From Verrucomicrobiaceae bacterium (GTDB lineage Bacteria; Verrucomicrobiota; Verrucomicrobiia; Verrucomicrobiales; Verrucomicrobiaceae): 55,607 bases of DNA. The notes beneath the pieces were generated by a model. That model was not told where the DNA came from. It did not search any database and saw nothing but the letters and a program-made list of their open reading frames with translations. The translations under genes and the position numbers were made by a program. Every line of letters begins with the position of its first letter. Position 1 is the first letter of the stretch. The stretch covers positions 1 through 55,607 of the forward strand of contig JAIXVB010000265.1 of NCBI GenBank assembly GCA_027483245.1, read 5' to 3'. This document shows positions 1 through 55,607 of this stretch, in pieces.

Positions 1-1055
1 GCATAGGCACCACCGCCTTGATCGACATAGACCACGGCCTCGGGGCCGGTCTGCATGACGGTGGACTTTGGCACGGTGAGCACTTCCGGCAGCTCCACCT
101 TCACGCTTCCTTCGGCATAAAGACGGTGCAGCAGCTCGCGACGGCCCTCGACCATCGGATTCGACAGTTCGACGCGCACCTGGGTGGAGCGGGTGGCTTC
201 ATCGAAGTTCGGATCAATGAAGGTGATCTCTCCCGTGAAGACTTTTCCCGGCACCGAGGGCGTGGAGACCTCCACCGTTTGCCCGAGCTTGATCCAGGGC
301 ATGTCTTGCTCATAGGCATTGAACAAAAACCACATGGTGCTGAAGTCGGCAATGGCAAAGAGCTTCTGGCCCATGGTCACATACTGTCCTTCAAAGACAT
401 CGTGCTCGACGACGGTGCCGGTGAGTGGCGCGAGGATTTCCGAGTTCAACGCATCCGCAGGTTTGGTGTCGAGTGCCACGATCTGTTTTTCGGTAAGGCC
501 GAGCTGCCGCAGGCGCAGCGCGGTGTTCTTTTTGAGATCACCCGTGAGCTGCCGATACTCGCGCTCGGCCTGGAGCAGCGTGGGGCTGTAAAGCAGAGCC
601 AGCGGCTCGCCCGCGACGACTTCAACGCCGTGATGATTGGCAAAGAGCTTGTCGATGCGGCCATCCACATACGCGCTGAGGATGCGATGGCGGCGCTGGT
701 CGTCGTTGATGATGCCGGAGACGGGTAGTGACTTGGTGAGCGGTTGAACTTTTGCCGACACGGTTTCGACATGCAGGACTTGGATTTGATTTTGCGTGAG
801 AGGCACGACATCGCCGCCACCTGCATCGAAGCCTTTGTCGCCTTCATAAACAGGGGTCAGCTCCATGCCGCAGATGGTGCAGCGGCCTGGTTTGTCGCTT
901 TTGACCCAGGGGTGCATGGCGCTCTGGTAGTAGAGCACTTTGCGCTCGCTGGTGGATGAAGCGGCGTTCATGGAAGCACCGCCAAAGTTGCCGCGCAGGA
1001 ACCAGCCAGCGGCGAGCGCGGCGATGATGAGAAAGAAGATGAGGAAGGTTTTCAT
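1..1055 (-). CDS. RND efflux periplasmic adaptor (CusB/HlyD family) with N-terminal heavy-metal-binding domain, partial
   Basis: This is the N-terminal 351 codons of a membrane-fusion protein; the reading frame runs off the left window edge. The start at 1055 gives a hydrophobic anchor (residues 1-21). A heavy-metal-binding module follows (about 42-70, with MHP and CTICGM, the usual HMBD cysteines). After that comes a CusB-like body with the barrel and lipoyl-type segment (PLTGTVVEHDVFEGQYV). Such adaptors link an inner-membrane RND pump to a TolC channel in the periplasm, and the HMBD version is typical of Cu/Ag (Cus) pumps. The gene begins 4 nt after the stop of the TolC-family gene at 1060-2328, so the two are co-transcribed. 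The cognate RND pump is expected just left of the window. Family assignment is firm; copper/silver specificity is inferred from the HMBD only. Confidence 0.93.
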   Translation of the reverse strand, partial: MKTFLIFFLIIAALAAGWFLRGNFGGASMNAASSTSERKVLYYQSAMHPWVKSDKPGRCTICGMELTPVYEGDKGFDAGGGDVVPLTQNQIQVLHVETVSAKVQPLTKSLPVSGIINDDQRRHRILSAYVDGRIDKLFANHHGVEVVAGEPLALLYSPTLLQAEREYRQLTGDLKKNTALRLRQLGLTEKQIVALDTKPADALNSEILAPLTGTVVEHDVFEGQYVTMGQKLFAIADFSTMWFLFNAYEQDMPWIKLGQTVEVSTPSVPGKVFTGEITFIDPNFDEATRSTQVRVELSNPMVEGRRELLHRLYAEGSVKVELPEVLTVPKSTVMQTGPEAVVYVDQGGGAY

Positions 1056-1059
1056 GGGA

Positions 1060-2328
1060 TCAGGGACGTGAGGATTGTGCGAAGCCGCCAGTGAGCGCGG
1101 TGAGGTTTTGCAGGGCGACCTGCCAGGTGGCGAGCGCCCGCTGATGCTCCATGTGCGCCTCCAGCAGGGCGCGGCGGGCATCGAGCACTTCGAGCAGCGT
1201 GGCCTTGGACGATACCCAGGCGTTTTGCAGCGACTCGACCGTCTTCTCTGACTTCGGCACGACCTCCGTGACGTAGGCGTTCACGAGCTGCTGGTTGTTC
1301 CGTGCTTCGGTCATGAAAGCAGAGAGCTGGGTGTAGAGCGTGCGCTGTTGCGCGGCCAGATCACCCTGCGCGGCCTCGTGCAGCTTGTCGGCACGGGCGA
1401 TGTCGGCTTGGTAGGCTTTGCGATTGAACCACGGCAGCGTCATTTTGAAGTTCAGCATCGCCATCGTGTCCTGAAGGGTGCCTTGGGAGTAGGTGTTGAC
1501 CTGGAGGCCCACGGAGAAGGCGGGCTTGCGCTTCTCACGCGCCGCCACGGTTTCCGCCTGCGCGGCTTCGATCTGATGACGCAGCGAGGCGAGCGCGGGA
1601 TTGTCCCGCTCCAGCCGCACTTTCAGCGCCGTGGCGCTGGCGTGATCCTGAGCCTGCGCGGGAAGTGACAAAGACTGCCACGGGGCATCCGCAGCACGGC
1701 CCAGCAAGAGATTCAGTGTGGTGGCGAACTGGCCGCGCTGACGCCGCGCACTGGCGAGCACTTGCTGCTTCACCGCGAGTTCGCTTTCCAGCCGCAGTGT
1801 TTCCGTGGCGCTGGCATCGGGGTTCTTCGCGCGTTCTGCCGCTGTCTTCACGATGGTTTCCAGCCAGGCCACGTTCTCTGCCTGAAGACGGATCACCTCA
1901 TCCGAGAGCGCGAGTTCCAGAGCTGCCTGAGCCACCATGAGGCCCAGCTCATTCGCGGTCTGCTTCTGCATGGCGGCTTGGGCGAGTTGTTCGGCAGTCG
2001 CGCGGCTTTTCTCCGCACGATACAGCCCGCGACGCGGCAGCATTTGATCCACGCCCACCGCGATGTCCCCCTGGCCCTGGCGGTTCATGTTGCTGGCAAA
2101 CAGGGTGCCCAGCCCGAGCTGCGGGTCTTCCCACAGACGGATGGAGCTGATGGCGGACGTAGCCGCCTGTGTGCGAGCAGCGGCGGCCTGCACGGAGGGA
2201 TGCGTAGTGGCAGCCTCCTTGGCGAGCCGCTGCATGAGCGCCGGAGTGGCGGGAGTGCTGTCGGCGGCCTGGGCCGCGAGTGCTGCCAGGGACAGCGCCA
2301 GGGCAGAAAGTGATGATGTGGTCTTCAT
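1060..2328 (-). CDS. TolC-family outer membrane efflux protein (CusC/CzcC type)
   Basis: This 422-residue exported protein has a signal peptide (MKTTSSLSALALSLAALAAQA) and the long alpha-helical repeats of outer-membrane efflux proteins, such as HPSVQAAAARTQAA near the N-terminus and a second repeat about 200 residues later. It would form the outer-membrane channel of a tripartite metal pump. The start at 2328 was preferred to an in-frame ATG 60 nt upstream because the signal peptide begins there and GAGGATA precedes it as a plausible ribosome-binding site. The adaptor gene follows after 4 nt and a small exported Cys-rich gene precedes it by 84 nt. It is a distant relative of the two other TolC-family genes in this window. 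Confidence 0.93.
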   Translation of the reverse strand: MKTTSSLSALALSLAALAAQAADSTPATPALMQRLAKEAATTHPSVQAAAARTQAATSAISSIRLWEDPQLGLGTLFASNMNRQGQGDIAVGVDQMLPRRGLYRAEKSRATAEQLAQAAMQKQTANELGLMVAQAALELALSDEVIRLQAENVAWLETIVKTAAERAKNPDASATETLRLESELAVKQQVLASARRQRGQFATTLNLLLGRAADAPWQSLSLPAQAQDHASATALKVRLERDNPALASLRHQIEAAQAETVAAREKRKPAFSVGLQVNTYSQGTLQDTMAMLNFKMTLPWFNRKAYQADIARADKLHEAAQGDLAAQQRTLYTQLSAFMTEARNNQQLVNAYVTEVVPKSEKTVESLQNAWVSSKATLLEVLDARRALLEAHMEHQRALATWQVALQNLTALTGGFAQSSRP

Positions 2329-2412
2329 GGTATCCTCATTGATAAAATGCTTCGTTTCGGGTCCGTGCCTCGCGGGATGCGGGCACAATGCGACTGGGAA
2401 AACGAGCTTTCG

Positions 2413-2781
2413 TCAGATGAGGAGGGCGCAGTGCAGCGCCAGAACAGGCGGGCGGTGCGGCAGGAAGGCATCGGGTGCCAGAGGCCGTGCCGCCTTCTGC
2501 AAAACGAGCGGCGCGAATGTCTGCGTGAAGACATTCACCAGCACTGGCATGAACTTGACCGGCTGACCCTGCGAAGCGGGGGCTGCGGGCGCAGGCTTTG
2601 CGGGCTTCTGCATCGGAGCCATGCCACATTCACAAACCGGGCCTGAACAGCAGCCGAGTGTGCAAGGGGCAGCTTTTGCTACTTTGCTCTGCACGCATGA
2701 AGGGCGGGAGACAGACGCACCCGCCACCTGCACCATCAGGAAGATGGCGGCGAGGATGAGTCTGCTCCAGCGGTGTTTCAT
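2413..2781 (-). CDS. Small exported Cys-rich protein upstream of TolC
   Basis: This 122-residue protein starts at MKHRW. It has a signal peptide of about 22 residues and then a Cys cluster (CVQSKVAKAAPCTLGCC, followed by CECGM). A Pro/Ala-rich linker follows, and the tail resembles those of the other small exported proteins that precede TolC genes here (RPPVLALHC). A role as a periplasmic metal-binding or metal-sensing accessory is inferred from the cysteines and the location; I do not recognise the family. A longer frame starting at 2820 exists but lacks an N-terminal signal sequence. The same position, directly upstream of a TolC gene, is occupied by comparable genes at 15915-16361 and 22166-22552. 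Confidence 0.7.
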   Translation of the reverse strand: MKHRWSRLILAAIFLMVQVAGASVSRPSCVQSKVAKAAPCTLGCCSGPVCECGMAPMQKPAKPAPAAPASQGQPVKFMPVLVNVFTQTFAPLVLQKAARPLAPDAFLPHRPPVLALHCALLI

Positions 2782-2847
2782 GTTCGTGCGGATGATGAGG
2801 TTCGGGTGCTTGATTTGCAACGGTCAGTTTGCGGCGTTGCCTGAGAC

Positions 2848-3105
2848 TTACTTCTTCTCCGCTGCCTTCACTAGGGCGGTGAACTTGGCAGCCTCGGCGT
2901 TGAACTTCTTGATGCAGGACTTGCAGCAGAGATACACGTCGGTGCCGTCGTGGGTGACTTTGACAGCCTTGCCCATGGTGCCGAGATCCTCATCGGAGAC
3001 GACGCACTTTTTGAGCGGATAGGTGGCGGGGACACCAGCATCAGCGGCGGAGACGATGCCCGCGCCGAGGAGCAGGCTGGAGAGGAGTGTGAGGATCAGT
3101 TTCAT
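2848..3105 (-). CDS. Exported YHS/TRASH-like metal-binding protein
   Basis: This 85-residue protein has a signal peptide (residues 1-20, cleaved after VSAA). The compact domain has C-V-V-S-D-E-D-L-G-T-M-G and then YLCCKSCIKKF. The first Cys plus the CCKSC motif matches the layout of small periplasmic YHS/TRASH-type heavy-metal-binding proteins. It probably buffers or delivers a soft metal in the periplasm. It sits between the sigma-factor gene upstream (3201-3776) and the Cys-rich/TolC/adaptor genes downstream, all on the minus strand, and may therefore belong to the regulon of that sigma factor. The domain call is by motif only. Confidence 0.8.
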   Translation of the reverse strand: MKLILTLLSSLLLGAGIVSAADAGVPATYPLKKCVVSDEDLGTMGKAVKVTHDGTDVYLCCKSCIKKFNAEAAKFTALVKAAEKK

Positions 3106-3200
3106 GGGTGTAGTGTTCTATGGGTTTGGATTGGATGATCGCCGGAGAATGGCGGACAGCAGGTGCAACGCCACCCCTCGGCAAACCCCTCCGTGTTTTT

Positions 3201-3776
3201 TCATTTTTCTGCGAGGCTTGCTGCCAGCGCTGCTTTCAAGGCCTGACGTGCCCGATACACACGCACCTCGACCGCCTTGGCAGAGCAGTTCAAAGTGGTG
3301 GCGATCTCGGCATGGCTCATCTGCTCGACGGTGAAAAGCAACAGCGCCTCGCGCAGCTCGGTGGGCAGGGCGGCGATGGCCTGGTTCACGAGCGCGGTCT
3401 TCTCTTGCAGTTCCGCAGCGGCATCGGGCGTGGGCTGTAGATCGGCAGGTTCATGGATCATCACGCCTTCTTCATCCATGAGCGGCACGGTGGGATGCCT
3501 GCCTTTCCAGCGGGCATGACTGCGGGCGAGATTCGCGGCGATGTGAAACAGATATGTCGAAAAGGCCGCCGTAGGCCGGTAGCTGTGACGACTGGTGTAA
3601 ATGCGCACGAAGGTCTCCTGCGTGAGATCCATCGCTGTCGCGTGATCGCCCACCATGCGTAGCAGGAAGGCGGCGACACGCTCGCGCCAGCGGGACATGA
3701 GCGTGTTCAAGGCAAGGTCTTCGCCGGAAGCGAGCCGCTGCATGAGCAAGATGTCGTCGTCAGATGAGGCGGTCAT
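3201..3776 (-). CDS. ECF RNA polymerase sigma factor (CnrH-like position)
   Basis: This 191-residue sigma-70-family protein has only regions 2 and 4. Region 2 contains DLTQETFVRIY and FSTYLFHIAANLARSHAR (residues about 50-90). Region 4 contains ALPTELREALLLF and a helix-turn-helix with MSHAEIATTLNCSAKAVEVRVYRARQ (residues about 140-185). ECF sigma factors switch on stress regulons when an anti-sigma factor releases them. It is the third gene after a small one-TM protein (4270-4590) and a periplasmic sensor-like protein (3791-4273), the same order as cnrY-cnrX-cnrH of Cupriavidus. It is followed by exported metal-binding genes and an RND set, its likely targets. Confidence 0.93.
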   Translation of the reverse strand: MTASSDDDILLMQRLASGEDLALNTLMSRWRERVAAFLLRMVGDHATAMDLTQETFVRIYTSRHSYRPTAAFSTYLFHIAANLARSHARWKGRHPTVPLMDEEGVMIHEPADLQPTPDAAAELQEKTALVNQAIAALPTELREALLLFTVEQMSHAEIATTLNCSAKAVEVRVYRARQALKAALAASLAEK

Positions 3777-3790
3777 GCACGCGGGTTCGG

Positions 3791-4273
3791 TTAGTGACTG
3801 CCTGATCCATGCTCTGCATTCGCGCCGATGATCTGCGGCAGCATGGCATCGAGGTATTGCCGCGCCTGATCGGGTGACATGACACTGGCGGTTTCATGCA
3901 GGTGTATGAGCATGGCTTTGTGGCATTCCGCCGCCACGGTGGCCTGCTCCTGGAGCGCGGCCTCCATTTCAGGCGTGGCGATGCTGCCTGCCTGCGCGAG
4001 TGCTTGCACCTTCTTCCGCGATGCCGCCATTTTCATGCACAGCTCCTCACAGATGGGCCGATAAGCGAGGTGCTTTTCCCGCACCTTGGCAAACTGCTCG
4101 TCCGTGAGCTTGAACTCATGGTGCAGCCACTCCAGCTCCGGCAGCATGGAGCCGCCATCATGCGCGACGGCGGAGCCATCACTAATGTCGCAGCAGCACT
4201 GCTGCCGCGTGACGATGAAGCCACCGACGCCGACCAGCAGCGCGGTGAGGAAGATCAAGAGGCCGCGTTTCAT
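3791..4273 (-). CDS. Periplasmic heavy-metal sensor-like protein (CnrX/Spy-CpxP/ZraP type)
   Basis: This 160-residue protein has an N-terminal membrane anchor (residues 3-21), a CCC motif just outside the membrane, and an all-helical periplasmic domain. The domain has LEWLHHEFKLTDEQFAKV, CEELCMKM and MSPDQARQYLDAM. The LT..Q..K and MSP.Q..YL signatures are those of the CnrX/ZraP/Spy metal-sensing fold. The start was set at 4273 because ATGA overlaps the stop of the upstream anti-sigma-like gene by 4 nt and the protein begins with a TM segment; an upstream in-frame extension to 4510 overlaps that gene. It probably binds metal in the periplasm and relays the signal to the CnrY-like protein. Confidence 0.85.
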   Translation of the reverse strand: MKRGLLIFLTALLVGVGGFIVTRQQCCCDISDGSAVAHDGGSMLPELEWLHHEFKLTDEQFAKVREKHLAYRPICEELCMKMAASRKKVQALAQAGSIATPEMEAALQEQATVAAECHKAMLIHLHETASVMSPDQARQYLDAMLPQIIGANAEHGSGSH

Positions 4274-4590
4274 GGCTGCGTGGTGGTGTGGACCGCATCG
4301 AGCGGATTGATGGAGGCGAAATACGCTGTGCGCATGGCCTCGCCGCGATCCGGCGCGGTCAGACTGCCCAGGCTGATGCCAGCGGTGAGCATGACGGCCA
4401 CGGTGGCGACCGCAGGCAGCGGACGGGCGAGCCAAAGGAAAAGCATCTGGCTCCAGCGCTGCCACTGGCCTGCCCAGGACTGCTGCCCGGCCACGGCGAT
4501 CTGCGCCCACACCTCCCGCTGAAAGGAGGCTGGAAACTCCGGCTTGGGCTGCGTCTGGCGGATCAGGGAATCAAGTTCGTCGTCATTCAT
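4270..4590 (-). CDS. Anti-sigma-factor-like single-TM protein (CnrY-like)
   Basis: This 106-residue protein has a short acidic cytoplasmic N-terminus (MNDDELDSLIRQTQPKPEFP), one TM segment (about 57-76) and a short periplasmic tail. The size and topology match CnrY-type anti-sigma factors, which hold an ECF sigma factor at the membrane. The identification rests on topology and gene order: this gene, then the sensor (4-nt overlap), then the sigma factor (14 nt further). Sequence similarity to CnrY is too weak to judge by eye. The stem-loop at 4628-4655 lies in its leader. Confidence 0.75.
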   Translation of the reverse strand: MNDDELDSLIRQTQPKPEFPASFQREVWAQIAVAGQQSWAGQWQRWSQMLFLWLARPLPAVATVAVMLTAGISLGSLTAPDRGEAMRTAYFASINPLDAVHTTTQP

Positions 4591-4627
4591 GGTGGTGAAA
4601 GGTGGCGGATGATGGCTTCACACACAA

Positions 4628-4655
4628 CCCGCCAGGTCATCCGATGCCTGGCGGG
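4628..4655. terminator. Perfect 9-bp hairpin between genes
   Basis: Arms CCCGCCAGG (4628-4636) and CCTGGCGGG (4647-4655) enclose a 10-nt loop. It lies between the stop of the Cys-rich gene (4676) and the start of the anti-sigma-like gene (4590), read on the minus strand. The minus-strand flank is GTTGTGTGTG rather than a clean U-run, so it may attenuate or insulate rather than fully terminate. Confidence 0.6.
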
Positions 4656-4675
4656 CTGGCAGGGTGGTTGGTCCC

Positions 4676-4963
4676 TTAGTTGGCGCACTGCTGGCGTTCG
4701 GCGGCGGTGCAGTTCTTCCCGGCGTGTGGCGAGGCGCAGCCGGTGTTGCATACGATGCTCTTGCTCCCCACGATGCCGTTCTTGATGCCGTTGGAGGTGT
4801 AGCGCGTTTTGGTTTCGCAGCAGGACTTGAACGCAGTCTTGGCGGGTGCGCTGGCTTTGGCGGTGAAGCCCGGAGGCAGTCCTTTCCAAGGGTTGGCGCT
4901 TGCACTGGTGGAACTGAAGCCGACGAGGATCGTGACGGCGAGGAGGGCGAGTTTCGTTTTCAT
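4676..4963 (-). CDS. Small exported Cys-rich protein
   Basis: This 95-residue protein has a clear signal peptide (residues 1-23, ending SASA) and seven or so cysteines in the mature part, including SCCETK, VCNTGC and a final RQQC. I do not recognise the family. The cysteine pattern, the export signal and the position upstream of the CnrYXH-like trio make a periplasmic metal-binding or redox role plausible. Its leader has tandem ACCAAAC-type repeats and no Shine-Dalgarno sequence. Confidence 0.7.
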   Translation of the reverse strand: MKTKLALLAVTILVGFSSTSASANPWKGLPPGFTAKASAPAKTAFKSCCETKTRYTSNGIKNGIVGSKSIVCNTGCASPHAGKNCTAAERQQCAN

Positions 4964-4990
4964 GGTTGGATTTGGTTTGGTTTGGTTGGA
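4964..4990 (-). promoter_or_regulatory. A/C-rich leader with tandem ACCAAAC-type repeats
   Basis: Read on the minus strand, the bases just before the ATG at 4963 are CCAACCAAACCAAACC followed by AAATCCAACC. There is no purine-rich Shine-Dalgarno motif. A near-identical leader precedes the exported protein gene at 9604-10074. It is probably an unstructured leader that favours SD-independent initiation. Confidence 0.5.
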
Positions 4991-5156
4991 CGCGGTGTTG
5001 TGCGTTCATCCAGTGCAACTCCACCGGCATGAAAAGCCCTCTGCTTTTTTGCAAATTTATGACGCGGTTGAATAGCTGAGCGTGCGGCTCGTCGAAACTC
5101 GCGCTGCCTGCACTCATCGACGCGGGCGGATTTTGAACTCATTAAAACTACAAGCC

Positions 5157-5393
5157 ATGAAGTCATTCACGAAACTCTCGCGCACTGCCACCGTCACGGG
5201 TGCCGTGCTTGCGGTGGCGCTGGTCGCTACCATCGCCATGCCTGCACAAGCCGCCTATGTGGCGGAGAAAACTGTCTCCACGGCACGCACCGCAGTCATG
5301 CACCTCCACCAGCGTTTCTGCGGGAACCATCATCATCACCACGGGCACCGGTGGTGCGGTCATGGTGAGGACTACTGGTGTCCTGGGCACTGA
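5157..5393 (+). CDS. Small exported His-rich protein
   Basis: This 78-residue plus-strand protein begins with a signal peptide (about residues 1-33, ending AQAA). The C-terminal third is dense in His and Cys: FCGNHHHHHGHRWCGHG, then DYWCPGH. This is a likely Ni/Co/Zn/Cu-binding periplasmic peptide. The start at 5157 was chosen because the signal peptide begins there; the longer in-frame ATG at 5082 would add unlikely sequence. It is transcribed divergently from the gene at 4676-4963 and converges on the operon ending at 5401. The family is unknown. Confidence 0.7.
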   Translation: MKSFTKLSRTATVTGAVLAVALVATIAMPAQAAYVAEKTVSTARTAVMHLHQRFCGNHHHHHGHRWCGHGEDYWCPGH

Positions 5394-5400
5394 GATCGCG

Positions 5401-5787
5401 TCAGTGCTTGCCTTCGCTTTTCTCCATCGCCTTCATGAAATGAACACCGTCCTCGGGGGACATCAGGCGGCTGATTTCCTCGTGATGACGGTGCTTTTCG
5501 TCACGAGTGCGGGAGGGCTTGATGCTGAAGGGGCTGCCGTTGCCGTGGAAGTCGATTTCGATCTGCTGGATGAGTTCTGCCTTCTCGTCGTCGATGTGAT
5601 AAATGTGCTTCCACTTCTGAACAGTCTTTGAAATGGAGGCAGTCTGGTCGTGAATGGAGCGGCGATGCAAGAAGAAGGCTGGAAGACCAAAAAATAGGAG
5701 TGCAAAGCCAATAAAAAACACCTTCTCACGCAGCTTTAGCGTGGCGGGTGGCGTCACAGCTTTCTTTTTGTAGGAGAGCTTGCTCAT
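5401..5787 (-). CDS. Single-TM protein with sensor-like extracytoplasmic domain
   Basis: This 128-residue protein has a basic N-terminus (MSKLSYKKK), a TM helix at about 24-42, and a polar domain. The domain ends EEISRLMSPEDGVHFMKAM and then EKSEGKH. The MSPEDG..F motif resembles the end of CnrX/Spy-like metal-sensor domains, as in the gene at 3791-4273, though the match is short. It starts 4 nt after the stop of the P-type ATPase gene, so it is the third gene of the ynfA-ATPase operon. The role may be metal sensing or binding beside the ATPase; the function is not established. An in-frame ATG at 5820 lies within the ATPase gene and was not used. Confidence 0.65.
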   Translation of the reverse strand: MSKLSYKKKAVTPPATLKLREKVFFIGFALLFFGLPAFFLHRRSIHDQTASISKTVQKWKHIYHIDDEKAELIQQIEIDFHGNGSPFSIKPSRTRDEKHRHHEEISRLMSPEDGVHFMKAMEKSEGKH

Positions 5788-5791
5788 CGGC

Positions 5792-7762
5792 TTACTGCTT
5801 GGTGGTTTGTGCAGCGCCAAGAAGCCGGAGTGCGTTCATTATGACCAGCAACGTCGCGCCGGTATCCGCCAGGATAGCAAGCCACAGACTGGTGTGGCCG
5901 GTGAAGGCGAGGATGAGAAAGATGGCTTTCACAACGAGTGCGAAGGTGACATTGAACTGAATGATGCGCAGGGTACGGCGGCCCAGTGCAATGGCTTCAG
6001 CCACGCGGGTAAGGTCGTCTTTCATAAGGGCCATGTCAGCAGTCTCGATGGCGGTGTCGCTACCGATGGCTCCCATGGCGATGCCGACGCTTGCAAGGGC
6101 CAGCGCGGGAGCGTCATTCACTCCGTCGCCAATCATGCCGACATAGTGATGCTCTGTCATGAGGCGGCGTATGTGCTCGATCTTTTGCTCAGGCATGAGA
6201 TCGCCATAGGCTTCGTCAATGCCTGCAAGACGTGCGATGGCATCGACGGTGCGCTGATTGTCGCCGCTGAGCATGACAACTTTTTCGATGCCCGCGTTAT
6301 GTAGCAGGGTGAGGGCATTGGCGGCTTCTGGCCGGATGGTGTCACCTATGCTGAGAATGCCCAGCACTTTGCCATTACAGCCTTCATGCGGCGCGTGGCC
6401 GAGGATGGCCAGGGACTGGCCTTTGATTTCGATCTCAGTTAGGCGGGCCTCGATCTCCGGACCGCATAGCCCCAGTTCATGCGCCATTTTGTGATTGCCT
6501 ATGAAGTGCGGGTGACCGTCAATAACGGCGGTGGCTCCTCGACCCGTAACGGATTTATACTGAGAAGACTCGATCCAAGTGATACCCTTGGCCTGTGCAG
6601 CAGCGACGACAGCTTTCGCCAGAGGGTGCTCGGAATGCACATCAATGGCAGCGGCACGACGCAGGACATCTTCCTCTGCTATATCGCCAATGGGAATGAC
6701 GCTGGTGATCTGGGGGCGGCCTTGCGTGATGGTACCGGTCTTGTCCACGGCGAGAGCACGCAACTTGCCCACGGCCTCCAGATAAGCACCGCCTTTGATG
6801 AGCACGCCACGTCGTGCGAGCGCGGTGAGGCCGGATACAATTGAAACAGGTGTGGCGATGACGAGAGCGCAGGGACAGGCGATGACGAGCAGTACGAGTG
6901 CGCGGTAAGTCCACTCTGACCACGCGCCACCCATGAACAATGGCGGCAGCAGAGCCACTAACAAGGCCACCATAAAAGTCGCGGGTGTATAGATGGCAGC
7001 AAACTTGTCCACAAAGCGCTGCGTGGGTGCCTTTTGCTCTTCGGCTTCCTCCACGAGCTTTATGATGCGAGCGAGAGTGCTGTCGCTTGCCGCTTTGGTG
7101 ACACGCACAGTGAGCGAGCCTTCGCCGTTGATGGTGCCCGCAAACACGGGATCACCGGGCTTCTTTTCCACTGGCACGGACTCGCCAGTGATGGGTGCTT
7201 GATTCACGGCAGACTCACCGGCGATGACCTCGCCATCCAAAGGAACACTGCTGCCGCTGCGCACGCTGATCTCCGCTCCCACGACGACTTCTGCCACGGG
7301 CATTTCTTTGGTAACACCATCGGCTCCGCGCACGAGCGTGGTCTGCGGCGTGAGTTTCAGCAAGGAGGCGATGGCACGTCGCGCACGACCCACACTCCAG
7401 GATTCAAGCAATTCAGACAGAGCAAAGAGGAAGACCACAGCCGCTCCTTCAGCGCCTTCGCCCACGAGCCACGCTCCCGTGACGGCTACTGTCATTAGGA
7501 CGTTCATGTCGAGGCGTGCCTTTTTAAGCGCCTTGAAGGCGGCAGGAAAAACTAGCAGACCTCCCGCCAGTGTGGCGAGGGCAAAGCAGGCTGTGTGTAG
7601 CTGAACCGGGCCGAGTTTCAGCCATTGCAGCAGCATCCCGCTGCCAAGTAGCGCACCGGAGATGATGACGAGCGCATTGCGCGGCAGCGGTGTTTCATCG
7701 TGCCCGTGCTCGCAGGAGCCACAGGATTTGGATTCGGAGGTGGGGTGGTCTTGTGTTTTCAT
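5792..7762 (-). CDS. zntA: Heavy-metal P1B-type ATPase (Zn/Cd/Pb exporter, ZntA/CadA-like)
   Basis: This 656-residue integral membrane ATPase pumps soft divalent cations out of the cytoplasm. Visible motifs are the CPC ion-binding motif (296-298), TGES in the actuator domain (192-195), the phosphorylation site DKTGT (D340), the SEHPLAKA nucleotide-domain motif and GDGVNDAPA. The final TM segment carries K and D-x-G-x-T (ADTGAT), the P1B-2 signature for Zn/Cd/Pb. The N-terminus lacks a full GMTCxxC HMA domain and has only CGSCEHGHDE. YnfA lies 3 nt upstream and a small membrane protein 4 nt downstream. The family is certain; the exact metal is inferred. Confidence 0.95.
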   Translation of the reverse strand: MKTQDHPTSESKSCGSCEHGHDETPLPRNALVIISGALLGSGMLLQWLKLGPVQLHTACFALATLAGGLLVFPAAFKALKKARLDMNVLMTVAVTGAWLVGEGAEGAAVVFLFALSELLESWSVGRARRAIASLLKLTPQTTLVRGADGVTKEMPVAEVVVGAEISVRSGSSVPLDGEVIAGESAVNQAPITGESVPVEKKPGDPVFAGTINGEGSLTVRVTKAASDSTLARIIKLVEEAEEQKAPTQRFVDKFAAIYTPATFMVALLVALLPPLFMGGAWSEWTYRALVLLVIACPCALVIATPVSIVSGLTALARRGVLIKGGAYLEAVGKLRALAVDKTGTITQGRPQITSVIPIGDIAEEDVLRRAAAIDVHSEHPLAKAVVAAAQAKGITWIESSQYKSVTGRGATAVIDGHPHFIGNHKMAHELGLCGPEIEARLTEIEIKGQSLAILGHAPHEGCNGKVLGILSIGDTIRPEAANALTLLHNAGIEKVVMLSGDNQRTVDAIARLAGIDEAYGDLMPEQKIEHIRRLMTEHHYVGMIGDGVNDAPALALASVGIAMGAIGSDTAIETADMALMKDDLTRVAEAIALGRRTLRIIQFNVTFALVVKAIFLILAFTGHTSLWLAILADTGATLLVIMNALRLLGAAQTTKQ

Positions 7763-7765
7763 AAA

Positions 7766-8089
7766 TCAAGTTCTTGGTGCGAGCATGATGACGCCCGCTC
7801 CTAGCAGGCATAGAAAGGTGCCAGTGAAATCAAAGCGGTCAGGAACAATGCCCTCAACCCTCCAAAGCCAGAGCAAGGATGCGGCGATGTAAACACCACC
7901 ATAAGCCGCGTAAATGCGCCCGGCACCTTCTGCGTGATGCAGTGTCAGCAGCCAAGCAAAAAGCGCGAGGGTCACTGCGCCCAACAGTAGCCACAAAGGA
8001 TGCCGTCCCTGGCGCAAAACAGCATAGGTGGCGAAACAACCGCTGATTTCGGCAAGGGCTGTGATGAAGAAGAGAATGAAAGTTTTCAT
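7766..8089 (-). CDS. ynfA: UPF0060 family membrane protein YnfA
   Basis: This 107-residue protein has four predicted TM helices and the family signatures [23 protein letters not shown] and DRFDFTG. YnfA proteins are SMR-like small multidrug-transporter relatives. Here it is the first gene of an operon with the P1B ATPase (3-nt gap). The gene is divergent from the His-rich gene at 8186. Confidence 0.93.
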
Positions 8090-8185
8090 GAGAGGAATGG
8101 ATCAAATGAATAACCGCGACGGCAACCCGTCCGACTTACATGCCGCCCTTTGGCGGTAACGACTCAAACCCAAAACCAACGCATT

Positions 8186-8515
8186 ATGAGAAAGGTCATC
8201 ACTCTGCTGGCGATCACTGCCAGCTTCGCCATCTTCACTCCCGCCGCAGTGCAGGCAGGAGACCGCCATCATTCCAGCCGTTCCAGTCATGGTAGCGGTC
8301 ATAGTTCCGGCCACAATGGAGGCCACTCCAGCCACCACAAATCGGGACACAGATCTAACCACGGGAGTGGCGGCAGTCACGGCTACGACTTTCGTCATGG
8401 TTCCAGTCACGGCAGGCACAACTCCTCTCATCGCTCCAGCCACTACCGCGATAACAGAGGCCATATCAGCCTGCCTGGATTTCACTTCGATTTTGGCGGC
8501 CGTAGCCGTCACTAA
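8186..8515 (+). CDS. Exported His/Ser/Gly-rich protein
   Basis: This 109-residue protein has a signal peptide (MRKVITLLAITASFAIF..., cleaved near VQA) and a mature part made almost entirely of His, Ser, Gly and Arg (repeated SSHGSGHSSGH-like units). It is probably disordered and able to chelate several metal ions outside the cytoplasm. The start at 8186 begins the signal peptide; the in-frame ATG at 8150 lies in a hairpin-forming leader. A strong terminator follows. Low complexity prevents family assignment. Confidence 0.7.
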   Translation: MRKVITLLAITASFAIFTPAAVQAGDRHHSSRSSHGSGHSSGHNGGHSSHHKSGHRSNHGSGGSHGYDFRHGSSHGRHNSSHRSSHYRDNRGHISLPGFHFDFGGRSRH

Positions 8516-8545
8516 CGAGGAGTGAATATAATCGAAGGATTTCAC

Positions 8546-8585
8546 CAATCCCGCCAGAATATGCAAGAGTTCTGGCGGGATTTTT
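8546..8585. terminator. Rho-independent terminator, bidirectional
   Basis: A long perfect stem pairs AATCCCGCCAGAA (8547-8559) with its complement (8570-8582), followed by a T-run on the plus strand (TTTTT to 8585) and A/T bases on the other side. It ends the His-rich gene (8515) and probably also the minus-strand transcript finishing at 8617. Confidence 0.9.
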
Positions 8586-8616
8586 GTGCTCGAAGTGAAA
8601 GGATGTTTCATGAGCA

Positions 8617-9165
8617 TCAATCCGTTCCACCCATGAGTTTTTTGATGCTCGGCACACTGTAGGCTTCACCGGCGAGTTTGCCGTCCACAAAGGCCCGCAC
8701 GCCCCAGGCGTGATAGCGCACACCGGTAGCCTCAATGACCTTTGAGAGTGGTCGCTTGCCGCTGCCGGAGCGAACCGAATGGCGAGGAGTGAAGGTGAAG
8801 TTGACGAGCTTGGTCTTTGCGTCGGCCTCTTTGCTTTGCACAAGTTCCACGGTCTCAGTGCCGCCGTCATGTTTAACCACCTTGTTCGAGTCGAGGTTGT
8901 CGCCAAAGAACGCCCAGTCGAGCCGAACGGCGGCAGGCTTTTCGAGATGAAAGGCGGTAACCGAGATTTCAAGCCAGCGGCTTTGCACCTCCTGCGGATT
9001 GTTGCCTTTGGGGTCGTTGTGCTCGCTCTTGGCGGCAACCTGGAGCTTGATGCTGTTATCAGCGAGCGCTGATCCAGTGGTGGTGAGCAAAAGGCAGATT
9101 ATCTGCGCGGAAATCCGGCGGAATGAAATCCGGCGGCTTCGGGTAGAGGTGGTTCGGGTATTCAT
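8617..9165 (-). CDS. Exported protein of unknown function
   Basis: This 182-residue protein has an N-terminal Arg-rich stretch, a hydrophobic export segment (about 20-35, ending SALA) and a beta-rich polar mature domain (RWLEISVTAFHLEKP, VRLDWAFFGDN, YHAWGVRAFVDGK). No known motif was recognised. Its ATG overlaps the stop of the upstream gene by 4 nt (ATGA), so the two are translationally coupled. It is probably the last gene of the RND operon that begins near 16.4 kb or of a sub-operon from 10.1 kb. Confidence 0.65.
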   Translation of the reverse strand: MNTRTTSTRSRRISFRRISAQIICLLLTTTGSALADNSIKLQVAAKSEHNDPKGNNPQEVQSRWLEISVTAFHLEKPAAVRLDWAFFGDNLDSNKVVKHDGGTETVELVQSKEADAKTKLVNFTFTPRHSVRSGSGKRPLSKVIEATGVRYHAWGVRAFVDGKLAGEAYSVPSIKKLMGGTD

Positions 9166-9530
9166 AGTGCAGACACGCTCCTTCCGCTTTTTGGACTTGT
9201 GATGCCTCCTTGTTTGTTATGCAGCACGATCTGGGTGACAAAATCCGGCCCGATGAGAGGGTTGTGCAGGTTGACCTGGACTCGCATGCCTGTCTTAAGA
9301 TGTGCAGGCAGGGCTTCTGGCTCGTCGTGCCAGAACTTGGCCCACTCCGAGTAAACGAAACGGCGGACAGGGCCGCCATCCTGGGCGAAAACGATCCAGC
9401 GGGAGGCATGATCGACGCTATGGACAACGCCGGTCATCGTGCTGCCTCGCGGGTGTCTGGCTTCGGCGGTCGAAGGAAGCCAGAAGCCCAAGAGGATGGC
9501 GGCAGTGAAAAAGAGAATCGAGTGTTTCAT
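9162..9530 (-). CDS. Small exported protein of unknown function
   Basis: This 122-residue protein has a signal peptide (residues 1-22) and a beta-strand-rich body with MTGVVHSVDHASRWIVF, VRRFVYSEWAKFWHD and MRVQVNLHNPLIGPDFV. The GxVxSVDxxxRxIxF pattern is typical of small OB-like or copper-associated exported proteins, but I cannot name a family. It lies 73 nt after the EYACTC-type protein gene and overlaps the next gene by 4 nt. Confidence 0.65.
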   Translation of the reverse strand: MKHSILFFTAAILLGFWLPSTAEARHPRGSTMTGVVHSVDHASRWIVFAQDGGPVRRFVYSEWAKFWHDEPEALPAHLKTGMRVQVNLHNPLIGPDFVTQIVLHNKQGGITSPKSGRSVSAL

Positions 9531-9553
9531 GACTGTGTGTGCCCGCAGCCAGC

Positions 9554-9581
9554 AGCGCCGCCCTCACGGTGGGACGGCGCT
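9554..9581. terminator. Intergenic hairpin inside the metal operon
   Basis: AGCGCCG (9554-9560) pairs with CGGCGCT (9575-9581), and the stem extends inward with one G-U pair to about 10 bp. It lies between the stop at 9604 and the start at 9530 on the minus strand. No U-run follows, so it is more likely a processing or attenuation element. The flank 9571-9604 resembles 23321-23354. Confidence 0.45.
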
Positions 9582-9603
9582 GTGGCATGACGCAGGCGAG
9601 AGG

Positions 9604-10074
9604 TTACTTTTTCTCCTCTTCACCGTGCGCACAGGTGCAGGCGTATTCCTTGTTCTTGCAGGTAGGGCAGTCGTTGAGGTTCAGATTGAACTTCTCGGTC
9701 ACTGCCTTGGCACCTTCCTTCTCGCGGATCTGCACCACGGTGGGGAGGTCGTTGCCTTCGGGAACTGCCTTGTCTGAGACGAGCTTGTCGCCGTCTTTGG
9801 TGAAGCTCAGCTTCGTGGGAGCAGACCGGTCTCCAAGAGTGACGCTAATGACTTGCGCTCCAGGCGCGACGACTTTCATGTCGTCGTCGATGAATCGGAT
9901 TTCGACCTTCTTGTCCTTGTTCACAAAGAACTCGACGTGGGGCTCGACTTCAGTGATGAGTTTGCCACCGGTAGGTCCGGCTTTGGCTTCATGCTCGTGA
10001 TCGTGTTTGTCAGCGGCGGTCGCCGAGAAGGCCAGAGCGAGGGTCAGAAGGGTGGTGGTAAGCAGTTTTTTCAT
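9604..10074 (-). CDS. Exported protein with C-terminal CxxC...EYACTC metal-binding tail
   Basis: This 156-residue protein has a signal peptide (residues 1-20), a His-rich start of the mature part (DKHDHEHE) and a beta-rich domain. The tail is CPTCKNKEYACTCAHGEEE. It is clearly paralogous to the protein at 16464-16898, which shares the layout (GPRKG/GPTGGK start, EFFVxK/EFLVEKxR, DKLVS, then C..C...EYACTC). Both lie directly downstream of an RND pump gene. A periplasmic metal-binding accessory role is inferred. The start at 10074 marks the signal peptide; the frame extends upstream to 10275 only by overlapping the RND gene. Confidence 0.8.
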   Translation of the reverse strand: MKKLLTTTLLTLALAFSATAADKHDHEHEAKAGPTGGKLITEVEPHVEFFVNKDKKVEIRFIDDDMKVVAPGAQVISVTLGDRSAPTKLSFTKDGDKLVSDKAVPEGNDLPTVVQIREKEGAKAVTEKFNLNLNDCPTCKNKEYACTCAHGEEEKK

Positions 10075-10112
10075 GATGTGGTTCGTTTGGTTTGGTTCGT
10101 TTGGTTTTGCCT
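10075..10112 (-). promoter_or_regulatory. A/C-rich leader with tandem ACCAAAC-type repeats
   Basis: On the minus strand the leader reads AAAACCAAACGAACC and then AAACCAAACGAACCACATC before the ATG at 10074. It lacks a Shine-Dalgarno motif and resembles the leader at 4964-4990. Confidence 0.5.
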
Positions 10113-10156
10113 TGGCGGCGGAAGCCTGAGCCTCCGTCGATTCGGAAAGGGGTGGG

Positions 10157-13100
10157 TCAATGAGACGCAGGCGCATCGTTCTCGATGGCACTGGCGGCCG
10201 CCTTGCGCCCAAAGGTATAGAACACGGTGGGCGTGACGCCGAGGCCAAGCAGGGTGCTGGTGATGAGGCCGCCAACGATAACGACGGCCACAGGATGGAG
10301 GATCTCCTTGCCTGGCTGATCGGCAGCGAGCACGAGCGGGATCAACCCGATACCAGCGGCCAGCGCGGTCATCAGCACCGGCACCAGACGCTCCTTGGTG
10401 CCGCGAATGACCATCTTCCGGGTGAAGCCCTCGCCTTCGTGCTGCATGAGATGCAGGTAATGGCTGATAAGCATGATGCTGTTACGGGCGGCGACACCGG
10501 CGACGGCGATGAAACCAACCAGCGTGGCGATGCTGATGTTGTTCAGCTTGAAGTATGTGAAGACGAGCCCGCCGACCATGGCTAGCGGAATGTCGCACAG
10601 CACCTGGATGGCGAAGAATGGTGTGCGGAAGTAGCCGTAGAGAAGGAAGGCAATCACGGCAAGCACCACGAGGGTAAAGGTGGCAATGCGCTGCGTGGCC
10701 TCCTGCTGCGCCTGGAACTCACCCTCGAAAGTGATGAAGTAGCCTTCAGGGAGCTTGACCTTTTCGGTGACTTCATCCCGCATTTTGACGACGAGGTTCG
10801 ACACGTCCTGCACGGTGGGCTTGATAGCCAAGGCGAAGCGGCGCTGGCTGTTTTCGCGGAAGATGACGTTCGGCCCTTTGGCCTCACGCACATCGGCGAC
10901 AAGTGAAAGCGGGATACGCTGGCCGCCAGCCTCAATAGGGAGTTCGGCGATCTTATCGGGTGAGTCACGCCATTCAACAGGCAGCCGCAGGACGAGATTC
11001 ACTGCACGTTGTCCCTCGCGCAGTTCGGCCACATCTTTACCACCTATGAGAGCGGAAAGCTGGTCGTTTAACTTGCCTGGGGCGATGCCGTAGGCTTTGG
11101 CGCGGTCACGGTCAGCCTCGATGCGAAGCTGCGGGATGGAGGAAGTCTGGTCGAGTTTGCAGTCTTCGAATCCTGGGATGGTTTTCGCAATACTCTGAAT
11201 CTCGATGCCAATCTGGCGGAGCTTTTCGAGATCTGGGCCAAAAACTTTCACCGCCACGGGTGCAGAAACACCACTCATCATGTGGCCGATGCGGTCAGCT
11301 AGAGGGCCGCTGACAACCGCGAAAACACCCGGCACTGTTTTGAGTTTTTTGGTGATGTCTTCGATGATCTCTTTGCGACCGCGACCTCCGGCGGAATGGC
11401 CTTCGCCGTCACCCTCTTCTTTGCGAAAGTCCACGTCAAACTCGGCGGTGGAGACGGGTACAACGTGATCCCCACGCTCGGCGCGTCCCAGACGGCGGCC
11501 TACTTTGGAGACACCTTCGACTGAGAGAATCTGCTGCTCCAGCACGTCGGAGATTTTGTTCATCTCCTCCAGTGAGGTGCCGGGAGCCGCCGTAGCCGCC
11601 ACAAGCGCTGTTTCCTCCTGGAACTTGGGCAGGAAGTCCTTGTTCATCCGGGGGTAAAGCGAAAACGCGGCAATGACGATGACTAGCACGATGCCAAGCA
11701 TGAGGAACGGCTGGCTGAGGCCGAATCGCAGCAGCGTGTTCTCTAGCAGCCATTTCATACCGCGAGTAAGGAAGCCGTCCTTGTGCTCATGGCCTACCTT
11801 GGGATTTAGCAGAATAGAGCACAGCACCGGGATCGCCGTGAGTGAGACGACGAAGGAAGCCATCATCGAGATAATAGTGGCGATGGCGATGGGGGCAAAA
11901 AGCTTACCTTCCACTCCCGTCAAACCCAGCAGCGGCAGGAACACCAGAATGATGAGCACCGTGGCATAGAGGATGGAATTACGCACTTCGCCAGAAGCCT
12001 TGGCAATAACTTGCAATCTGGGGTGTGGATGCGGCAGAGCCGCGTTCTCCCGCAATCGGCGGAAGACGTTCTCTACATCTACAATAGCATCGTCCACAAC
12101 CATACCAATGGCGACGGCGAGTCCACCAAGAGTCATGCTGTTCACACTGATGCCGAACCATTTGAAGACCAGCATGGTAATGCCAAACGAAAGCGGCATG
12201 GCCATCAGCGTGATGAAGGTGGTGCGGAAGTTCAGCAGGAACAGGAACAGCACGATGGTCACCATGATGGCTCCGTCACGAATGGCCTCGGTGAGATTTC
12301 CGATTGCATTGTCGATGAAGTCTTTTTGCTGGAACAGCAGCGTGGTTTCGATGCCTGGAGGAAAGGTGGAGTTCAATTCATCCAATGCCACTTTGATTTG
12401 TTCCGTAAGTGCCCGTGTATCAAAGCCAGGTGACTTGGTTATAGACATGATGACGCCGTAGGTGGCAGACTTCTCCGGGTACTGGCTCACGGTGGCATCA
12501 CCACGCATCGGCTCCACACTCCAGATAACGTTTGCCACATCCCCGATGGATATAGGGCGATCATTGACCTTTTTGATGACTGTGCGGGCGATGTCGTCCA
12601 GTTCAACCGTCATCGCCAAGTTGCGCACCATGATTTCCGTGGGGCCTGTATTAATGAAGCCGCCCGTCGTGGTGTTGGCCGCCTCCGTGGCCGCCTGCTC
12701 CAATTCATCAAAGCCGATGCCATTAGCCTGCATTTTGAAGGGGTCAGGCTGGATTTCGATTCGCTTCACACCGCCGCCCATATTTAGGATTTCGGCAATG
12801 CCCGAGATGCTTTGCAAGCGGCGCTTGATCGTCCAGTCAGCTAGGGAACGCACTTCACGAGGCGGCAGGTAGCCGGGTTCACCTTCCTTGATGGTAGAGC
12901 GCACGCCGACGAGAAGAATCTCACCCATGAGTGAGGCCACCGGCGTCATGAAAGGCTGCACGCCTTCTGGTAATTGCTCACGCACACCTTGAAGGCGCTC
13001 CTGGACGAACATTCGTGCTTTATAAATGTCCGTGTCCCACCCGAATTCCGCGTAGACGAGCGATAGCGCCACGTCAGAATTGGAACGCAGTCGAGTCAGA

Positions 13101-13333
13101 CCAGCTACGCCCATGAGGGCGCTTTCAATGGGCTGTGTGACGCGTGTTTCCACTTCTTCTGGTGCCAGGCCGGAGGCCTCAGTCAGGATGATGACCGTTG
13201 GCTTGGTGAGGTCAGGCAGCACCTCCACAGGCAGCTCCGTGGCCGTCTTCAAGCCCATCACCATGAGGATGAGCGAGACGCCAATGATGAGCGCCCTGCT
13301 GGCGAGCGCCCAATGAATCATTTTGTTCAGCAT
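10157..13333 (-). CDS. Heavy-metal efflux RND permease (CusA/CzcA family)
   Basis: This 1058-residue inner-membrane proton antiporter is the pump of a tripartite metal exporter. It has the N-terminal TM helix (MIHWALASRALIIGVSLIL), two large periplasmic loops, and two six-TM blocks. The first block has GGLAVAIGMVVDDAIVDVEN, the charged TM4 motif of this family. The start at 13333 was chosen because the adaptor gene ends at 13335 and MLNKMIHW matches RND N-termini; an upstream extension to 13492 overlaps the adaptor. The order TolC-adaptor-RND-EYACTC protein is repeated at 16464-22030. The VVDD variant of TM4 differs from the CzcA at 16895, suggesting a different metal range. Confidence 0.95.
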   Translation of the reverse strand: MLNKMIHWALASRALIIGVSLILMVMGLKTATELPVEVLPDLTKPTVIILTEASGLAPEEVETRVTQPIESALMGVAGLTRLRSNSDVALSLVYAEFGWDTDIYKARMFVQERLQGVREQLPEGVQPFMTPVASLMGEILLVGVRSTIKEGEPGYLPPREVRSLADWTIKRRLQSISGIAEILNMGGGVKRIEIQPDPFKMQANGIGFDELEQAATEAANTTTGGFINTGPTEIMVRNLAMTVELDDIARTVIKKVNDRPISIGDVANVIWSVEPMRGDATVSQYPEKSATYGVIMSITKSPGFDTRALTEQIKVALDELNSTFPPGIETTLLFQQKDFIDNAIGNLTEAIRDGAIMVTIVLFLFLLNFRTTFITLMAMPLSFGITMLVFKWFGISVNSMTLGGLAVAIGMVVDDAIVDVENVFRRLRENAALPHPHPRLQVIAKASGEVRNSILYATVLIILVFLPLLGLTGVEGKLFAPIAIATIISMMASFVVSLTAIPVLCSILLNPKVGHEHKDGFLTRGMKWLLENTLLRFGLSQPFLMLGIVLVIVIAAFSLYPRMNKDFLPKFQEETALVAATAAPGTSLEEMNKISDVLEQQILSVEGVSKVGRRLGRAERGDHVVPVSTAEFDVDFRKEEGDGEGHSAGGRGRKEIIEDITKKLKTVPGVFAVVSGPLADRIGHMMSGVSAPVAVKVFGPDLEKLRQIGIEIQSIAKTIPGFEDCKLDQTSSIPQLRIEADRDRAKAYGIAPGKLNDQLSALIGGKDVAELREGQRAVNLVLRLPVEWRDSPDKIAELPIEAGGQRIPLSLVADVREAKGPNVIFRENSQRRFALAIKPTVQDVSNLVVKMRDEVTEKVKLPEGYFITFEGEFQAQQEATQRIATFTLVVLAVIAFLLYGYFRTPFFAIQVLCDIPLAMVGGLVFTYFKLNNISIATLVGFIAVAGVAARNSIMLISHYLHLMQHEGEGFTRKMVIRGTKERLVPVLMTALAAGIGLIPLVLAADQPGKEILHPVAVVIVGGLITSTLLGLGVTPTVFYTFGRKAAASAIENDAPASH

Positions 13334-13334
13334 A

Positions 13335-14510
13335 CTAGTGCGCCTCCTTCTTGGTGGGGGTGGGGGCCTGGGTGTCGCTCTCGTCATCCACGCGGCTTTT
13401 CTTGGTGAAAATGGAAAGCAGCAGCAGGACAAATAGAACGCCCGTGGCATACATCCACATAGAGCTGGCTCCGCCAGATTCTTCATGTCCATGACCGTCG
13501 CCTCCTCCTTGCTTGGCGGCCAACTCGGCTTTTTTCTCGGGGGTTAACTCACCGCCATCGGCGGCGTGTTCATGACCGTGCGCTGCATCCAATGCTTCTT
13601 TCAGCGAGACGCTGCTGGCTCCGGCAAAAGAGAGTGAATATGCACCGCGAGTGACCACTTCATCTGCTGGTAGCAGCCCGTTGGTAACTTCGACAAAACG
13701 GTCATTGATCTCACCCACGGTGACAGGCGTTTTCACAAAGGCGTTCGCGAGGTCAAAATCCTTCACATAGACGAAGCGGTTACCTCCCTCGCCTTGCAAA
13801 GCGGCTCGCGGTACACTGACGACGTTGCCACGCTTGCTCATAACGATGCTGAATTCCGCCCTCATGTCCGAGCGAAGTTGCCCGCCATTGTTCGGAAGAC
13901 GGAAGATGGCGTCGATTGTGCCACTCTCCTTGTCCGCACTGGTACCGAAGCGCAGCAACTCGCCATCAAATTTCTCATTCGGCAGTGCAGCGACCTTGAT
14001 ATGCGCTACGGTTCCTGGCGTCATGCGCCCGGCTTGATGCTCCGGCACACGAGCGACGGCATAGACCTCGCTGAGGTCGGTGATCTCCAGCATCGCTTTC
14101 TCGGGGTCAATGGGATCGCCCAAGCGTGCATCCACATGGGTGACAAGGCCCGCCAGCGGTGCAACAAGAGAAATAACTGGTGGTGGATCGCCTGGCTGGC
14201 GGCTTTCCACCTTCGCAACTTCGTCGCCCAACTTCACTGTTTCCCCAGGCGATACCTTCAGCTCAACAATGCGCCCTGGAATGCGGCTACTGACAGCCGC
14301 GACTTTACTGGGAATGGCTTCGATGCGGCCTAACGAAAAAATGGTGGCCTCGAAGTCCGTTTCTTCGACCTCGACGGTTTCGATGCGGAGGTTCTTCACT
14401 CCAGTCTCGTCGAGCACGACGGTGTTTGCAGCACGTTTAGCATCACCTTCGGCATGGACCACACCAGACATGGCGAGGCAGAGGATCAAAGAGGCAAGGG
14501 ATCGTTTCAT
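13335..14510 (-). CDS. RND periplasmic adaptor (CzcB-like) with C-terminal His-rich and TM segment
   Basis: This 391-residue protein has a signal peptide, then barrel and lipoyl-like segments (IPGRIVELKVSPGETVKLGDEV) and the adaptor beta-barrel (VPEHQAGRMTPGTVAHIKV). The C-terminal extension is unusual: a His/Glu-rich stretch (AAHGHEHAADGGE, then GDGHGHEESGG) followed by a TM helix (about 348-367) and a charged tail. Most CzcB proteins lack a C-terminal TM. One base separates its stop from the RND start. The extension could bind metal and hold the adaptor to the pump; this is inference. Confidence 0.92.
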   Translation of the reverse strand: MKRSLASLILCLAMSGVVHAEGDAKRAANTVVLDETGVKNLRIETVEVEETDFEATIFSLGRIEAIPSKVAAVSSRIPGRIVELKVSPGETVKLGDEVAKVESRQPGDPPPVISLVAPLAGLVTHVDARLGDPIDPEKAMLEITDLSEVYAVARVPEHQAGRMTPGTVAHIKVAALPNEKFDGELLRFGTSADKESGTIDAIFRLPNNGGQLRSDMRAEFSIVMSKRGNVVSVPRAALQGEGGNRFVYVKDFDLANAFVKTPVTVGEINDRFVEVTNGLLPADEVVTRGAYSLSFAGASSVSLKEALDAAHGHEHAADGGELTPEKKAELAAKQGGGDGHGHEESGGASSMWMYATGVLFVLLLLSIFTKKSRVDDESDTQAPTPTKKEAH

Positions 14511-14549
14511 ATTGGGAATCAGATGGGGAATCAGATGGGGAGGGTGAAA

Positions 14550-15800
14550 TTAGCGTTTTGTAGAAGTGACTGGCACTGCGGGCGCGTGCTTGCCGATGGC
14601 CGTCTCGTAGCGGATGCGGGCGAGGTGAAAGTCACGCACGGCATCCAGAGCTGCGGCTTCCAGTTGCAGGCGCTGCTCGCGGGCTCGGAGAATTGTGAGC
14701 AAGTCGGTCTGGCCGCTCTCGTAGGCTTTTTCGAGCTTTCCAGTCTGCTCGATCACGAGCGGAAGTAGCTTGTCGCGGGTTTCGTGTGCGAGATCATAGC
14801 TGGTCTGCATGTCTTTCCGGGCATTCTCCACATCACTACGGATTTGCTTGGCAAGCGCCGCTTGCTCTAGGCGCACACGCTCCGCAGTGGCGGTTTTCTC
14901 GGCCACTTGCCCCTCGTTCTTGTTCCAAAACGGTAACGGAAGCGAGATGCGGAAACCAATCACACCATTGGTCCGTCGATCATCTCCAGATGCATTTTGA
15001 TATTCTGGCCCGGCGAAGATGCCAGCGCTCACGTCCTGCCACTTGTTGGCTTTGGCAAGACCGATGTCGGTTTGAGAAGCGATGAGCTTGGCTTCAGCGA
15101 GCTGATAATCTGCACGCATTATCCAATTTGCACCTTTGCCGGGCACGCCCATTTCAGGGAGGGTGCCGGAGATCGACAGAGCCTCATCTGGGTCAAGGTC
15201 TAGCATAGGCTTGAGAGTGCCCAACAGGCTGCGGCTCTCGCCTTCCAGCTTGCGGGCTTCCACAATGAGGCGTTGTGCGTCCACTTGAGACTGTGCGGCA
15301 TCCAGCGCCGAGAGTTCACCTGCCTTTGCGCGTCCGGCAACGAACGCTGAGAGTTTTGTCGCCAACGCTGTCTGCTGCTGGCGCAACCCCCGCTGCTGCT
15401 CAATGGCGAGAATCTGCACTGCCAAAGTTTGCGCATCAGAAATCAAACTCCGTTCGGCATCTTTTACCTCCAGCTCAGCTGCGGTAACGAGCTGTCCGGT
15501 GAGCTGCTTCTCCAACCGCAAGCGCCTGGTGATTGGAAACGACTGATCGAGCGATAGGGTGACCTCGCCTGGCGAAAGGAATGTTTCATTGCGTGAATCT
15601 AAGCCCACTGAGGGATTTGAGAGCCGCCCGGCACCGAGCTGGCGAGCACGAGCCTCCTCTACAGCCATGCGAGCGGCCTTGAGAGTAGGGTGCGAGGCGC
15701 GGACCCGTGATCCTATGTCCGAAAGGGTGAGTGTAACGGCAGATGCCGACGAGGCGGCTGCACACAGCAGCGGTAGAAGCAAAAAGGAATAGCGAAGCAT
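14550..15800 (-). CDS. TolC-family outer membrane efflux protein (CzcC-like)
   Basis: This 416-residue protein has a signal peptide (residues 1-21) and two OEP helical repeats (HPTLKAARMAVEEARARQLGA; later RADYQLAEAKLIASQTDIGLAK). The usual LRLEKQL and FRISLPLPFWNKNEGQV motifs are present. It would be the outer-membrane channel for the adaptor and pump just downstream. The 39-nt gap to the adaptor gene contains a short direct duplication of GGGAATCAGAT. The closest relative in the window appears to be the gene at 20753-22030. Confidence 0.93.
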   Translation of the reverse strand: MLRYSFLLLPLLCAAASSASAVTLTLSDIGSRVRASHPTLKAARMAVEEARARQLGAGRLSNPSVGLDSRNETFLSPGEVTLSLDQSFPITRRLRLEKQLTGQLVTAAELEVKDAERSLISDAQTLAVQILAIEQQRGLRQQQTALATKLSAFVAGRAKAGELSALDAAQSQVDAQRLIVEARKLEGESRSLLGTLKPMLDLDPDEALSISGTLPEMGVPGKGANWIMRADYQLAEAKLIASQTDIGLAKANKWQDVSAGIFAGPEYQNASGDDRRTNGVIGFRISLPLPFWNKNEGQVAEKTATAERVRLEQAALAKQIRSDVENARKDMQTSYDLAHETRDKLLPLVIEQTGKLEKAYESGQTDLLTILRAREQRLQLEAAALDAVRDFHLARIRYETAIGKHAPAVPVTSTKR

Positions 15801-15914
15801 GAGAAAGACAGTGGTTTGTGGTTTGCAGGCGTGGACATGCCATGCCAGGAGCAGTGAGAAGATCCCCAGTGCGCATCAGCCGTCAGTCGTGGACGGCAGC
15901 GCAGGCTTCTTACC

Positions 15915-16361
15915 TCAAACCAAAATCACCATACAACGTGCCACCTGCAACGATGCAGGCGGACTCTCCCCGGCTGTGTCCAGGGGTATCTTCATCCATT
16001 CATTCTCATCGAGCGCTTGAATCAGCACCCAGTCATGAACCCAGGTCTCAATGACCAATACCCCAACAAAAGCAGGAATCGAAACTGCCGTCAGGCTTGA
16101 GGGGGCAGCCTGCATGTCTACATCTAGAGGCGCGTGGTGATCTTTCTCGCCCTGATTTTCACAGTTGTTCGTGGAGGTTTCTTCGCAAGGAACTTCATGC
16201 GACTGATCATCCACCACCACTTGATGGCAGTGCTCAACTTCTGTCTCCACAAGAGCACTGCCATGGTCGCAGGCATAGCCACGCTGGACACCAAACACCT
16301 GCGCACACGCTACGACCAAGACGGTCAGCATGAGGAGAATGTGTTTGCGAGAACGTGACAT
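15915..16361 (-). CDS. Small exported Cys/His-rich protein upstream of TolC
   Basis: This 148-residue protein has a signal peptide (about residues 1-30). Cys/His pairs are scattered in the mature part (ACDHG, EHCHQVVVDD, VPCEETSTNNCENQGEKDHH). A hydrophobic stretch follows at about 93-110, and the tail is similar in style to those of other genes in this position (PPASLQVARCMV). The role as first gene of the second RND operon is clear from position. Function is unknown; metal binding is inferred. A terminator of the preceding operon lies just upstream (16411-16449). Confidence 0.65.
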   Translation of the reverse strand: MSRSRKHILLMLTVLVVACAQVFGVQRGYACDHGSALVETEVEHCHQVVVDDQSHEVPCEETSTNNCENQGEKDHHAPLDVDMQAAPSSLTAVSIPAFVGVLVIETWVHDWVLIQALDENEWMKIPLDTAGESPPASLQVARCMVILV

Positions 16362-16410
16362 GTTAATGTGCTAAGATGCTCTGACGCCCAATATATTCAA
16401 TTTTAATTTT

Positions 16411-16449
16411 TTTAAAAGCCCCTGATTCTGGCATCACGAATCAGGAGCC
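16411..16449 (-). terminator. Rho-independent terminator of the CzcA operon
   Basis: On the minus strand GCTCCTGATTC pairs with GAATCAGGGGC (plus-strand coordinates 16438-16448 and 16418-16428), followed by TTTT and an A/T-rich run. It lies 15 nt after the stop of the gene at 16464. Confidence 0.8.
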
Positions 16450-16463
16450 TCGAAGTTCTTCAA

Positions 16464-16898
16464 TCACTCGTCGCACGTACAAGCATATTCTGCGTTGCTA
16501 CACCCGTTGCAGACATGGGTTTGGAGCTTGATACGAAAGTTCTTCACCTTCGCGTTAGGTGTTGCCTTGGCCTGCAGAACAATTTGGTAGCCTTCGCCAT
16601 CTGGCAGTGGGGTCTTCGAGACCAGCATGTCGCCTTTCTTCTCAAACTCGATCTTCATCTTGCCGCTCGGCGCTTCGGCTGTGGCGGTGACGACTTCGGT
16701 ACTGGCTGGCTGGGATTTCAGCGCGGCGTCATAGACGGCAATGCTGATGGTACGGTTCTTCTCAACCAAGAATTCGGCATGCTTATCGCCGAATTCAAGG
16801 AGAAGTCCTTTGCGGGGACCAGCTTTGACTTTTGCATCAGCAAAGGCTGACGTGGTGGCAAGGGTGGCAATGATGAGGATGTTTAACAGTGTTTTCAT
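16464..16898 (-). CDS. Exported protein with C-terminal CxxC...EYACTC tail (paralog of 9604-10074)
   Basis: This 144-residue protein has a signal peptide (residues 1-20), the start GPRKGLLLEFGDKHAEFLVE, a beta-rich middle and the tail CNGCSNAEYACTCDE. It matches the protein at 9604-10074 in layout and tail. The ATG overlaps the stop of the upstream CzcA gene by 4 nt, so it is translationally coupled to the pump. It may be a periplasmic metallochaperone or sensor dedicated to the pump; this is inferred from position and cysteines. Confidence 0.82.
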   Translation of the reverse strand: MKTLLNILIIATLATTSAFADAKVKAGPRKGLLLEFGDKHAEFLVEKNRTISIAVYDAALKSQPASTEVVTATAEAPSGKMKIEFEKKGDMLVSKTPLPDGEGYQIVLQAKATPNAKVKNFRIKLQTHVCNGCSNAEYACTCDE

Positions 16899-19800
16899 GG
16901 TTTGTGTGTTGTGGGTTTGGTTTTTCGTTCAATCCAGTCGTAAAGCACAGGCACGACGAGCAGGGTGAGGAAAGTCGAGGTGAGGATGCCGCCAATGACG
17001 ACGGTGGCGATGGGCCGTTGAACTTCGGCTCCGGCTCCGGTGGCGAGCGCCATGGGCAGGAAGCCGAGACTGGCGACAAGGGCTGTCATAAGCTTGGGCC
17101 GCAGACGGGTGAGAGTTCCTTCGACAACGGCCTCACGCAGTTCCCGACCTTCACTACGCAATTGGTTAATGAAGCTGATGAGCATGATACCATTCAGAAC
17201 GGCGATGCCGCTGAGTGCAATGAATCCCACCGCTGCGCTGATGGTGAAAGGCATTCCTCGGAGGTGCAGGGCGAAGATGCCGCCAGTGACGGCGAGAGGC
17301 ACGCACATAAAGATAAGCGTGGCTTGTCGCAATGAACCGAAGCTCAGGAAGATGAGAACATAGATCAAGGCGAGTGCGAGAGGCACGACAATCAGCAGAC
17401 GTGCTTTGGCCTCTTGCAGGTTCTTAAACTGGCCACCAAACTCGAAATAATAGCCATCGGGGAATGCGACCGTCTCGCGAATGAGGTTTGTGGCCTCTTC
17501 CACAAAACCCTCGGTATCGCGCCCTCGCACGTTGATCAGGATGCTAACACGGCGCTGTGTTTCTTCACGGGCGATCTGAACAGGCTGGGGCACCAGCACG
17601 ATCTTGGCAACCTGGCCGAGCGCCAGCATCCCGCCATCTTCAGTGCGCAAAGCGAGACGTTTCATGCCTTCGAGGTCGGTTCGGCGGTCTTCAGCCAGGC
17701 GGACGACAATGGAGCTGCGGCGGTTACCCTCAATGAAGGTCCCGACCTCTTTTCCGGCGAGTGCGGTTTCGACAAGGCGGTTCAATTCGTCCGCATGGAC
17801 ATTGAACTTGCGCATGGCTTCGCGATCCGGCTGGATCTCAATCATGGGGTTTTTGCCAATGCTGTCGAACTCCGTCTCTCCGCCGCCACGAATGCTGGCA
17901 ATGGCAGTGCGGACTTCGCCGGCGAGACGTTCGAGTTCATCGTAACTGTCTCCAAAGATTTTGCACACAAGGTCGGCTCTGGCTCCTGCCATGATCTCAT
18001 TGAAGCGCATCTGGATAGGCTGGGTAACCAGGATGTTTTGGCCGGGCACCTGATCGAGCAACGCCTTTCGCATGAGTTCACCGAGGCGTTCTTTGCTGAT
18101 GATTGTGCCATTCTCTTTCCGCCACTGGTCACGCGGATTGAGCATGAGGTAGGTATCGGCGACGTTCGGGTTCATCGGGTCCGTCGCGATCTCCGCCGTG
18201 CCGATGCGGGAGAAGATCTCCTTAACTTCTGGGAATTCGCGGCGAATGACAACCTCGCTCTGTTTCTGCAAATCAAGCGAAGAGGAAAGCCCGGCACTGC
18301 TGCTGCGGATGAGCTGAAAGGCGAAGTCGCCCTCATCAAGTTGCGGTATGAATTCCGAACCGAGACGAGAGAACACCCAGAGCGAAGAACCGAACAGGAC
18401 GAACATAGGCAGCACGACAAGCAGGCGGAAGCGAAGGCCAAAGTTCAGCAACGGTGTGTAAAGCCGCTTGGTGAAAGTGACGAGCCAGTTGTCTTTTTCC
18501 TGAATCTTTCCGCCTAACAAATACGAACACAGCACGGGCATCAAAGTCACAGCCAGCACAAGCGAACCACCTAGCGCCAGCATGACAACGAGCGCCATAG
18601 GCTTGAACATCTTTCCTTCAATACCTTGCAGTGCGAGTATGGGCACATAAACGACCGTGATGATCAGCACCCCGAAGAACATGGGATTGGCCACCTCCTT
18701 GGCGGACTTGAGCACTTCTTCAGTGCGCTCGCTGACGGTGAGCCTGCGACCAAGCGCGTGCTGTCGCTCGCCGAGATGGCGGACGATGTTTTCGACCATC
18801 ACCACAGCGCCATCAATGATCAGGCCAAAGTCGATGGCCCCGAGGCTCATCAAATTCCCGCTGATGTGATAGCGCACCATCCCCGTCATGGCGAAGAGCA
18901 TGGAAAGCGGGATGACGAGGGCGACGATGAAAGCAGCGCGAAAGTTTCCAAGCAGAGCAAACAGCACCACAACGACGAGCAAGGCCCCTTCGGTGAGATT
19001 CTTCTCCACCGTGGCAATCGTGCGGCTGACAAGGTTGCTACGATCATAGAGCGTCCTGATGACAACGCCATGCGGCAGCTTGGCCTGGATGTCGGTCAGC
19101 TTGGCCCGCACGGCTTCAGCAACTTGGCGTGAGCTTTCACCTGCAAGCATGATGGCGGCACCCACGAGGGCCTCGTCTCCGTCGTCGGTAGCCGCTCCAG
19201 AACGAAAGGCGCTGCCGATGCTCACCGTGGCTACTTCACTGACCAGGATGGGCTTTACACCACCTGCAAACTTGAGGGGTATGGCGAGGATTTGTTCGAT
19301 GTCGTTCACGCGGCTGACAGCGCGGACAATAAGCTGTTCACCACCGATCTCGACGTAGCCCCCGCCTGCATTGCGGGTGTTTTGCTCGACGATCTCTGCC
19401 AGCATGTCGAGTGAAAGGCCTCGTTCGGCGAGACGGGCGGGATCAGGCTTGATGACGATTTGTTTTTGATAACCGCCGTTGGTGTTGACCTCCGCAACGC
19501 CGGGCGTGCTGCGCAGCAATGGTTTCACCTGATATTCCTGAATTTGTGCGAGTTCCATGAGCTGCGCCTCACGGGTGACGGGTTTGGTTTTCGCCTCGTC
19601 GCTGTAATCAAGGCTATAATAGAAGATTTCTCCCAGCCCAGTGGCAACGGGTGCCAGCTTCGGCGTAAGTCCTGGCGGCAGTTCGTCCAGCACAGCTTGC
19701 AGGCGCTCGGTGACGAGTTGGCGAATGCGGAACAGATCCACATCATCATGGAAAACCATCGTGACTTGTGACAACCCAAACTTTGACAATGAGCGAAGTT

Positions 19801-20041
19801 CGTTCATCTGCGGCAACCCCGCCATTTCGCTTTCAATGGGAAAGGTGACCAGCTTTTCGATTTCTTCTGGGGCGAGTGCGGAAACAGCAGTGTTGATCTG
19901 CACCTGCGGGTTGGTGATGTCCGGGACAGCATCAATGGGCAGATGAATGGCAGACCATGATCCGATGCCGAGAAGAACCAGCATGGCAAGCAACACGGCG
20001 GCACGATGCCGCATGGCGATGGTGATGAGATGGGCGAGCAT
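16895..20041 (-). CDS. czcA: Heavy-metal efflux RND permease (CzcA type)
   Basis: This 1048-residue pump has the N-terminal signature of CzcA/CusA (VLLGIGSWSAIHLPIDAVPD, then ITNPQVQI). The TM4 motif is GAIDFGLIIDGAVVMVEN and the second half has RPKLMTALVASLGFLPMALA. The DFG..ID arrangement is the Zn/Co/Cd/Ni-type proton-relay signature of CzcA/CnrA. It is coupled to the EYACTC protein downstream (4-nt overlap) and follows a short adaptor lipoprotein by 6 nt. With the TolC gene at 20753 it forms a full Czc-like operon. The family is certain; metal range is inferred. Confidence 0.95.
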   Translation of the reverse strand: MLAHLITIAMRHRAAVLLAMLVLLGIGSWSAIHLPIDAVPDITNPQVQINTAVSALAPEEIEKLVTFPIESEMAGLPQMNELRSLSKFGLSQVTMVFHDDVDLFRIRQLVTERLQAVLDELPPGLTPKLAPVATGLGEIFYYSLDYSDEAKTKPVTREAQLMELAQIQEYQVKPLLRSTPGVAEVNTNGGYQKQIVIKPDPARLAERGLSLDMLAEIVEQNTRNAGGGYVEIGGEQLIVRAVSRVNDIEQILAIPLKFAGGVKPILVSEVATVSIGSAFRSGAATDDGDEALVGAAIMLAGESSRQVAEAVRAKLTDIQAKLPHGVVIRTLYDRSNLVSRTIATVEKNLTEGALLVVVVLFALLGNFRAAFIVALVIPLSMLFAMTGMVRYHISGNLMSLGAIDFGLIIDGAVVMVENIVRHLGERQHALGRRLTVSERTEEVLKSAKEVANPMFFGVLIITVVYVPILALQGIEGKMFKPMALVVMLALGGSLVLAVTLMPVLCSYLLGGKIQEKDNWLVTFTKRLYTPLLNFGLRFRLLVVLPMFVLFGSSLWVFSRLGSEFIPQLDEGDFAFQLIRSSSAGLSSSLDLQKQSEVVIRREFPEVKEIFSRIGTAEIATDPMNPNVADTYLMLNPRDQWRKENGTIISKERLGELMRKALLDQVPGQNILVTQPIQMRFNEIMAGARADLVCKIFGDSYDELERLAGEVRTAIASIRGGGETEFDSIGKNPMIEIQPDREAMRKFNVHADELNRLVETALAGKEVGTFIEGNRRSSIVVRLAEDRRTDLEGMKRLALRTEDGGMLALGQVAKIVLVPQPVQIAREETQRRVSILINVRGRDTEGFVEEATNLIRETVAFPDGYYFEFGGQFKNLQEAKARLLIVVPLALALIYVLIFLSFGSLRQATLIFMCVPLAVTGGIFALHLRGMPFTISAAVGFIALSGIAVLNGIMLISFINQLRSEGRELREAVVEGTLTRLRPKLMTALVASLGFLPMALATGAGAEVQRPIATVVIGGILTSTFLTLLVVPVLYDWIERKTKPTTHKP

Positions 20042-20047
20042 GGTATG

Positions 20048-20740
20048 CTAGTGGCCGCAGTTGCAGGCCTTGCCGCCGCGCAGGATTTGCAATTCGGCGA
20101 GCCAGAGCGACATCACAGGCGTGGTGACGATCTCATCCCCGGTGTAAAGGCCATCGGTGATCTCCACATGTTCGCCGCTTGCTGAACCAACTTTGACTGG
20201 AGTACGCAGGTAAAACTCGTCGTTCTTGGCATAGACAAACGTGCCTTCGGCGGTCGTGAGAAGTGCAGCTTTTGGAATCGCGGTGACGGCATCGCTGGCA
20301 GGAAAGCGGAAGGCCGCTGTGAGAGCGGCACCTGCATCAACAGGTGCGGCTGTTTGCACGGTTACTTCATAGTCACCGAGGGTCAGGTAGCGGGCCTTCT
20401 CGATGCGAAGCACGCTGCCCTTGGCTGAACCAATTTCCACCTCCATGCCGGGCTGCACCTGCTGCGCCTGGGCTTCGGTAAGCCAGCCGCTGGCTTCGTT
20501 GCCTCGCTGAATGGCCTGTAAATTAACGGTAAAGGATGGTGCTATTTTTTCCTCCTGAACCTCAGCCGTTTGCAGGCCGATGGATTCCATCATGAGCGTG
20601 GTGAGGGAAACACCTTTACCCTCTTTAAACTGTGCGCCGTTTTCCGGTGCGGCTGTGTGACTTGGGCTGGCGTTAGATTGGCTGCAACTGCTGAGTACTG
20701 CGGCTATGGAAAGGCAAAGGATGGAAAGTAAAATTTTCAT
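20048..20740 (-). CDS. Short RND adaptor lipoprotein (reduced HlyD/CzcB-like)
   Basis: This 230-residue lipoprotein has a lipobox LSSC (Cys19). It contains barrel-like strands (EASGWLTEAQAQQVQPGMEVEIG) and the membrane-proximal domain (FVYAKNDEFYLRTPVKVG, EITDGLYTGDEIVT), so it is recognisable as an adaptor. At 230 residues it is about 150 shorter than normal: the alpha-hairpin and lipoyl halves appear to be missing. It ends with CNCGH, a possible metal site. It lies 12 nt after the TolC gene and 6 nt before CzcA, exactly where an adaptor is expected, so it is probably functional rather than decayed; the frame is intact. Confidence 0.82.
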   Translation of the reverse strand: MKILLSILCLSIAAVLSSCSQSNASPSHTAAPENGAQFKEGKGVSLTTLMMESIGLQTAEVQEEKIAPSFTVNLQAIQRGNEASGWLTEAQAQQVQPGMEVEIGSAKGSVLRIEKARYLTLGDYEVTVQTAAPVDAGAALTAAFRFPASDAVTAIPKAALLTTAEGTFVYAKNDEFYLRTPVKVGSASGEHVEITDGLYTGDEIVTTPVMSLWLAELQILRGGKACNCGH

Positions 20741-20752
20741 GGTGGGTGCAAG

Positions 20753-22030
20753 TCAAGGTTTCGGTGCGTTTAGGGTGATGAGAGAGCCGATTGCGCCAGT
20801 GAGTTCTTCCAGCATGAGTCCGGCTTCGAGCGCCTGGGACTGCGCCTCGCTGATAGACTCGACCGCTTCTAGATACTTGTCCTGGAGTTCGACAAAGGTC
20901 GCTGTGGGGACTGCGCCAAGACGGTAATGGCGATCCGCCAGCGCTGCCGCTTCACTGAATCTCGTGATGGCATCCCCTTTCCACAGCAGGACGCGTGACT
21001 GCTGGGTTTTGAACAGCAACATGGACTCGGTGACCAGTCTTTCGACCTCGCGTTGGGCAGCGCTTAATGTAGCCTGGGCCTGCGACAGCCGGGCCTCCGC
21101 CGAGGCGACTTCGGCTTTGCCAGACTTCCAGAATGGCAGGGGAAAGGAAATGCCGAGTCCGCCGACAGTTTGATCCTCTTGGCTTTTCGTGTTCTGAACT
21201 TCAACGTAGGGACCGACGGTGAAAGAGGGATAACGTTCGTTTTTGGCGAGTTCGACCTTGAACCCCTGCTGCTCAAGCTCCGTTCGACGAATACGCAGAT
21301 CGTAATGGTTTTCCATGGCCGTCCCCAGCAATGAGTCAAGGGATGGCGGTGTCTTCATGTCAAATCCGGCTCGCTTCACCACGAGGGGCGTGTCGGCACG
21401 ACGGCCCATGAGCTGGTTCAGTTCTAAGAGTATCTTTTGCACTGCCACAGCGGCTGTCGCTGCCCGCGACTCCGCTACCAGTGCCGCCGCCTCAATGGTC
21501 ACTATCTCCAATTGAGGGGCAATGCCTGCGGGCTCACGCTGCACCATGACCTCACGCAATGCCGCATAACGTGAAGCGACCTCGCTGGCCGCAGCAGATA
21601 TTTCCTGCTGTGCTGCGAGCGTGTAGGCCAGCACCCGCACTCGGGAGGCGAGATGAAAGCGAAAGCGTTCCAAACCAAGCTCCGCAAGGATGATGTCACG
21701 ATTCGCAATCGCCTTGCGCAGCCCCAGTCTTCCTGGCCATTCGATGGGCTGCGCCAAAGAGGCCGAGAAGGCGAGGCCATTTGAACGACTGTCTGCCGAT
21801 GAGACGCGATTCTGCCCGATTTCGAGGCTCAGCTCAGGATTTGAAAGCCTGCCTGCCGTGCTGCGGGTGGCCTTCGCCGAAGCAATCTCCGCCTCATAGA
21901 AGCGAATCTCCGGGTTGGCCGCCAGCGTGCGGGAAACAAGTTCTGAAATAGAACTGGCGGCAGGTTTGGTCTCCGCCGCAGGGAGAGATGGCAAAGCCGT
22001 GATAATGACGAAATAACAGAGGGAACGCAT
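20753..22030 (-). CDS. TolC-family outer membrane efflux protein (CzcC-like)
   Basis: This 425-residue protein has a signal peptide (MRSLCYFVIITALPSLPAA) and OEP repeats (NPEIRFYEAEIASAKATRST; later YDLRIRRTELEQQGFKVELAK). The LSLEIGQNR, GLGISFPLPFWKSGKAEV and RHYRLGAVPTATFVELQDKY motifs are typical of CzcC. The start at 22030 marks the signal peptide; an in-frame start at 22159 adds 43 residues read from a hairpin-forming leader and is unlikely. It is followed by the adaptor lipoprotein. Confidence 0.93.
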   Translation of the reverse strand: MRSLCYFVIITALPSLPAAETKPAASSISELVSRTLAANPEIRFYEAEIASAKATRSTAGRLSNPELSLEIGQNRVSSADSRSNGLAFSASLAQPIEWPGRLGLRKAIANRDIILAELGLERFRFHLASRVRVLAYTLAAQQEISAAASEVASRYAALREVMVQREPAGIAPQLEIVTIEAAALVAESRAATAAVAVQKILLELNQLMGRRADTPLVVKRAGFDMKTPPSLDSLLGTAMENHYDLRIRRTELEQQGFKVELAKNERYPSFTVGPYVEVQNTKSQEDQTVGGLGISFPLPFWKSGKAEVASAEARLSQAQATLSAAQREVERLVTESMLLFKTQQSRVLLWKGDAITRFSEAAALADRHYRLGAVPTATFVELQDKYLEAVESISEAQSQALEAGLMLEELTGAIGSLITLNAPKP

Positions 22031-22165
22031 GAAAAGAACAGGTTGGAGGGGCAAGCAAAGGCATGAAACGGCCTCGCCAAGAGGCACGTAGATGCCCCTT
22101 TGAATGGGGCACCACTTCCGGCGCACTCTGTCACCGCCTTTAGGCGGACAGTAGCGCACGGCAAA

Positions 22166-22552
22166 TCAGGCCCGTAAGGCAGGGGCGCGTGCAGGCAATG
22201 CAGCCCGGCTCACAAATGCCCAAGTCGTTCTCAGCTCTGGGGGTGCCGTTGTTGGCATCGGCACCGGACAAGCGGCTTGTTCAACCAGATCAAGCAAGGC
22301 GAAAGCCTGTATGATACCGATCAGTTCTACCATATGCATTTCCGGCATGGCCAACATCTCAGGCAGATAGCTCTGAGCGATGGTGTCGCTGGGGCAAATG
22401 TCCGGCATCGCAGGGGCTTCATGTCCCTCGTCGCCATGGGAACAGCACCCTGAGTGTTGTTTCTCCACCTTCTGTGGCAGCAAGCAACACACCGTACTGG
22501 GCACCATGAGCGCCAGAAGGATGAATGCGAGAATGGGCCACAGGTGTTTCAT
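22166..22552 (-). CDS. Small exported Cys/His-rich protein upstream of TolC
   Basis: This 128-residue protein begins with a hydrophobic signal or anchor segment (residues 4-21) and has CC at 22-23. A HSGCCSHGDEGHE cluster follows, then DICPSD, a hydrophobic stretch and a Pro/Ala-rich end. It is the first gene of the third RND operon and occupies the same place as the genes at 2413-2781 and 15915-16361. It may bind metal outside the cytoplasm; the family is not recognised. Confidence 0.65.
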   Translation of the reverse strand: MKHLWPILAFILLALMVPSTVCCLLPQKVEKQHSGCCSHGDEGHEAPAMPDICPSDTIAQSYLPEMLAMPEMHMVELIGIIQAFALLDLVEQAACPVPMPTTAPPELRTTWAFVSRAALPARAPALRA

Positions 22553-22688
22553 TTTGGAAGGTCATGATCATAGCCAAAAACTGAAGGTCAAGCGGGATAT
22601 TGAACTCCCAGCCAAGCGTCACCGGGTTCAGGCGGGTTCCATGATTTGATTGTGCGGAATTGGGCTGGTTCTCATTTATTTTAGAATA

Positions 22689-22726
22689 AAAAGCCCCATC
22701 AGAAAAAATCTGATGGGGCGATGTTT
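22689..22726 (-). terminator. Rho-independent terminator after radC-like gene
   Basis: GCCCCATCAGA (22693-22703) pairs with TCTGATGGGGC (22709-22719). On the minus strand GGGGC is followed by TTTTTATT. It ends the minus-strand transfer/maintenance transcript whose last gene stops at 22737, insulating it from the metal operon. Confidence 0.9.
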
Positions 22727-22736
22727 TTATTGCGAG

Positions 22737-23252
22737 TCATATGATGCCACTTTCGCGGAAGGAAAAATAGCGTCGATGACCGATAATAATGTGATCACAT
22801 AGTTTGATGTGTAGGAGCTGCCCGCATTCCTTTATACGCCTGGTAGCGGTGTCGTCAGCGGCGCTGGGCGTTGAATCTCCGCTTGGGTGATTGTGCATCA
22901 ACACAATCGCACTCGCGGCAGCCATGACCGCTATTCTAAAAACCTCCCTCGGCTGAACCATGGCTTCGTCCAGTGTGCCAATAGACACCAAATGGTGTCC
23001 GGTAATCCTTAATCGCGTATTGAGCACCAGCACTGCAACACATTCCACATCCGCATTAAAATGTGGTGTTGTGGCAATGTGATTTCGCCAATACTCCACT
23101 GCTTTTCCTGGTGAATCCATCTGCATTAAGTGCTCGGGAGCTGGACACTCACGGAGGCTTACCACTTTCCATTCCTGGGGTTTCGATTTCGGTCTTCGCC
23201 TTTTTGGGTTTTGGCGGCCTAAATTTAACTTGAATAATTCGAGCTGTTTCAT
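22737..23252 (-). CDS. radC: RadC/JAB (MPN+) domain protein
   Basis: This 171-residue protein has the JAMM metal-binding motif HNHPSGDSTPSAAD at about residues 119-132 and the RadC signatures (LNTRLRITGHHLVSIGTLDEAMV, DHIIIG). The N-terminal UvrC-like HhH part of chromosomal RadC is missing and replaced by about 40 basic residues, as in many plasmid- and ICE-encoded copies. The start at 23252 begins MKQLELFKL; an upstream start at 23345 would read through an inverted repeat. Proposed roles of this family include DNA-metabolism or deubiquitinase-like hydrolysis; none is proven. Confidence 0.88.
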   Translation of the reverse strand: MKQLELFKLNLGRQNPKRRRPKSKPQEWKVVSLRECPAPEHLMQMDSPGKAVEYWRNHIATTPHFNADVECVAVLVLNTRLRITGHHLVSIGTLDEAMVQPREVFRIAVMAAASAIVLMHNHPSGDSTPSAADDTATRRIKECGQLLHIKLCDHIIIGHRRYFSFRESGII

Positions 23253-23370
23253 TTTACTCTCGTTTGCCGTCCGCCTGTTACAGCAGGTTGCTTCTTGTGG
23301 GATTCTCTCGCGCTTGAAGCGGGACGGCGCTTTGATGTAACGCACGCGAGATTTTGGCCAAACGGCCTCT

Positions 23371-23655
23371 TCAATATTCTGAGGGAAGCAGCACCGTTGT
23401 CACGGTGCGATCCGCTTCAGTGATGATCCAGAATTTCTTGTCACCAGCCATAGGGTAGGCGGAGAGAATTCTAAACCCTTCACGAAGAGAAAGTTCATTC
23501 TCCTCAATGTCTTCTTTGCTGAGGTCGCCCCAGTCGCCGCGTTGATGACGCAGCAAAGCAGTGGTAATCTCCAGGGCGGTAAGAACACTTAATGCCCCCG
23601 GTGTGGCACAGACGAAGCCCAATTGAAATTTGGGTTCGATAGGAAGTCTATCCAT
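23371..23655 (-). CDS. Small conserved plasmid/ICE protein
   Basis: This 94-residue protein has the pattern FVCATPGALSVLTALE, then HQRGDWGDLSKEDIEENE, LREGFRILSAY, and finally WIITEADRTVTTVLLPSEY. I recall proteins with this ATPGAL...RHxxGDWG...TEADR...LLPEEY pattern as widespread on plasmids and integrative elements, where they are left as hypothetical. The ATG overlaps the stop of the upstream gene by one base (TAATG). The function is unknown. Confidence 0.8.
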   Translation of the reverse strand: MDRLPIEPKFQLGFVCATPGALSVLTALEITTALLRHQRGDWGDLSKEDIEENELSLREGFRILSAYPMAGDKKFWIITEADRTVTTVLLPSEY

Positions 23656-23984
23656 TAAAGATGATGCTCGTTGAAGGTGATGACGATGCCGTCGTAATCG
23701 TCGCCATAAATGTCCTCAAAAAGTTGCTTGGTTCTGAGCCGATCAGGATCAGGTTGGGCGTTTTTTGGACATCCAGGGCATCGAATGACATGCATCATGG
23801 TTTTGCTGAATTCATAGCCGACGGCTTTAAATTTCGCCCGGTAGTGGGGAAGCAGACGGTCATTGACCGGCAGCTTCTTCCATCGCTCAATATCTATAGC
23901 ACTGAGATCTGTTTCATGAACGGCCTGTGACTTGAGATGATAATGATCCCAAGGCCCGCCGCAGGTTGTGCAATACACATCCAT
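23655..23984 (-). CDS. Small zinc-ribbon-like plasmid/ICE protein
   Basis: This 109-residue protein has CTTCGGPWDHYHL near the N-terminus and CPGCPKNA at about 74-81. The two Cys pairs are spaced as in a zinc ribbon. Neighbourhood with the 94-residue protein and primase is a pattern known from mobile elements. The function is unknown. Confidence 0.75.
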   Translation of the reverse strand: MDVYCTTCGGPWDHYHLKSQAVHETDLSAIDIERWKKLPVNDRLLPHYRAKFKAVGYEFSKTMMHVIRCPGCPKNAQPDPDRLRTKQLFEDIYGDDYDGIVITFNEHHL

Positions 23985-24011
23985 AAAAGCTAGGATTGAA
24001 AGTTTGGCCTC

Positions 24012-25145
24012 TCAATCCAGGAGGTTGTGGAGTTCATCTGCACTCAAATGCTCAGGTTGCGATCCCGCCTCAGGAAGGGGGACTACACGCACGAAGATTT
24101 GATTGGCCAAGCGAAGCAGGGCTTTTTCACGTCCCGCACGGCCAGCATCATCTTCATCGAACATCAGGACGATGCCCGAGCGTGAGCTAGATGCCTCCAC
24201 AAGAATTGCTTCTTGCTTGGCAGACAGTGAGCATCCCATGAGAGAGACCACTCGATGAAAACCAAGCTGCCAAAGCTTGATGACGTCGAAAAAGCCTTCA
24301 ACTACTACCAATGGAAGCCCCTGCCCTTCCCTAACGGCACGGTGAAGATTAAACACCTCCGCGCTTTTGTGGAAGCCGTTCGGCAGCTTATACTTAGGGC
24401 GTCCTTCAGGCGGTGGGCCTGGCCAACGTCCAGCATAACCGATGAGGGTTCCATAAGGATTGTGAATGGGAATCACAATACGACCTGACATCGTTCCTTT
24501 GGCACAAAACCCCAACCCAAACTCTCTAACAGTATCTTCGATTAGACCTCGCTCAATTAGGTATTCGTGGTCTGTCTTCAGATTCTCCAGAGTGAAGGAC
24601 AGCGGCTGATTTTCGCTGGGATCACTCTCAGCTTCATCATTGGGTTCTTCAGTTTTAGGAGCTGGCTTTTGACTTGCACCGGCTGGCTTTTTAAAGACAG
24701 CCGGTTTGGCATTCGCTGCGTCATGCTTGCTTGATGATGTTTCAGATTTGCCAGCCAGTCCGAGATTGAACCACTGATCTATTTTAAGTGCAGCTTCGTG
24801 CGCATCACAATTTTCCATCCTTGACACAAAGTCTAGGTGGTTACCCCCGCACTTGCAGGTTATGTGATGACAGAACCAGCAGTTTTTTGAGAGAGTCACC
24901 TTGAAAGTGTCTTTCCCCACATCGGGATGGAAGGGACAAGAGCCTTCCATCCCGTCCCCGTTACGAGTGCTGCGCATCTTGGCGGTGAAGCCGTAGTGAT
25001 CCAACACTTGTTGAAAAGAAACGGCCGATTTGACCGCTCCAAAATCAATGAATGGTTTTGCCATAATTTGAATGAGCCTTGGTGTTTGTTGGGACGTTTG
25101 CAGGATGCAAACACCTCCGAAGCTCATGGTATCAGCGGTCGTCAT
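24012..25145 (-). CDS. CHC2 zinc finger-Toprim primase (plasmid DnaG-like)
   Basis: This 377-residue protein has a CHC2 zinc finger (CPFHPDVGKDTFKVTL... then CWFCHH) in the first third and a Lys/Pro-rich linker. The catalytic core has GRIVIPIHNPYGTLIGYAGR. The Toprim domain has VVVEGFFDVIKL with the conserved Glu, and MFDEDDAGRAG with the metal-binding DxD. It would make RNA primers for replication or for the transferred strand. The listed start overlaps the upstream stop (ATGA); MAKPFIDF at 25064 is the alternative and matches the CHC2 N-terminus better. It is shorter than chromosomal DnaG and lacks the DnaB-binding C-terminus. Confidence 0.9.
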   Translation of the reverse strand: MTTADTMSFGGVCILQTSQQTPRLIQIMAKPFIDFGAVKSAVSFQQVLDHYGFTAKMRSTRNGDGMEGSCPFHPDVGKDTFKVTLSKNCWFCHHITCKCGGNHLDFVSRMENCDAHEAALKIDQWFNLGLAGKSETSSSKHDAANAKPAVFKKPAGASQKPAPKTEEPNDEAESDPSENQPLSFTLENLKTDHEYLIERGLIEDTVREFGLGFCAKGTMSGRIVIPIHNPYGTLIGYAGRWPGPPPEGRPKYKLPNGFHKSAEVFNLHRAVREGQGLPLVVVEGFFDVIKLWQLGFHRVVSLMGCSLSAKQEAILVEASSSRSGIVLMFDEDDAGRAGREKALLRLANQIFVRVVPLPEAGSQPEHLSADELHNLLD

Positions 25146-26074
25146 TCGCCGGGAGTTGACGAACCGGCGTCTCTGTTTTGTAAGATTTTCAACCCTGACA
25201 GGACACCAACAGCAGATTCTTCATTTCCAAACACAGTGAACATCCTGCGGGTTCGATAAACCTGGGGTATTGCCGTCTGAATGCTCATTCGGCGAGCTTC
25301 TGATTTAGCGACAAATATCACTTTAAAATGTTCTGAACCCTGGCCCTTTCGCTGAAGGCCTGATAGGGAGGTGGCCTCGTATGCTTTCAGTTTCCGAAGC
25401 ACGCAACTCTGTCTGAGATCTCGACGTTCGATTGGCATCGTTCCTTGATCAGCTTCGAGATAAAAAGTAACGCTTCGCGTTTCGCCTAGATCGCTTTTCA
25501 CTTCAATGGCGAACACCTTATCAGGCACCACTCCCACCCGACGCTTGCCTGGAAGATCAACTGTCCAGCGGAAGGGCTCTCGGCTTTTCTCTCGCCCAGC
25601 AGGGAGTGTTAGCTCGTGTCCGTATCTTAAACGAAGATTCGAATGGAGACGGCATTCGATTTCAAGAGATGCCATAAAGTCGCTGACCATGAGTGTATGC
25701 TCAAGGAAAAGGCGGCCCACTCGTTTATTGCGCGTTGTCCAATCCATTCGATGAAACGGCATATCAAGGTCGCGGCGAAGACGCCCTGCCCCGCGCGATG
25801 CGAGGCCATACACGAGACTCTTTGAGCCTCCTTCGTGATAATAGTCTAACTGAGCACGTGGACGCTCCAAATAGCCATGATGAAAAAGCAAATTGAGGCG
25901 ACGCAGCACTTGCTGCCGACTGCCACCCACAAGCTCGATAAGCCATTCCGAACGGATAAAACGGTGCTCAGCGACATGCCGAAGAATTTCAACATCACGA
26001 GGTGTCATTTGAAATGCCCCCGCTAACTCAGGGTGACGCAAGAAGCGGGGGAGGCGCTGTTGCTTTAAAGACAT
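25142..26074 (-). CDS. Replication-relaxation family protein (winged helix)
   Basis: This 310-residue protein has a winged helix at about 20-75 (LRHVAEHRFIRSEWLIELV, then QQVLRRLNLLFHHGYLERP) and a C-terminal nuclease-like fold region (PDKVFAIEV, YLEADQGTMPIERRDL). These are features of the Replic_Relax family found beside TraD-like and Rep genes on plasmids and integrative elements. The role is probably in nicking, accessory relaxase function or regulation at oriT/oriV. It is coupled to the primase (4-nt overlap). No catalytic Tyr of a MOB relaxase is recognised. Confidence 0.85.
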   Translation of the reverse strand: MSLKQQRLPRFLRHPELAGAFQMTPRDVEILRHVAEHRFIRSEWLIELVGGSRQQVLRRLNLLFHHGYLERPRAQLDYYHEGGSKSLVYGLASRGAGRLRRDLDMPFHRMDWTTRNKRVGRLFLEHTLMVSDFMASLEIECRLHSNLRLRYGHELTLPAGREKSREPFRWTVDLPGKRRVGVVPDKVFAIEVKSDLGETRSVTFYLEADQGTMPIERRDLRQSCVLRKLKAYEATSLSGLQRKGQGSEHFKVIFVAKSEARRMSIQTAIPQVYRTRRMFTVFGNEESAVGVLSGLKILQNRDAGSSTPGE

Positions 26075-26089
26075 GCTTTAAATTTTATC

Positions 26090-26120
26090 ATAAAAAAGCC
26101 TCTCCCGTTGGGGAGAGGCT
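26090..26120 (-). terminator. Rho-independent terminator after ardC-like gene
   Basis: AGCCTCTCCC (26097-26106) pairs with GGGAGAGGCT (26111-26120). On the minus strand the stem is followed by TTTTTTA. It lies 7 nt after the ArdC-like stop and separates it from the replication-relaxation gene. Confidence 0.92.
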
Positions 26121-26127
26121 GATGCGC

Positions 26128-27072
26128 CTAGCTTGCAGCGACCGAACTCTGTGCAGGTTCTTCAAGCACTCGCTGACGATTCAAAATGAAGTCGGCTGCT
26201 TTAGTCGCATGAGCCGCAGCGGTAATGATCCATCGCTTGTGCTCTGTGACCCGCAACACTTGCAACCAACTCTGGAGATACGCGGCAGACTGTTCGTGGG
26301 AATCACGGACAATGTCGGCCTCCAGACCAAGGAAGGCAGCTCCCATTTCGGCAACGAGTTCTTCCTGCGAATAAATCGGGCCGCCAAACCTGTCGTATTT
26401 GGTAAGGCTATCCCGATTCAGACGGGATGCATGTCCCGTTGAATGGACAAGCTCATGAAAAAGCGTGAGATGGTAATCCTCAGCTGTTTCAAAGCTCCCA
26501 AACGGCGGCATTTGCACGGTGTCGGCTGCTGGCCGGTAACTCGCCTGTGAATATGCTCCCTCGTGAATGACTGGCCGGTTAGGCATTGCTGCTACCAATT
26601 GCTCGGCTGCGATGATGCGCTCATCCATGTTCTTTGCCTGGGAAGTGGATGTCGTTGGAAACTCAAGCCCATCAATCTGAGTGGAATTGAAGACCGTGTA
26701 TTCCTTCAGGTACATTTTTTTCTTTTCCTGAGGATCAGCAGACGGGGATTGTGCGTGAGAGCTATCTCCGCCCTGAGATTTGGATTTGTATTGGCCATAC
26801 TTTATCACCGTGGCCCCCTTTTCTCCTTTGCGGACGTGGCCACCTCGCTCAAGGGCCTGCTGAAAGGTAAGCCACCAGGGCGAGGGCTGGTGGCGCAGGC
26901 CTAACAATAGGACATTGATGCCGTTGTAGGTCTTCCCAGTGTGAAAATTGCGGGGAATGCCGACATCCCGCTGCCATGGGCAGCGCCAGGGCACAGTGCC
27001 TCGTTCGAGGTGTTCAATGATCAGGTCTGTGACGCTTTGATACGGATCTTTACGTTTGTCTGGGGTGCTCAT
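26128..27072 (-). CDS. ardC: ArdC-like antirestriction protein (ssDNA-binding domain plus zincin metallopeptidase)
   Basis: This 314-residue protein has an N-terminal ArdC-N domain (DPYQSVTDLIIEHLERGTVPW, then NGINVLLLGLR, RKGEKGATVIKY). The C-terminal zincin-like domain has HELVHSTGH (HExxH at 206-210). ArdC family proteins coat incoming single-stranded DNA and protect it from restriction during conjugation. The start at 27072 is firm: AAGGAG sits at the right distance, one of the few good ribosome-binding sites in the window. The gene is flanked by a promoter (27177-27205) and a terminator. Confidence 0.93.
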   Translation of the reverse strand: MSTPDKRKDPYQSVTDLIIEHLERGTVPWRCPWQRDVGIPRNFHTGKTYNGINVLLLGLRHQPSPWWLTFQQALERGGHVRKGEKGATVIKYGQYKSKSQGGDSSHAQSPSADPQEKKKMYLKEYTVFNSTQIDGLEFPTTSTSQAKNMDERIIAAEQLVAAMPNRPVIHEGAYSQASYRPAADTVQMPPFGSFETAEDYHLTLFHELVHSTGHASRLNRDSLTKYDRFGGPIYSQEELVAEMGAAFLGLEADIVRDSHEQSAAYLQSWLQVLRVTEHKRWIITAAAHATKAADFILNRQRVLEEPAQSSVAAS

Positions 27073-27176
27073 AGAGGCTCCTTCTTGTTGATTGTCAGAA
27101 GAAACCAACCTCATCGTGAGGCAGGCTTCAGGCTGACAACCGACTTGCCCAAGAGCACTCCCATTGATCCACTTCG

Positions 27177-27205
27177 AGCATACCAAACCAGAGACTGGCG
27201 GACAA
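27177..27205 (-). promoter_or_regulatory. Sigma-70-like promoter for ardC-like gene
   Basis: Read on the minus strand: TTGTCC (27205-27200), a 17-bp spacer, and TATGCT (27182-27177). It lies in the 143-bp gap downstream of the coupling-protein gene and would give a leader of about 95 nt. Confidence 0.5.
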
Positions 27206-27215
27206 GGCCTGCACC

Positions 27216-28490
27216 CTAAAATGGCTGTTTCAGCCACCGCTTCAGCTTATCCTCAATTGTAAACCGACTGGTGGCAAAACGCTCACGGCTACGGGCAATG
27301 AGCCGCTGCCGACGGCCTAAATAGGTTTCAATGGGGGGCAGGAGGCGGGCACGCTGAAAGTGGAGCGCACCATTGGCTGACTGATTTCGAATCAGGGTCT
27401 CATAGCGTGGCAGATCCACGAACTGACGAGGTTGGAATTCCTCGCCAAACTCTCCATGCAGGTGCTCGGCATCATCGAACCCGATTCTGAAAGCGATCAA
27501 TGTTCCCACATTTCCAAACACCGCATCCCGAACAGTGGGGGATAGCTGAGCAATGTATTGATGACTCAGCGTTAAATTCAGTCGATATTTACGTGCCTCA
27601 GCCAGGATGGCCGTGAACGACTCAGTCGCGAAATTTTGGAATTCATCCACGAAGAGATAAAAGTCGCGTCGCTCATGCTCTGGCTGTCGGTTCCGGGCCA
27701 TCGCAGCGAGCTGGAACTGCGTGACAAGCAGAGAGCCGAGCAGATTGGCTTTGTCATGGCCGATCTCTCCTTTCGCCAGATTGGCAATGAAAATGCGTCC
27801 CTCATCCATGACGAAAGGAATGCTCACCTTGCTACGCACCTGGCCAATGATGTTGCGAATGATAGGAGAGAGCAGCAGCTGACCCACTTTATTCTGGATG
27901 GGAGCAATGGCCTCACGACGGAAGCGGGGTTCCCAGCTCTCAAACTCGTTCTCCCAAAATTCCTTCAGGAAGGGATCACTGATCTGATGAACGACCCATT
28001 GTCGATAGATGGAATCCGTCAGGAGACGGTTCAAACCCAGCAGTGACGTATTCGGGCAGTGGGCGAGTGCGGCCACCGCGTTATGCAAAATGAATTCGAG
28101 CCGAGGCCCCCAGCTCTCGTGCCACAGGCTTTTAAAGGCACTGACAATACTGGATGCCACAAGTTGCCGATCTTCCGGCTTCGTTTGAGTCAGCAAATTC
28201 AGGCCAATGGGGAAGTCACGATCACCGGGATAAAAATAGACCGTTTTTTCGGCGCGCGCAGGCGGGATGTGATCCAGCAATTCCTCAGCCAGATCCCCAT
28301 GAGGATCAATGAGGCCCACACCATGTCCTTGCTGAATCAGTTGAAGAATCAGATTCCGTAACAGTGTCGTTTTACCAGAACCCGTCTTCCCGATGACGTA
28401 AGTGTGATATCGCGAATCACTCACCTCAAAATCGAACGGCACCTCGCCGCCCCAAGCCTGCCTCATGCCGATGTGAAGTTGATTATCCAT
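27216..28490 (-). CDS. Type IV coupling protein/TraD-like DNA-translocating ATPase
   Basis: This 424-residue P-loop ATPase has Walker A GKTGSGKT (34-41), an early DPHGD motif and Walker B VDEFQNF (281-287). It ends with a conserved hexamer-type C-terminus. No N-terminal TM helices are visible, so it resembles soluble VirD4/TraG-AAD-type or HerA-like ATPases that push DNA to a secretion channel. MDNQLHIG at 28490 was chosen; an ATG at 28505 is also in frame. Together with ArdC and the replication-relaxation protein it indicates conjugative or mobilisable DNA. No relaxase or mating-pair genes lie in the window. Confidence 0.88.
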   Translation of the reverse strand: MDNQLHIGMRQAWGGEVPFDFEVSDSRYHTYVIGKTGSGKTTLLRNLILQLIQQGHGVGLIDPHGDLAEELLDHIPPARAEKTVYFYPGDRDFPIGLNLLTQTKPEDRQLVASSIVSAFKSLWHESWGPRLEFILHNAVAALAHCPNTSLLGLNRLLTDSIYRQWVVHQISDPFLKEFWENEFESWEPRFRREAIAPIQNKVGQLLLSPIIRNIIGQVRSKVSIPFVMDEGRIFIANLAKGEIGHDKANLLGSLLVTQFQLAAMARNRQPEHERRDFYLFVDEFQNFATESFTAILAEARKYRLNLTLSHQYIAQLSPTVRDAVFGNVGTLIAFRIGFDDAEHLHGEFGEEFQPRQFVDLPRYETLIRNQSANGALHFQRARLLPPIETYLGRRQRLIARSRERFATSRFTIEDKLKRWLKQPF

Positions 28491-28505
28491 GGTCAAGCCA
28501 CCCAA

Positions 28506-28755
28506 GCCAGCCGCCGCTCCATGAATTGATCACCCTGGCGGAAGCACCCCTCGTTAATATGATGCGAGCCCGGCAATGCGCCGGGCAAACGCTTTTGGAC
28601 GAACCCGGCGGGTAATCAGCGACTGGCTTCGGCGGCTGAATGATGAAGTAATTATAGCACAGACGCCATCAAGCACTTAGATCGCTTTGAACCCTCACTG
28701 TTCTTTCAGCACATATAAGCAGGTTCTAGATGTTCCCGCAAGATATACGAACAGA
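28506..28755. other. Intergenic region with one strong hairpin
   Basis: This 250-bp gap separates the coupling-protein gene from the CHAT gene. It contains a perfect hairpin, GCCCGGC (28568-28574) with GCCGGGC (28580-28586). The part next to the CHAT stop is AT-rich. No ORF with coding character was seen. It may hold the promoter of the coupling-protein gene. Confidence 0.5.
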
Positions 28756-31011
28756 TTAAAAAGCGCGGCCAACGACCTCAAGACACGCCAAATCCTTCCA
28801 CAATTCGAAGCCTTGGGTCTCCATCTCTTTCAACGAGTAAATGAACGCAGACGCTAGCTCGGCACCGCCTGCTAACTGCTCTCCAAATTGCTTCATGAAG
28901 GCCGCAGCATAGGCAGCACCCACCGGAAAGCGTGCGCAAACACAATAACGCGCTCCTGCCTTTATAAGATCAGGCGCTGCACCAACCGGATAGTCTGACC
29001 AAGTAACTTCATAGACTCCGGAATTGCATGCGGAGAGCACTACAACATCAGATTTTATCTGATCTGGAAAAATATCATTGGCGGCTTTACTTCCATCTTT
29101 CACTTCAAGAAACAATGTCTTCTGTCCAGTATTCCAGTCCTCTTTTAGTTCGCCGTGACAGGACACCAAAACTATATGTTCTCGACATATAGCAGCCTCA
29201 ATATCTCTTGAATTGCAATCAAGAACAAAGTGTCCATCTGCACCGAAAGCTTCAGCAAACACCCTGGCCTCAGTATTAAGGTCCACCGCCCCAGCACTTC
29301 CGTTGCCAAGCGCAGTGCATGCTCGCTTGATTACCCGAGTCTGTCTGTCGTGCAGCAATAGCCCAAAACCCGTCGTGCATGGTAGTTGATCCCAAGGAAT
29401 GCCCAAATGATGAAACAAGGCTCTCCAGGGCACGTTATGGAGAATGCTATTGGGAAGGATTGCTTTGATCATGAGGCCGCCAATTTCACCCCTAAGTTTC
29501 GCGCCAAAATCATGTATAAATTGAGGCAGCGCCGACTCACCTACGTCTTTGTGAAGCTTACCTGGAATGAGGCGTATCTCATTGAGCAAGCTCTGGTTGG
29601 CGGTGGAATCGTCTGGGAGCGGAAGGGAGACAGTCTGGATCGACTCCGACTTAACAATAAAAGCAACCAGATCAGGTGGCAAAAATGCTATCACAAGAAT
29701 TGCTTCTTGGTCTTTTAGCTCCGATTGGATAGAACGTAGATGGGTGCAATCAACCGCATCCGCCCGTTCTCCCAGATGGTTTGAATTGACGATCCGGCCC
29801 ATGATGCTCGGATCAACTTCAATTGAGTAACCCAATGCCCGACCTGCCTCGAATGCTGTCAATGCTTCATCCAATCTGCCCGTCTCGATTAGCTTCCTAG
29901 ACAAAAAGCGAAAGTGCTCATGCATAGTATATGATGCAGCCCGAAAGTCTTCACCGATTGACGGCTTTCGCAATCTTTCAAACCAAAGGTGGGCCCCCGT
30001 TATGAGGATATTCAGAACTTCGTCTATTGATGCGCCTGCAGCTTCTCTGAGTTGTGCCATAGGCAGCCTGAGCCGCGCTGGGCTGGGATCGGATGAGTCC
30101 AGATTCGACTCTATTCGAATTGCTGCGGCAACTGCCTGATTGCCAACAGCCACGTCTCCGCGATCTACTGCGAGGGTCGCTTTAATACATCTACGAATAT
30201 AAGCTGTTGAAAAGCGTCCTTGATTTTGAGCCTCTGCGGCTGCTTCCTCCAGAATGACATATGGATCGCCATCCGTTAGCAGCAAAGGATCTAAACGAAT
30301 GATTGCTATCTGAATTCGACGAATCTGGTTTTGATCATTTGCATGTCTCGCGATGGGAAGCGCCTCCTGAAGAGCCATCCACGCATCGTTAAAACGTCCT
30401 AATTCCGTCAAAACTAGCCCGTAATTGGTAAGCGTCTCCGCCATTCCCACTCTGTTTCGGTGTGCGTATTTGCGGTAAATGTCGAGCGCCGCTCGAAGGC
30501 AGTCGATGGATGCGTGAAGATTTCCGATCTCAAGAAGGGTTCCTCCCCAGCTATTGAAGGCGTGACCAGACTCTATTTCCAAGTCTTCAGCAAAGTCTGG
30601 GAATATTTCCATCAACTTGCGCGCATAACCAACGGCCTTGTTTAAAAAGCGAATCGCTTCATGTTGACGTCCCTGCCGGGATACACTCTCACCGAGGTTG
30701 CGGGCAAACTGAGCACAAGAAGGAGGGTGGGGGCAACCGTACTTGTCAAAATGGTCTATCGCCTCGCTGGAGCGTTGCTCGGATTGCTGATATTGTCCGA
30801 GATGTAAAAGAACGAGGCCGCTGTTACCACGAGCCAATCCATAGCAAGGAGAGTCAGCCGACTCCGATTCTAAAAGCGGCAGGGCATCGTGGAGTCTGCC
30901 TTCCGCCAATTCCTGCATTCCCTCAATGTAATTAAGGGTTAACTGATGTCCGGGCGTGTAGTGCCGCATAATCTCTGGATTAGCATTGATCTGTTCTATG
31001 GAAAGCATCAT
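28756..31011 (-). CDS. TPR-CHAT caspase-like protease
   Basis: This 751-residue protein has N-terminal tetratricopeptide-like helical repeats (about 25-240, with GLARGNSGLVLLHLGQYQQS and ETLTNYGLVLTELGRFNDAW). A helical middle follows, and the C-terminal half is a CHAT domain. The catalytic dyad is visible as H619 in VLVSCHGEL and C662 in VVLSACNSG, 43 residues apart as in caspase-like peptidases. It also has the GLMIKAILPNSILHNVPW strand and the final AYAAAFMKQF...GAELASAF helix. CHAT proteases act as effectors or activators in bacterial defence. The gene starts 28 nt after the TIR gene's stop. Codon use is more AT-rich than in the metal cluster. Confidence 0.9.
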   Translation of the reverse strand: MMLSIEQINANPEIMRHYTPGHQLTLNYIEGMQELAEGRLHDALPLLESESADSPCYGLARGNSGLVLLHLGQYQQSEQRSSEAIDHFDKYGCPHPPSCAQFARNLGESVSRQGRQHEAIRFLNKAVGYARKLMEIFPDFAEDLEIESGHAFNSWGGTLLEIGNLHASIDCLRAALDIYRKYAHRNRVGMAETLTNYGLVLTELGRFNDAWMALQEALPIARHANDQNQIRRIQIAIIRLDPLLLTDGDPYVILEEAAAEAQNQGRFSTAYIRRCIKATLAVDRGDVAVGNQAVAAAIRIESNLDSSDPSPARLRLPMAQLREAAGASIDEVLNILITGAHLWFERLRKPSIGEDFRAASYTMHEHFRFLSRKLIETGRLDEALTAFEAGRALGYSIEVDPSIMGRIVNSNHLGERADAVDCTHLRSIQSELKDQEAILVIAFLPPDLVAFIVKSESIQTVSLPLPDDSTANQSLLNEIRLIPGKLHKDVGESALPQFIHDFGAKLRGEIGGLMIKAILPNSILHNVPWRALFHHLGIPWDQLPCTTGFGLLLHDRQTRVIKRACTALGNGSAGAVDLNTEARVFAEAFGADGHFVLDCNSRDIEAAICREHIVLVSCHGELKEDWNTGQKTLFLEVKDGSKAANDIFPDQIKSDVVVLSACNSGVYEVTWSDYPVGAAPDLIKAGARYCVCARFPVGAAYAAAFMKQFGEQLAGGAELASAFIYSLKEMETQGFELWKDLACLEVVGRAF

Positions 31012-31039
31012 GTCAGATGGTCAAATTATTCACATTCTC

Positions 31040-32068
31040 TCATTTCTCGGGTTTCTGTGATTTTGATCCTACCGATTGCACTCCGGAAGCTTTAGCTTTC
31101 TTGGCCTTTCTTTTAGTTACTTCGTATCGCATACGGTCTCGGAGAGTTTCAAGCTGGGTGTTCCCGAGAGCGTCCAGGGATGATATTGGACTAGGCAATT
31201 CCAGTTTTTGCGTAGCAAAGGAGTAAAGCTCATTTTTCGACCAGTTGAGCACTCCTACATGGGTATAAATAGTCCGGGTGAGAGTGTTTCGATATGCCTG
31301 TGGATTTGCACGCTTGAACTTTTTATCTTTACTGGCTCGGTATTGTTGCAGCCAAGAGAGAGCTTTCTCATACTGTTCTTTGAGCAACGACTGCAAACCG
31401 TGTTCTGTGGTGTGAAATTCTTCGTTAAACTGTGACCAGATGATGCCAAACCACTTTCCGCGCAGCTTCTTGGCCTCGTCGTCGGGAAGAATGGATGCTT
31501 TTACAGCCATTCGGTTAACCACCTCTTCATGAATCTGCCGAAGTCTCGCCCGTTGTTCCTCGGTGATGTGGCGTTCATCTCCGACGAATTTGGGTTTTGG
31601 CGGACTTGTTAATGATTTTCGGTTGGCCTTGCTCGCGCCCATCAGAGATCGAAGACCTCCAATAATGTTTGCCCACGCTTCGTCTTCGTTATGCCAGTGT
31701 CGGCTCACAACGGGTTTCCCGTCTTCGGGCAGGGCTTTGAAGCGGCGCAATGCATCAATTTTCCAGTCGCAATCCCGCACGATTAGCGGAACTACAATTG
31801 CTTTCCGTTTAGCCTGCCGTTCACATGCATGTTTAAACTCCTTCGCAAAGCAGTAGTCAGAATGAATGAACGAGGCACTCACGAGCAGCAGAAAAACGTC
31901 TGCTTCGTTCATGGCTGTTTGGATGTGATCCTCAATCACTCCGCCAGCATGAATCTCGCGATCAGTCCAAGCCTCAAGCAGGCCTTCCCGTCGCAAAGCA
32001 GAAAGGTGGACGAGCAACTTGCGCAGCAGATCTGCGTCTTCGTGGGAATATGAGATGAAGGCTTTCAT
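31040..32068 (-). CDS. TIR-domain protein with ORF6C-like C-terminal domain
   Basis: This 342-residue protein starts with a TIR domain: KAFISYSHEDADLL (residues 2-15), WTDREIHAGGVI (34-45), ADVFLLLVSASFIHSDYC (56-73) and the candidate catalytic Glu77 in FAKEF. Bacterial TIR domains cleave NAD+ or make cyclic ADP-ribose signals. Residues about 165-270 resemble the ORF6C domain of phage antirepressor-like proteins (ITEEQRARLRQIHEEVVNRM, then GKWFGIIWSQFNEEFHTTEH and the YEKALSWLQQY helix), joined by a basic tail. It directly precedes the TPR-CHAT gene. An upstream small ORF overlaps its ATG by 4 nt. TIR is certain; ORF6C is by motif only. Confidence 0.9.
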   Translation of the reverse strand: MKAFISYSHEDADLLRKLLVHLSALRREGLLEAWTDREIHAGGVIEDHIQTAMNEADVFLLLVSASFIHSDYCFAKEFKHACERQAKRKAIVVPLIVRDCDWKIDALRRFKALPEDGKPVVSRHWHNEDEAWANIIGGLRSLMGASKANRKSLTSPPKPKFVGDERHITEEQRARLRQIHEEVVNRMAVKASILPDDEAKKLRGKWFGIIWSQFNEEFHTTEHGLQSLLKEQYEKALSWLQQYRASKDKKFKRANPQAYRNTLTRTIYTHVGVLNWSKNELYSFATQKLELPSPISSLDALGNTQLETLRDRMRYEVTKRKAKKAKASGVQSVGSKSQKPEK

Positions 32069-32280
32069 ACGGCTAGGCGGCTGGGGGAGTAGGCCTGGAA
32101 TCGTGTTGCGTCCTTCGCCTCCCGGATGAGATCAGATCCTTCGCTGAGCCAGGTTCGGAGGTGGTTGGTAGTATCGGATGCGTGCATGCAGTGGATTCCT
32201 ATGAGAGCAGGTAATGATTTGGTGGCAAGGGGGATGCATGAGAGTAGTGGCATCGACGCAAGTTCTATGATTCGAAGCAT
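32065..32280 (-). CDS. Possible 71-residue ORF coupled to the TIR gene
   Basis: The frame starts at ATG 32280 and stops with TGA overlapping the TIR start codon (ATGA, 32065-32068), the signature of translational coupling. The C-terminal half (HLRTWLSEGSDLIREAKDAT) looks like a soluble helix pair, while the N-terminal half is hydrophobic. No family is recognised. The frame continues upstream through the repeated element, which argues that the open frame could be partly accidental. No Shine-Dalgarno motif is present. Confidence 0.3.
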   Translation of the reverse strand: MLRIIELASMPLLSCIPLATKSLPALIGIHCMHASDTTNHLRTWLSEGSDLIREAKDATRFQAYSPSRLAV

Positions 32281-32319
32281 TATGCGCATGTTGCTACGTA
32301 TCGGAGGGGCTGTGGCTGC

Positions 32320-32523
32320 CAGGCCCTCGTCGTGACTTTTCAACAGCCGTCGTGTTCTGTGACGGGCGCAGCACGCGAGGTGTGACCCCCACGTGTTTGG
32401 GCGAGGGCAGTCCGGCAGTTTTGCCGGCTGGCCGCAGCGGCCGACTTCACGCGTTTGGTCATTGGCCGAGGGCGGGTAGCCCGGTTCCGGCATGACCTTT
32501 ATTCTCAGTCGGTCAAGTCCTTG
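32320..32523 (+). repeat. Dispersed structured repeat, copy 1
   Basis: This about 200-bp non-coding stretch recurs at 54386-54594 in the same orientation. Hand alignment of the first about 180 bp gives roughly 85 % identity with a few 1-2 nt gaps. Shared blocks include GTGACGGGCGCAGC, GGCGAGGGCAGTCCGGC and CCCGGTTCCGGCATGAC. Stems kept in both copies are GCCCTC with GAGGGC (outer), CCGTC with GACGG, and CCGGC with GCCGG, the last with a different loop sequence in each copy. This suggests an RNA or cruciform-forming element. No transposase is nearby. Confidence 0.75.
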
Positions 32524-32573
32524 CCGCTGAAGAAAAACGCGTGAAGTCGGGCGTGAGCCCGAACACGTGGGGG
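32386..32573. repeat. Nested long inverted repeat inside and beside copy 1
   Basis: The segment 32441-32456 is perfectly complementary to 32535-32550 (16 bp), and 32386-32402 is complementary to 32557-32573 (16 of 17). The arms nest, forming one long stem with internal loops. The right arms are absent after copy 2 at 54.5 kb, so they come either from a partial inverted third copy or from structure unique to this locus. Confidence 0.75.
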
Positions 32574-32591
32574 CCCCGTGCGACGGCCCTG

Positions 32592-32743
32592 GCGGCATTT
32601 TGCCGCTCAGTAAGGCCGTTCTGTAGGCGTCGATCTCGCGCCCCATTCGCGAGCCCCTACATACCATGTAAATAGGGGAAAAGTGAGGGGGCATCCATGT
32701 CGGACAATATGTGTTTCCCGACATGGAGCCAGGGAACTGGCTC
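32592..32743. other. Series of consecutive perfect hairpins
   Basis: There are five back-to-back stem-loops: GCGGC/GCCGC (32592-32606); CTCGCG/CGCGAG (32635-32653); CCCCTA/TAGGGG (32654-32678); CCATGTCGG/CCGACATGG (32695-32726); GAGCCAG/CTGGCTC (32726-32743). The last has a GGAA (GNRA-type) tetraloop. No coding frame explains them. Together with the repeat on the left they make about 430 bp of structured non-coding DNA between the TIR gene and the toxin-antitoxin pair. Confidence 0.75.
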
Positions 32744-32828
32744 AAAATCACGCTTTCGGACAAGCCTGTGTCTTTGAACGAATCTTTGGTCGCCCGTAGT
32801 TGGTGTCCTTGACCTGTCTCTGATAACA

Positions 32829-32850
32829 GAAAAAGCTGCTTCGCAGCAGC
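32829..32850 (-). terminator. Rho-independent terminator of the toxin-antitoxin/par transcript
   Basis: On the minus strand GCTGCT and AGCAGC (32850-32845 and 32840-32835) form a stem with a 4-nt loop, followed by TTTTTCT. It lies about 90 nt downstream of the toxin stop at 32937. Confidence 0.75.
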
Positions 32851-32936
32851 CTCTTAAAGATCGGATTATTGACGGATTCGAAGTCGTGTGATGTAGCGCT
32901 GAGCAGCCGGTGGGCAAGGGTCTGAACGCTTGCTAG

Positions 32937-33257
32937 TCAGAACATCTTTTTTGCTTCGCTGATTCGCCCGCTCCAGTAATAGGGACGGCGCTTGGCATGT
33001 GCGATGGCCAGAATGACGACCTGCTGATTCCAGATCATGTAGGCGATGTAATACTCGCCAAAACGCGGTTTCAAATTCGCACGACGGACAGAGCCGCGAC
33101 GGATATTAAATAGCAGTGGACTGGCCAGAATGGTGTCCAGGTAGCGAAAGAATGCGGAGTCAAATTCGTCCGCCAGCTCCGGATCAATCTCCAGGTAATA
33201 GTGGAATGCCTCGTCGAACTCCTTCTGGGCTCCCGGATGGATTTGAAACGAGGTCAT
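32937..33257 (-). CDS. RelE/ParE-family toxin
   Basis: This 106-residue protein has the ParE/RelE fold signatures (IHPGAQKEFDEAFHYYLEID, SPLLFNIRRGSVRRANLKPRF, YYIAYMIWNQQVVILAIAHAKRRPYYW). ParE toxins block gyrase and RelE toxins cut mRNA; the HAKR.P.YW ending favours ParE-like. Its ATG overlaps the antitoxin stop by 4 nt. As part of the replicon core it probably stabilises the element by post-segregational killing. Confidence 0.9.
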   Translation of the reverse strand: MTSFQIHPGAQKEFDEAFHYYLEIDPELADEFDSAFFRYLDTILASPLLFNIRRGSVRRANLKPRFGEYYIAYMIWNQQVVILAIAHAKRRPYYWSGRISEAKKMF

Positions 33258-33535
33258 GCCTGACGGCTTCGGGTGAGCCCTTTTTGAGCAAATAGCTGGT
33301 CCACGTGACGCATGAAGCTTTCACCAGAAATGAGTTCGACCGTGCCGCTTTCAACTTCTTTCACCCGTGCATCAATCTCGGCATCCCACTCAGCTTCAAT
33401 TGAAGCTGCGCTGTCCTCAGGATCAGCCTGAGTGGCCATTGGAAAGTCCCGCTGCAGCTCAAGAAACAGCTCCTTGGCTTCATCAGGAGCCAAGTGGCTA
33501 ATTTCCTTTTTGATGTGTTCGACGGTTGCTGTCAT
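33254..33535 (-). CDS. Addiction-module antitoxin (RelB/TIGR02574-like)
   Basis: This 93-residue acidic protein has the typical antitoxin C-terminal pattern (EAEWDAEIDARVKEVESG, then ELISGESFMRHV), matching the putative addiction-module component family. It is co-transcribed with and translationally coupled to the toxin (33254-33257 overlap). It would neutralise the toxin and repress the operon. Confidence 0.88.
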   Translation of the reverse strand: MTATVEHIKKEISHLAPDEAKELFLELQRDFPMATQADPEDSAASIEAEWDAEIDARVKEVESGTVELISGESFMRHVDQLFAQKGLTRSRQA

Positions 33536-33579
33536 AGGGGCATTCTACCAAATAGACGAGATTTGTCGAGGGGATCAGT

Positions 33580-34416
33580 TCATCGCAGAGAGTCATCCTC
33601 TCTCACCTGCTGTTCCAAATGGCGAAGGGCGGTGAGCATGGCTTCCCTGCCCTGAGGTTCGCGTTTTCCTTTGATGGTGGCAATGCAGCTCCCCTGCCGA
33701 TGTGTAAACTGGACGACCGAAGTCGCACGCGGTTTTCGAGGTTCCGAGCCTCCTTGATTGCGATGCTTTTCGATCCGGGAACGGATGTCGCGTGTGGTCT
33801 CCCCTGCCCTGGCTGCTGACACAAGCTCTTCCTGCACTTTGGAATCATCGACCGTGGCGATCCGCTGGGCCATTTCATAACCAATGCCCGGAGCGTTACG
33901 CAACTCCTCCTGAAGGCGTGCAGGAAGCTCAAGCACCCGGAGCATGCTGCTCATCCACTGCTCGCTCTTCCCTACTTGTCGGGCGAGTTCGCGCTGGGTT
34001 GCTACAGAGCCGGAATCGAGCAAGGAGCGTAAAGTTTCAGCCAATTCAATCGCCCCAATATTTTCACGCTGGATGTTAGAGATCAAGCTTTTGAATCGGC
34101 GAGTCGTTTGATCATCTGCGTCCCGAACGATGACCTCAACCTCAGAGAGGCCAACAGCTTTGGCCGCACGGTAGCGCCGATGCCCCGTGAGAATTCGATA
34201 ATGTTCTCCGTCTTGGGTGACTGTGATCGGCTCGATAATGCCATGACGACGAACAGACTCGATCATGTCCTCCATGTTGAGGAAGATCTTGCGTTCGTTG
34301 TCAGGATCTTCCTGGAGTCTGTCAATGGATACGATGAAGCGGCCTCGTTTTGGCAGGCCTCCTACAAGACCTGACTTGACCATATCGAGACGGCTTTTGC
34401 CCTGGGGTAATTTCAT
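33580..34416 (-). CDS. parB: ParB/RepB/Spo0J partition protein
   Basis: This 278-residue protein has the N-terminal ParB/Srx-like domain (DRLQEDPDNERKIF, then HGIIEPITV, YRILTGHRRYRAAKAVG with the CTP-binding GHRRYRA motif, and NIQRENI). The central helix-turn-helix is TQRELARQVGKSEQWMSSML. It loads on parS sites and slides as a CTP-dependent clamp. The gene follows ParA by 6 nt. The candidate binding sites are the palindromes at 35854-35877 and 37254-37277. The C-terminal part is short and basic. Confidence 0.94.
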   Translation of the reverse strand: MKLPQGKSRLDMVKSGLVGGLPKRGRFIVSIDRLQEDPDNERKIFLNMEDMIESVRRHGIIEPITVTQDGEHYRILTGHRRYRAAKAVGLSEVEVIVRDADDQTTRRFKSLISNIQRENIGAIELAETLRSLLDSGSVATQRELARQVGKSEQWMSSMLRVLELPARLQEELRNAPGIGYEMAQRIATVDDSKVQEELVSAARAGETTRDIRSRIEKHRNQGGSEPRKPRATSVVQFTHRQGSCIATIKGKREPQGREAMLTALRHLEQQVREDDSLR

Positions 34417-34422
34417 TCTGTT

Positions 34423-35262
34423 TTAAGCGGCGACCGCTTCGGCCAACGGCTCGGTCTGTGAACCAGGATCGTTGGTCTCTGCGGCCTCCGTTTGGGCGGA
34501 GCGCCCATTAGTGAATAATTCGCGAACCTCTTCGACGAGGGCCGCCATGTCCTGCGCTCCTTTGGAAAGAGGGCGGTAGTGGAAGATGCTGCCTCCATTC
34601 TCATCCACCTGTGCCATCCATCCACAAGAGCGTATCTCGCTTCTGGCGGAAGCGATGCCATCATCGCGCAACAATGTCAGAACTCTTTTCCGCAGCCCTG
34701 GCAGCCGGGTAAGATTGCTCAGAACATGCAGCATCTTGAAGTCATTGCCTGATCGGAGTTTAACAAGGAGTTTGTAAATACTGGCATAGCTTCTAACCGC
34801 CTTCGTGCTCTCAAAGGGGACGATGAATGCATCGGCTGGGAAAATCGCATTTTCCATGATCGGAGAGATCTGGTTCGGTGAGTCGATCACAATGAAATCG
34901 AACCGGTCGGCGATGTGTTCCTCGGCGAGCAACTGGGTGAGCATTGATGGGTAACCTTCGGTCTGGCTGATCTCTCTGCCGAGGTCTTCGAGTCCGTCCG
35001 CGCTGGCAACGAAGGACAGTCGTTCAAAGCCAGTTGGCTGAATGACTTCACTCAGGGATTGCTGGCGTGTGAGTGCTGAGACAAGAGTGCCCTCTGGAGT
35101 CAGACCATCCCCTGCGGCAAGCCACTGGGTGACTTGGGCCTGGGGATCGAGATCCATGAGAAGTACACGATGTTCATAGCGTGCGAGTCCGCTGGCCAGA
35201 TTCATCGCTATGGTGCTCTTGCCGCACCCTCCTTTGGCGTTGATAACTGTAATGATATTCAT
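34423..35262 (-). CDS. parA: ParA partition ATPase
   Basis: This 279-residue deviant Walker ATPase has KGGCGKST (10-17), LLMDLDPQAQVTQW as Walker A' and FDFIVIDSP as Walker B. It drives segregation of the replicon together with ParB. Its ATG overlaps the Rep stop by 4 nt, so rep-parA-parB form one operon. The protein is short at the N-terminus with no helix-turn-helix, the type Ib/Soj-like layout. The C-terminal tail after about 255 is Ala/Glu-rich. Confidence 0.94.
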   Translation of the reverse strand: MNIITVINAKGGCGKSTIAMNLASGLARYEHRVLLMDLDPQAQVTQWLAAGDGLTPEGTLVSALTRQQSLSEVIQPTGFERLSFVASADGLEDLGREISQTEGYPSMLTQLLAEEHIADRFDFIVIDSPNQISPIMENAIFPADAFIVPFESTKAVRSYASIYKLLVKLRSGNDFKMLHVLSNLTRLPGLRKRVLTLLRDDGIASARSEIRSCGWMAQVDENGGSIFHYRPLSKGAQDMAALVEEVRELFTNGRSAQTEAAETNDPGSQTEPLAEAVAA

Positions 35263-36977
35263 TCGTTTGGTTGAAATGGTTGGCTGTTAATGGTGACATC
35301 CCACGCCCAGAAGTCTGGAAGGCCTAGAAACTGGCGGAAGGCAAGGATGCGAGATTGATCCGTCTCAAAGGTCTCCATAACCTTTCTAGACCAAGGCTTT
35401 GGATCAGCAGCCAGCTCATCGCGCTCACGATCACGTTTGGCCGTAAAGAGAGCGTATTCACTGGAATCTGAGCGACGCATTTCCTGCTCCCTCATCGCGA
35501 GCCAGGCTATCCACGCTGGTCGATACTGCTTCTCATGGCTCTCACGAGCGTCGATAGAAGCTGCGTGTTTAGCATGGAGCTGAATCTTTTCCATCCGAAC
35601 TAGATAGGCATCGCCCAGTTGGCGGATGGCTAGTTTAAGCGATGGGAAAGGGTTGCGCTGTTCTCGGGCCATTTGCCCTAGCGTTCGCCCCCATTCGGTG
35701 GGTGTGCCTTTCGTTCCCAGAACACCGATCAACCTCTGAACGAATGCCTCGGCAAATTCGGCTTCTTGAGGGGACGGCTCATTAACGGGTTCTCCTTGGT
35801 TGCCCCCATAAGCTGCGTAAAAGCACCGTGCAAACTCCCATCCCGAACTTCCAAAAACTTCGGTCGCCCGAAGTTTTACTGGGGCATTCCATTTTTGTTC
35901 AATCGCCCGTCTGAGCAATCCTGCCGGACTTCGAGCTGGTGCCCTTGCAGGCAGCCAGGCGATCTGTTGCTTGATGGCATCGATGCTGTGTTCCCTGATT
36001 AGCTTGCGGGCAGTCCTCTCACTAAATCCAATGCCAATGAGCGTTTTTGACAATTCATTGTTAGCCGCTGGTTGCTTGTTTGAAGTTTCATTTTCTGGTT
36101 TCGTTTTAATACTGGTTCGTTTTTCCGACTGATCCGTAGGTTCGGATATCTGACCGATACTGGTGTGATTTTCTGACTGATATACGGCTGGTTTGTTTTT
36201 CTGACTGATCAGATAATCCGACCAGCAAAGAGCATAAGTCGCACGGCGTCTTTCGGTTGCCGCAGGGCTAAACCTGCCGTCTTCCACTCTCACGATGTAG
36301 TTTTTCTCCATCGAGGTTCGGATCGCTTTTGCCAGATCGGAGCGACTGCCAAATCGTGCGTAATTTTCTATCTGCTGGTAGGAGAGGGCCACCTGTTGTC
36401 GGCGACGACCATGCTTTGCCTGAAAACCAATGCTGTGACGGATAACGGAGCCTACGACCTTGATCACTGATAATGGCTCATTGGGAATCAGGTCATCAAA
36501 GAACTGATTTGGGATGTCTGTGCGGTTGCCTTCACCTTCAAAAAAGCCCGCAAATTCAGGGTGGCGGGTAGTGTAAGGCAAGGGAGACCAGCAAAGTTGG
36601 TAACGTGCAGATTCTCCAGGATCATGAGCTAACTTGGGCCGTCCTGCCGTCACACACTCAATAAGATGCCCAGCCAGAGCGGCATCGAGAGCAGAGCGAA
36701 TCATGTCTCGGCTTACACCAGCCCTTTGCTCCAGCTCGGAATAGGAAACACGGATCTGCTCCTCTTGAGGATTTCCATTGGCGTCGCACCATCCAAGGGT
36801 CTTTCGCAACAGGTAGGCGACAATGCGGACTACGCCTCTGGGGAAATTGGGAATGACTATGTCGAAGAACTGATTTGGCGTGTAGGTCGTGTTTGAGGTT
36901 GGAGTTTTAAAACCCTGAAAGGTTGAAGAAGCCTTGCTGCTGAGGGATCTTTTACGTTCCGTGACAGGAGTCAGCAT
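35259..36977 (-). CDS. Plasmid replication initiator-like protein with two duplicated winged-helix-like modules
   Basis: This 572-residue protein starts at MLTPVTERK (36977). Residues about 33-131 and 155-243 are an internal duplication: PNQFFD at 34-39 and 156-161, IPN.P..V.... in both, then helical DNA-binding patterns (VSYSELEQRAGVSRDMI; LSYQQIENYARFGSRSDL), each module ending Y.LCWS. A polar linker follows (SIGQISEPTDQSEKRT) and a helical C-terminal domain. Position directly before parA and after the oriV-like region makes replication initiation likely, but no named Rep family is certain. One palindrome lies inside the gene (35854-35877). The upstream start at 37064 overlaps the RHH gene. 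Confidence 0.78.
   Translation of the reverse strand: MLTPVTERKRSLSSKASSTFQGFKTPTSNTTYTPNQFFDIVIPNFPRGVVRIVAYLLRKTLGWCDANGNPQEEQIRVSYSELEQRAGVSRDMIRSALDAALAGHLIECVTAGRPKLAHDPGESARYQLCWSPLPYTTRHPEFAGFFEGEGNRTDIPNQFFDDLIPNEPLSVIKVVGSVIRHSIGFQAKHGRRRQQVALSYQQIENYARFGSRSDLAKAIRTSMEKNYIVRVEDGRFSPAATERRRATYALCWSDYLISQKNKPAVYQSENHTSIGQISEPTDQSEKRTSIKTKPENETSNKQPAANNELSKTLIGIGFSERTARKLIREHSIDAIKQQIAWLPARAPARSPAGLLRRAIEQKWNAPVKLRATEVFGSSGWEFARCFYAAYGGNQGEPVNEPSPQEAEFAEAFVQRLIGVLGTKGTPTEWGRTLGQMAREQRNPFPSLKLAIRQLGDAYLVRMEKIQLHAKHAASIDARESHEKQYRPAWIAWLAMREQEMRRSDSSEYALFTAKRDRERDELAADPKPWSRKVMETFETDQSRILAFRQFLGLPDFWAWDVTINSQPFQPNE
35854..35877. promoter_or_regulatory. 24-bp palindrome, candidate parS or Rep-binding site, copy 1
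   Basis: The arms AAAACTTCGG and CCGAAGTTTT flank a TCGC centre inside the rep gene. The inverted form recurs with 23 of 24 bases matching at 37254-37277. The arms are perfect. The size and symmetry suit a dimeric partition or replication protein. Confidence 0.6.
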
Positions 36978-36985
36978 CACAGCAT

Positions 36986-37186
36986 TTAAAGGTGAATCAC
37001 AGGCTCTGACTTTGCAGATTCGACTTTCTGCCGCCCCTGTTCGAAGAGCCACTTTGAGTACCACCGCAACACAGCATTGATAATGAAGCTTCGGCTCCTT
37101 TGCTGATCACGCGCCAGTCCATCAATGAACGAGAGAACATCACTCTCGAATTTCACCCCTGCCGATTTTCTCACGATTTTTTGCAT
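36986..37186 (-). CDS. Ribbon-helix-helix DNA-binding protein (CopG/Arc-like)
   Basis: This 66-residue basic protein has an RHH pattern: a beta strand VKFESDVLSFIDGLA, then RDQQRSRSFIINAVLRWYSKWL as two helices. It is probably an autorepressor of the rep-par operon or copy-number regulator. The gene stands 8 nt before the rep start and just after the DnaA box and palindrome. Such RHH genes commonly precede rep on plasmids. Confidence 0.8.
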   Translation of the reverse strand: MQKIVRKSAGVKFESDVLSFIDGLARDQQRSRSFIINAVLRWYSKWLFEQGRQKVESAKSEPVIHL

Positions 37187-37277
37187 GCCTTCATTTTACC
37201 ATGAAGGTGACACACGTGGTCACGTCCCCCTGTGGATAACCTGATCACGAGGTTAAACTTCGGGCGACCGAAGTTTT
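37187..37277. other. Candidate replication origin (oriV) region
   Basis: Within 90 bp are a GTGAC/GTCAC inverted repeat around an E-box-like ACACGTG (about 37207-37223), a perfect DnaA box TGTGGATAA (37231-37239, reverse complement of TTATCCACA), a second GATCACGA copy, and the 24-bp palindrome (37254-37277). It lies upstream of the RHH and rep genes. Local AT-rich sequence is modest. The combination supports an origin, but iterons are not clear. Confidence 0.6.
37254..37277. promoter_or_regulatory. 24-bp palindrome, candidate parS or Rep-binding site, copy 2
   Basis: The arms AAACTTCGG and CCGAAGTTT flank a GCGA centre, i.e. the reverse complement of copy 1 apart from the first base. It sits 68 bp upstream of the RHH start codon and could act as an operator as well as a partition site. 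Confidence 0.6.
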
Positions 37278-37564
37278 GAATTTGGCCCGGCATCAAATAA
37301 GTCTAGCTGCAATTGGAGTGGCAGCGGTAGTTTACAGGTCGGGCTTTGAATGAATCAGATGCTGAAATTGGCACAATGAATGGCACCTGGTTCATTCTAA
37401 GCGCTTCAGGGGGCAGGTTCACGGTGTGCGTCCGCGAAGCAGATGCTGGCCGTGAGAGGGAAGATATGGTTTGGGAGGGGAGTTGCGGGGAATCCTCCCC
37501 GCTGGAAGGGGTAGCGGCCCACGAAGTAGCCGCGAGGGGAAAGCTTTCCCCACCAATTGCTGAT
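37278..37564. other. Intergenic region without a confident gene
   Basis: This 287-bp stretch separates the oriV region from the convergent-side membrane protein gene. It holds a hairpin GCGGGGA/TCCCCGC (37485-37502). A 76-codon plus-strand frame (37346-37576) and a 99-codon minus-strand frame (37303-37602) both exist but neither shows a start signal or recognisable protein. Nothing else was seen. Confidence 0.5.
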
Positions 37565-40348
37565 CTATTTTCGTAGCTGGAATCTGATGCCCTGCTGTTC
37601 AATCATGCCATCATTCGTGAATTGAAAGTTAAACTCCCTGCCCACAAAAGCAGCTGCACTTCGTTCACATACGAGGAGAAATTTAGGCTGACCGTAATTT
37701 TGCGCCCACCCCTGCACCTTGACGTAGAGACTCGCGCTTTGCCCCCCTTGGGAGACACCTCCAGAGCATTCATAGATGGCACGACAGGTATTTAATTCTT
37801 TGCCATCCTTGGACAATTCACGATACGTCCGGTGCCAATGGAGGCCGTTCATGAAACTGATGTGATCGGTGATTTCGATTTCTTTTCGGTCGCCCACCAT
37901 AGTCGTGGCCACATAATAGGGACGCGGCACGGACATCGGCACTCCCTGAGTTCTTTGTGGAACCGCTTTTGGTTTTTCTTCAGGGGGCTTCGCCGCGCTC
38001 TTGCTGTCCTGCACATCGTACACTTTTGCTCTCTGGCTGGTTATGCGCAGTTTTCCGTCCTGAATACTAACGACCATCGTCAAGTCCACCTTGCCTCGAT
38101 GCCACTCACCAGCGGCATTTTCGTTTGAAAACTCAATCGAGTACCCTGCAATCCACCCATTTGCATTTTTCGTTAGAACGATGTCGCTGATGATTTTCTC
38201 CACGCCCTTTGGCCATTTGACTCGATGAGCACTTTCCTCGACCAAAATTGCGCTCGAAAGAATCCGCCCTTTATCCAAGAAATCGACAGTCGAATCATAA
38301 TTGGAAACCATTCCCTCAACGTCTCCCTTGGACGCCATGGCGTGATGAGCCGTCAAAAAAGTCTTCACATCATTATCAGTAATTTGCGCGACGGGAGCTT
38401 CGGTGGGGACAGTCTGGGCTTTGGGCTTTGCCGGGCGAGGACGCTCGGATGCCTTTACAACCACCAATGATGACCCTTGTTCAGCCAAGGTTAAAAGCGC
38501 AGGAGACTCGATATATTCCAGTTCAGATGTTGGGAGCTCACGGCGAATTGGCACAGGTTGCTCCCACCAATCCTTGAGCTCTGGAACTTTGCAAAGATCC
38601 ATGGAGCCCGCATCCCATGAGTGGAGTGAGGAAATAACATCGGTTGATGAGAGGGCACGATCAAATGTTGTGACAACAAAAACCGCTTTTTTTCCCTTCC
38701 ATTCAAGGATGCGAACTATAGCCTTAACCTGACTATAATTCGGCCCGACAGTCTCTTTCGTCAGGGGATTTTCAAGCGGCGCGTAAATGAATGCACACAA
38801 TTTTTTCAGTGCAACTTTGAGTCTGACGACTTCGTCCTTAATCTCCTCAAATGCTACAGGCATCGCCACTTCGAGATGATATTCAGGTGCCTGAACGACC
38901 TTCATGTAGGTGACCTCAGCCCTACTATCCGAAATCCGAATAATCTTCGAACCATCAGGCACACAAAGCACGCGCATCCCCTCCTTGACACCCAAAGAAC
39001 TAAATCCCATGGCAATATCAGAGGCTGGATGAGTCAATGCGCAAACTGTATCTCCTCCCAACCTCCAAGCGTCGTCTGGACTTCGGCGGGAAGCAGGAGT
39101 TGCACTCCGAATCAGAGTTTTTAGATCGACCTTCCAGTCACGTTCTTCTGGCACTTTGACGCGCGGCCCCTTCGTCCAAAACTGTTTCGTTGGTTCATCA
39201 GCCTTATCCAAAAAAGCTGAATCCCTCGCAGGTTTCAATGTCAGGTCGTCCAGATTTAGTACTAGCGATGCCTCATCATTCGGGTAAAAAATCAATTCTT
39301 TTGGCTGCCACCAAAATACATCTCCAGTTGGAATGTCTCGATTTTGTGGCCTTGGCAGTTCAATTCCTTTCAAGGAGTCGATTTTTAGAATCCACACCCT
39401 CCGATTTTCATCACCTTCACCGGCAACACATGCCAAAGCTTTTTGATCTGGTGCCCAAGCAAGACACGTTACTGAACCGAAGGAAACTGGGATTTCTGCC
39501 GTCTTTTTGAATCTGTTTAGATCAAAAATGACCGCCTGAGTCTGGGTAGAAGATCTTTCAAGGTAGGCGAAAAAGTTTCCGTCTGGCGATAGGCTAGGAG
39601 CCGCCTCGCTAGCGACATTCTCAATCGTCTTTGTGAAGTCCGGCTGAATCGTCCCAATTTTGGCAGTTTTAATGGACAAAGGCGCATCATAACGAAATGA
39701 GGGGGGAGCCGGAGGTGGAACCGCAGAAGTTGAAACAGGCACAGGGTCTGTTTTCATAGGTCTTCCAAGTATGGAGAGGGGAGAAGCAAGCCCGACTATA
39801 CTGACCATCATCAAGGCTCCAGTCATCCAGCTTAAGCCCATTACAGTAACATCGCTTTTTCCACTTTCCTGAATGGACAAGTGCGGTTTGAGAATTCGAC
39901 CTCCCAGAAGTCCACCAATGAAACCACAAAGGATAGCAGGAAGAATGCTGGACAAACTCACCCAAAAACTGAGCCACATGTGATGCCTTGCCAGCATATC
40001 CACATGGGCGTTCTCAGCGCTGCGCACATCCGCTGTAGCGAGAAAAGTTAGCAGTCCACCAGTAGCAAGTGCGGAAAACAATCCCGCTTGGATACCGATC
40101 CTCGCACCCATGCCGCCAGAAAGTCGCTTTGATCGCAGATCTAAATAGCTGATTAAAGCCGCTATTGCGCCAGCAATAAAGGCCAATGACAAGACAAGAA
40201 GAATAAGCAGCTTTGCCGGGGTAACTCCTAACAACTCAGTTCTGGTAATATCTCTGAAACAGATACCGAGCCCTCCCGTGGCGATTCCCACCGCACACGC
40301 ACGAATTCGTGAAGAATCAGTAATTTTCACTTGGGTATGAGTCGCCAC
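37565..40348 (-). CDS. Large membrane protein with beta-propeller-like and NTF2-like regions
   Basis: This 927-residue protein has four TM helices at the N-terminus (about 46-68, 84-104, 126-150, 169-192) and a Pro/Ser linker. The following region has WD40/TolB-like repeats (PSLSPDGNFFAYLER, CLAWAPDQKALACVAG, VFWWQPKELIFYP). After another Pro-rich linker, a SnoaL/NTF2-like stretch appears at about 655-790 (DVKTFLTAHHAMASKGDVEGMVSNYDS...). It is possibly a cell-surface or stress-related scaffold. No gene of this architecture is known to me on plasmids. It is AT-richer than the metal cluster. Confidence 0.75.
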   Translation of the reverse strand: MATHTQVKITDSSRIRACAVGIATGGLGICFRDITRTELLGVTPAKLLILLVLSLAFIAGAIAALISYLDLRSKRLSGGMGARIGIQAGLFSALATGGLLTFLATADVRSAENAHVDMLARHHMWLSFWVSLSSILPAILCGFIGGLLGGRILKPHLSIQESGKSDVTVMGLSWMTGALMMVSIVGLASPLSILGRPMKTDPVPVSTSAVPPPAPPSFRYDAPLSIKTAKIGTIQPDFTKTIENVASEAAPSLSPDGNFFAYLERSSTQTQAVIFDLNRFKKTAEIPVSFGSVTCLAWAPDQKALACVAGEGDENRRVWILKIDSLKGIELPRPQNRDIPTGDVFWWQPKELIFYPNDEASLVLNLDDLTLKPARDSAFLDKADEPTKQFWTKGPRVKVPEERDWKVDLKTLIRSATPASRRSPDDAWRLGGDTVCALTHPASDIAMGFSSLGVKEGMRVLCVPDGSKIIRISDSRAEVTYMKVVQAPEYHLEVAMPVAFEEIKDEVVRLKVALKKLCAFIYAPLENPLTKETVGPNYSQVKAIVRILEWKGKKAVFVVTTFDRALSSTDVISSLHSWDAGSMDLCKVPELKDWWEQPVPIRRELPTSELEYIESPALLTLAEQGSSLVVVKASERPRPAKPKAQTVPTEAPVAQITDNDVKTFLTAHHAMASKGDVEGMVSNYDSTVDFLDKGRILSSAILVEESAHRVKWPKGVEKIISDIVLTKNANGWIAGYSIEFSNENAAGEWHRGKVDLTMVVSIQDGKLRITSQRAKVYDVQDSKSAAKPPEEKPKAVPQRTQGVPMSVPRPYYVATTMVGDRKEIEITDHISFMNGLHWHRTYRELSKDGKELNTCRAIYECSGGVSQGGQSASLYVKVQGWAQNYGQPKFLLVCERSAAAFVGREFNFQFTNDGMIEQQGIRFQLRK

Positions 40349-40487
40349 AGGTGGTCAAATATCACGAGACCACTTCCGTGACAAGGAATTCATCCGAGAT
40401 TTGAGCTTAAGCTTCCGAAGCATTTTCGTATGATATAAAAACAATAATGAGATTTTGAATCCTTCTTTGATGAGTGATAGTTCTTAA

Positions 40488-40871
40488 TCACTCAAGCGGT
40501 TTTGGATGCATCTCGTGAGGCATGATTGCAAGTTCCATGATGCGCATGCGCACTTCTGCGCTGGGGCATGTAGAGCCCTTTTCAAGTTTACGATAAATTT
40601 CCGGTGCTACTCCAATTGCAGATGCCATGGTCTTTTGATCAAAGCCCTGACATCTTCGTGCCTTTAGCACGATTTCTGATTCGCTAATTCCCGTGGAAGG
40701 GTAATACCCTAGAAATCTCAACAAACTCGGCCATTCTGAGATTACGGGCATGCGGATGTCGCGCTCCCACCGTTCGTAAACCTCTCTTAAAGTCCCCAAA
40801 TGCGATGCTACATCCTCTTGTCGAAGGCCCAGAGTAAGACGATGTTTTTTTAGGTGCTCCCCGAGTGTCAA
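40488..40871 (-). CDS. XRE-family helix-turn-helix regulator
   Basis: The protein (about 127 residues) has one HTH (TLGEHLKKHRLTLGLRQEDVASHLG at the N-terminus), FLGYYP after it and a second HTH-like repeat (FDQKTMASAIGVAPEIYRKLE). The WERD and WPSLLRFLGY motifs are typical of this XRE subfamily. No ATG is in a suitable place; TTG at 40871 gives LTLGEHL, the usual N-terminus, so an unusual start codon is proposed. The frame runs on upstream to 41159 through a separate gene remnant and should not be read as one protein. Confidence 0.75.
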   Translation of the reverse strand: MTLGEHLKKHRLTLGLRQEDVASHLGTLREVYERWERDIRMPVISEWPSLLRFLGYYPSTGISESEIVLKARRCQGFDQKTMASAIGVAPEIYRKLEKGSTCPSAEVRMRIMELAIMPHEMHPKPLE

Positions 40872-40974
40872 CGGAGTGCATTTAACGCCTTTCTTCTTGA
40901 TAATGAACGCCTTGAGTCTCTCTGCTCTTACCCAAATGGCAAAGTAGCAAAATGGCAAAATAGGATGACACGTA

Positions 40975-41284
40975 TTTTGCCGATGCGTGATTGCTGGATC
41001 GCTGGGAAGCAAACGTGGAGATCGGGGCTTTCCCGGCCGACCGGCATCGCCTTCAAAGGCCGCATTCAGGTGGAGGGCAGCCTGTTCCGCCCCCTTGGCC
41101 TGTTTCGCCGCAGCGCTTGCCAAGTCCGCCGCCTCACGGAACCGCCCCAATTCCATCAAGGCCCGCCGCCCAGAATCACACCCCGCGCCTCCTGCCCGTC
41201 CTTGGGGTCTAAGAGCCGCGCCATCGTCACCGCTTCTTCGAGGCGTCCTATCCGGTCGAGATGTTTGATTTCATGGGGCTCCAT
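40975..41284 (-). pseudogene. Frameshifted remnant of a TPR-like protein
   Basis: Frame A starts at ATG 41284 (MEPHEIKHLDRIGRLEEAV, then ARLLDPKDGQEARGVILGG) and stops at about 41163. The next frame continues the same type of sequence directly (LMELGRFREAADLASAAAKQ, then AEQAALHLNAAFEG). A one-base indel in the G-rich stretch around 41165-41175 would join them into one helical-repeat protein of about 100 residues. It merges into the XRE gene's upstream frame. Confidence 0.7.
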
Positions 41285-41439
41285 GATCCACCCCTCTGAC
41301 CCATCGCCTTTGCACTGCCTGTCAAAAAAGTTCGAGACGTCAAAATCCCGGAATGGTTGTCCGGCGAATGCCCCGGGGAATCAGCCGCCGTGCGGGCATC
41401 TTCTCCGCTCAGAGGCCAGGGAATGAGCTTCCCAACCCC

Positions 41440-41720
41440 GACTTCCGAAGCCACAACCTCCCCTTTCGGCTTCGCATCCCCTGGCGCGGGAGTTCAAAAC
41501 ACCGTCTTCAGCTTCATATCCTCCGGTTTGAACTCCCGAACCCCGCCCGACGAAGCCGCAACCCCGACCTCGGAAGCCAAAGACTCCTCATCGAAAGCCA
41601 AAAGCACCGCCTCGGGAGTTCAAACCGCTCGATTGGAAGCCCAATTCCCAGCCTGCGGAGTTCCTACCGCAGTTTTCGAAGCCGCATCCCCAGGATTCAG
41701 CTTCAAAAACTCAGGTTCGA
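41440..41720 (+). repeat. Degenerate 21-nt tandem repeat array (about 13 units)
   Basis: GAAGCC, GAGTTC or their near variants recur about every 21 nt (41447, 41468, 41490, 41511, 41552, 41573, 41594, 41616, 41636, 41658, 41679, 41699). In frame (41357-41734) this gives a 7-residue repeat with E-A or G-V at the start (EAATPTS, EAKDSSS, GVQTARL, EAQFPAC, GVPTAVF, EAASPGF). Both a coding heptad array and a DNA-level array with two helical turns per unit are possible. No start signal or known protein supports a gene. Confidence 0.7.
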
Positions 41721-41886
41721 ACTATCAAACCTGAGAATTTGAAGTCGAAAACTCTTTTTCTTAAGCCTTAACTTGTCAATAATCGCTCTTTTTGCCATGT
41801 TGATCCCCGATTCGCCATTCTGACCCGCTCAGTTTCGCTCCGTCGGGTTGGATTGGTGAGTTCCCCCACCCTAACTAGATACTGCC

Positions 41887-42264
41887 ATGCCAAATCCCAA
41901 GGTCAGAGTTGACATCCCCAGCGATCCCACAGCCAAGATCGCCCTGCTCAAGAGGGTCAAAACCAAGCACGAAGAACTCGCGGCAAATTCCCCACTCAAA
42001 GGCTTGAAGTGGGAAACCGTCATCGCCCCAGCACTCGCCCGAGCCGAGACCGCTGACCAGCTCAGCGATGAACTCCGCCGCAAGCGCGAGAAAGCCACCG
42101 GCGAACGCGACGTGGAGATGCCCACCGTCACCGAAGCCCTGCGCTCCGCCCGCGACGTGCTCCTCGGCTTGAACCGCGACAACCCCGACGCCCTCGGTGA
42201 CTTCGGCTTCGATGTCGCCGACGCCACCAGCTCGTCGCCATCCACACCCCCACCCGCCAAATAA
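41887..42264 (+). CDS. Small protein of unknown function
   Basis: This 125-residue protein starts MPNPKVRVDIPSDPTAKIALL, has a helical middle (HEELAANSPLKGLKWETVIAPAL; RAETADQLSDELRRKREKATG) and ends Ser/Thr/Pro-rich. No family is recognised and no TM segment or motif is present. It is followed by a perfect hairpin (42281-42311). It is on the same strand as the restriction island but separated from it by 570 bp. Confidence 0.65.
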   Translation: MPNPKVRVDIPSDPTAKIALLKRVKTKHEELAANSPLKGLKWETVIAPALARAETADQLSDELRRKREKATGERDVEMPTVTEALRSARDVLLGLNRDNPDALGDFGFDVADATSSSPSTPPPAK

Positions 42265-42833
42265 AGCGGCGGGATCACGGCGGAGACAGGTCCTCAGTCG
42301 GCCTGTCTCCGTCCTTCGCAGTCCTTGCTTCGCCCAAAGACGACTCAAGCGGCTTGCATCCAGGATTGACAAGATGCGCAGGATTCACCGGATTTTTCAG
42401 TTCGTTCAATCCTATTCGCCGCAGCTTGAGTTCGTCGTTCGGTCACGCGTGCTGCGGGACCGTCTGGAAACGTGATCGCTGGCTGAGTTCAAAGAACATG
42501 CTGAAGCATGAACAACGAACCAAGAACCAAGAACCGCACGACCAGCCCCCACCTCTGCAGCCCCCGAACAACCCGGCAGCGAAAAACCCCAGCGCGCCAA
42601 ACCCGGCTTCATCAGCAAAGACCTCCTCCCCGCAAAGGCGAGCAGCCGCAGGATCTCCAGCGCCGCCTCAAACGCTTCCGTGAGCAAGTGCCCGGCGGGT
42701 TGTGAGCAGTCCGCAGTCTCCTCCACTCCTCGTCTTCCTTCCTTGCGCTCTGCGCAATTCCTTGCCTTCGGAGTCATTCCCCGCTTGGATGCGGGAAATC
42801 TCTACTGCGCTTTCCCTTTTTGCCTTCCTCTGG
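42265..42833. other. Intergenic region before the restriction island, with hairpin
   Basis: The region starts with the hairpin CGGAGACAGG/CCTGTCTCCG (42281-42311), a probable terminator without a T-run. It then has degenerate AGGATT-type sequence (about 42360-42395) and a GAACCAAGAACCAAGAACC repeat near 42520. Several short frames lack coding character. The promoter of the helicase operon is expected near the right end but was not identified. Confidence 0.45.
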
Positions 42834-45800
42834 ATGGAAATCATCGACAACATCAATCAGCTCCTCGGGGAGAACCTCAAGCAGACTCTCACGCCGGGTT
42901 CCAAGCTGCGCATTGCAGCGTCCTGTTTCTCTATTTATGCCTTCGAGGCGCTGAAGGCAGAGTTGGAGAAAATCGATTCGCTGGAGTTCATCTTCACATC
43001 CCCCACCTTTGTCCCGTCAGATGTGACGGACAAACTCAGGAAGGAACATCGGGAGTTTCACATTCCTAAACAGCAACGCGAGCGCAGTCTCTGCGGCACC
43101 GAGTTTGAAGTTCGCTTGCGCAATGAACTGACACAAAAAGCCATTGCCCGAGAGTGTGCAAATTGGATGCGTCGGAAGGCGCAGTTCCGCTCAAATCGCA
43201 CCCAGGCTCCCATGCAGCAGTTCATCACCGTGAGCGGTGGCGAGGGCAATGCCGCTGCTTATATGCCACTGCATGGCTTCAGTGCTGTCGATCTAGGTTA
43301 TGAGAAGGGCAATGCCGTTTCTAACTTGGTGAACAAGATGGATGAGCCGCCAATGACGAGCACCTATCTCGCCCTGTTCGAGCAGATTTGGAACGACAAG
43401 GAGAGATTGGAAGATGTGACGGCCAAACTCTGCGAGCACATCGCCTCCATCTACCAGGAGAATTCCCCTCAGCGCATCTACTTCCTGATGCTCTACAACA
43501 TCTTCAATGAGTTTCTCGAGGACCTCAATGCGGATGTGTTACCGAACGACCTCACCGGCTATCAGGACAGCCTCATCTGGAAAAAGCTGTTCAACTTCCA
43601 GCGTGATGCCGCCACCGGCATCATCAACAAGCTGGAGACCTACAACGGCTGCATTCTCGCCGACAGCGTGGGGCTTGGTAAGACCTTCACCGCACTCGCT
43701 GTGGTGAAATATTACGAGCTGCGCAACAAGTCCGTGCTTGTGCTCTGCCCGAAGAAACTGGCTGACAACTGGCTCACTTACAAAGGCAACCAAGTCACCA
43801 ACATCTTTGTCAAAGACCGCTTCGGTTATGACGTGCTCTGCCACACCGATCTGCTGCGTGAGAGTGGTTATTCCTTCGGCATGCCGCTCAATCGCATCAA
43901 CTGGAGCAACTACGACCTCGTTGTGATTGACGAGTCACACAATTTCCGCACCAATGATCTCTACCGCGAGCGTGAGACCCGCTACCAGCGCCTGCTAAAT
44001 CAAGTCATCCGCCAGGGCGTGAAGACGAAGGTGCTCATGCTCTCGGCCACGCCGGTAAACAACCGATTCTCCGACCTCAAGAACCAGCTCGCGCTGGCTT
44101 ACGAAGGCAATCCTGAAAACCTGAATTCCAAGCTGCGCACCGAGAAAAGTATCGACGAAATTTTCCGCCGGGCGCAAGCAGCCTTCAATGCGTGGTCAGC
44201 CCTGCCACCGAATGAGCGCACAGCCGCCACCATCCTGGGCTCCCTGGACTTCGATTTCTTCGAGGTGCTTGACAGTGTCACCATCGCTCGCTCACGGCGG
44301 CACATCCAGACCTACTACGACACGAAGGACATCGGCACTTTCCCAGAGCGTTTGAAGCCGCTTTCCTTCCATTGCCAGCTCACGCAGCGTAAAGATGTCA
44401 TAGGCTTCAATGACATCTTCAATCAACTCACTCTGCTAAAGCTGGCGATCTACGCCCCTCTCAGCTACGTCCAGCCGAGCAGGCTTTTCAAATACGAGCC
44501 GGAATACGAAGAGGATGACGATGGGGATGGCTCAAGCAATCTTGGCCAGAGCGGCCGTGAAAAGGGCATTCAGGCGCTCATGACGGTGAACCTGCTCAAG
44601 CGCCTCGAAAGCTCCGTGCATTCCTTCCGGCTCACCCTGAAGAGCCTCGCGGACAACCATCACCACACGATGAAGAAGATCACGGCCTTCAAGAAGACGG
44701 GGAAAGATGCCACTTTTGCGGATGTCTCCCCTTCCTTTGCCGATGCCGAACCCGAGGACGAAGGCGAGTTTCCCGATCCTGAGGACGCCCAAATCGGCAA
44801 GAAGGTGCAGATCAGTCTGAGCGACATGGATCTCCCGGCATGGGAGCATGAATTGCGAGCTGACCTTACCATCATTGAGGCTCTGTGGGAGGAAATGCAC
44901 AAGATCACTCCAGCGGATGATGCCAAGCTCCAGCACCTCAAGACCACCGTCCTGAGCAAGCTCGCTTCGCCCATCAATCCAGGGAACAAGAAAGTGCTCA
45001 TCTTTACTGCCTTTGCCGACACCGCTAATTACCTCTTTGATCAACTCGCTCCCTTCTTCCTGGAAAAAAATCACCTCCATACGGCCAAGGTGATTGGTGG
45101 CAACACCACCAAGAGCACCCTCACCAAGCATTACGATTTCCAATCGCTCCTCACGCTCTTCTCCCCACGTTCGAAAGAGAAAGCCGCCATCCTGCCGAAG
45201 GAACCTGCCGAGATCGACATCCTCATCGGCACCGATTGCATCTCAGAGGGTCAGAACCTCCAGGACTGCGACTACCTCATCAACTACGACATCCACTGGA
45301 ATCCTGTGCGCATCATCCAGCGCTTTGGCCGTATTGATCGCATTGGTTCCAAGAACCAATGCATCCAGCTTGTCAACTACTGGCCGGACATCTCGCTCGA
45401 TGAATACATCAAGCTCAAGGAGCGCGTCGAAAACCGCATGGTCATCGTGGATGTCGCAGGCACTGGCGACGACAACCCACTCGATGCCAGGGCGAATGAC
45501 CTAGCCTACCGCCGTGAGCAGCTTCGCCGCCTTCAAGAGGAGGTCATCGAGCTGGAGGATCTCAAGACCGGCATCTCCATCACCGATCTTGGCCTGAACG
45601 ATTTCCGAATGGACTTGCTGAACTATGCGAAGGCTCATGGGGACCTTTGCAACATGCCCAATGGCATGCACGCGGTCGTGCCTGCTGCCCCTGAGCGCGG
45701 ACTGCCGCCCGGTGCCATCTTTGCCCTGCGGAACCGCAATGACGGGGTAAACATCAACCGGCAGAACCGCTTACATCCCTACTACCTCCTTTATGTCGGG

Positions 45801-46223
45801 CAGGACGGGCAGGTGATCGTCAATCACACCGAGCCGAAACGTCTCCTCGACCTCGCCCGCGCTGCTTGCAAAGAACGCCCTGACCCCATCCCGGAAGTCT
45901 ATCAGCCGTTCAACAAGGCCACCAAGGACGGACGGAGCATGGATGCCTATTCCGAGCTGCTAAACCAGGCCATCCGCTCAATGATCGAGTTGAAGGAGGA
46001 GAAGGACATCGACAGCCTCTTCTCGGGCGGCAAAACCAGCGCTCTGCTTAACACCATCAGCGGGCTGGATGACTTCGAGTTGATCGCCTTCCTCGTCGTC
46101 TATGATTCGGCCTCGTCTGATGGCGGCACGACACGCAAGGTCATTGAGACGCTGCTCAAGAAGCGGGGGGTAAAGGTCACCAGTGAACTCATTTATGAGA
46201 TCATGGAAAAGGAGAGAATCTGA
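42834..46223 (+). CDS. SNF2/DEAD-like helicase with N-terminal PLD-like domain
   Basis: This 1129-residue protein is the first gene of the restriction island. Motif I is SVGLGKT (about 279-285), motif II VIDESH (about 363-368), motif III LSATPVNNR, motif VI QRFGRIDRIGSKNQ (about 829). The part before the helicase core (residues about 1-190) resembles the phospholipase-D-like nuclease fold that often precedes such helicases. It probably moves along DNA and supports restriction, as in DISARM-like or type III-associated systems. The start at 42834 gives MEIIDNINQLLG; upstream frames lack coding character. PIN, DUF4391 and mod genes follow at 6-15 nt. Confidence 0.9.
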   Translation: MEIIDNINQLLGENLKQTLTPGSKLRIAASCFSIYAFEALKAELEKIDSLEFIFTSPTFVPSDVTDKLRKEHREFHIPKQQRERSLCGTEFEVRLRNELTQKAIARECANWMRRKAQFRSNRTQAPMQQFITVSGGEGNAAAYMPLHGFSAVDLGYEKGNAVSNLVNKMDEPPMTSTYLALFEQIWNDKERLEDVTAKLCEHIASIYQENSPQRIYFLMLYNIFNEFLEDLNADVLPNDLTGYQDSLIWKKLFNFQRDAATGIINKLETYNGCILADSVGLGKTFTALAVVKYYELRNKSVLVLCPKKLADNWLTYKGNQVTNIFVKDRFGYDVLCHTDLLRESGYSFGMPLNRINWSNYDLVVIDESHNFRTNDLYRERETRYQRLLNQVIRQGVKTKVLMLSATPVNNRFSDLKNQLALAYEGNPENLNSKLRTEKSIDEIFRRAQAAFNAWSALPPNERTAATILGSLDFDFFEVLDSVTIARSRRHIQTYYDTKDIGTFPERLKPLSFHCQLTQRKDVIGFNDIFNQLTLLKLAIYAPLSYVQPSRLFKYEPEYEEDDDGDGSSNLGQSGREKGIQALMTVNLLKRLESSVHSFRLTLKSLADNHHHTMKKITAFKKTGKDATFADVSPSFADAEPEDEGEFPDPEDAQIGKKVQISLSDMDLPAWEHELRADLTIIEALWEEMHKITPADDAKLQHLKTTVLSKLASPINPGNKKVLIFTAFADTANYLFDQLAPFFLEKNHLHTAKVIGGNTTKSTLTKHYDFQSLLTLFSPRSKEKAAILPKEPAEIDILIGTDCISEGQNLQDCDYLINYDIHWNPVRIIQRFGRIDRIGSKNQCIQLVNYWPDISLDEYIKLKERVENRMVIVDVAGTGDDNPLDARANDLAYRREQLRRLQEEVIELEDLKTGISITDLGLNDFRMDLLNYAKAHGDLCNMPNGMHAVVPAAPERGLPPGAIFALRNRNDGVNINRQNRLHPYYLLYVGQDGQVIVNHTEPKRLLDLARAACKERPDPIPEVYQPFNKATKDGRSMDAYSELLNQAIRSMIELKEEKDIDSLFSGGKTSALLNTISGLDDFELIAFLVVYDSASSDGGTTRKVIETLLKKRGVKVTSELIYEIMEKERI

Positions 46224-46231
46224 ACACGGCC

Positions 46232-46642
46232 ATGTTCCTCCTCGACATCAATATACTGATTGCCCTGGCTGATCCAGATCATGTTCATCATGATCGGGCG
46301 GAAGCTTTCTTCCTGGCGAATCACAAGGCTGGCTGGGCGACGTGTCCGATCACCGAAAATGGATTCGTTCGGATCATCAGTCATCCGAAGTATCCGAAGG
46401 GACCGGGATCACCGGACCTTGCTCGGGACGTGCTGCGGCAACTTTGTGCTCATGAGGGGCATCGATTCTGGCCTGACGATGTCTCGCTGCGCAGCTTTGG
46501 CAGCCTGCCTGTTTCCAAGCATCTGACGGACCAATATCTTCTGAGCCTTGCCATCCATCGCCAAGGCAAGCTGGCTACGTTTGATGGTCACATCAACGCC
46601 GCACTCATACCGGGTGGAACGGCGGCCTATGTTGTGATTTAG
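46232..46642 (+). CDS. PIN-domain protein (VapC-like ribonuclease)
   Basis: This 136-residue PIN-fold protein has FLLDINILIALAD with the first catalytic Asp, CPITENGFVRI with the conserved Glu, LTDQYLLSLA with the second Asp pair, and LATFDGHI with the last Asp. VapC toxins cut tRNA or other RNA. No VapB-like antitoxin is beside it: it starts 8 nt after the helicase stop and DUF4391 follows after 6 nt. It may therefore be a solitary PIN effector of the restriction operon. Confidence 0.88.
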   Translation: MFLLDINILIALADPDHVHHDRAEAFFLANHKAGWATCPITENGFVRIISHPKYPKGPGSPDLARDVLRQLCAHEGHRFWPDDVSLRSFGSLPVSKHLTDQYLLSLAIHRQGKLATFDGHINAALIPGGTAAYVVI

Positions 46643-46648
46643 ACGGCC

Positions 46649-47305
46649 ATGTTCTCCTACCCCAAACAGGCCGAGTTCAACCGCTTGCTCCCGAAGAGCA
46701 AGATCTACGCTCATGCCAAGCCGGGGAAGGCGGTGAAGGATCTCTTCGTCTCGCAGATCGGGGAGATCGTCTGGAAATACAAGCTTTCGCCGGAAACCAT
46801 CAATCTTCCTGCACGCCACGGCATCACCGAGATCCAGGTGTTCGAGATCGCTCTGAAGGGCAAGGAGTTAGATGAGGATGTCCTGCGCACCATCGACAAG
46901 ACCATCCCGTTCCCCATCCTCTTCCAGCTTACCCATGGCGGACGCATCCGCTTCTCCGCCACTTACAAGCGCCCCAGTGATTCCGACTCCACGAAATGGG
47001 TCATCGAGGCCAGCTTCATGACGGATTGGCAGCCAGCCATGCAGGAACGTCCATCGCTTCCCGTCGCCCTTGATCTCGCCAGCCTCTACGAGCACCTCAT
47101 CCGCCGCCACCTTCCGCTGCCGCAGCGCTCCGGTGAGAGCATCCGCGACCACGTCGCCCGCTACACCGCCATCCAGACCAAAGAAAAGGAGTGCCAGCAA
47201 ATGGAAGCCCGCCTAAACAAGGAAAAGCAGTTCAACCGCAAGGTGGAGATGAACGCCGCGCTGCGCAGCCTCCGCCAAGAACTCTCCGACCTTCATCATT
47301 CCTAA
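46649..47305 (+). CDS. DUF4391 domain protein
   Basis: This 218-residue protein starts MFSYPKQAEFNRLLPKSKIY and has VSQIGEIVWKYKLSPETINL, EIQVFEIALKG, FPILFQLTHGGRIRFSATYK and a C-terminal coiled helix. This is the DUF4391 pattern, a family repeatedly seen between type III-like mod genes and SNF2-type helicases. Function is unknown; an accessory DNA-binding or assembly role is likely. The mod gene begins 15 nt later. Confidence 0.85.
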   Translation: MFSYPKQAEFNRLLPKSKIYAHAKPGKAVKDLFVSQIGEIVWKYKLSPETINLPARHGITEIQVFEIALKGKELDEDVLRTIDKTIPFPILFQLTHGGRIRFSATYKRPSDSDSTKWVIEASFMTDWQPAMQERPSLPVALDLASLYEHLIRRHLPLPQRSGESIRDHVARYTAIQTKEKECQQMEARLNKEKQFNRKVEMNAALRSLRQELSDLHHS

Positions 47306-47320
47306 TTCACACTTTCAGCC

Positions 47321-49171
47321 ATGGACAAGCTCAAGCTCCACACGCCGGACCTCACGGCCCAGAACATCGAAAAACTCGCCGCCCTGTTTCCGAACTGCGT
47401 CACGGAGACCACGGATGCCAAGGGCAAGCTCAAGCGCGGGATCGACTTTGACCAGCTCCGCCAGGAACTCTCCGACCATGTGGTGGAGGGGCCGCGTGAG
47501 CGTTATCACCTGGACTGGCCCGGCAAACGTGAGGCCCTGCTCGCCGCCAATGCCCCCATCGCCAAGACCCTGCGCCCCTGCCGGGAGGAGAGCGTGGACT
47601 TCGACACCACCAAGAACCTCTTCATCGAAGGCGACAACCTCGATGCGTTGAAGCTGCTTCAGGAAACTTACCTCGGGAAGGTGAAGCTCATCTACATCGA
47701 CCCGCCTTATAACACGGGGAACGACTTCATTTATGAGGATGACTTCGCGGAGGATACTAACAGTTTCATGGTCCGATCCAATCAGCGTGACTCTGAAGGC
47801 AACCACCTGATCGCCAACACTTCATCAAATGGGAGATTTCATTCAGATTGGATCTCGATGCTCTACTGTCGTCTGAAAATTGCCTGGAATATGCTGGCTG
47901 ATGATGGCCTTCTAATGGTGAGCATAGACGACAACGAAATCGGAAACCTAAGGCGGATTTGTGATGAGCTTTTCGGTGTCGACTCCTTTTTGATTACCTG
48001 TGTTTGGAGACGCAGGCAAGTTGCTGATAGTCGCAATGATGACAGGGCATCAACGGATCACGAATATGTGGTATGTTACAAAAAGCCCAACGCTGTATTG
48101 AAGGGCATTCCCATTGATCAGGACAAATACACAAATCCAGACAATGATCCGCGAGGTCCATGGTTTAGTGACAATCTCACTGGCATAGCCAACCAGAAAG
48201 AACGTCCAAACCTACACTATGACTTGGTGAATTCCGAAACGGGGCGTCGATACCCGCCTTCACCTACTAGAGGTTGGATGTGCGCACCGGAAACAATGGA
48301 GCGTCTCGTTGCCGAAAATCGAATTCTGTGGCCCAACAAGGTCGATGGCAGGCCTCGACTGAAGAAGTTCCTTTTGGAAGCGCGCACGCTAGATACGGGC
48401 ATCTCCTCTTGGTTTGATGATGTTGGATTTACAACCGAAGGCACCAAAGTAATCCAGGACCTGTTTGGTGAGAAGATTTTTCCATTTTCAAAGCCGCTCA
48501 CCCTCCTCAGTAAACTTGTAGTTCAGGCAACCCCAGCTGGGGAAGGTATCATTCTCGACTTCTTTGCCGGCTCAGGCACTACGGCCCATGCTGTAATTCA
48601 AGCTAACGCTGCGGATCAAGGGAATCGGCGGTTTGTAATGGTTCAGATTCCCGAATCGACGGGACGCGAAGATTTCGCTTCAATCTGTGAAATTACTAAA
48701 GAACGCATTCGCCGAGCCGGAGCCAAGATCAAAGCCGAGAACGCCACCACGGCCCCCAACCTCGACATCGGCTTCCGCGTGCTCAAGATCGACACGTCCA
48801 ACATGAAGGACGTGTATTATGCCCCGGATGAGGTGAAGCAGGGGCAGCTCGAACTGCTGACGGACAACATCAAGGAGGAGCGCACACCGGAAGACCTGCT
48901 CTTCCAGGTGCTGGTGGACTGGGGCGTGGATCTAGCCCTGCCGATCACTCAGGAGACGATTGCCAAGAAGAAGGTCTTCTTTGTGGATGGCAATGCCCTG
49001 GCCGCCTGCTTTGACCCGAACATCACCGAGGAGCTAGTGAAGGAACTGGCAAAGAAGAAGCCCCTGCGCGCCGTCTTCCGCGACAGCAGCTACGGCAGCG
49101 ACAGCGTCAAAATCAATGTGGAGCAGATCTTCAAGCTCCTGAGCCCCGGCACGGAACTGAAGTCCCTGTAG
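47321..49171 (+). CDS. mod: Type III DNA methyltransferase (Mod, N6-adenine type)
   Basis: This 616-residue protein has the catalytic motif DPPYNTGND (DPPY at 127-130) and the AdoMet motif LDFFAGSGTTAHAV (about 412-425), in the beta-class order. It would methylate the adenine of the host recognition sequence and carry target specificity for the partner Res. The middle (about nt 47740-48710, residues 140-460) is more AT-rich than both ends, as if the target-recognition part had been exchanged. An Xre-RES toxin-antitoxin pair separates it from res. Confidence 0.93.
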   Translation: MDKLKLHTPDLTAQNIEKLAALFPNCVTETTDAKGKLKRGIDFDQLRQELSDHVVEGPRERYHLDWPGKREALLAANAPIAKTLRPCREESVDFDTTKNLFIEGDNLDALKLLQETYLGKVKLIYIDPPYNTGNDFIYEDDFAEDTNSFMVRSNQRDSEGNHLIANTSSNGRFHSDWISMLYCRLKIAWNMLADDGLLMVSIDDNEIGNLRRICDELFGVDSFLITCVWRRRQVADSRNDDRASTDHEYVVCYKKPNAVLKGIPIDQDKYTNPDNDPRGPWFSDNLTGIANQKERPNLHYDLVNSETGRRYPPSPTRGWMCAPETMERLVAENRILWPNKVDGRPRLKKFLLEARTLDTGISSWFDDVGFTTEGTKVIQDLFGEKIFPFSKPLTLLSKLVVQATPAGEGIILDFFAGSGTTAHAVIQANAADQGNRRFVMVQIPESTGREDFASICEITKERIRRAGAKIKAENATTAPNLDIGFRVLKIDTSNMKDVYYAPDEVKQGQLELLTDNIKEERTPEDLLFQVLVDWGVDLALPITQETIAKKKVFFVDGNALAACFDPNITEELVKELAKKKPLRAVFRDSSYGSDSVKINVEQIFKLLSPGTELKSL

Positions 49172-49182
49172 CGGATGCTTGG

Positions 49183-49212
49183 TTGACATCAAGTTGACAA
49201 CAGGTTTACACT
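49183..49212 (+). promoter_or_regulatory. Sigma-70-like promoter of the Xre-RES pair (nearly leaderless)
   Basis: TTGACA (49183-49188), an 18-bp spacer and TACACT (49207-49212) stand directly before the ATG at 49219, so the start site would fall at the start codon. A second TTGACA (49194-49199) lies in the spacer. This suggests a leaderless mRNA for the antitoxin. Confidence 0.6.
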
Positions 49213-49218
49213 GACGCC

Positions 49219-50013
49219 ATGAGCTATCCAATTGAGACCGTTCCCATTTGCTTCACCGACTCAACCAAGCAGGGGACCATCCCTGTCTGGGCCAAGAAGT
49301 ATAACGCCAGAGGAGTGGCCTATGCCAAGGTGATGGAGGGACAAAGGCCCGGGGTGGTGATTGTTCATGCCAAGAACCCTGGAGAACTTCAAAAACATGC
49401 CCAGCAAACGCGACGCTTGGCGGGAAAGCTAATTCAGGGAAAATCTCCGTTCCAGGTAGTCGTTCATTTTGACAAAGGAACCAAGGGGCAGGAGGTCACA
49501 GAAATGGCAGGTGTCTTCAAGCTATTTCCACGTTTGGCTCCCCGCCTGAATTTCTCCTGGAGTCGTCAGAATCTGAAAGACCGCGTGCTGGAGGCGGCAG
49601 CCAAATACGCCGCCGAAGAAGAAGAGCGTCAAAAGGAATTCCCCGACGCACTCGCTCAAGCGAAGGAGGTGATTGCAGCGACTAGGCAGCTTCGATCGAG
49701 TAGCGGACGGCTATCTGCGACAGCGATTGCCTCTGCTTTGGGGCTCAAGGATGCCCAGATGGCGGCACTGCTTGGCCGCTCCCGACAGGCTCTGGCCAAA
49801 ACGCCAGATGCACCTGCCATTCAGCAGGCGCTGATTCCCTTCGAGCGCATCGTCCGACTGTGCGCCGTGCTCAAAAAGCCCAACTTCCTGGCCTGGCTCC
49901 AAAGAAAGAATCCCCATCTGGATGAGCTTTCCCCCCTTGAGGTCATCACTTCAGGCAGACCCGAAGTGGTGGCCGACTTGGTGGAAGCCATGCTGACTGG
50001 AACTCCCTCCTGA
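49219..50013 (+). CDS. Xre/MbcA/ParS-family antitoxin (DUF2384-like C-terminus)
   Basis: This 264-residue protein pairs with the RES gene 8 nt downstream. Its C-terminus (FLAWLQRKNPHLDELSPLEV, then ITSGRPEVVADLVEAML) is the DUF2384 antitoxin pattern (parS/Xre type, where the last helix blocks the RES active site). A helix-turn-helix-like part precedes it (SATAIASALGLKDAQMAALLGRSRQALAK). The N-terminal 110 residues (VPVWAKK-like, VVIVHAKNPGELQKHAQQ) are unusual for this family. The gene is transcribed from its own promoter. Confidence 0.82.
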   Translation: MSYPIETVPICFTDSTKQGTIPVWAKKYNARGVAYAKVMEGQRPGVVIVHAKNPGELQKHAQQTRRLAGKLIQGKSPFQVVVHFDKGTKGQEVTEMAGVFKLFPRLAPRLNFSWSRQNLKDRVLEAAAKYAAEEEERQKEFPDALAQAKEVIAATRQLRSSSGRLSATAIASALGLKDAQMAALLGRSRQALAKTPDAPAIQQALIPFERIVRLCAVLKKPNFLAWLQRKNPHLDELSPLEVITSGRPEVVADLVEAMLTGTPS

Positions 50014-50021
50014 ACGACACC

Positions 50022-50573
50022 ATGGCCTCTCCTGACCTGAAAACTCTGCTGATTAGCGCTCCCAGGCGTTCTTTCAGCGGGCGCTTGGTGCGTTGCATTC
50101 CCCAGCTCACCTTTCAGAAAGGAAAACCACCAAGTTATCTTTTCACCTCAGGTGTGGTGAACCGCTGCAACCCTGCGGGAATCAAGACTCTGTATTTGGC
50201 TGAGGAGCGTGAAACTGCACTGGCGGAATACGACAGCTATTATATCACACCCGAACCCCAGCTGATCTATTATGCGGACTATGCGGCTGGCGCTGTCATC
50301 GACCTGGGAGATCAGGCAACATGCGATCATTTCGGGCTCAGTGACGATGATTTTTTCAAGGCCTTCAGGTTGGCCACGGCTCCAACAACTCTTCAGCAGT
50401 TAGGGGCAGAGATCGCTGCACAGAAGGTGGTCACAGCGATTCGTTTCCCTTCGAACGCACGCCATCAAAAAGGCGAGTTGGGCTACAACTTTGCTATTTT
50501 CCCTGGCTCACTCCAGTCACCGGATTCCTTGAGTATTCTTGGCAACCCCGCCCCTCTAGAAAGCTGGCCGTAG
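50022..50573 (+). CDS. RES-domain toxin
   Basis: This 183-residue protein has the RES fold pattern: RFLYTSGV-like GVVNRCNPAGIKTLYLAEERETALAEY (Arg, Tyr and Glu of the family), VIDLGD, and a C-terminal FPSNARHQKGELGYNFAIF. RES toxins consume NAD+ (NAD phosphorylase or glycohydrolase activity). It is coupled to its Xre antitoxin. The pair lies inside the mod-res interval, so the toxin may add post-segregational or abortive defence to the restriction system. Confidence 0.87.
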   Translation: MASPDLKTLLISAPRRSFSGRLVRCIPQLTFQKGKPPSYLFTSGVVNRCNPAGIKTLYLAEERETALAEYDSYYITPEPQLIYYADYAAGAVIDLGDQATCDHFGLSDDDFFKAFRLATAPTTLQQLGAEIAAQKVVTAIRFPSNARHQKGELGYNFAIFPGSLQSPDSLSILGNPAPLESWP

Positions 50574-50606
50574 ATAGGTTAACACATTCAAGAACTCCGT
50601 TTTCTT

Positions 50607-53600
50607 TTGAAACTTAAATTCAAACAGCAGGCCTTCCAGACGGATTCCGTCCTTGCCATCCGTGACTGCTTTGCCGGACAACCTGCGAGCAAGGGGAACA
50701 AGTATGCCATTGATCCCGGTCGTGGGGATGCCCAGGGCCAGGCCACGATGGAAGACGTGGTAGGCACTGGCTTTGCCAATGCCCCTTTTGCCATTTCACC
50801 GGTGAAGATCTTGGAGAACCTCCAAGAAGTGCAGCGCCGTCAGGACCTGCCCATTTCCCCCGAGCTGAAGAAGACCTCTGTCTGCGATCTGAATCTGGAC
50901 ATCGAGATGGAGACGGGGACGGGCAAGACCTACTGCTACATCAAGACGATGTTTGAGCTGAACAAGGCCTACGGCTGGAGCAAGTTCATCATCGTGGTGC
51001 CCAGCATCGCCATCCGTGAAGGGGTCTGGAAGTCCTTCGACGTCATGGCCGAGCATTTCCTGGAGGACTACGGCAAGCGCATCCGCAGCTTCATCTACAA
51101 CAGCAAGCAGCTCCACAACCTGGAGAGCTTCTCCTCGGATGCGGGGATCAATGTGATGATCATCAACGTGCAGGCCTTTAACGCCCGTGGCGAGGATGCC
51201 CGCCGCATCTACCTGGAGCTGGATGATTTCCAAAGCCGCAAGCCTATCGACGTGATCGCCAAGAACCGGCCCATCCTCATTCTGGACGAGCCGCAGAAGA
51301 TGGAAGGCAAGGCCACGGTGGAAAAGCTGGCGGACTTCAACCCGCTGATGATCCTGCGCTACTCCGCCACACACAAGACGGAGCACAACAAGGTCTATCG
51401 CCTGGATGCCCTGGACGCCTACAACCAGAAGCTGGTGAAGAAGATCGCCGTGCGCGGCATCAGCGTGAAGGGATTGGCCGGAACGAATGCCTACCTTTTC
51501 CTCAAAGGCATCGACATCAGCCCCAGCAAGGCCCCGGAGGCCCGCATCGAGCTGGAGATCAAGCAGAAGTCTGGCATCAAGCGTGAAGTCCGCAAAGTCA
51601 CCAAAGGAACCAACCTGCAAGACACCTCGGGCGGACTGGATCAGTATGACGGCTTTGTCGTGTCTGACATCGATGCACGGGACGGCGTGGTGACCTTCAC
51701 CAACGGCACCATCATCCAACAAGGCAAGGCCGCCGGGGATGTGAACGAGTCCTCTCTGCGCCGGGTGCAAATCCGCGAGGCCATCAAAGCCCACTTTGAG
51801 AAGGAAAAGGTGCTCTTTGCCAAAGGGATCAAGGTGCTTTCCCTGTTCTTCATCGACGAAGTGGCGAAATACCGCAGCTACACCGATGCCGGTGAGCAGG
51901 CTGGGGAGTATGCCCGAATCTTCGAGGAGGAATACAACCACCAGCTCAATGAGGTGCTGACGCTGGAAGACACGCCCTACAACCGCTACCTGAAAGACAT
52001 CACCGCCAACCGGACGCACAACGGCTACTTCAGCATCGACAAGAAGACGAAGCGTCTGGTGGACCCCGCTGCCAAGAAAAGCGGTGAGAATGCCGGTGAG
52101 ACGGATGACGTGGACGCCTACGACCTCATCCTGAAAGACAAGGAGCGCCTGCTGACTTTTGAGGAGCCGGTGCGCTTCCTTTTCTCCCACTCCGCCCTAC
52201 GGGAAGGCTGGGACAACTCCAACGTCTTTGTCATCTGCACCCTGAAGCACAGCGACAATACCATCTCCCGCCGTCAGGAAGTAGGCCGTGGGATGCGCCT
52301 CTGCCGTGATCAAAGCGGCGACCGCATCGATGATCCGGCTATCGTCCACCAGATCAACGTGCTGACCGTCGTAGCCAATGAGAGCTACAAGGACTTCGTG
52401 GCCGGATTGCAGAAGGACATCGGTGCCTCTCTCTCCGCCCGTCCGCAAAAGGCCAATGAGGAGTATTTCAAAGACAAGGTGCTCAAGACCGAGAAGGGCG
52501 ATGTAAAGGTGACGCCACAGATGGCGAAGCTGATCGAGCGCTATCTGATCAAGAACGACTACACCGACACCCAGGACAAGATCACCCAGGCCTATCATGT
52601 TGCCCAGCGGGAAGGCACGCTCGCACCGCTGCCGCCCGAATTGGCCCCTTACAAGGAACAGGTCTTCCAGCTGGTGAGCACCGTTTTCAGCGCGGGCCAA
52701 ATGCCAGACATCGACGATGAACTAAAAGCCCAGCCCAACCCGCTGAACGCGAACTACGCAAAGAAGGAGTTCCAGGAACTCTGGCACCGGATCAACCACA
52801 AGGCCGTCTATGCCGTGGACTTCAAGACCGAGGAACTGATCCAGAAGTGCATCGAGACATTGAACAAAGAACTCAAAGTCGCGGCACTCCAATACACCGT
52901 CACTGCTGGTGAACAGAAGGACGAGGCTACCTTTGAGGAGGTGAAGAAAGGTGAGTCCTTTCAGCTTCGCGAAAGCACGACTGAGTACATGACGAGCACG
53001 TCGAGTTCAGCGGTGAAGTATGACCTCATCGGCAAACTCTGCGAAGCCACTCAACTCACCCGCCGCACCATCGCGGCCATCCTTCAAGGCATCCTCGCTG
53101 CCCGCTTTGGCCAATTCAGGACCAATCCTGAGCAGTTTATCATGGAGGCGACCCGTCTGATCAACGAACAGAAGGCCACGATTATCGTCGAGCACCTGAG
53201 CTACGACACCACCACCGGAACCTACGAGGCCCCCGAGATCTTTACTCAACGTAAAGAAGACCTCAGCAAGGGCTTCAAGGCCAACAAGCACATCTACGAC
53301 TACGTCTTCACCGACTCGGGCGGCGAACGCACCTTTGTCGGCGAACTAGATGCCAGCACAGAGGTCATCGTCTATGCCAAGCTGCCCAAAGCCTTCTCCA
53401 TCCCAACACCTGTCGGCAATTACAGCCCAGACTGGGCCATCGCCTTCGAGGCAAACAAAGTGAAGCACATCTACTTCATCGCCGAGACCAAAGGCTCCAT
53501 GTCCTCGCTCCAGCTCAAAGACATCGAGAAATCCAAGATCGCCTGTGCCAAGAAGTTCTTCGCCAAGATCACCAACGACCAAGTGAAGTATGAGATGATC

Positions 53601-53636
53601 GACAGCTACGGAAAGCTGATGGAGCTGGTGAAGTGA
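50607..53636 (+). CDS. res: Type III restriction endonuclease subunit Res
   Basis: This 1009-residue protein starts with TTG at 50607 ([18 protein letters not shown], the normal Res N-terminus). Helicase motif I is METGTGKT (about 100-108), motif [10 protein letters not shown] (DEPQ, about 226), and SATHK follows. The C-terminal PD-(D/E)xK nuclease has SPDWAIAF (about 940) and AETKG (about 958). It would cut unmethylated DNA after ATP-driven translocation, in complex with Mod. It reads in the same direction as mod, although separated by the Xre-RES pair. Confidence 0.94.
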
Positions 53637-53645
53637 CCCCCTTTT

Positions 53646-54002
53646 ATGCCCTACAATCCAAGCAGCCCTTCCTCAATCCGTCCTCACAAATGGACCAATC
53701 TCAACGTCGTCTATTTTGATGGCTTCGCTGCACTCATCACTGGCAATTATGACGGGGATCCAATTCCGTGCGTCGGCATGCGATGGATGCGTGCCGAAGG
53801 CCCGCAAGGCTACCCCGTGACCTCTGGCCATCCGACCTGGATGGTATTGCCGTGCAAGATCGCGATTTACGTCATTCAAGGTGCCTTGGACGATACGCCA
53901 CCGTCCGGGCCAGACACGGTTTTCGATCCAGAAGCCCTTCAAAAAGCTCTGATCAATGAACAAGCACGACGTGCTCGTGAAGAATTAGAATCGTTGAATT
54001 AG
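53646..54002 (+). CDS. Small protein of unknown function after res
   Basis: This 118-residue protein begins MPYNPSSPSSIRPHKWTNLN and has a beta-rich middle (VVYFDGFAALITGNYDG; CVGMRWMRAEGP; TWMVLPCKIAIYVIQGAL) and a helical tail. It starts 9 nt after the Res stop and so could be the last gene of the island. No family is recognised; a hairpin (54041-54077) follows. Confidence 0.65.
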   Translation: MPYNPSSPSSIRPHKWTNLNVVYFDGFAALITGNYDGDPIPCVGMRWMRAEGPQGYPVTSGHPTWMVLPCKIAIYVIQGALDDTPPSGPDTVFDPEALQKALINEQARRAREELESLN

Positions 54003-54040
54003 CTTCGTTGCGAACTTTTGCCGGGGGCTAAACCGAGCAA

Positions 54041-54077
54041 CCCAGCAGTCCTCAACCCTTATCCAGGGCCTGCTGGG
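54041..54077. terminator. Hairpin after the restriction island
   Basis: CCCAGCAG (54041-54048) pairs with CTGCTGGG (54070-54077). No T-run follows. It may end the island transcript that finishes with the gene at 53646-54002. The stretch 54003-54385 otherwise shows no gene. Confidence 0.5.
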
Positions 54078-54385
54078 GCCCGCCCATCCGGTCGCGTTTG
54101 CCCTGGTTCATCCGCAACGGCATCAGTACCAGATTGGGGAAACGGTGTCGGGCTGCAACTGGCTGACAAACGGAAATGCGGAGAACCTAAGCAGCCGGGT
54201 TGAGCCTTGAAAGCATGACCGCGTGGCCTGAGATCGACCGCAACGGCAGGCGCGCGTGCTTGTTTTGCAGCATGAAAGGGTCGGGCGGCGGTTCGTGACA
54301 GCCGATCCATTTCGTTGATGGCGCTGCTGAAGACGAAGGGGGGAGTGAGTCATCGAGAATCAGAGACAGGTGCCGCATCGTCCGG

Positions 54386-54594
54386 CAGGCCCTCATCGTG
54401 ATTTTTTCTACATCCGTCGTGTCCAGTGACGGGCGCAGCCCGCGAGGTGTTCCCCCCACATGTATGTAGGCGAGGGCAGTCCGGCTTTTCAGCCGGCTGG
54501 CCGCAGCCGCTGACTTCACGCCTTTTGGAGACTGGCTGAGGACGGGTATCCCGGTTCCGGCATGACGTGTGTCCAAAGGTCGATCAAGGCCTTG
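54386..54594 (+). repeat. Dispersed structured repeat, copy 2
   Basis: This is the partner of 32320-32523 in the same orientation; see that entry for shared blocks and stems. The copy lies between the convergent genes ending at 54002 and 54701. It lacks the right-hand inverted arms and the hairpin series seen next to copy 1. The two copies bracket about 22 kb that contains the replicon core and the restriction island. Confidence 0.75.
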
Positions 54595-54700
54595 TGACGA
54601 ACGGCTGGAGTTTATTGACCGTGAGCTCGAAGTCCAAGCTCCTCGGCATCCATGCGGTCTCGCGGAGTAACGAAGAACCGAAACTGAAAGCAGCCAAGGT

Positions 54701-55607
54701 TCAATACTTGGGGAAGATGTCTGGCGTCGGGAAGCGTTCTTCGAGGCTGTCGTTGAGGTATTCTTCGCGTGGCACTTGGACGGCAGGCCAAGTTGTGGGA
54801 CGGACGCGGACGACGCGACCGGGGCGGATGCCTTCGATGATGAGGTCGGTCTCAAAACGGATCTGGATGCCACTGCTGCCGAGGGGGGCTTCTCCGGGAG
54901 CTTTGGTGACTTCCTTGAGGGGCCCCTTGGAGGCCATGTGCGCAGGACCGTAGGCGCCGTGGGTGTGCTTCAAGGTGTTCTCGACGCCATTCATCAGGGC
55001 CGGGACATCCTTTTTGAAGTCAGCGTAAAGCGAGTCGTCCATGCCACCAAACAAGGTCGCGGTCACGGTGGCGCGGCCGAACTTGCCATACTCGACATCG
55101 TCGATCCACGCAGCCATCCACCGACTGCGGATGAAGGCCTTGTGAGTTTCGGTTTGCTGTTTGGCGGCGCGTTGCATCGACACATCATCCAGCCAGATAT
55201 CGGAAATGTGAAAGCGGGTGAAGATGCCATCGGGGGTGGGTTTCCAGGTCAAGTCAAGCAGGACGGCTTGGCCACCGAGGGATTTTTTCCCCGCCGCAGG
55301 CCAGGCACCTTCGGCGATGAGTTCTTCAATGCTCAGGCATTCGCGGCCGCGCCAGATGCGGGTGGCGGCATCGAAGGTGAGCTTTTCTTCGCTGGCCTTG
55401 CCGTCTCCGCCTTGCTTCGGTTCGCGGCTGGCGATGATCATGCCTTCGTTGTTCTTGAGGTCCACTTCCTTGAGCTTCCAGACCAAGCCCTCGCGTTGGC
55501 AGTGGCTGGGCTCGTCTTCGAGCAGGAGGACGTGGTTCTCGGCCGGTTTGATTCCGGTGCCACGATTGTGGTTCGCGTCGATGTTCTTGCTGTTGACGGG
55601 CAAGACC
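54701..55607 (-). CDS. Protein of unknown function, partial
   Basis: The reading frame runs past the right window edge: no start codon is firm, since the in-frame TTG at 55603 is followed upstream by more open frame. About 300 residues are visible. They are soluble and polar, with patterns such as TRFHISDIWLDDVSM, RSRWMAAWIDDVEYGKFG and VRVRPTTWPAVQVPREEYL. No motif, TM segment or family was recognised. Codon use fits a real gene of the host replicon. Confidence 0.6.
   Translation of the reverse strand, partial: VLPVNSKNIDANHNRGTGIKPAENHVLLLEDEPSHCQREGLVWKLKEVDLKNNEGMIIASREPKQGGDGKASEEKLTFDAATRIWRGRECLSIEELIAEGAWPAAGKKSLGGQAVLLDLTWKPTPDGIFTRFHISDIWLDDVSMQRAAKQQTETHKAFIRSRWMAAWIDDVEYGKFGRATVTATLFGGMDDSLYADFKKDVPALMNGVENTLKHTHGAYGPAHMASKGPLKEVTKAPGEAPLGSSGIQIRFETDLIIEGIRPGRVVRVRPTTWPAVQVPREEYLNDSLEERFPTPDIFPKY

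Follow-up and report, generated by a model that had tools for sequence, protein, structure and literature searches.

An intergenic array of degenerate 21-nt repeats lies just upstream of a small gene in the window (the whole stretch of verrucomicrobial DNA analysed here, 55,607 nt; Table 1), and arrays of closely similar spacing precede the homologues of this gene in the other loci collected. With a probability that can be put at roughly 0.55, the array is a cis-acting, helix-phased row of degenerate putative dimer-binding sites, regulatory in function, and the protein encoded by the gene is its probable binder. That such arrays recur before this uncharacterised gene in verrucomicrobia that are not related to one another suggests a novel type of repetitive control site, paired with a gene. 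Through this pairing, a protein family that has no name is connected to a particular DNA element of unusual length, and the function of both becomes directly testable; if the reading is true, the system would clearly exemplify selection for the geometry of a protein–DNA complex in place of a set motif.

Table 1. Features of the array and its associated gene (positions are those of the window).
Feature	Position	Strand	Remarks
21-nt array	41446–41781	+	16 units, 0 indels; L080 array in same register
Doubtful 17th unit	41425–41445	+	AGCTTC core in window, TTTGGC in L080
Gene for 125-aa helical protein, undescribed family	41887–42264	+	Purifying selection; homologues; array partner in every locus examined
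Candidate promoter TTGTCA-17-CATGTT	41773–41801	+	Identified by eye at downstream array edge; below scan threshold

The 21-nt periodicity remarked on in the initial annotation of the window is borne out by autocorrelation. Over positions 41401–41780, the match at lag 21 is 0.46, against a mean of 0.26 (sd 0.023) for 1000 dinucleotide shuffles; at every lag between 1 and 129, all shuffles stayed below this value. Lags 42, 63, 84, 105 and 126 are likewise high, a period fit gives exactly 21.00 nt, and this region is the sole place in the 55.6-kb window with such periodicity. About 13 repeats had been counted between 41440 and 41720; the array is there, but its units number 16, or perhaps 17. Mean identity between units is 47%, which is why the array is not reported by Tandem Repeats Finder (TRF); sites that keep their spacing while their letters change escape motif and repeat finders. 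There is no 7-nt sub-period, the match in the array being 0.29 at lag 7 vs 0.47 at lag 21.

Each unit contains a pseudo-palindromic core, RR(AG/CT)YY, at unit positions 2–7. Eleven units have AG at the centre of the core and five have CT, so that the orientation is mixed. The motifs GAAGCC and GAGTTC, previously listed as recurring elements, do recur, but they are not separate: together with their complements GGCTTC and GAACTC they are all variants of this one core. Further positions of higher conservation, with A, C, C and T, lie between the cores, and unit positions 13 and 15 have a conserved C.

The array can be compared with that of locus L080, from a genome of the same genus (G437), in which the neighbouring gene is found at 89% protein identity. 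The DNA match spans 41444–42322, array included, at 82% identity (73% for the array as a whole and 91% for the gene), and all 16 units keep register. In 16/16 units the AG or CT at the core centre is identical, orientation included; core centres differ at 0/32 positions vs 92/304 elsewhere (P = 2e-5). The four R/Y flanks of the core show 18 transitions and 2 transversions, compared with 28:44 elsewhere (P = 4e-5). Judged from this alignment, selection acts on the DNA words of the array rather than on a peptide, since stop codons are present in the array and none of the frames is clearly preferred, while the gene shows codon-position bias. We infer that AG and CT both occur, with neither becoming the other, because the site can be read from either side, a swap requiring two transversions via a poor intermediate. 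A core orientation that is frozen but arbitrary would be the pattern expected of a site that reads as well from one side as from the other.

The nine homologous loci were collected by protein similarity alone; the array played no part in finding them. They derive from draft genomes, the gene start in L100 is uncertain, and two ortholog pairs (window/L080 and L097/L098) leave seven independent loci of the nine. A tenth, distant homologue (L106, genome G176), which has too little upstream sequence on its contig and gives no periodic signal, was not counted. In 9/9 loci, the best 240-nt window of 20.5/21-nt periodicity in the 5–55-kb neighbourhood sits just upstream of the gene, with its centre 35–533 nt from the gene start. 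The periodicity contrast upstream of the gene is 0.09–0.27; elsewhere its mean is ~0.01 (sd ~0.015) and its highest value 0.075. Fitted periods for the nine arrays are 21.00, 21.00, 20.75, 21.00, 21.05, 20.50, 20.85, 20.95 and 21.05 nt; spacing is 20.5 nt in L099 and a mixture of 20 and 21 nt in L081. The range of 20.5–21.05 nt corresponds to two B-DNA turns at 10.25–10.5 bp per turn, and the earlier equation of 21 nt with two turns of DNA is upheld in the homologous arrays. Barring pairs within one genome or genus, no other genes are common to the neighbourhoods.

The lettering of the repeats, as judged by eye, varies by locus. GAAGCC-like cores occur in the window, L080, L097 and L102, the L081 array is lettered RGACCTNNNAGGTCY, and the L099 and L101 arrays are CGAT-like; across loci, array units are 32–49% alike. 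Dyad symmetry exceeds that of column-permuted controls in eight of nine arrays (P ≤ 0.03; P = 0.08 for L097), with array borders set by eye from the periodic stretch at each locus. The combined P is about 5e-11 over the seven independent loci, with one P value, the better one, entered per ortholog pair, and 0.0005 entered wherever no permutation attained the observed symmetry. The initial annotation had offered a protein-binding array as one of two possibilities; two-turn spacing, dyad symmetry and strict core conservation between relatives agree with this and support the array as a set of putative binding sites.

The link between the array and the downstream gene had been missed in the initial annotation. 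Differences between the gene and its L080 counterpart fall 10/2/21 by codon position, consistent with purifying selection. The protein has 0 matches in Pfam, NCBIfam, PDB and Foldseek searches. Its AlphaFold2 model is a helical hairpin of modest confidence (pLDDT 76, pTM 0.42), for which Foldseek finds no neighbours in the PDB, and no recognised DNA-binding domain was found in the protein. A ribbon-helix-helix fold was considered but is unsupported both by Foldseek and by hhalign, which gives a probability of 0.3% against CopG, NikR and MetJ (small alignments with low power). Homologues share 31–57% protein identity and are scattered over the class, in 6/384 genomes, including the window's own, by a class-wide search and in 2/68 by a family search; owing to this sparse distribution the gene is an accessory gene. 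No homologues were found in plasmids, phages or viral contigs, and a contig scan of the genomes for further ones returned only loci already in the set. A promoter scan gave no consensus promoter above threshold; the L080 counterpart of the candidate in Table 1, also recognised by eye, is TTGTCA-17-CAAAAT.

Array and gene would then form one portable two-part module. With 21-bp units two helix turns apart, all putative sites would lie on one face of the DNA. A dimeric protein, most likely the gene's own small helical product, could occupy the row cooperatively, each site being filled in either orientation. The bound protein would form a stiff nucleoprotein rod, which in turn may control a promoter that lies between the two parts of the module (autoregulation); an additional part in DNA organisation or stability is conceivable. 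The gene product is the best candidate for the binder because it is the sole thing always present with the array, and because two genomes with two arrays each, G437 (L080, L081) and G348 (L101, L102), have a separate lettering and a separate paralog for each array. The choice of this product as binder is weakened in that the protein has no DNA-binding domain that could be found and array motifs do not follow protein distance. Co-evolution of protein and site accordingly finds no support (array-motif similarity vs protein similarity, Mantel r = −0.04, P = 0.57). More tentatively, the loci may represent an undescribed class of Verrucomicrobiota modules, in which a small helical protein polymerises into a nucleoprotein rod on its own helix-phased, two-turn dyad array, the spacing is conserved while the lettering is free between loci, and the role goes beyond autoregulation, for example in DNA organisation, segregation or silencing.

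The alternative that survives best holds that the array is a row of regulatory sites for another DNA-binding protein, either a general regulator or the product of the HTH gene at 40488, with the small protein as target only. This is possible but clearly the less favoured explanation. The want of a recognised DNA-binding domain in the small protein and the independence of array motifs from protein distance both speak for it, as does the position of the HTH gene on the other side of the array; however, neither an HTH gene nor any other neighbour recurs by the array in other loci, and a shared outside regulator would hardly explain differing lettering within one genome (L101 and L102 in G348; L080 and L081 in G437).

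The proposed binding of the array by the product of its own gene has a working analogue in KfrA of plasmid RA3, an α-helical protein, encoded alone in its operon, which acts on a repetitive operator to repress its own promoter (PMC7783346). This operator has five 9-bp repeats in both orientations, four of which suffice regardless of orientation (PMC7783346). Of the systems compared, KfrA/RA3 is the closest, as an α-helical single-gene autoregulator with a repetitive two-orientation operator, and its operator may have a counterpart in the putative binding array that precedes the gene at every locus, with both core orientations present in the window. KfrA differs in being a 355-aa protein with an N-terminal HTH, and its 9-bp units lie around −35/−10 (PMC7783346), whereas the window array has 16 units of 21 bp and a partner of 125 aa. 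Among the nine proteins, L081 alone matches the KfrA_N profile, at 21.9 bits vs a cut-off of 26.1, and the other eight do not, which places the family outside KfrA as delimited by that profile.

A second analogue, as a small protein with an array of short, mixed-orientation repeats, is ParB (omega) of plasmid pSM19035. This small dimeric ribbon-helix-helix protein fills short repeats of mixed orientation, several contiguous ones being needed; its parS consists of contiguous 7-bp heptads, and it has a ParA partner (PMC9499535). The present arrays fall outside this class, with their 21-bp spacing, a lag-7 match of 0.29 in the window and no ribbon-helix-helix signal in the protein; a reading of the ORF list showed no ParA beside the other loci. 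Plasmid iterons are repeats of ~17–22 bp with two-turn spacing near the gene of their binding protein; they are alike, in one orientation, and located at replication origins with Rep proteins. The present arrays share only the spacing with them: units are 32–49% alike, AG and CT orientations are mixed in the window, the 125-aa protein has no match to a Rep family, and at several of the other loci the surroundings are ordinary chromosomal genes. Bacterial heptameric short tandem repeats are described as intergenic, multi-copy and homogeneous 7-nt units in many places (PMC4692102, PMC4679880). The window array is likewise an intergenic, multi-copy row of short repeats, but it is diverged, without a 7-nt sub-period and tied to one gene. 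As the initial annotation had rightly stated, there is no CRISPR pattern: near-identical repeats and spacers are absent from the array, and no Cas family occurs among the flanking proteins scanned.

It is unlikely that the array acts as a structured RNA, transcribed as a row of hairpins in a gene leader or small RNA. Predicted folding is stronger than in shuffles in some arrays (z −4.7/−4.9 for the window, −6.8/−10.3 for L081), but in several the excess is alike on both strands, as dyad symmetry gives, and in L097 and L102 it is absent. Six-base cores of mixed orientation cannot fold alone, and there is no Rfam match up to E = 1; with folding so uneven across arrays, an RNA element was rejected.

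Even less probable is a decayed, functionless 7-nt/21-nt tandem repeat of a generic kind. Homogeneous 21-nt arrays do exist in the same genome (L039) and in a same-order genome (L050), neither of them beside the small gene, which the latter genome (G047) lacks altogether. Such arrays, however, match at 85–90% at lag 21 and at 0.43–0.51 at lag 7, and the window array shows neither property. Moreover, neutral decay would not preserve 32/32 core positions and exact register, nor would it seven times place an array in front of one and the same gene.

A heptad-repeat peptide (21 nt being seven codons), as the initial annotation had proposed, can be dismissed: although two plus-strand frames are open through the window array, the window and L080 read together have stops in every frame, no clear synonymous bias appears in any of the six frames (the best has 19 synonymous changes vs 12.6 ± 3.3, with 3 stops, in contrast to 10/2/21 for the real gene), and a codon frame, which was to be kept in relatives, is broken in L080 and cannot be kept at periods of 20.5 and 20.75 nt or with the 20.5-nt (L099) and 20/21-nt (L081) spacings.

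The two homogeneous arrays were rejected as relatives of the window array on account of their homogeneity, 7-nt sub-period and missing gene, and are more likely generic repeats. The first (L039, positions 4789–5229 of contig G000:C504) has ~20 copies of the unit TTGGAGTTCGAGGCTCAGGAT with a 7-nt sub-period, and has a UvrD-like helicase gene on one side and a gpsA-like gene on the other; it is perhaps generic, or else a second site used by the same protein. The window array is not a mix of forward and reverse units of this type, as the core alone alternates and the remainder keeps its strand. The second (L050, positions 8530–8907 of contig G047:C55; TCAAAGCTCCGATTTCGAAGC) is just upstream of a DUF1501-looking gene.

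As for the surroundings, the stretch at 33580–37064 has genes for ParA, ParB and a 601-aa protein of no assigned family, which suggests a plasmid- or ICE-like character for part of the window. Immediately downstream, the module is followed by a probable defence island (42702–53636), which encodes a SNF2-type helicase, a DUF4391 protein, a DNA methyltransferase, an Xre/RES-like toxin–antitoxin pair and a type III-like restriction subunit. Judged from their translations, the RND efflux, TolC-like and P-type ATPase genes that follow one another at 1060–22159 would be a metal resistance cluster. Two short repeats in the window, GAACCAA (7 nt, 42517–42535) and TGGTTCGTTTGGTT (14 nt, 10079–10107), resemble the heptameric repeats that further genomes from this class also have (G365, G402 and G335).
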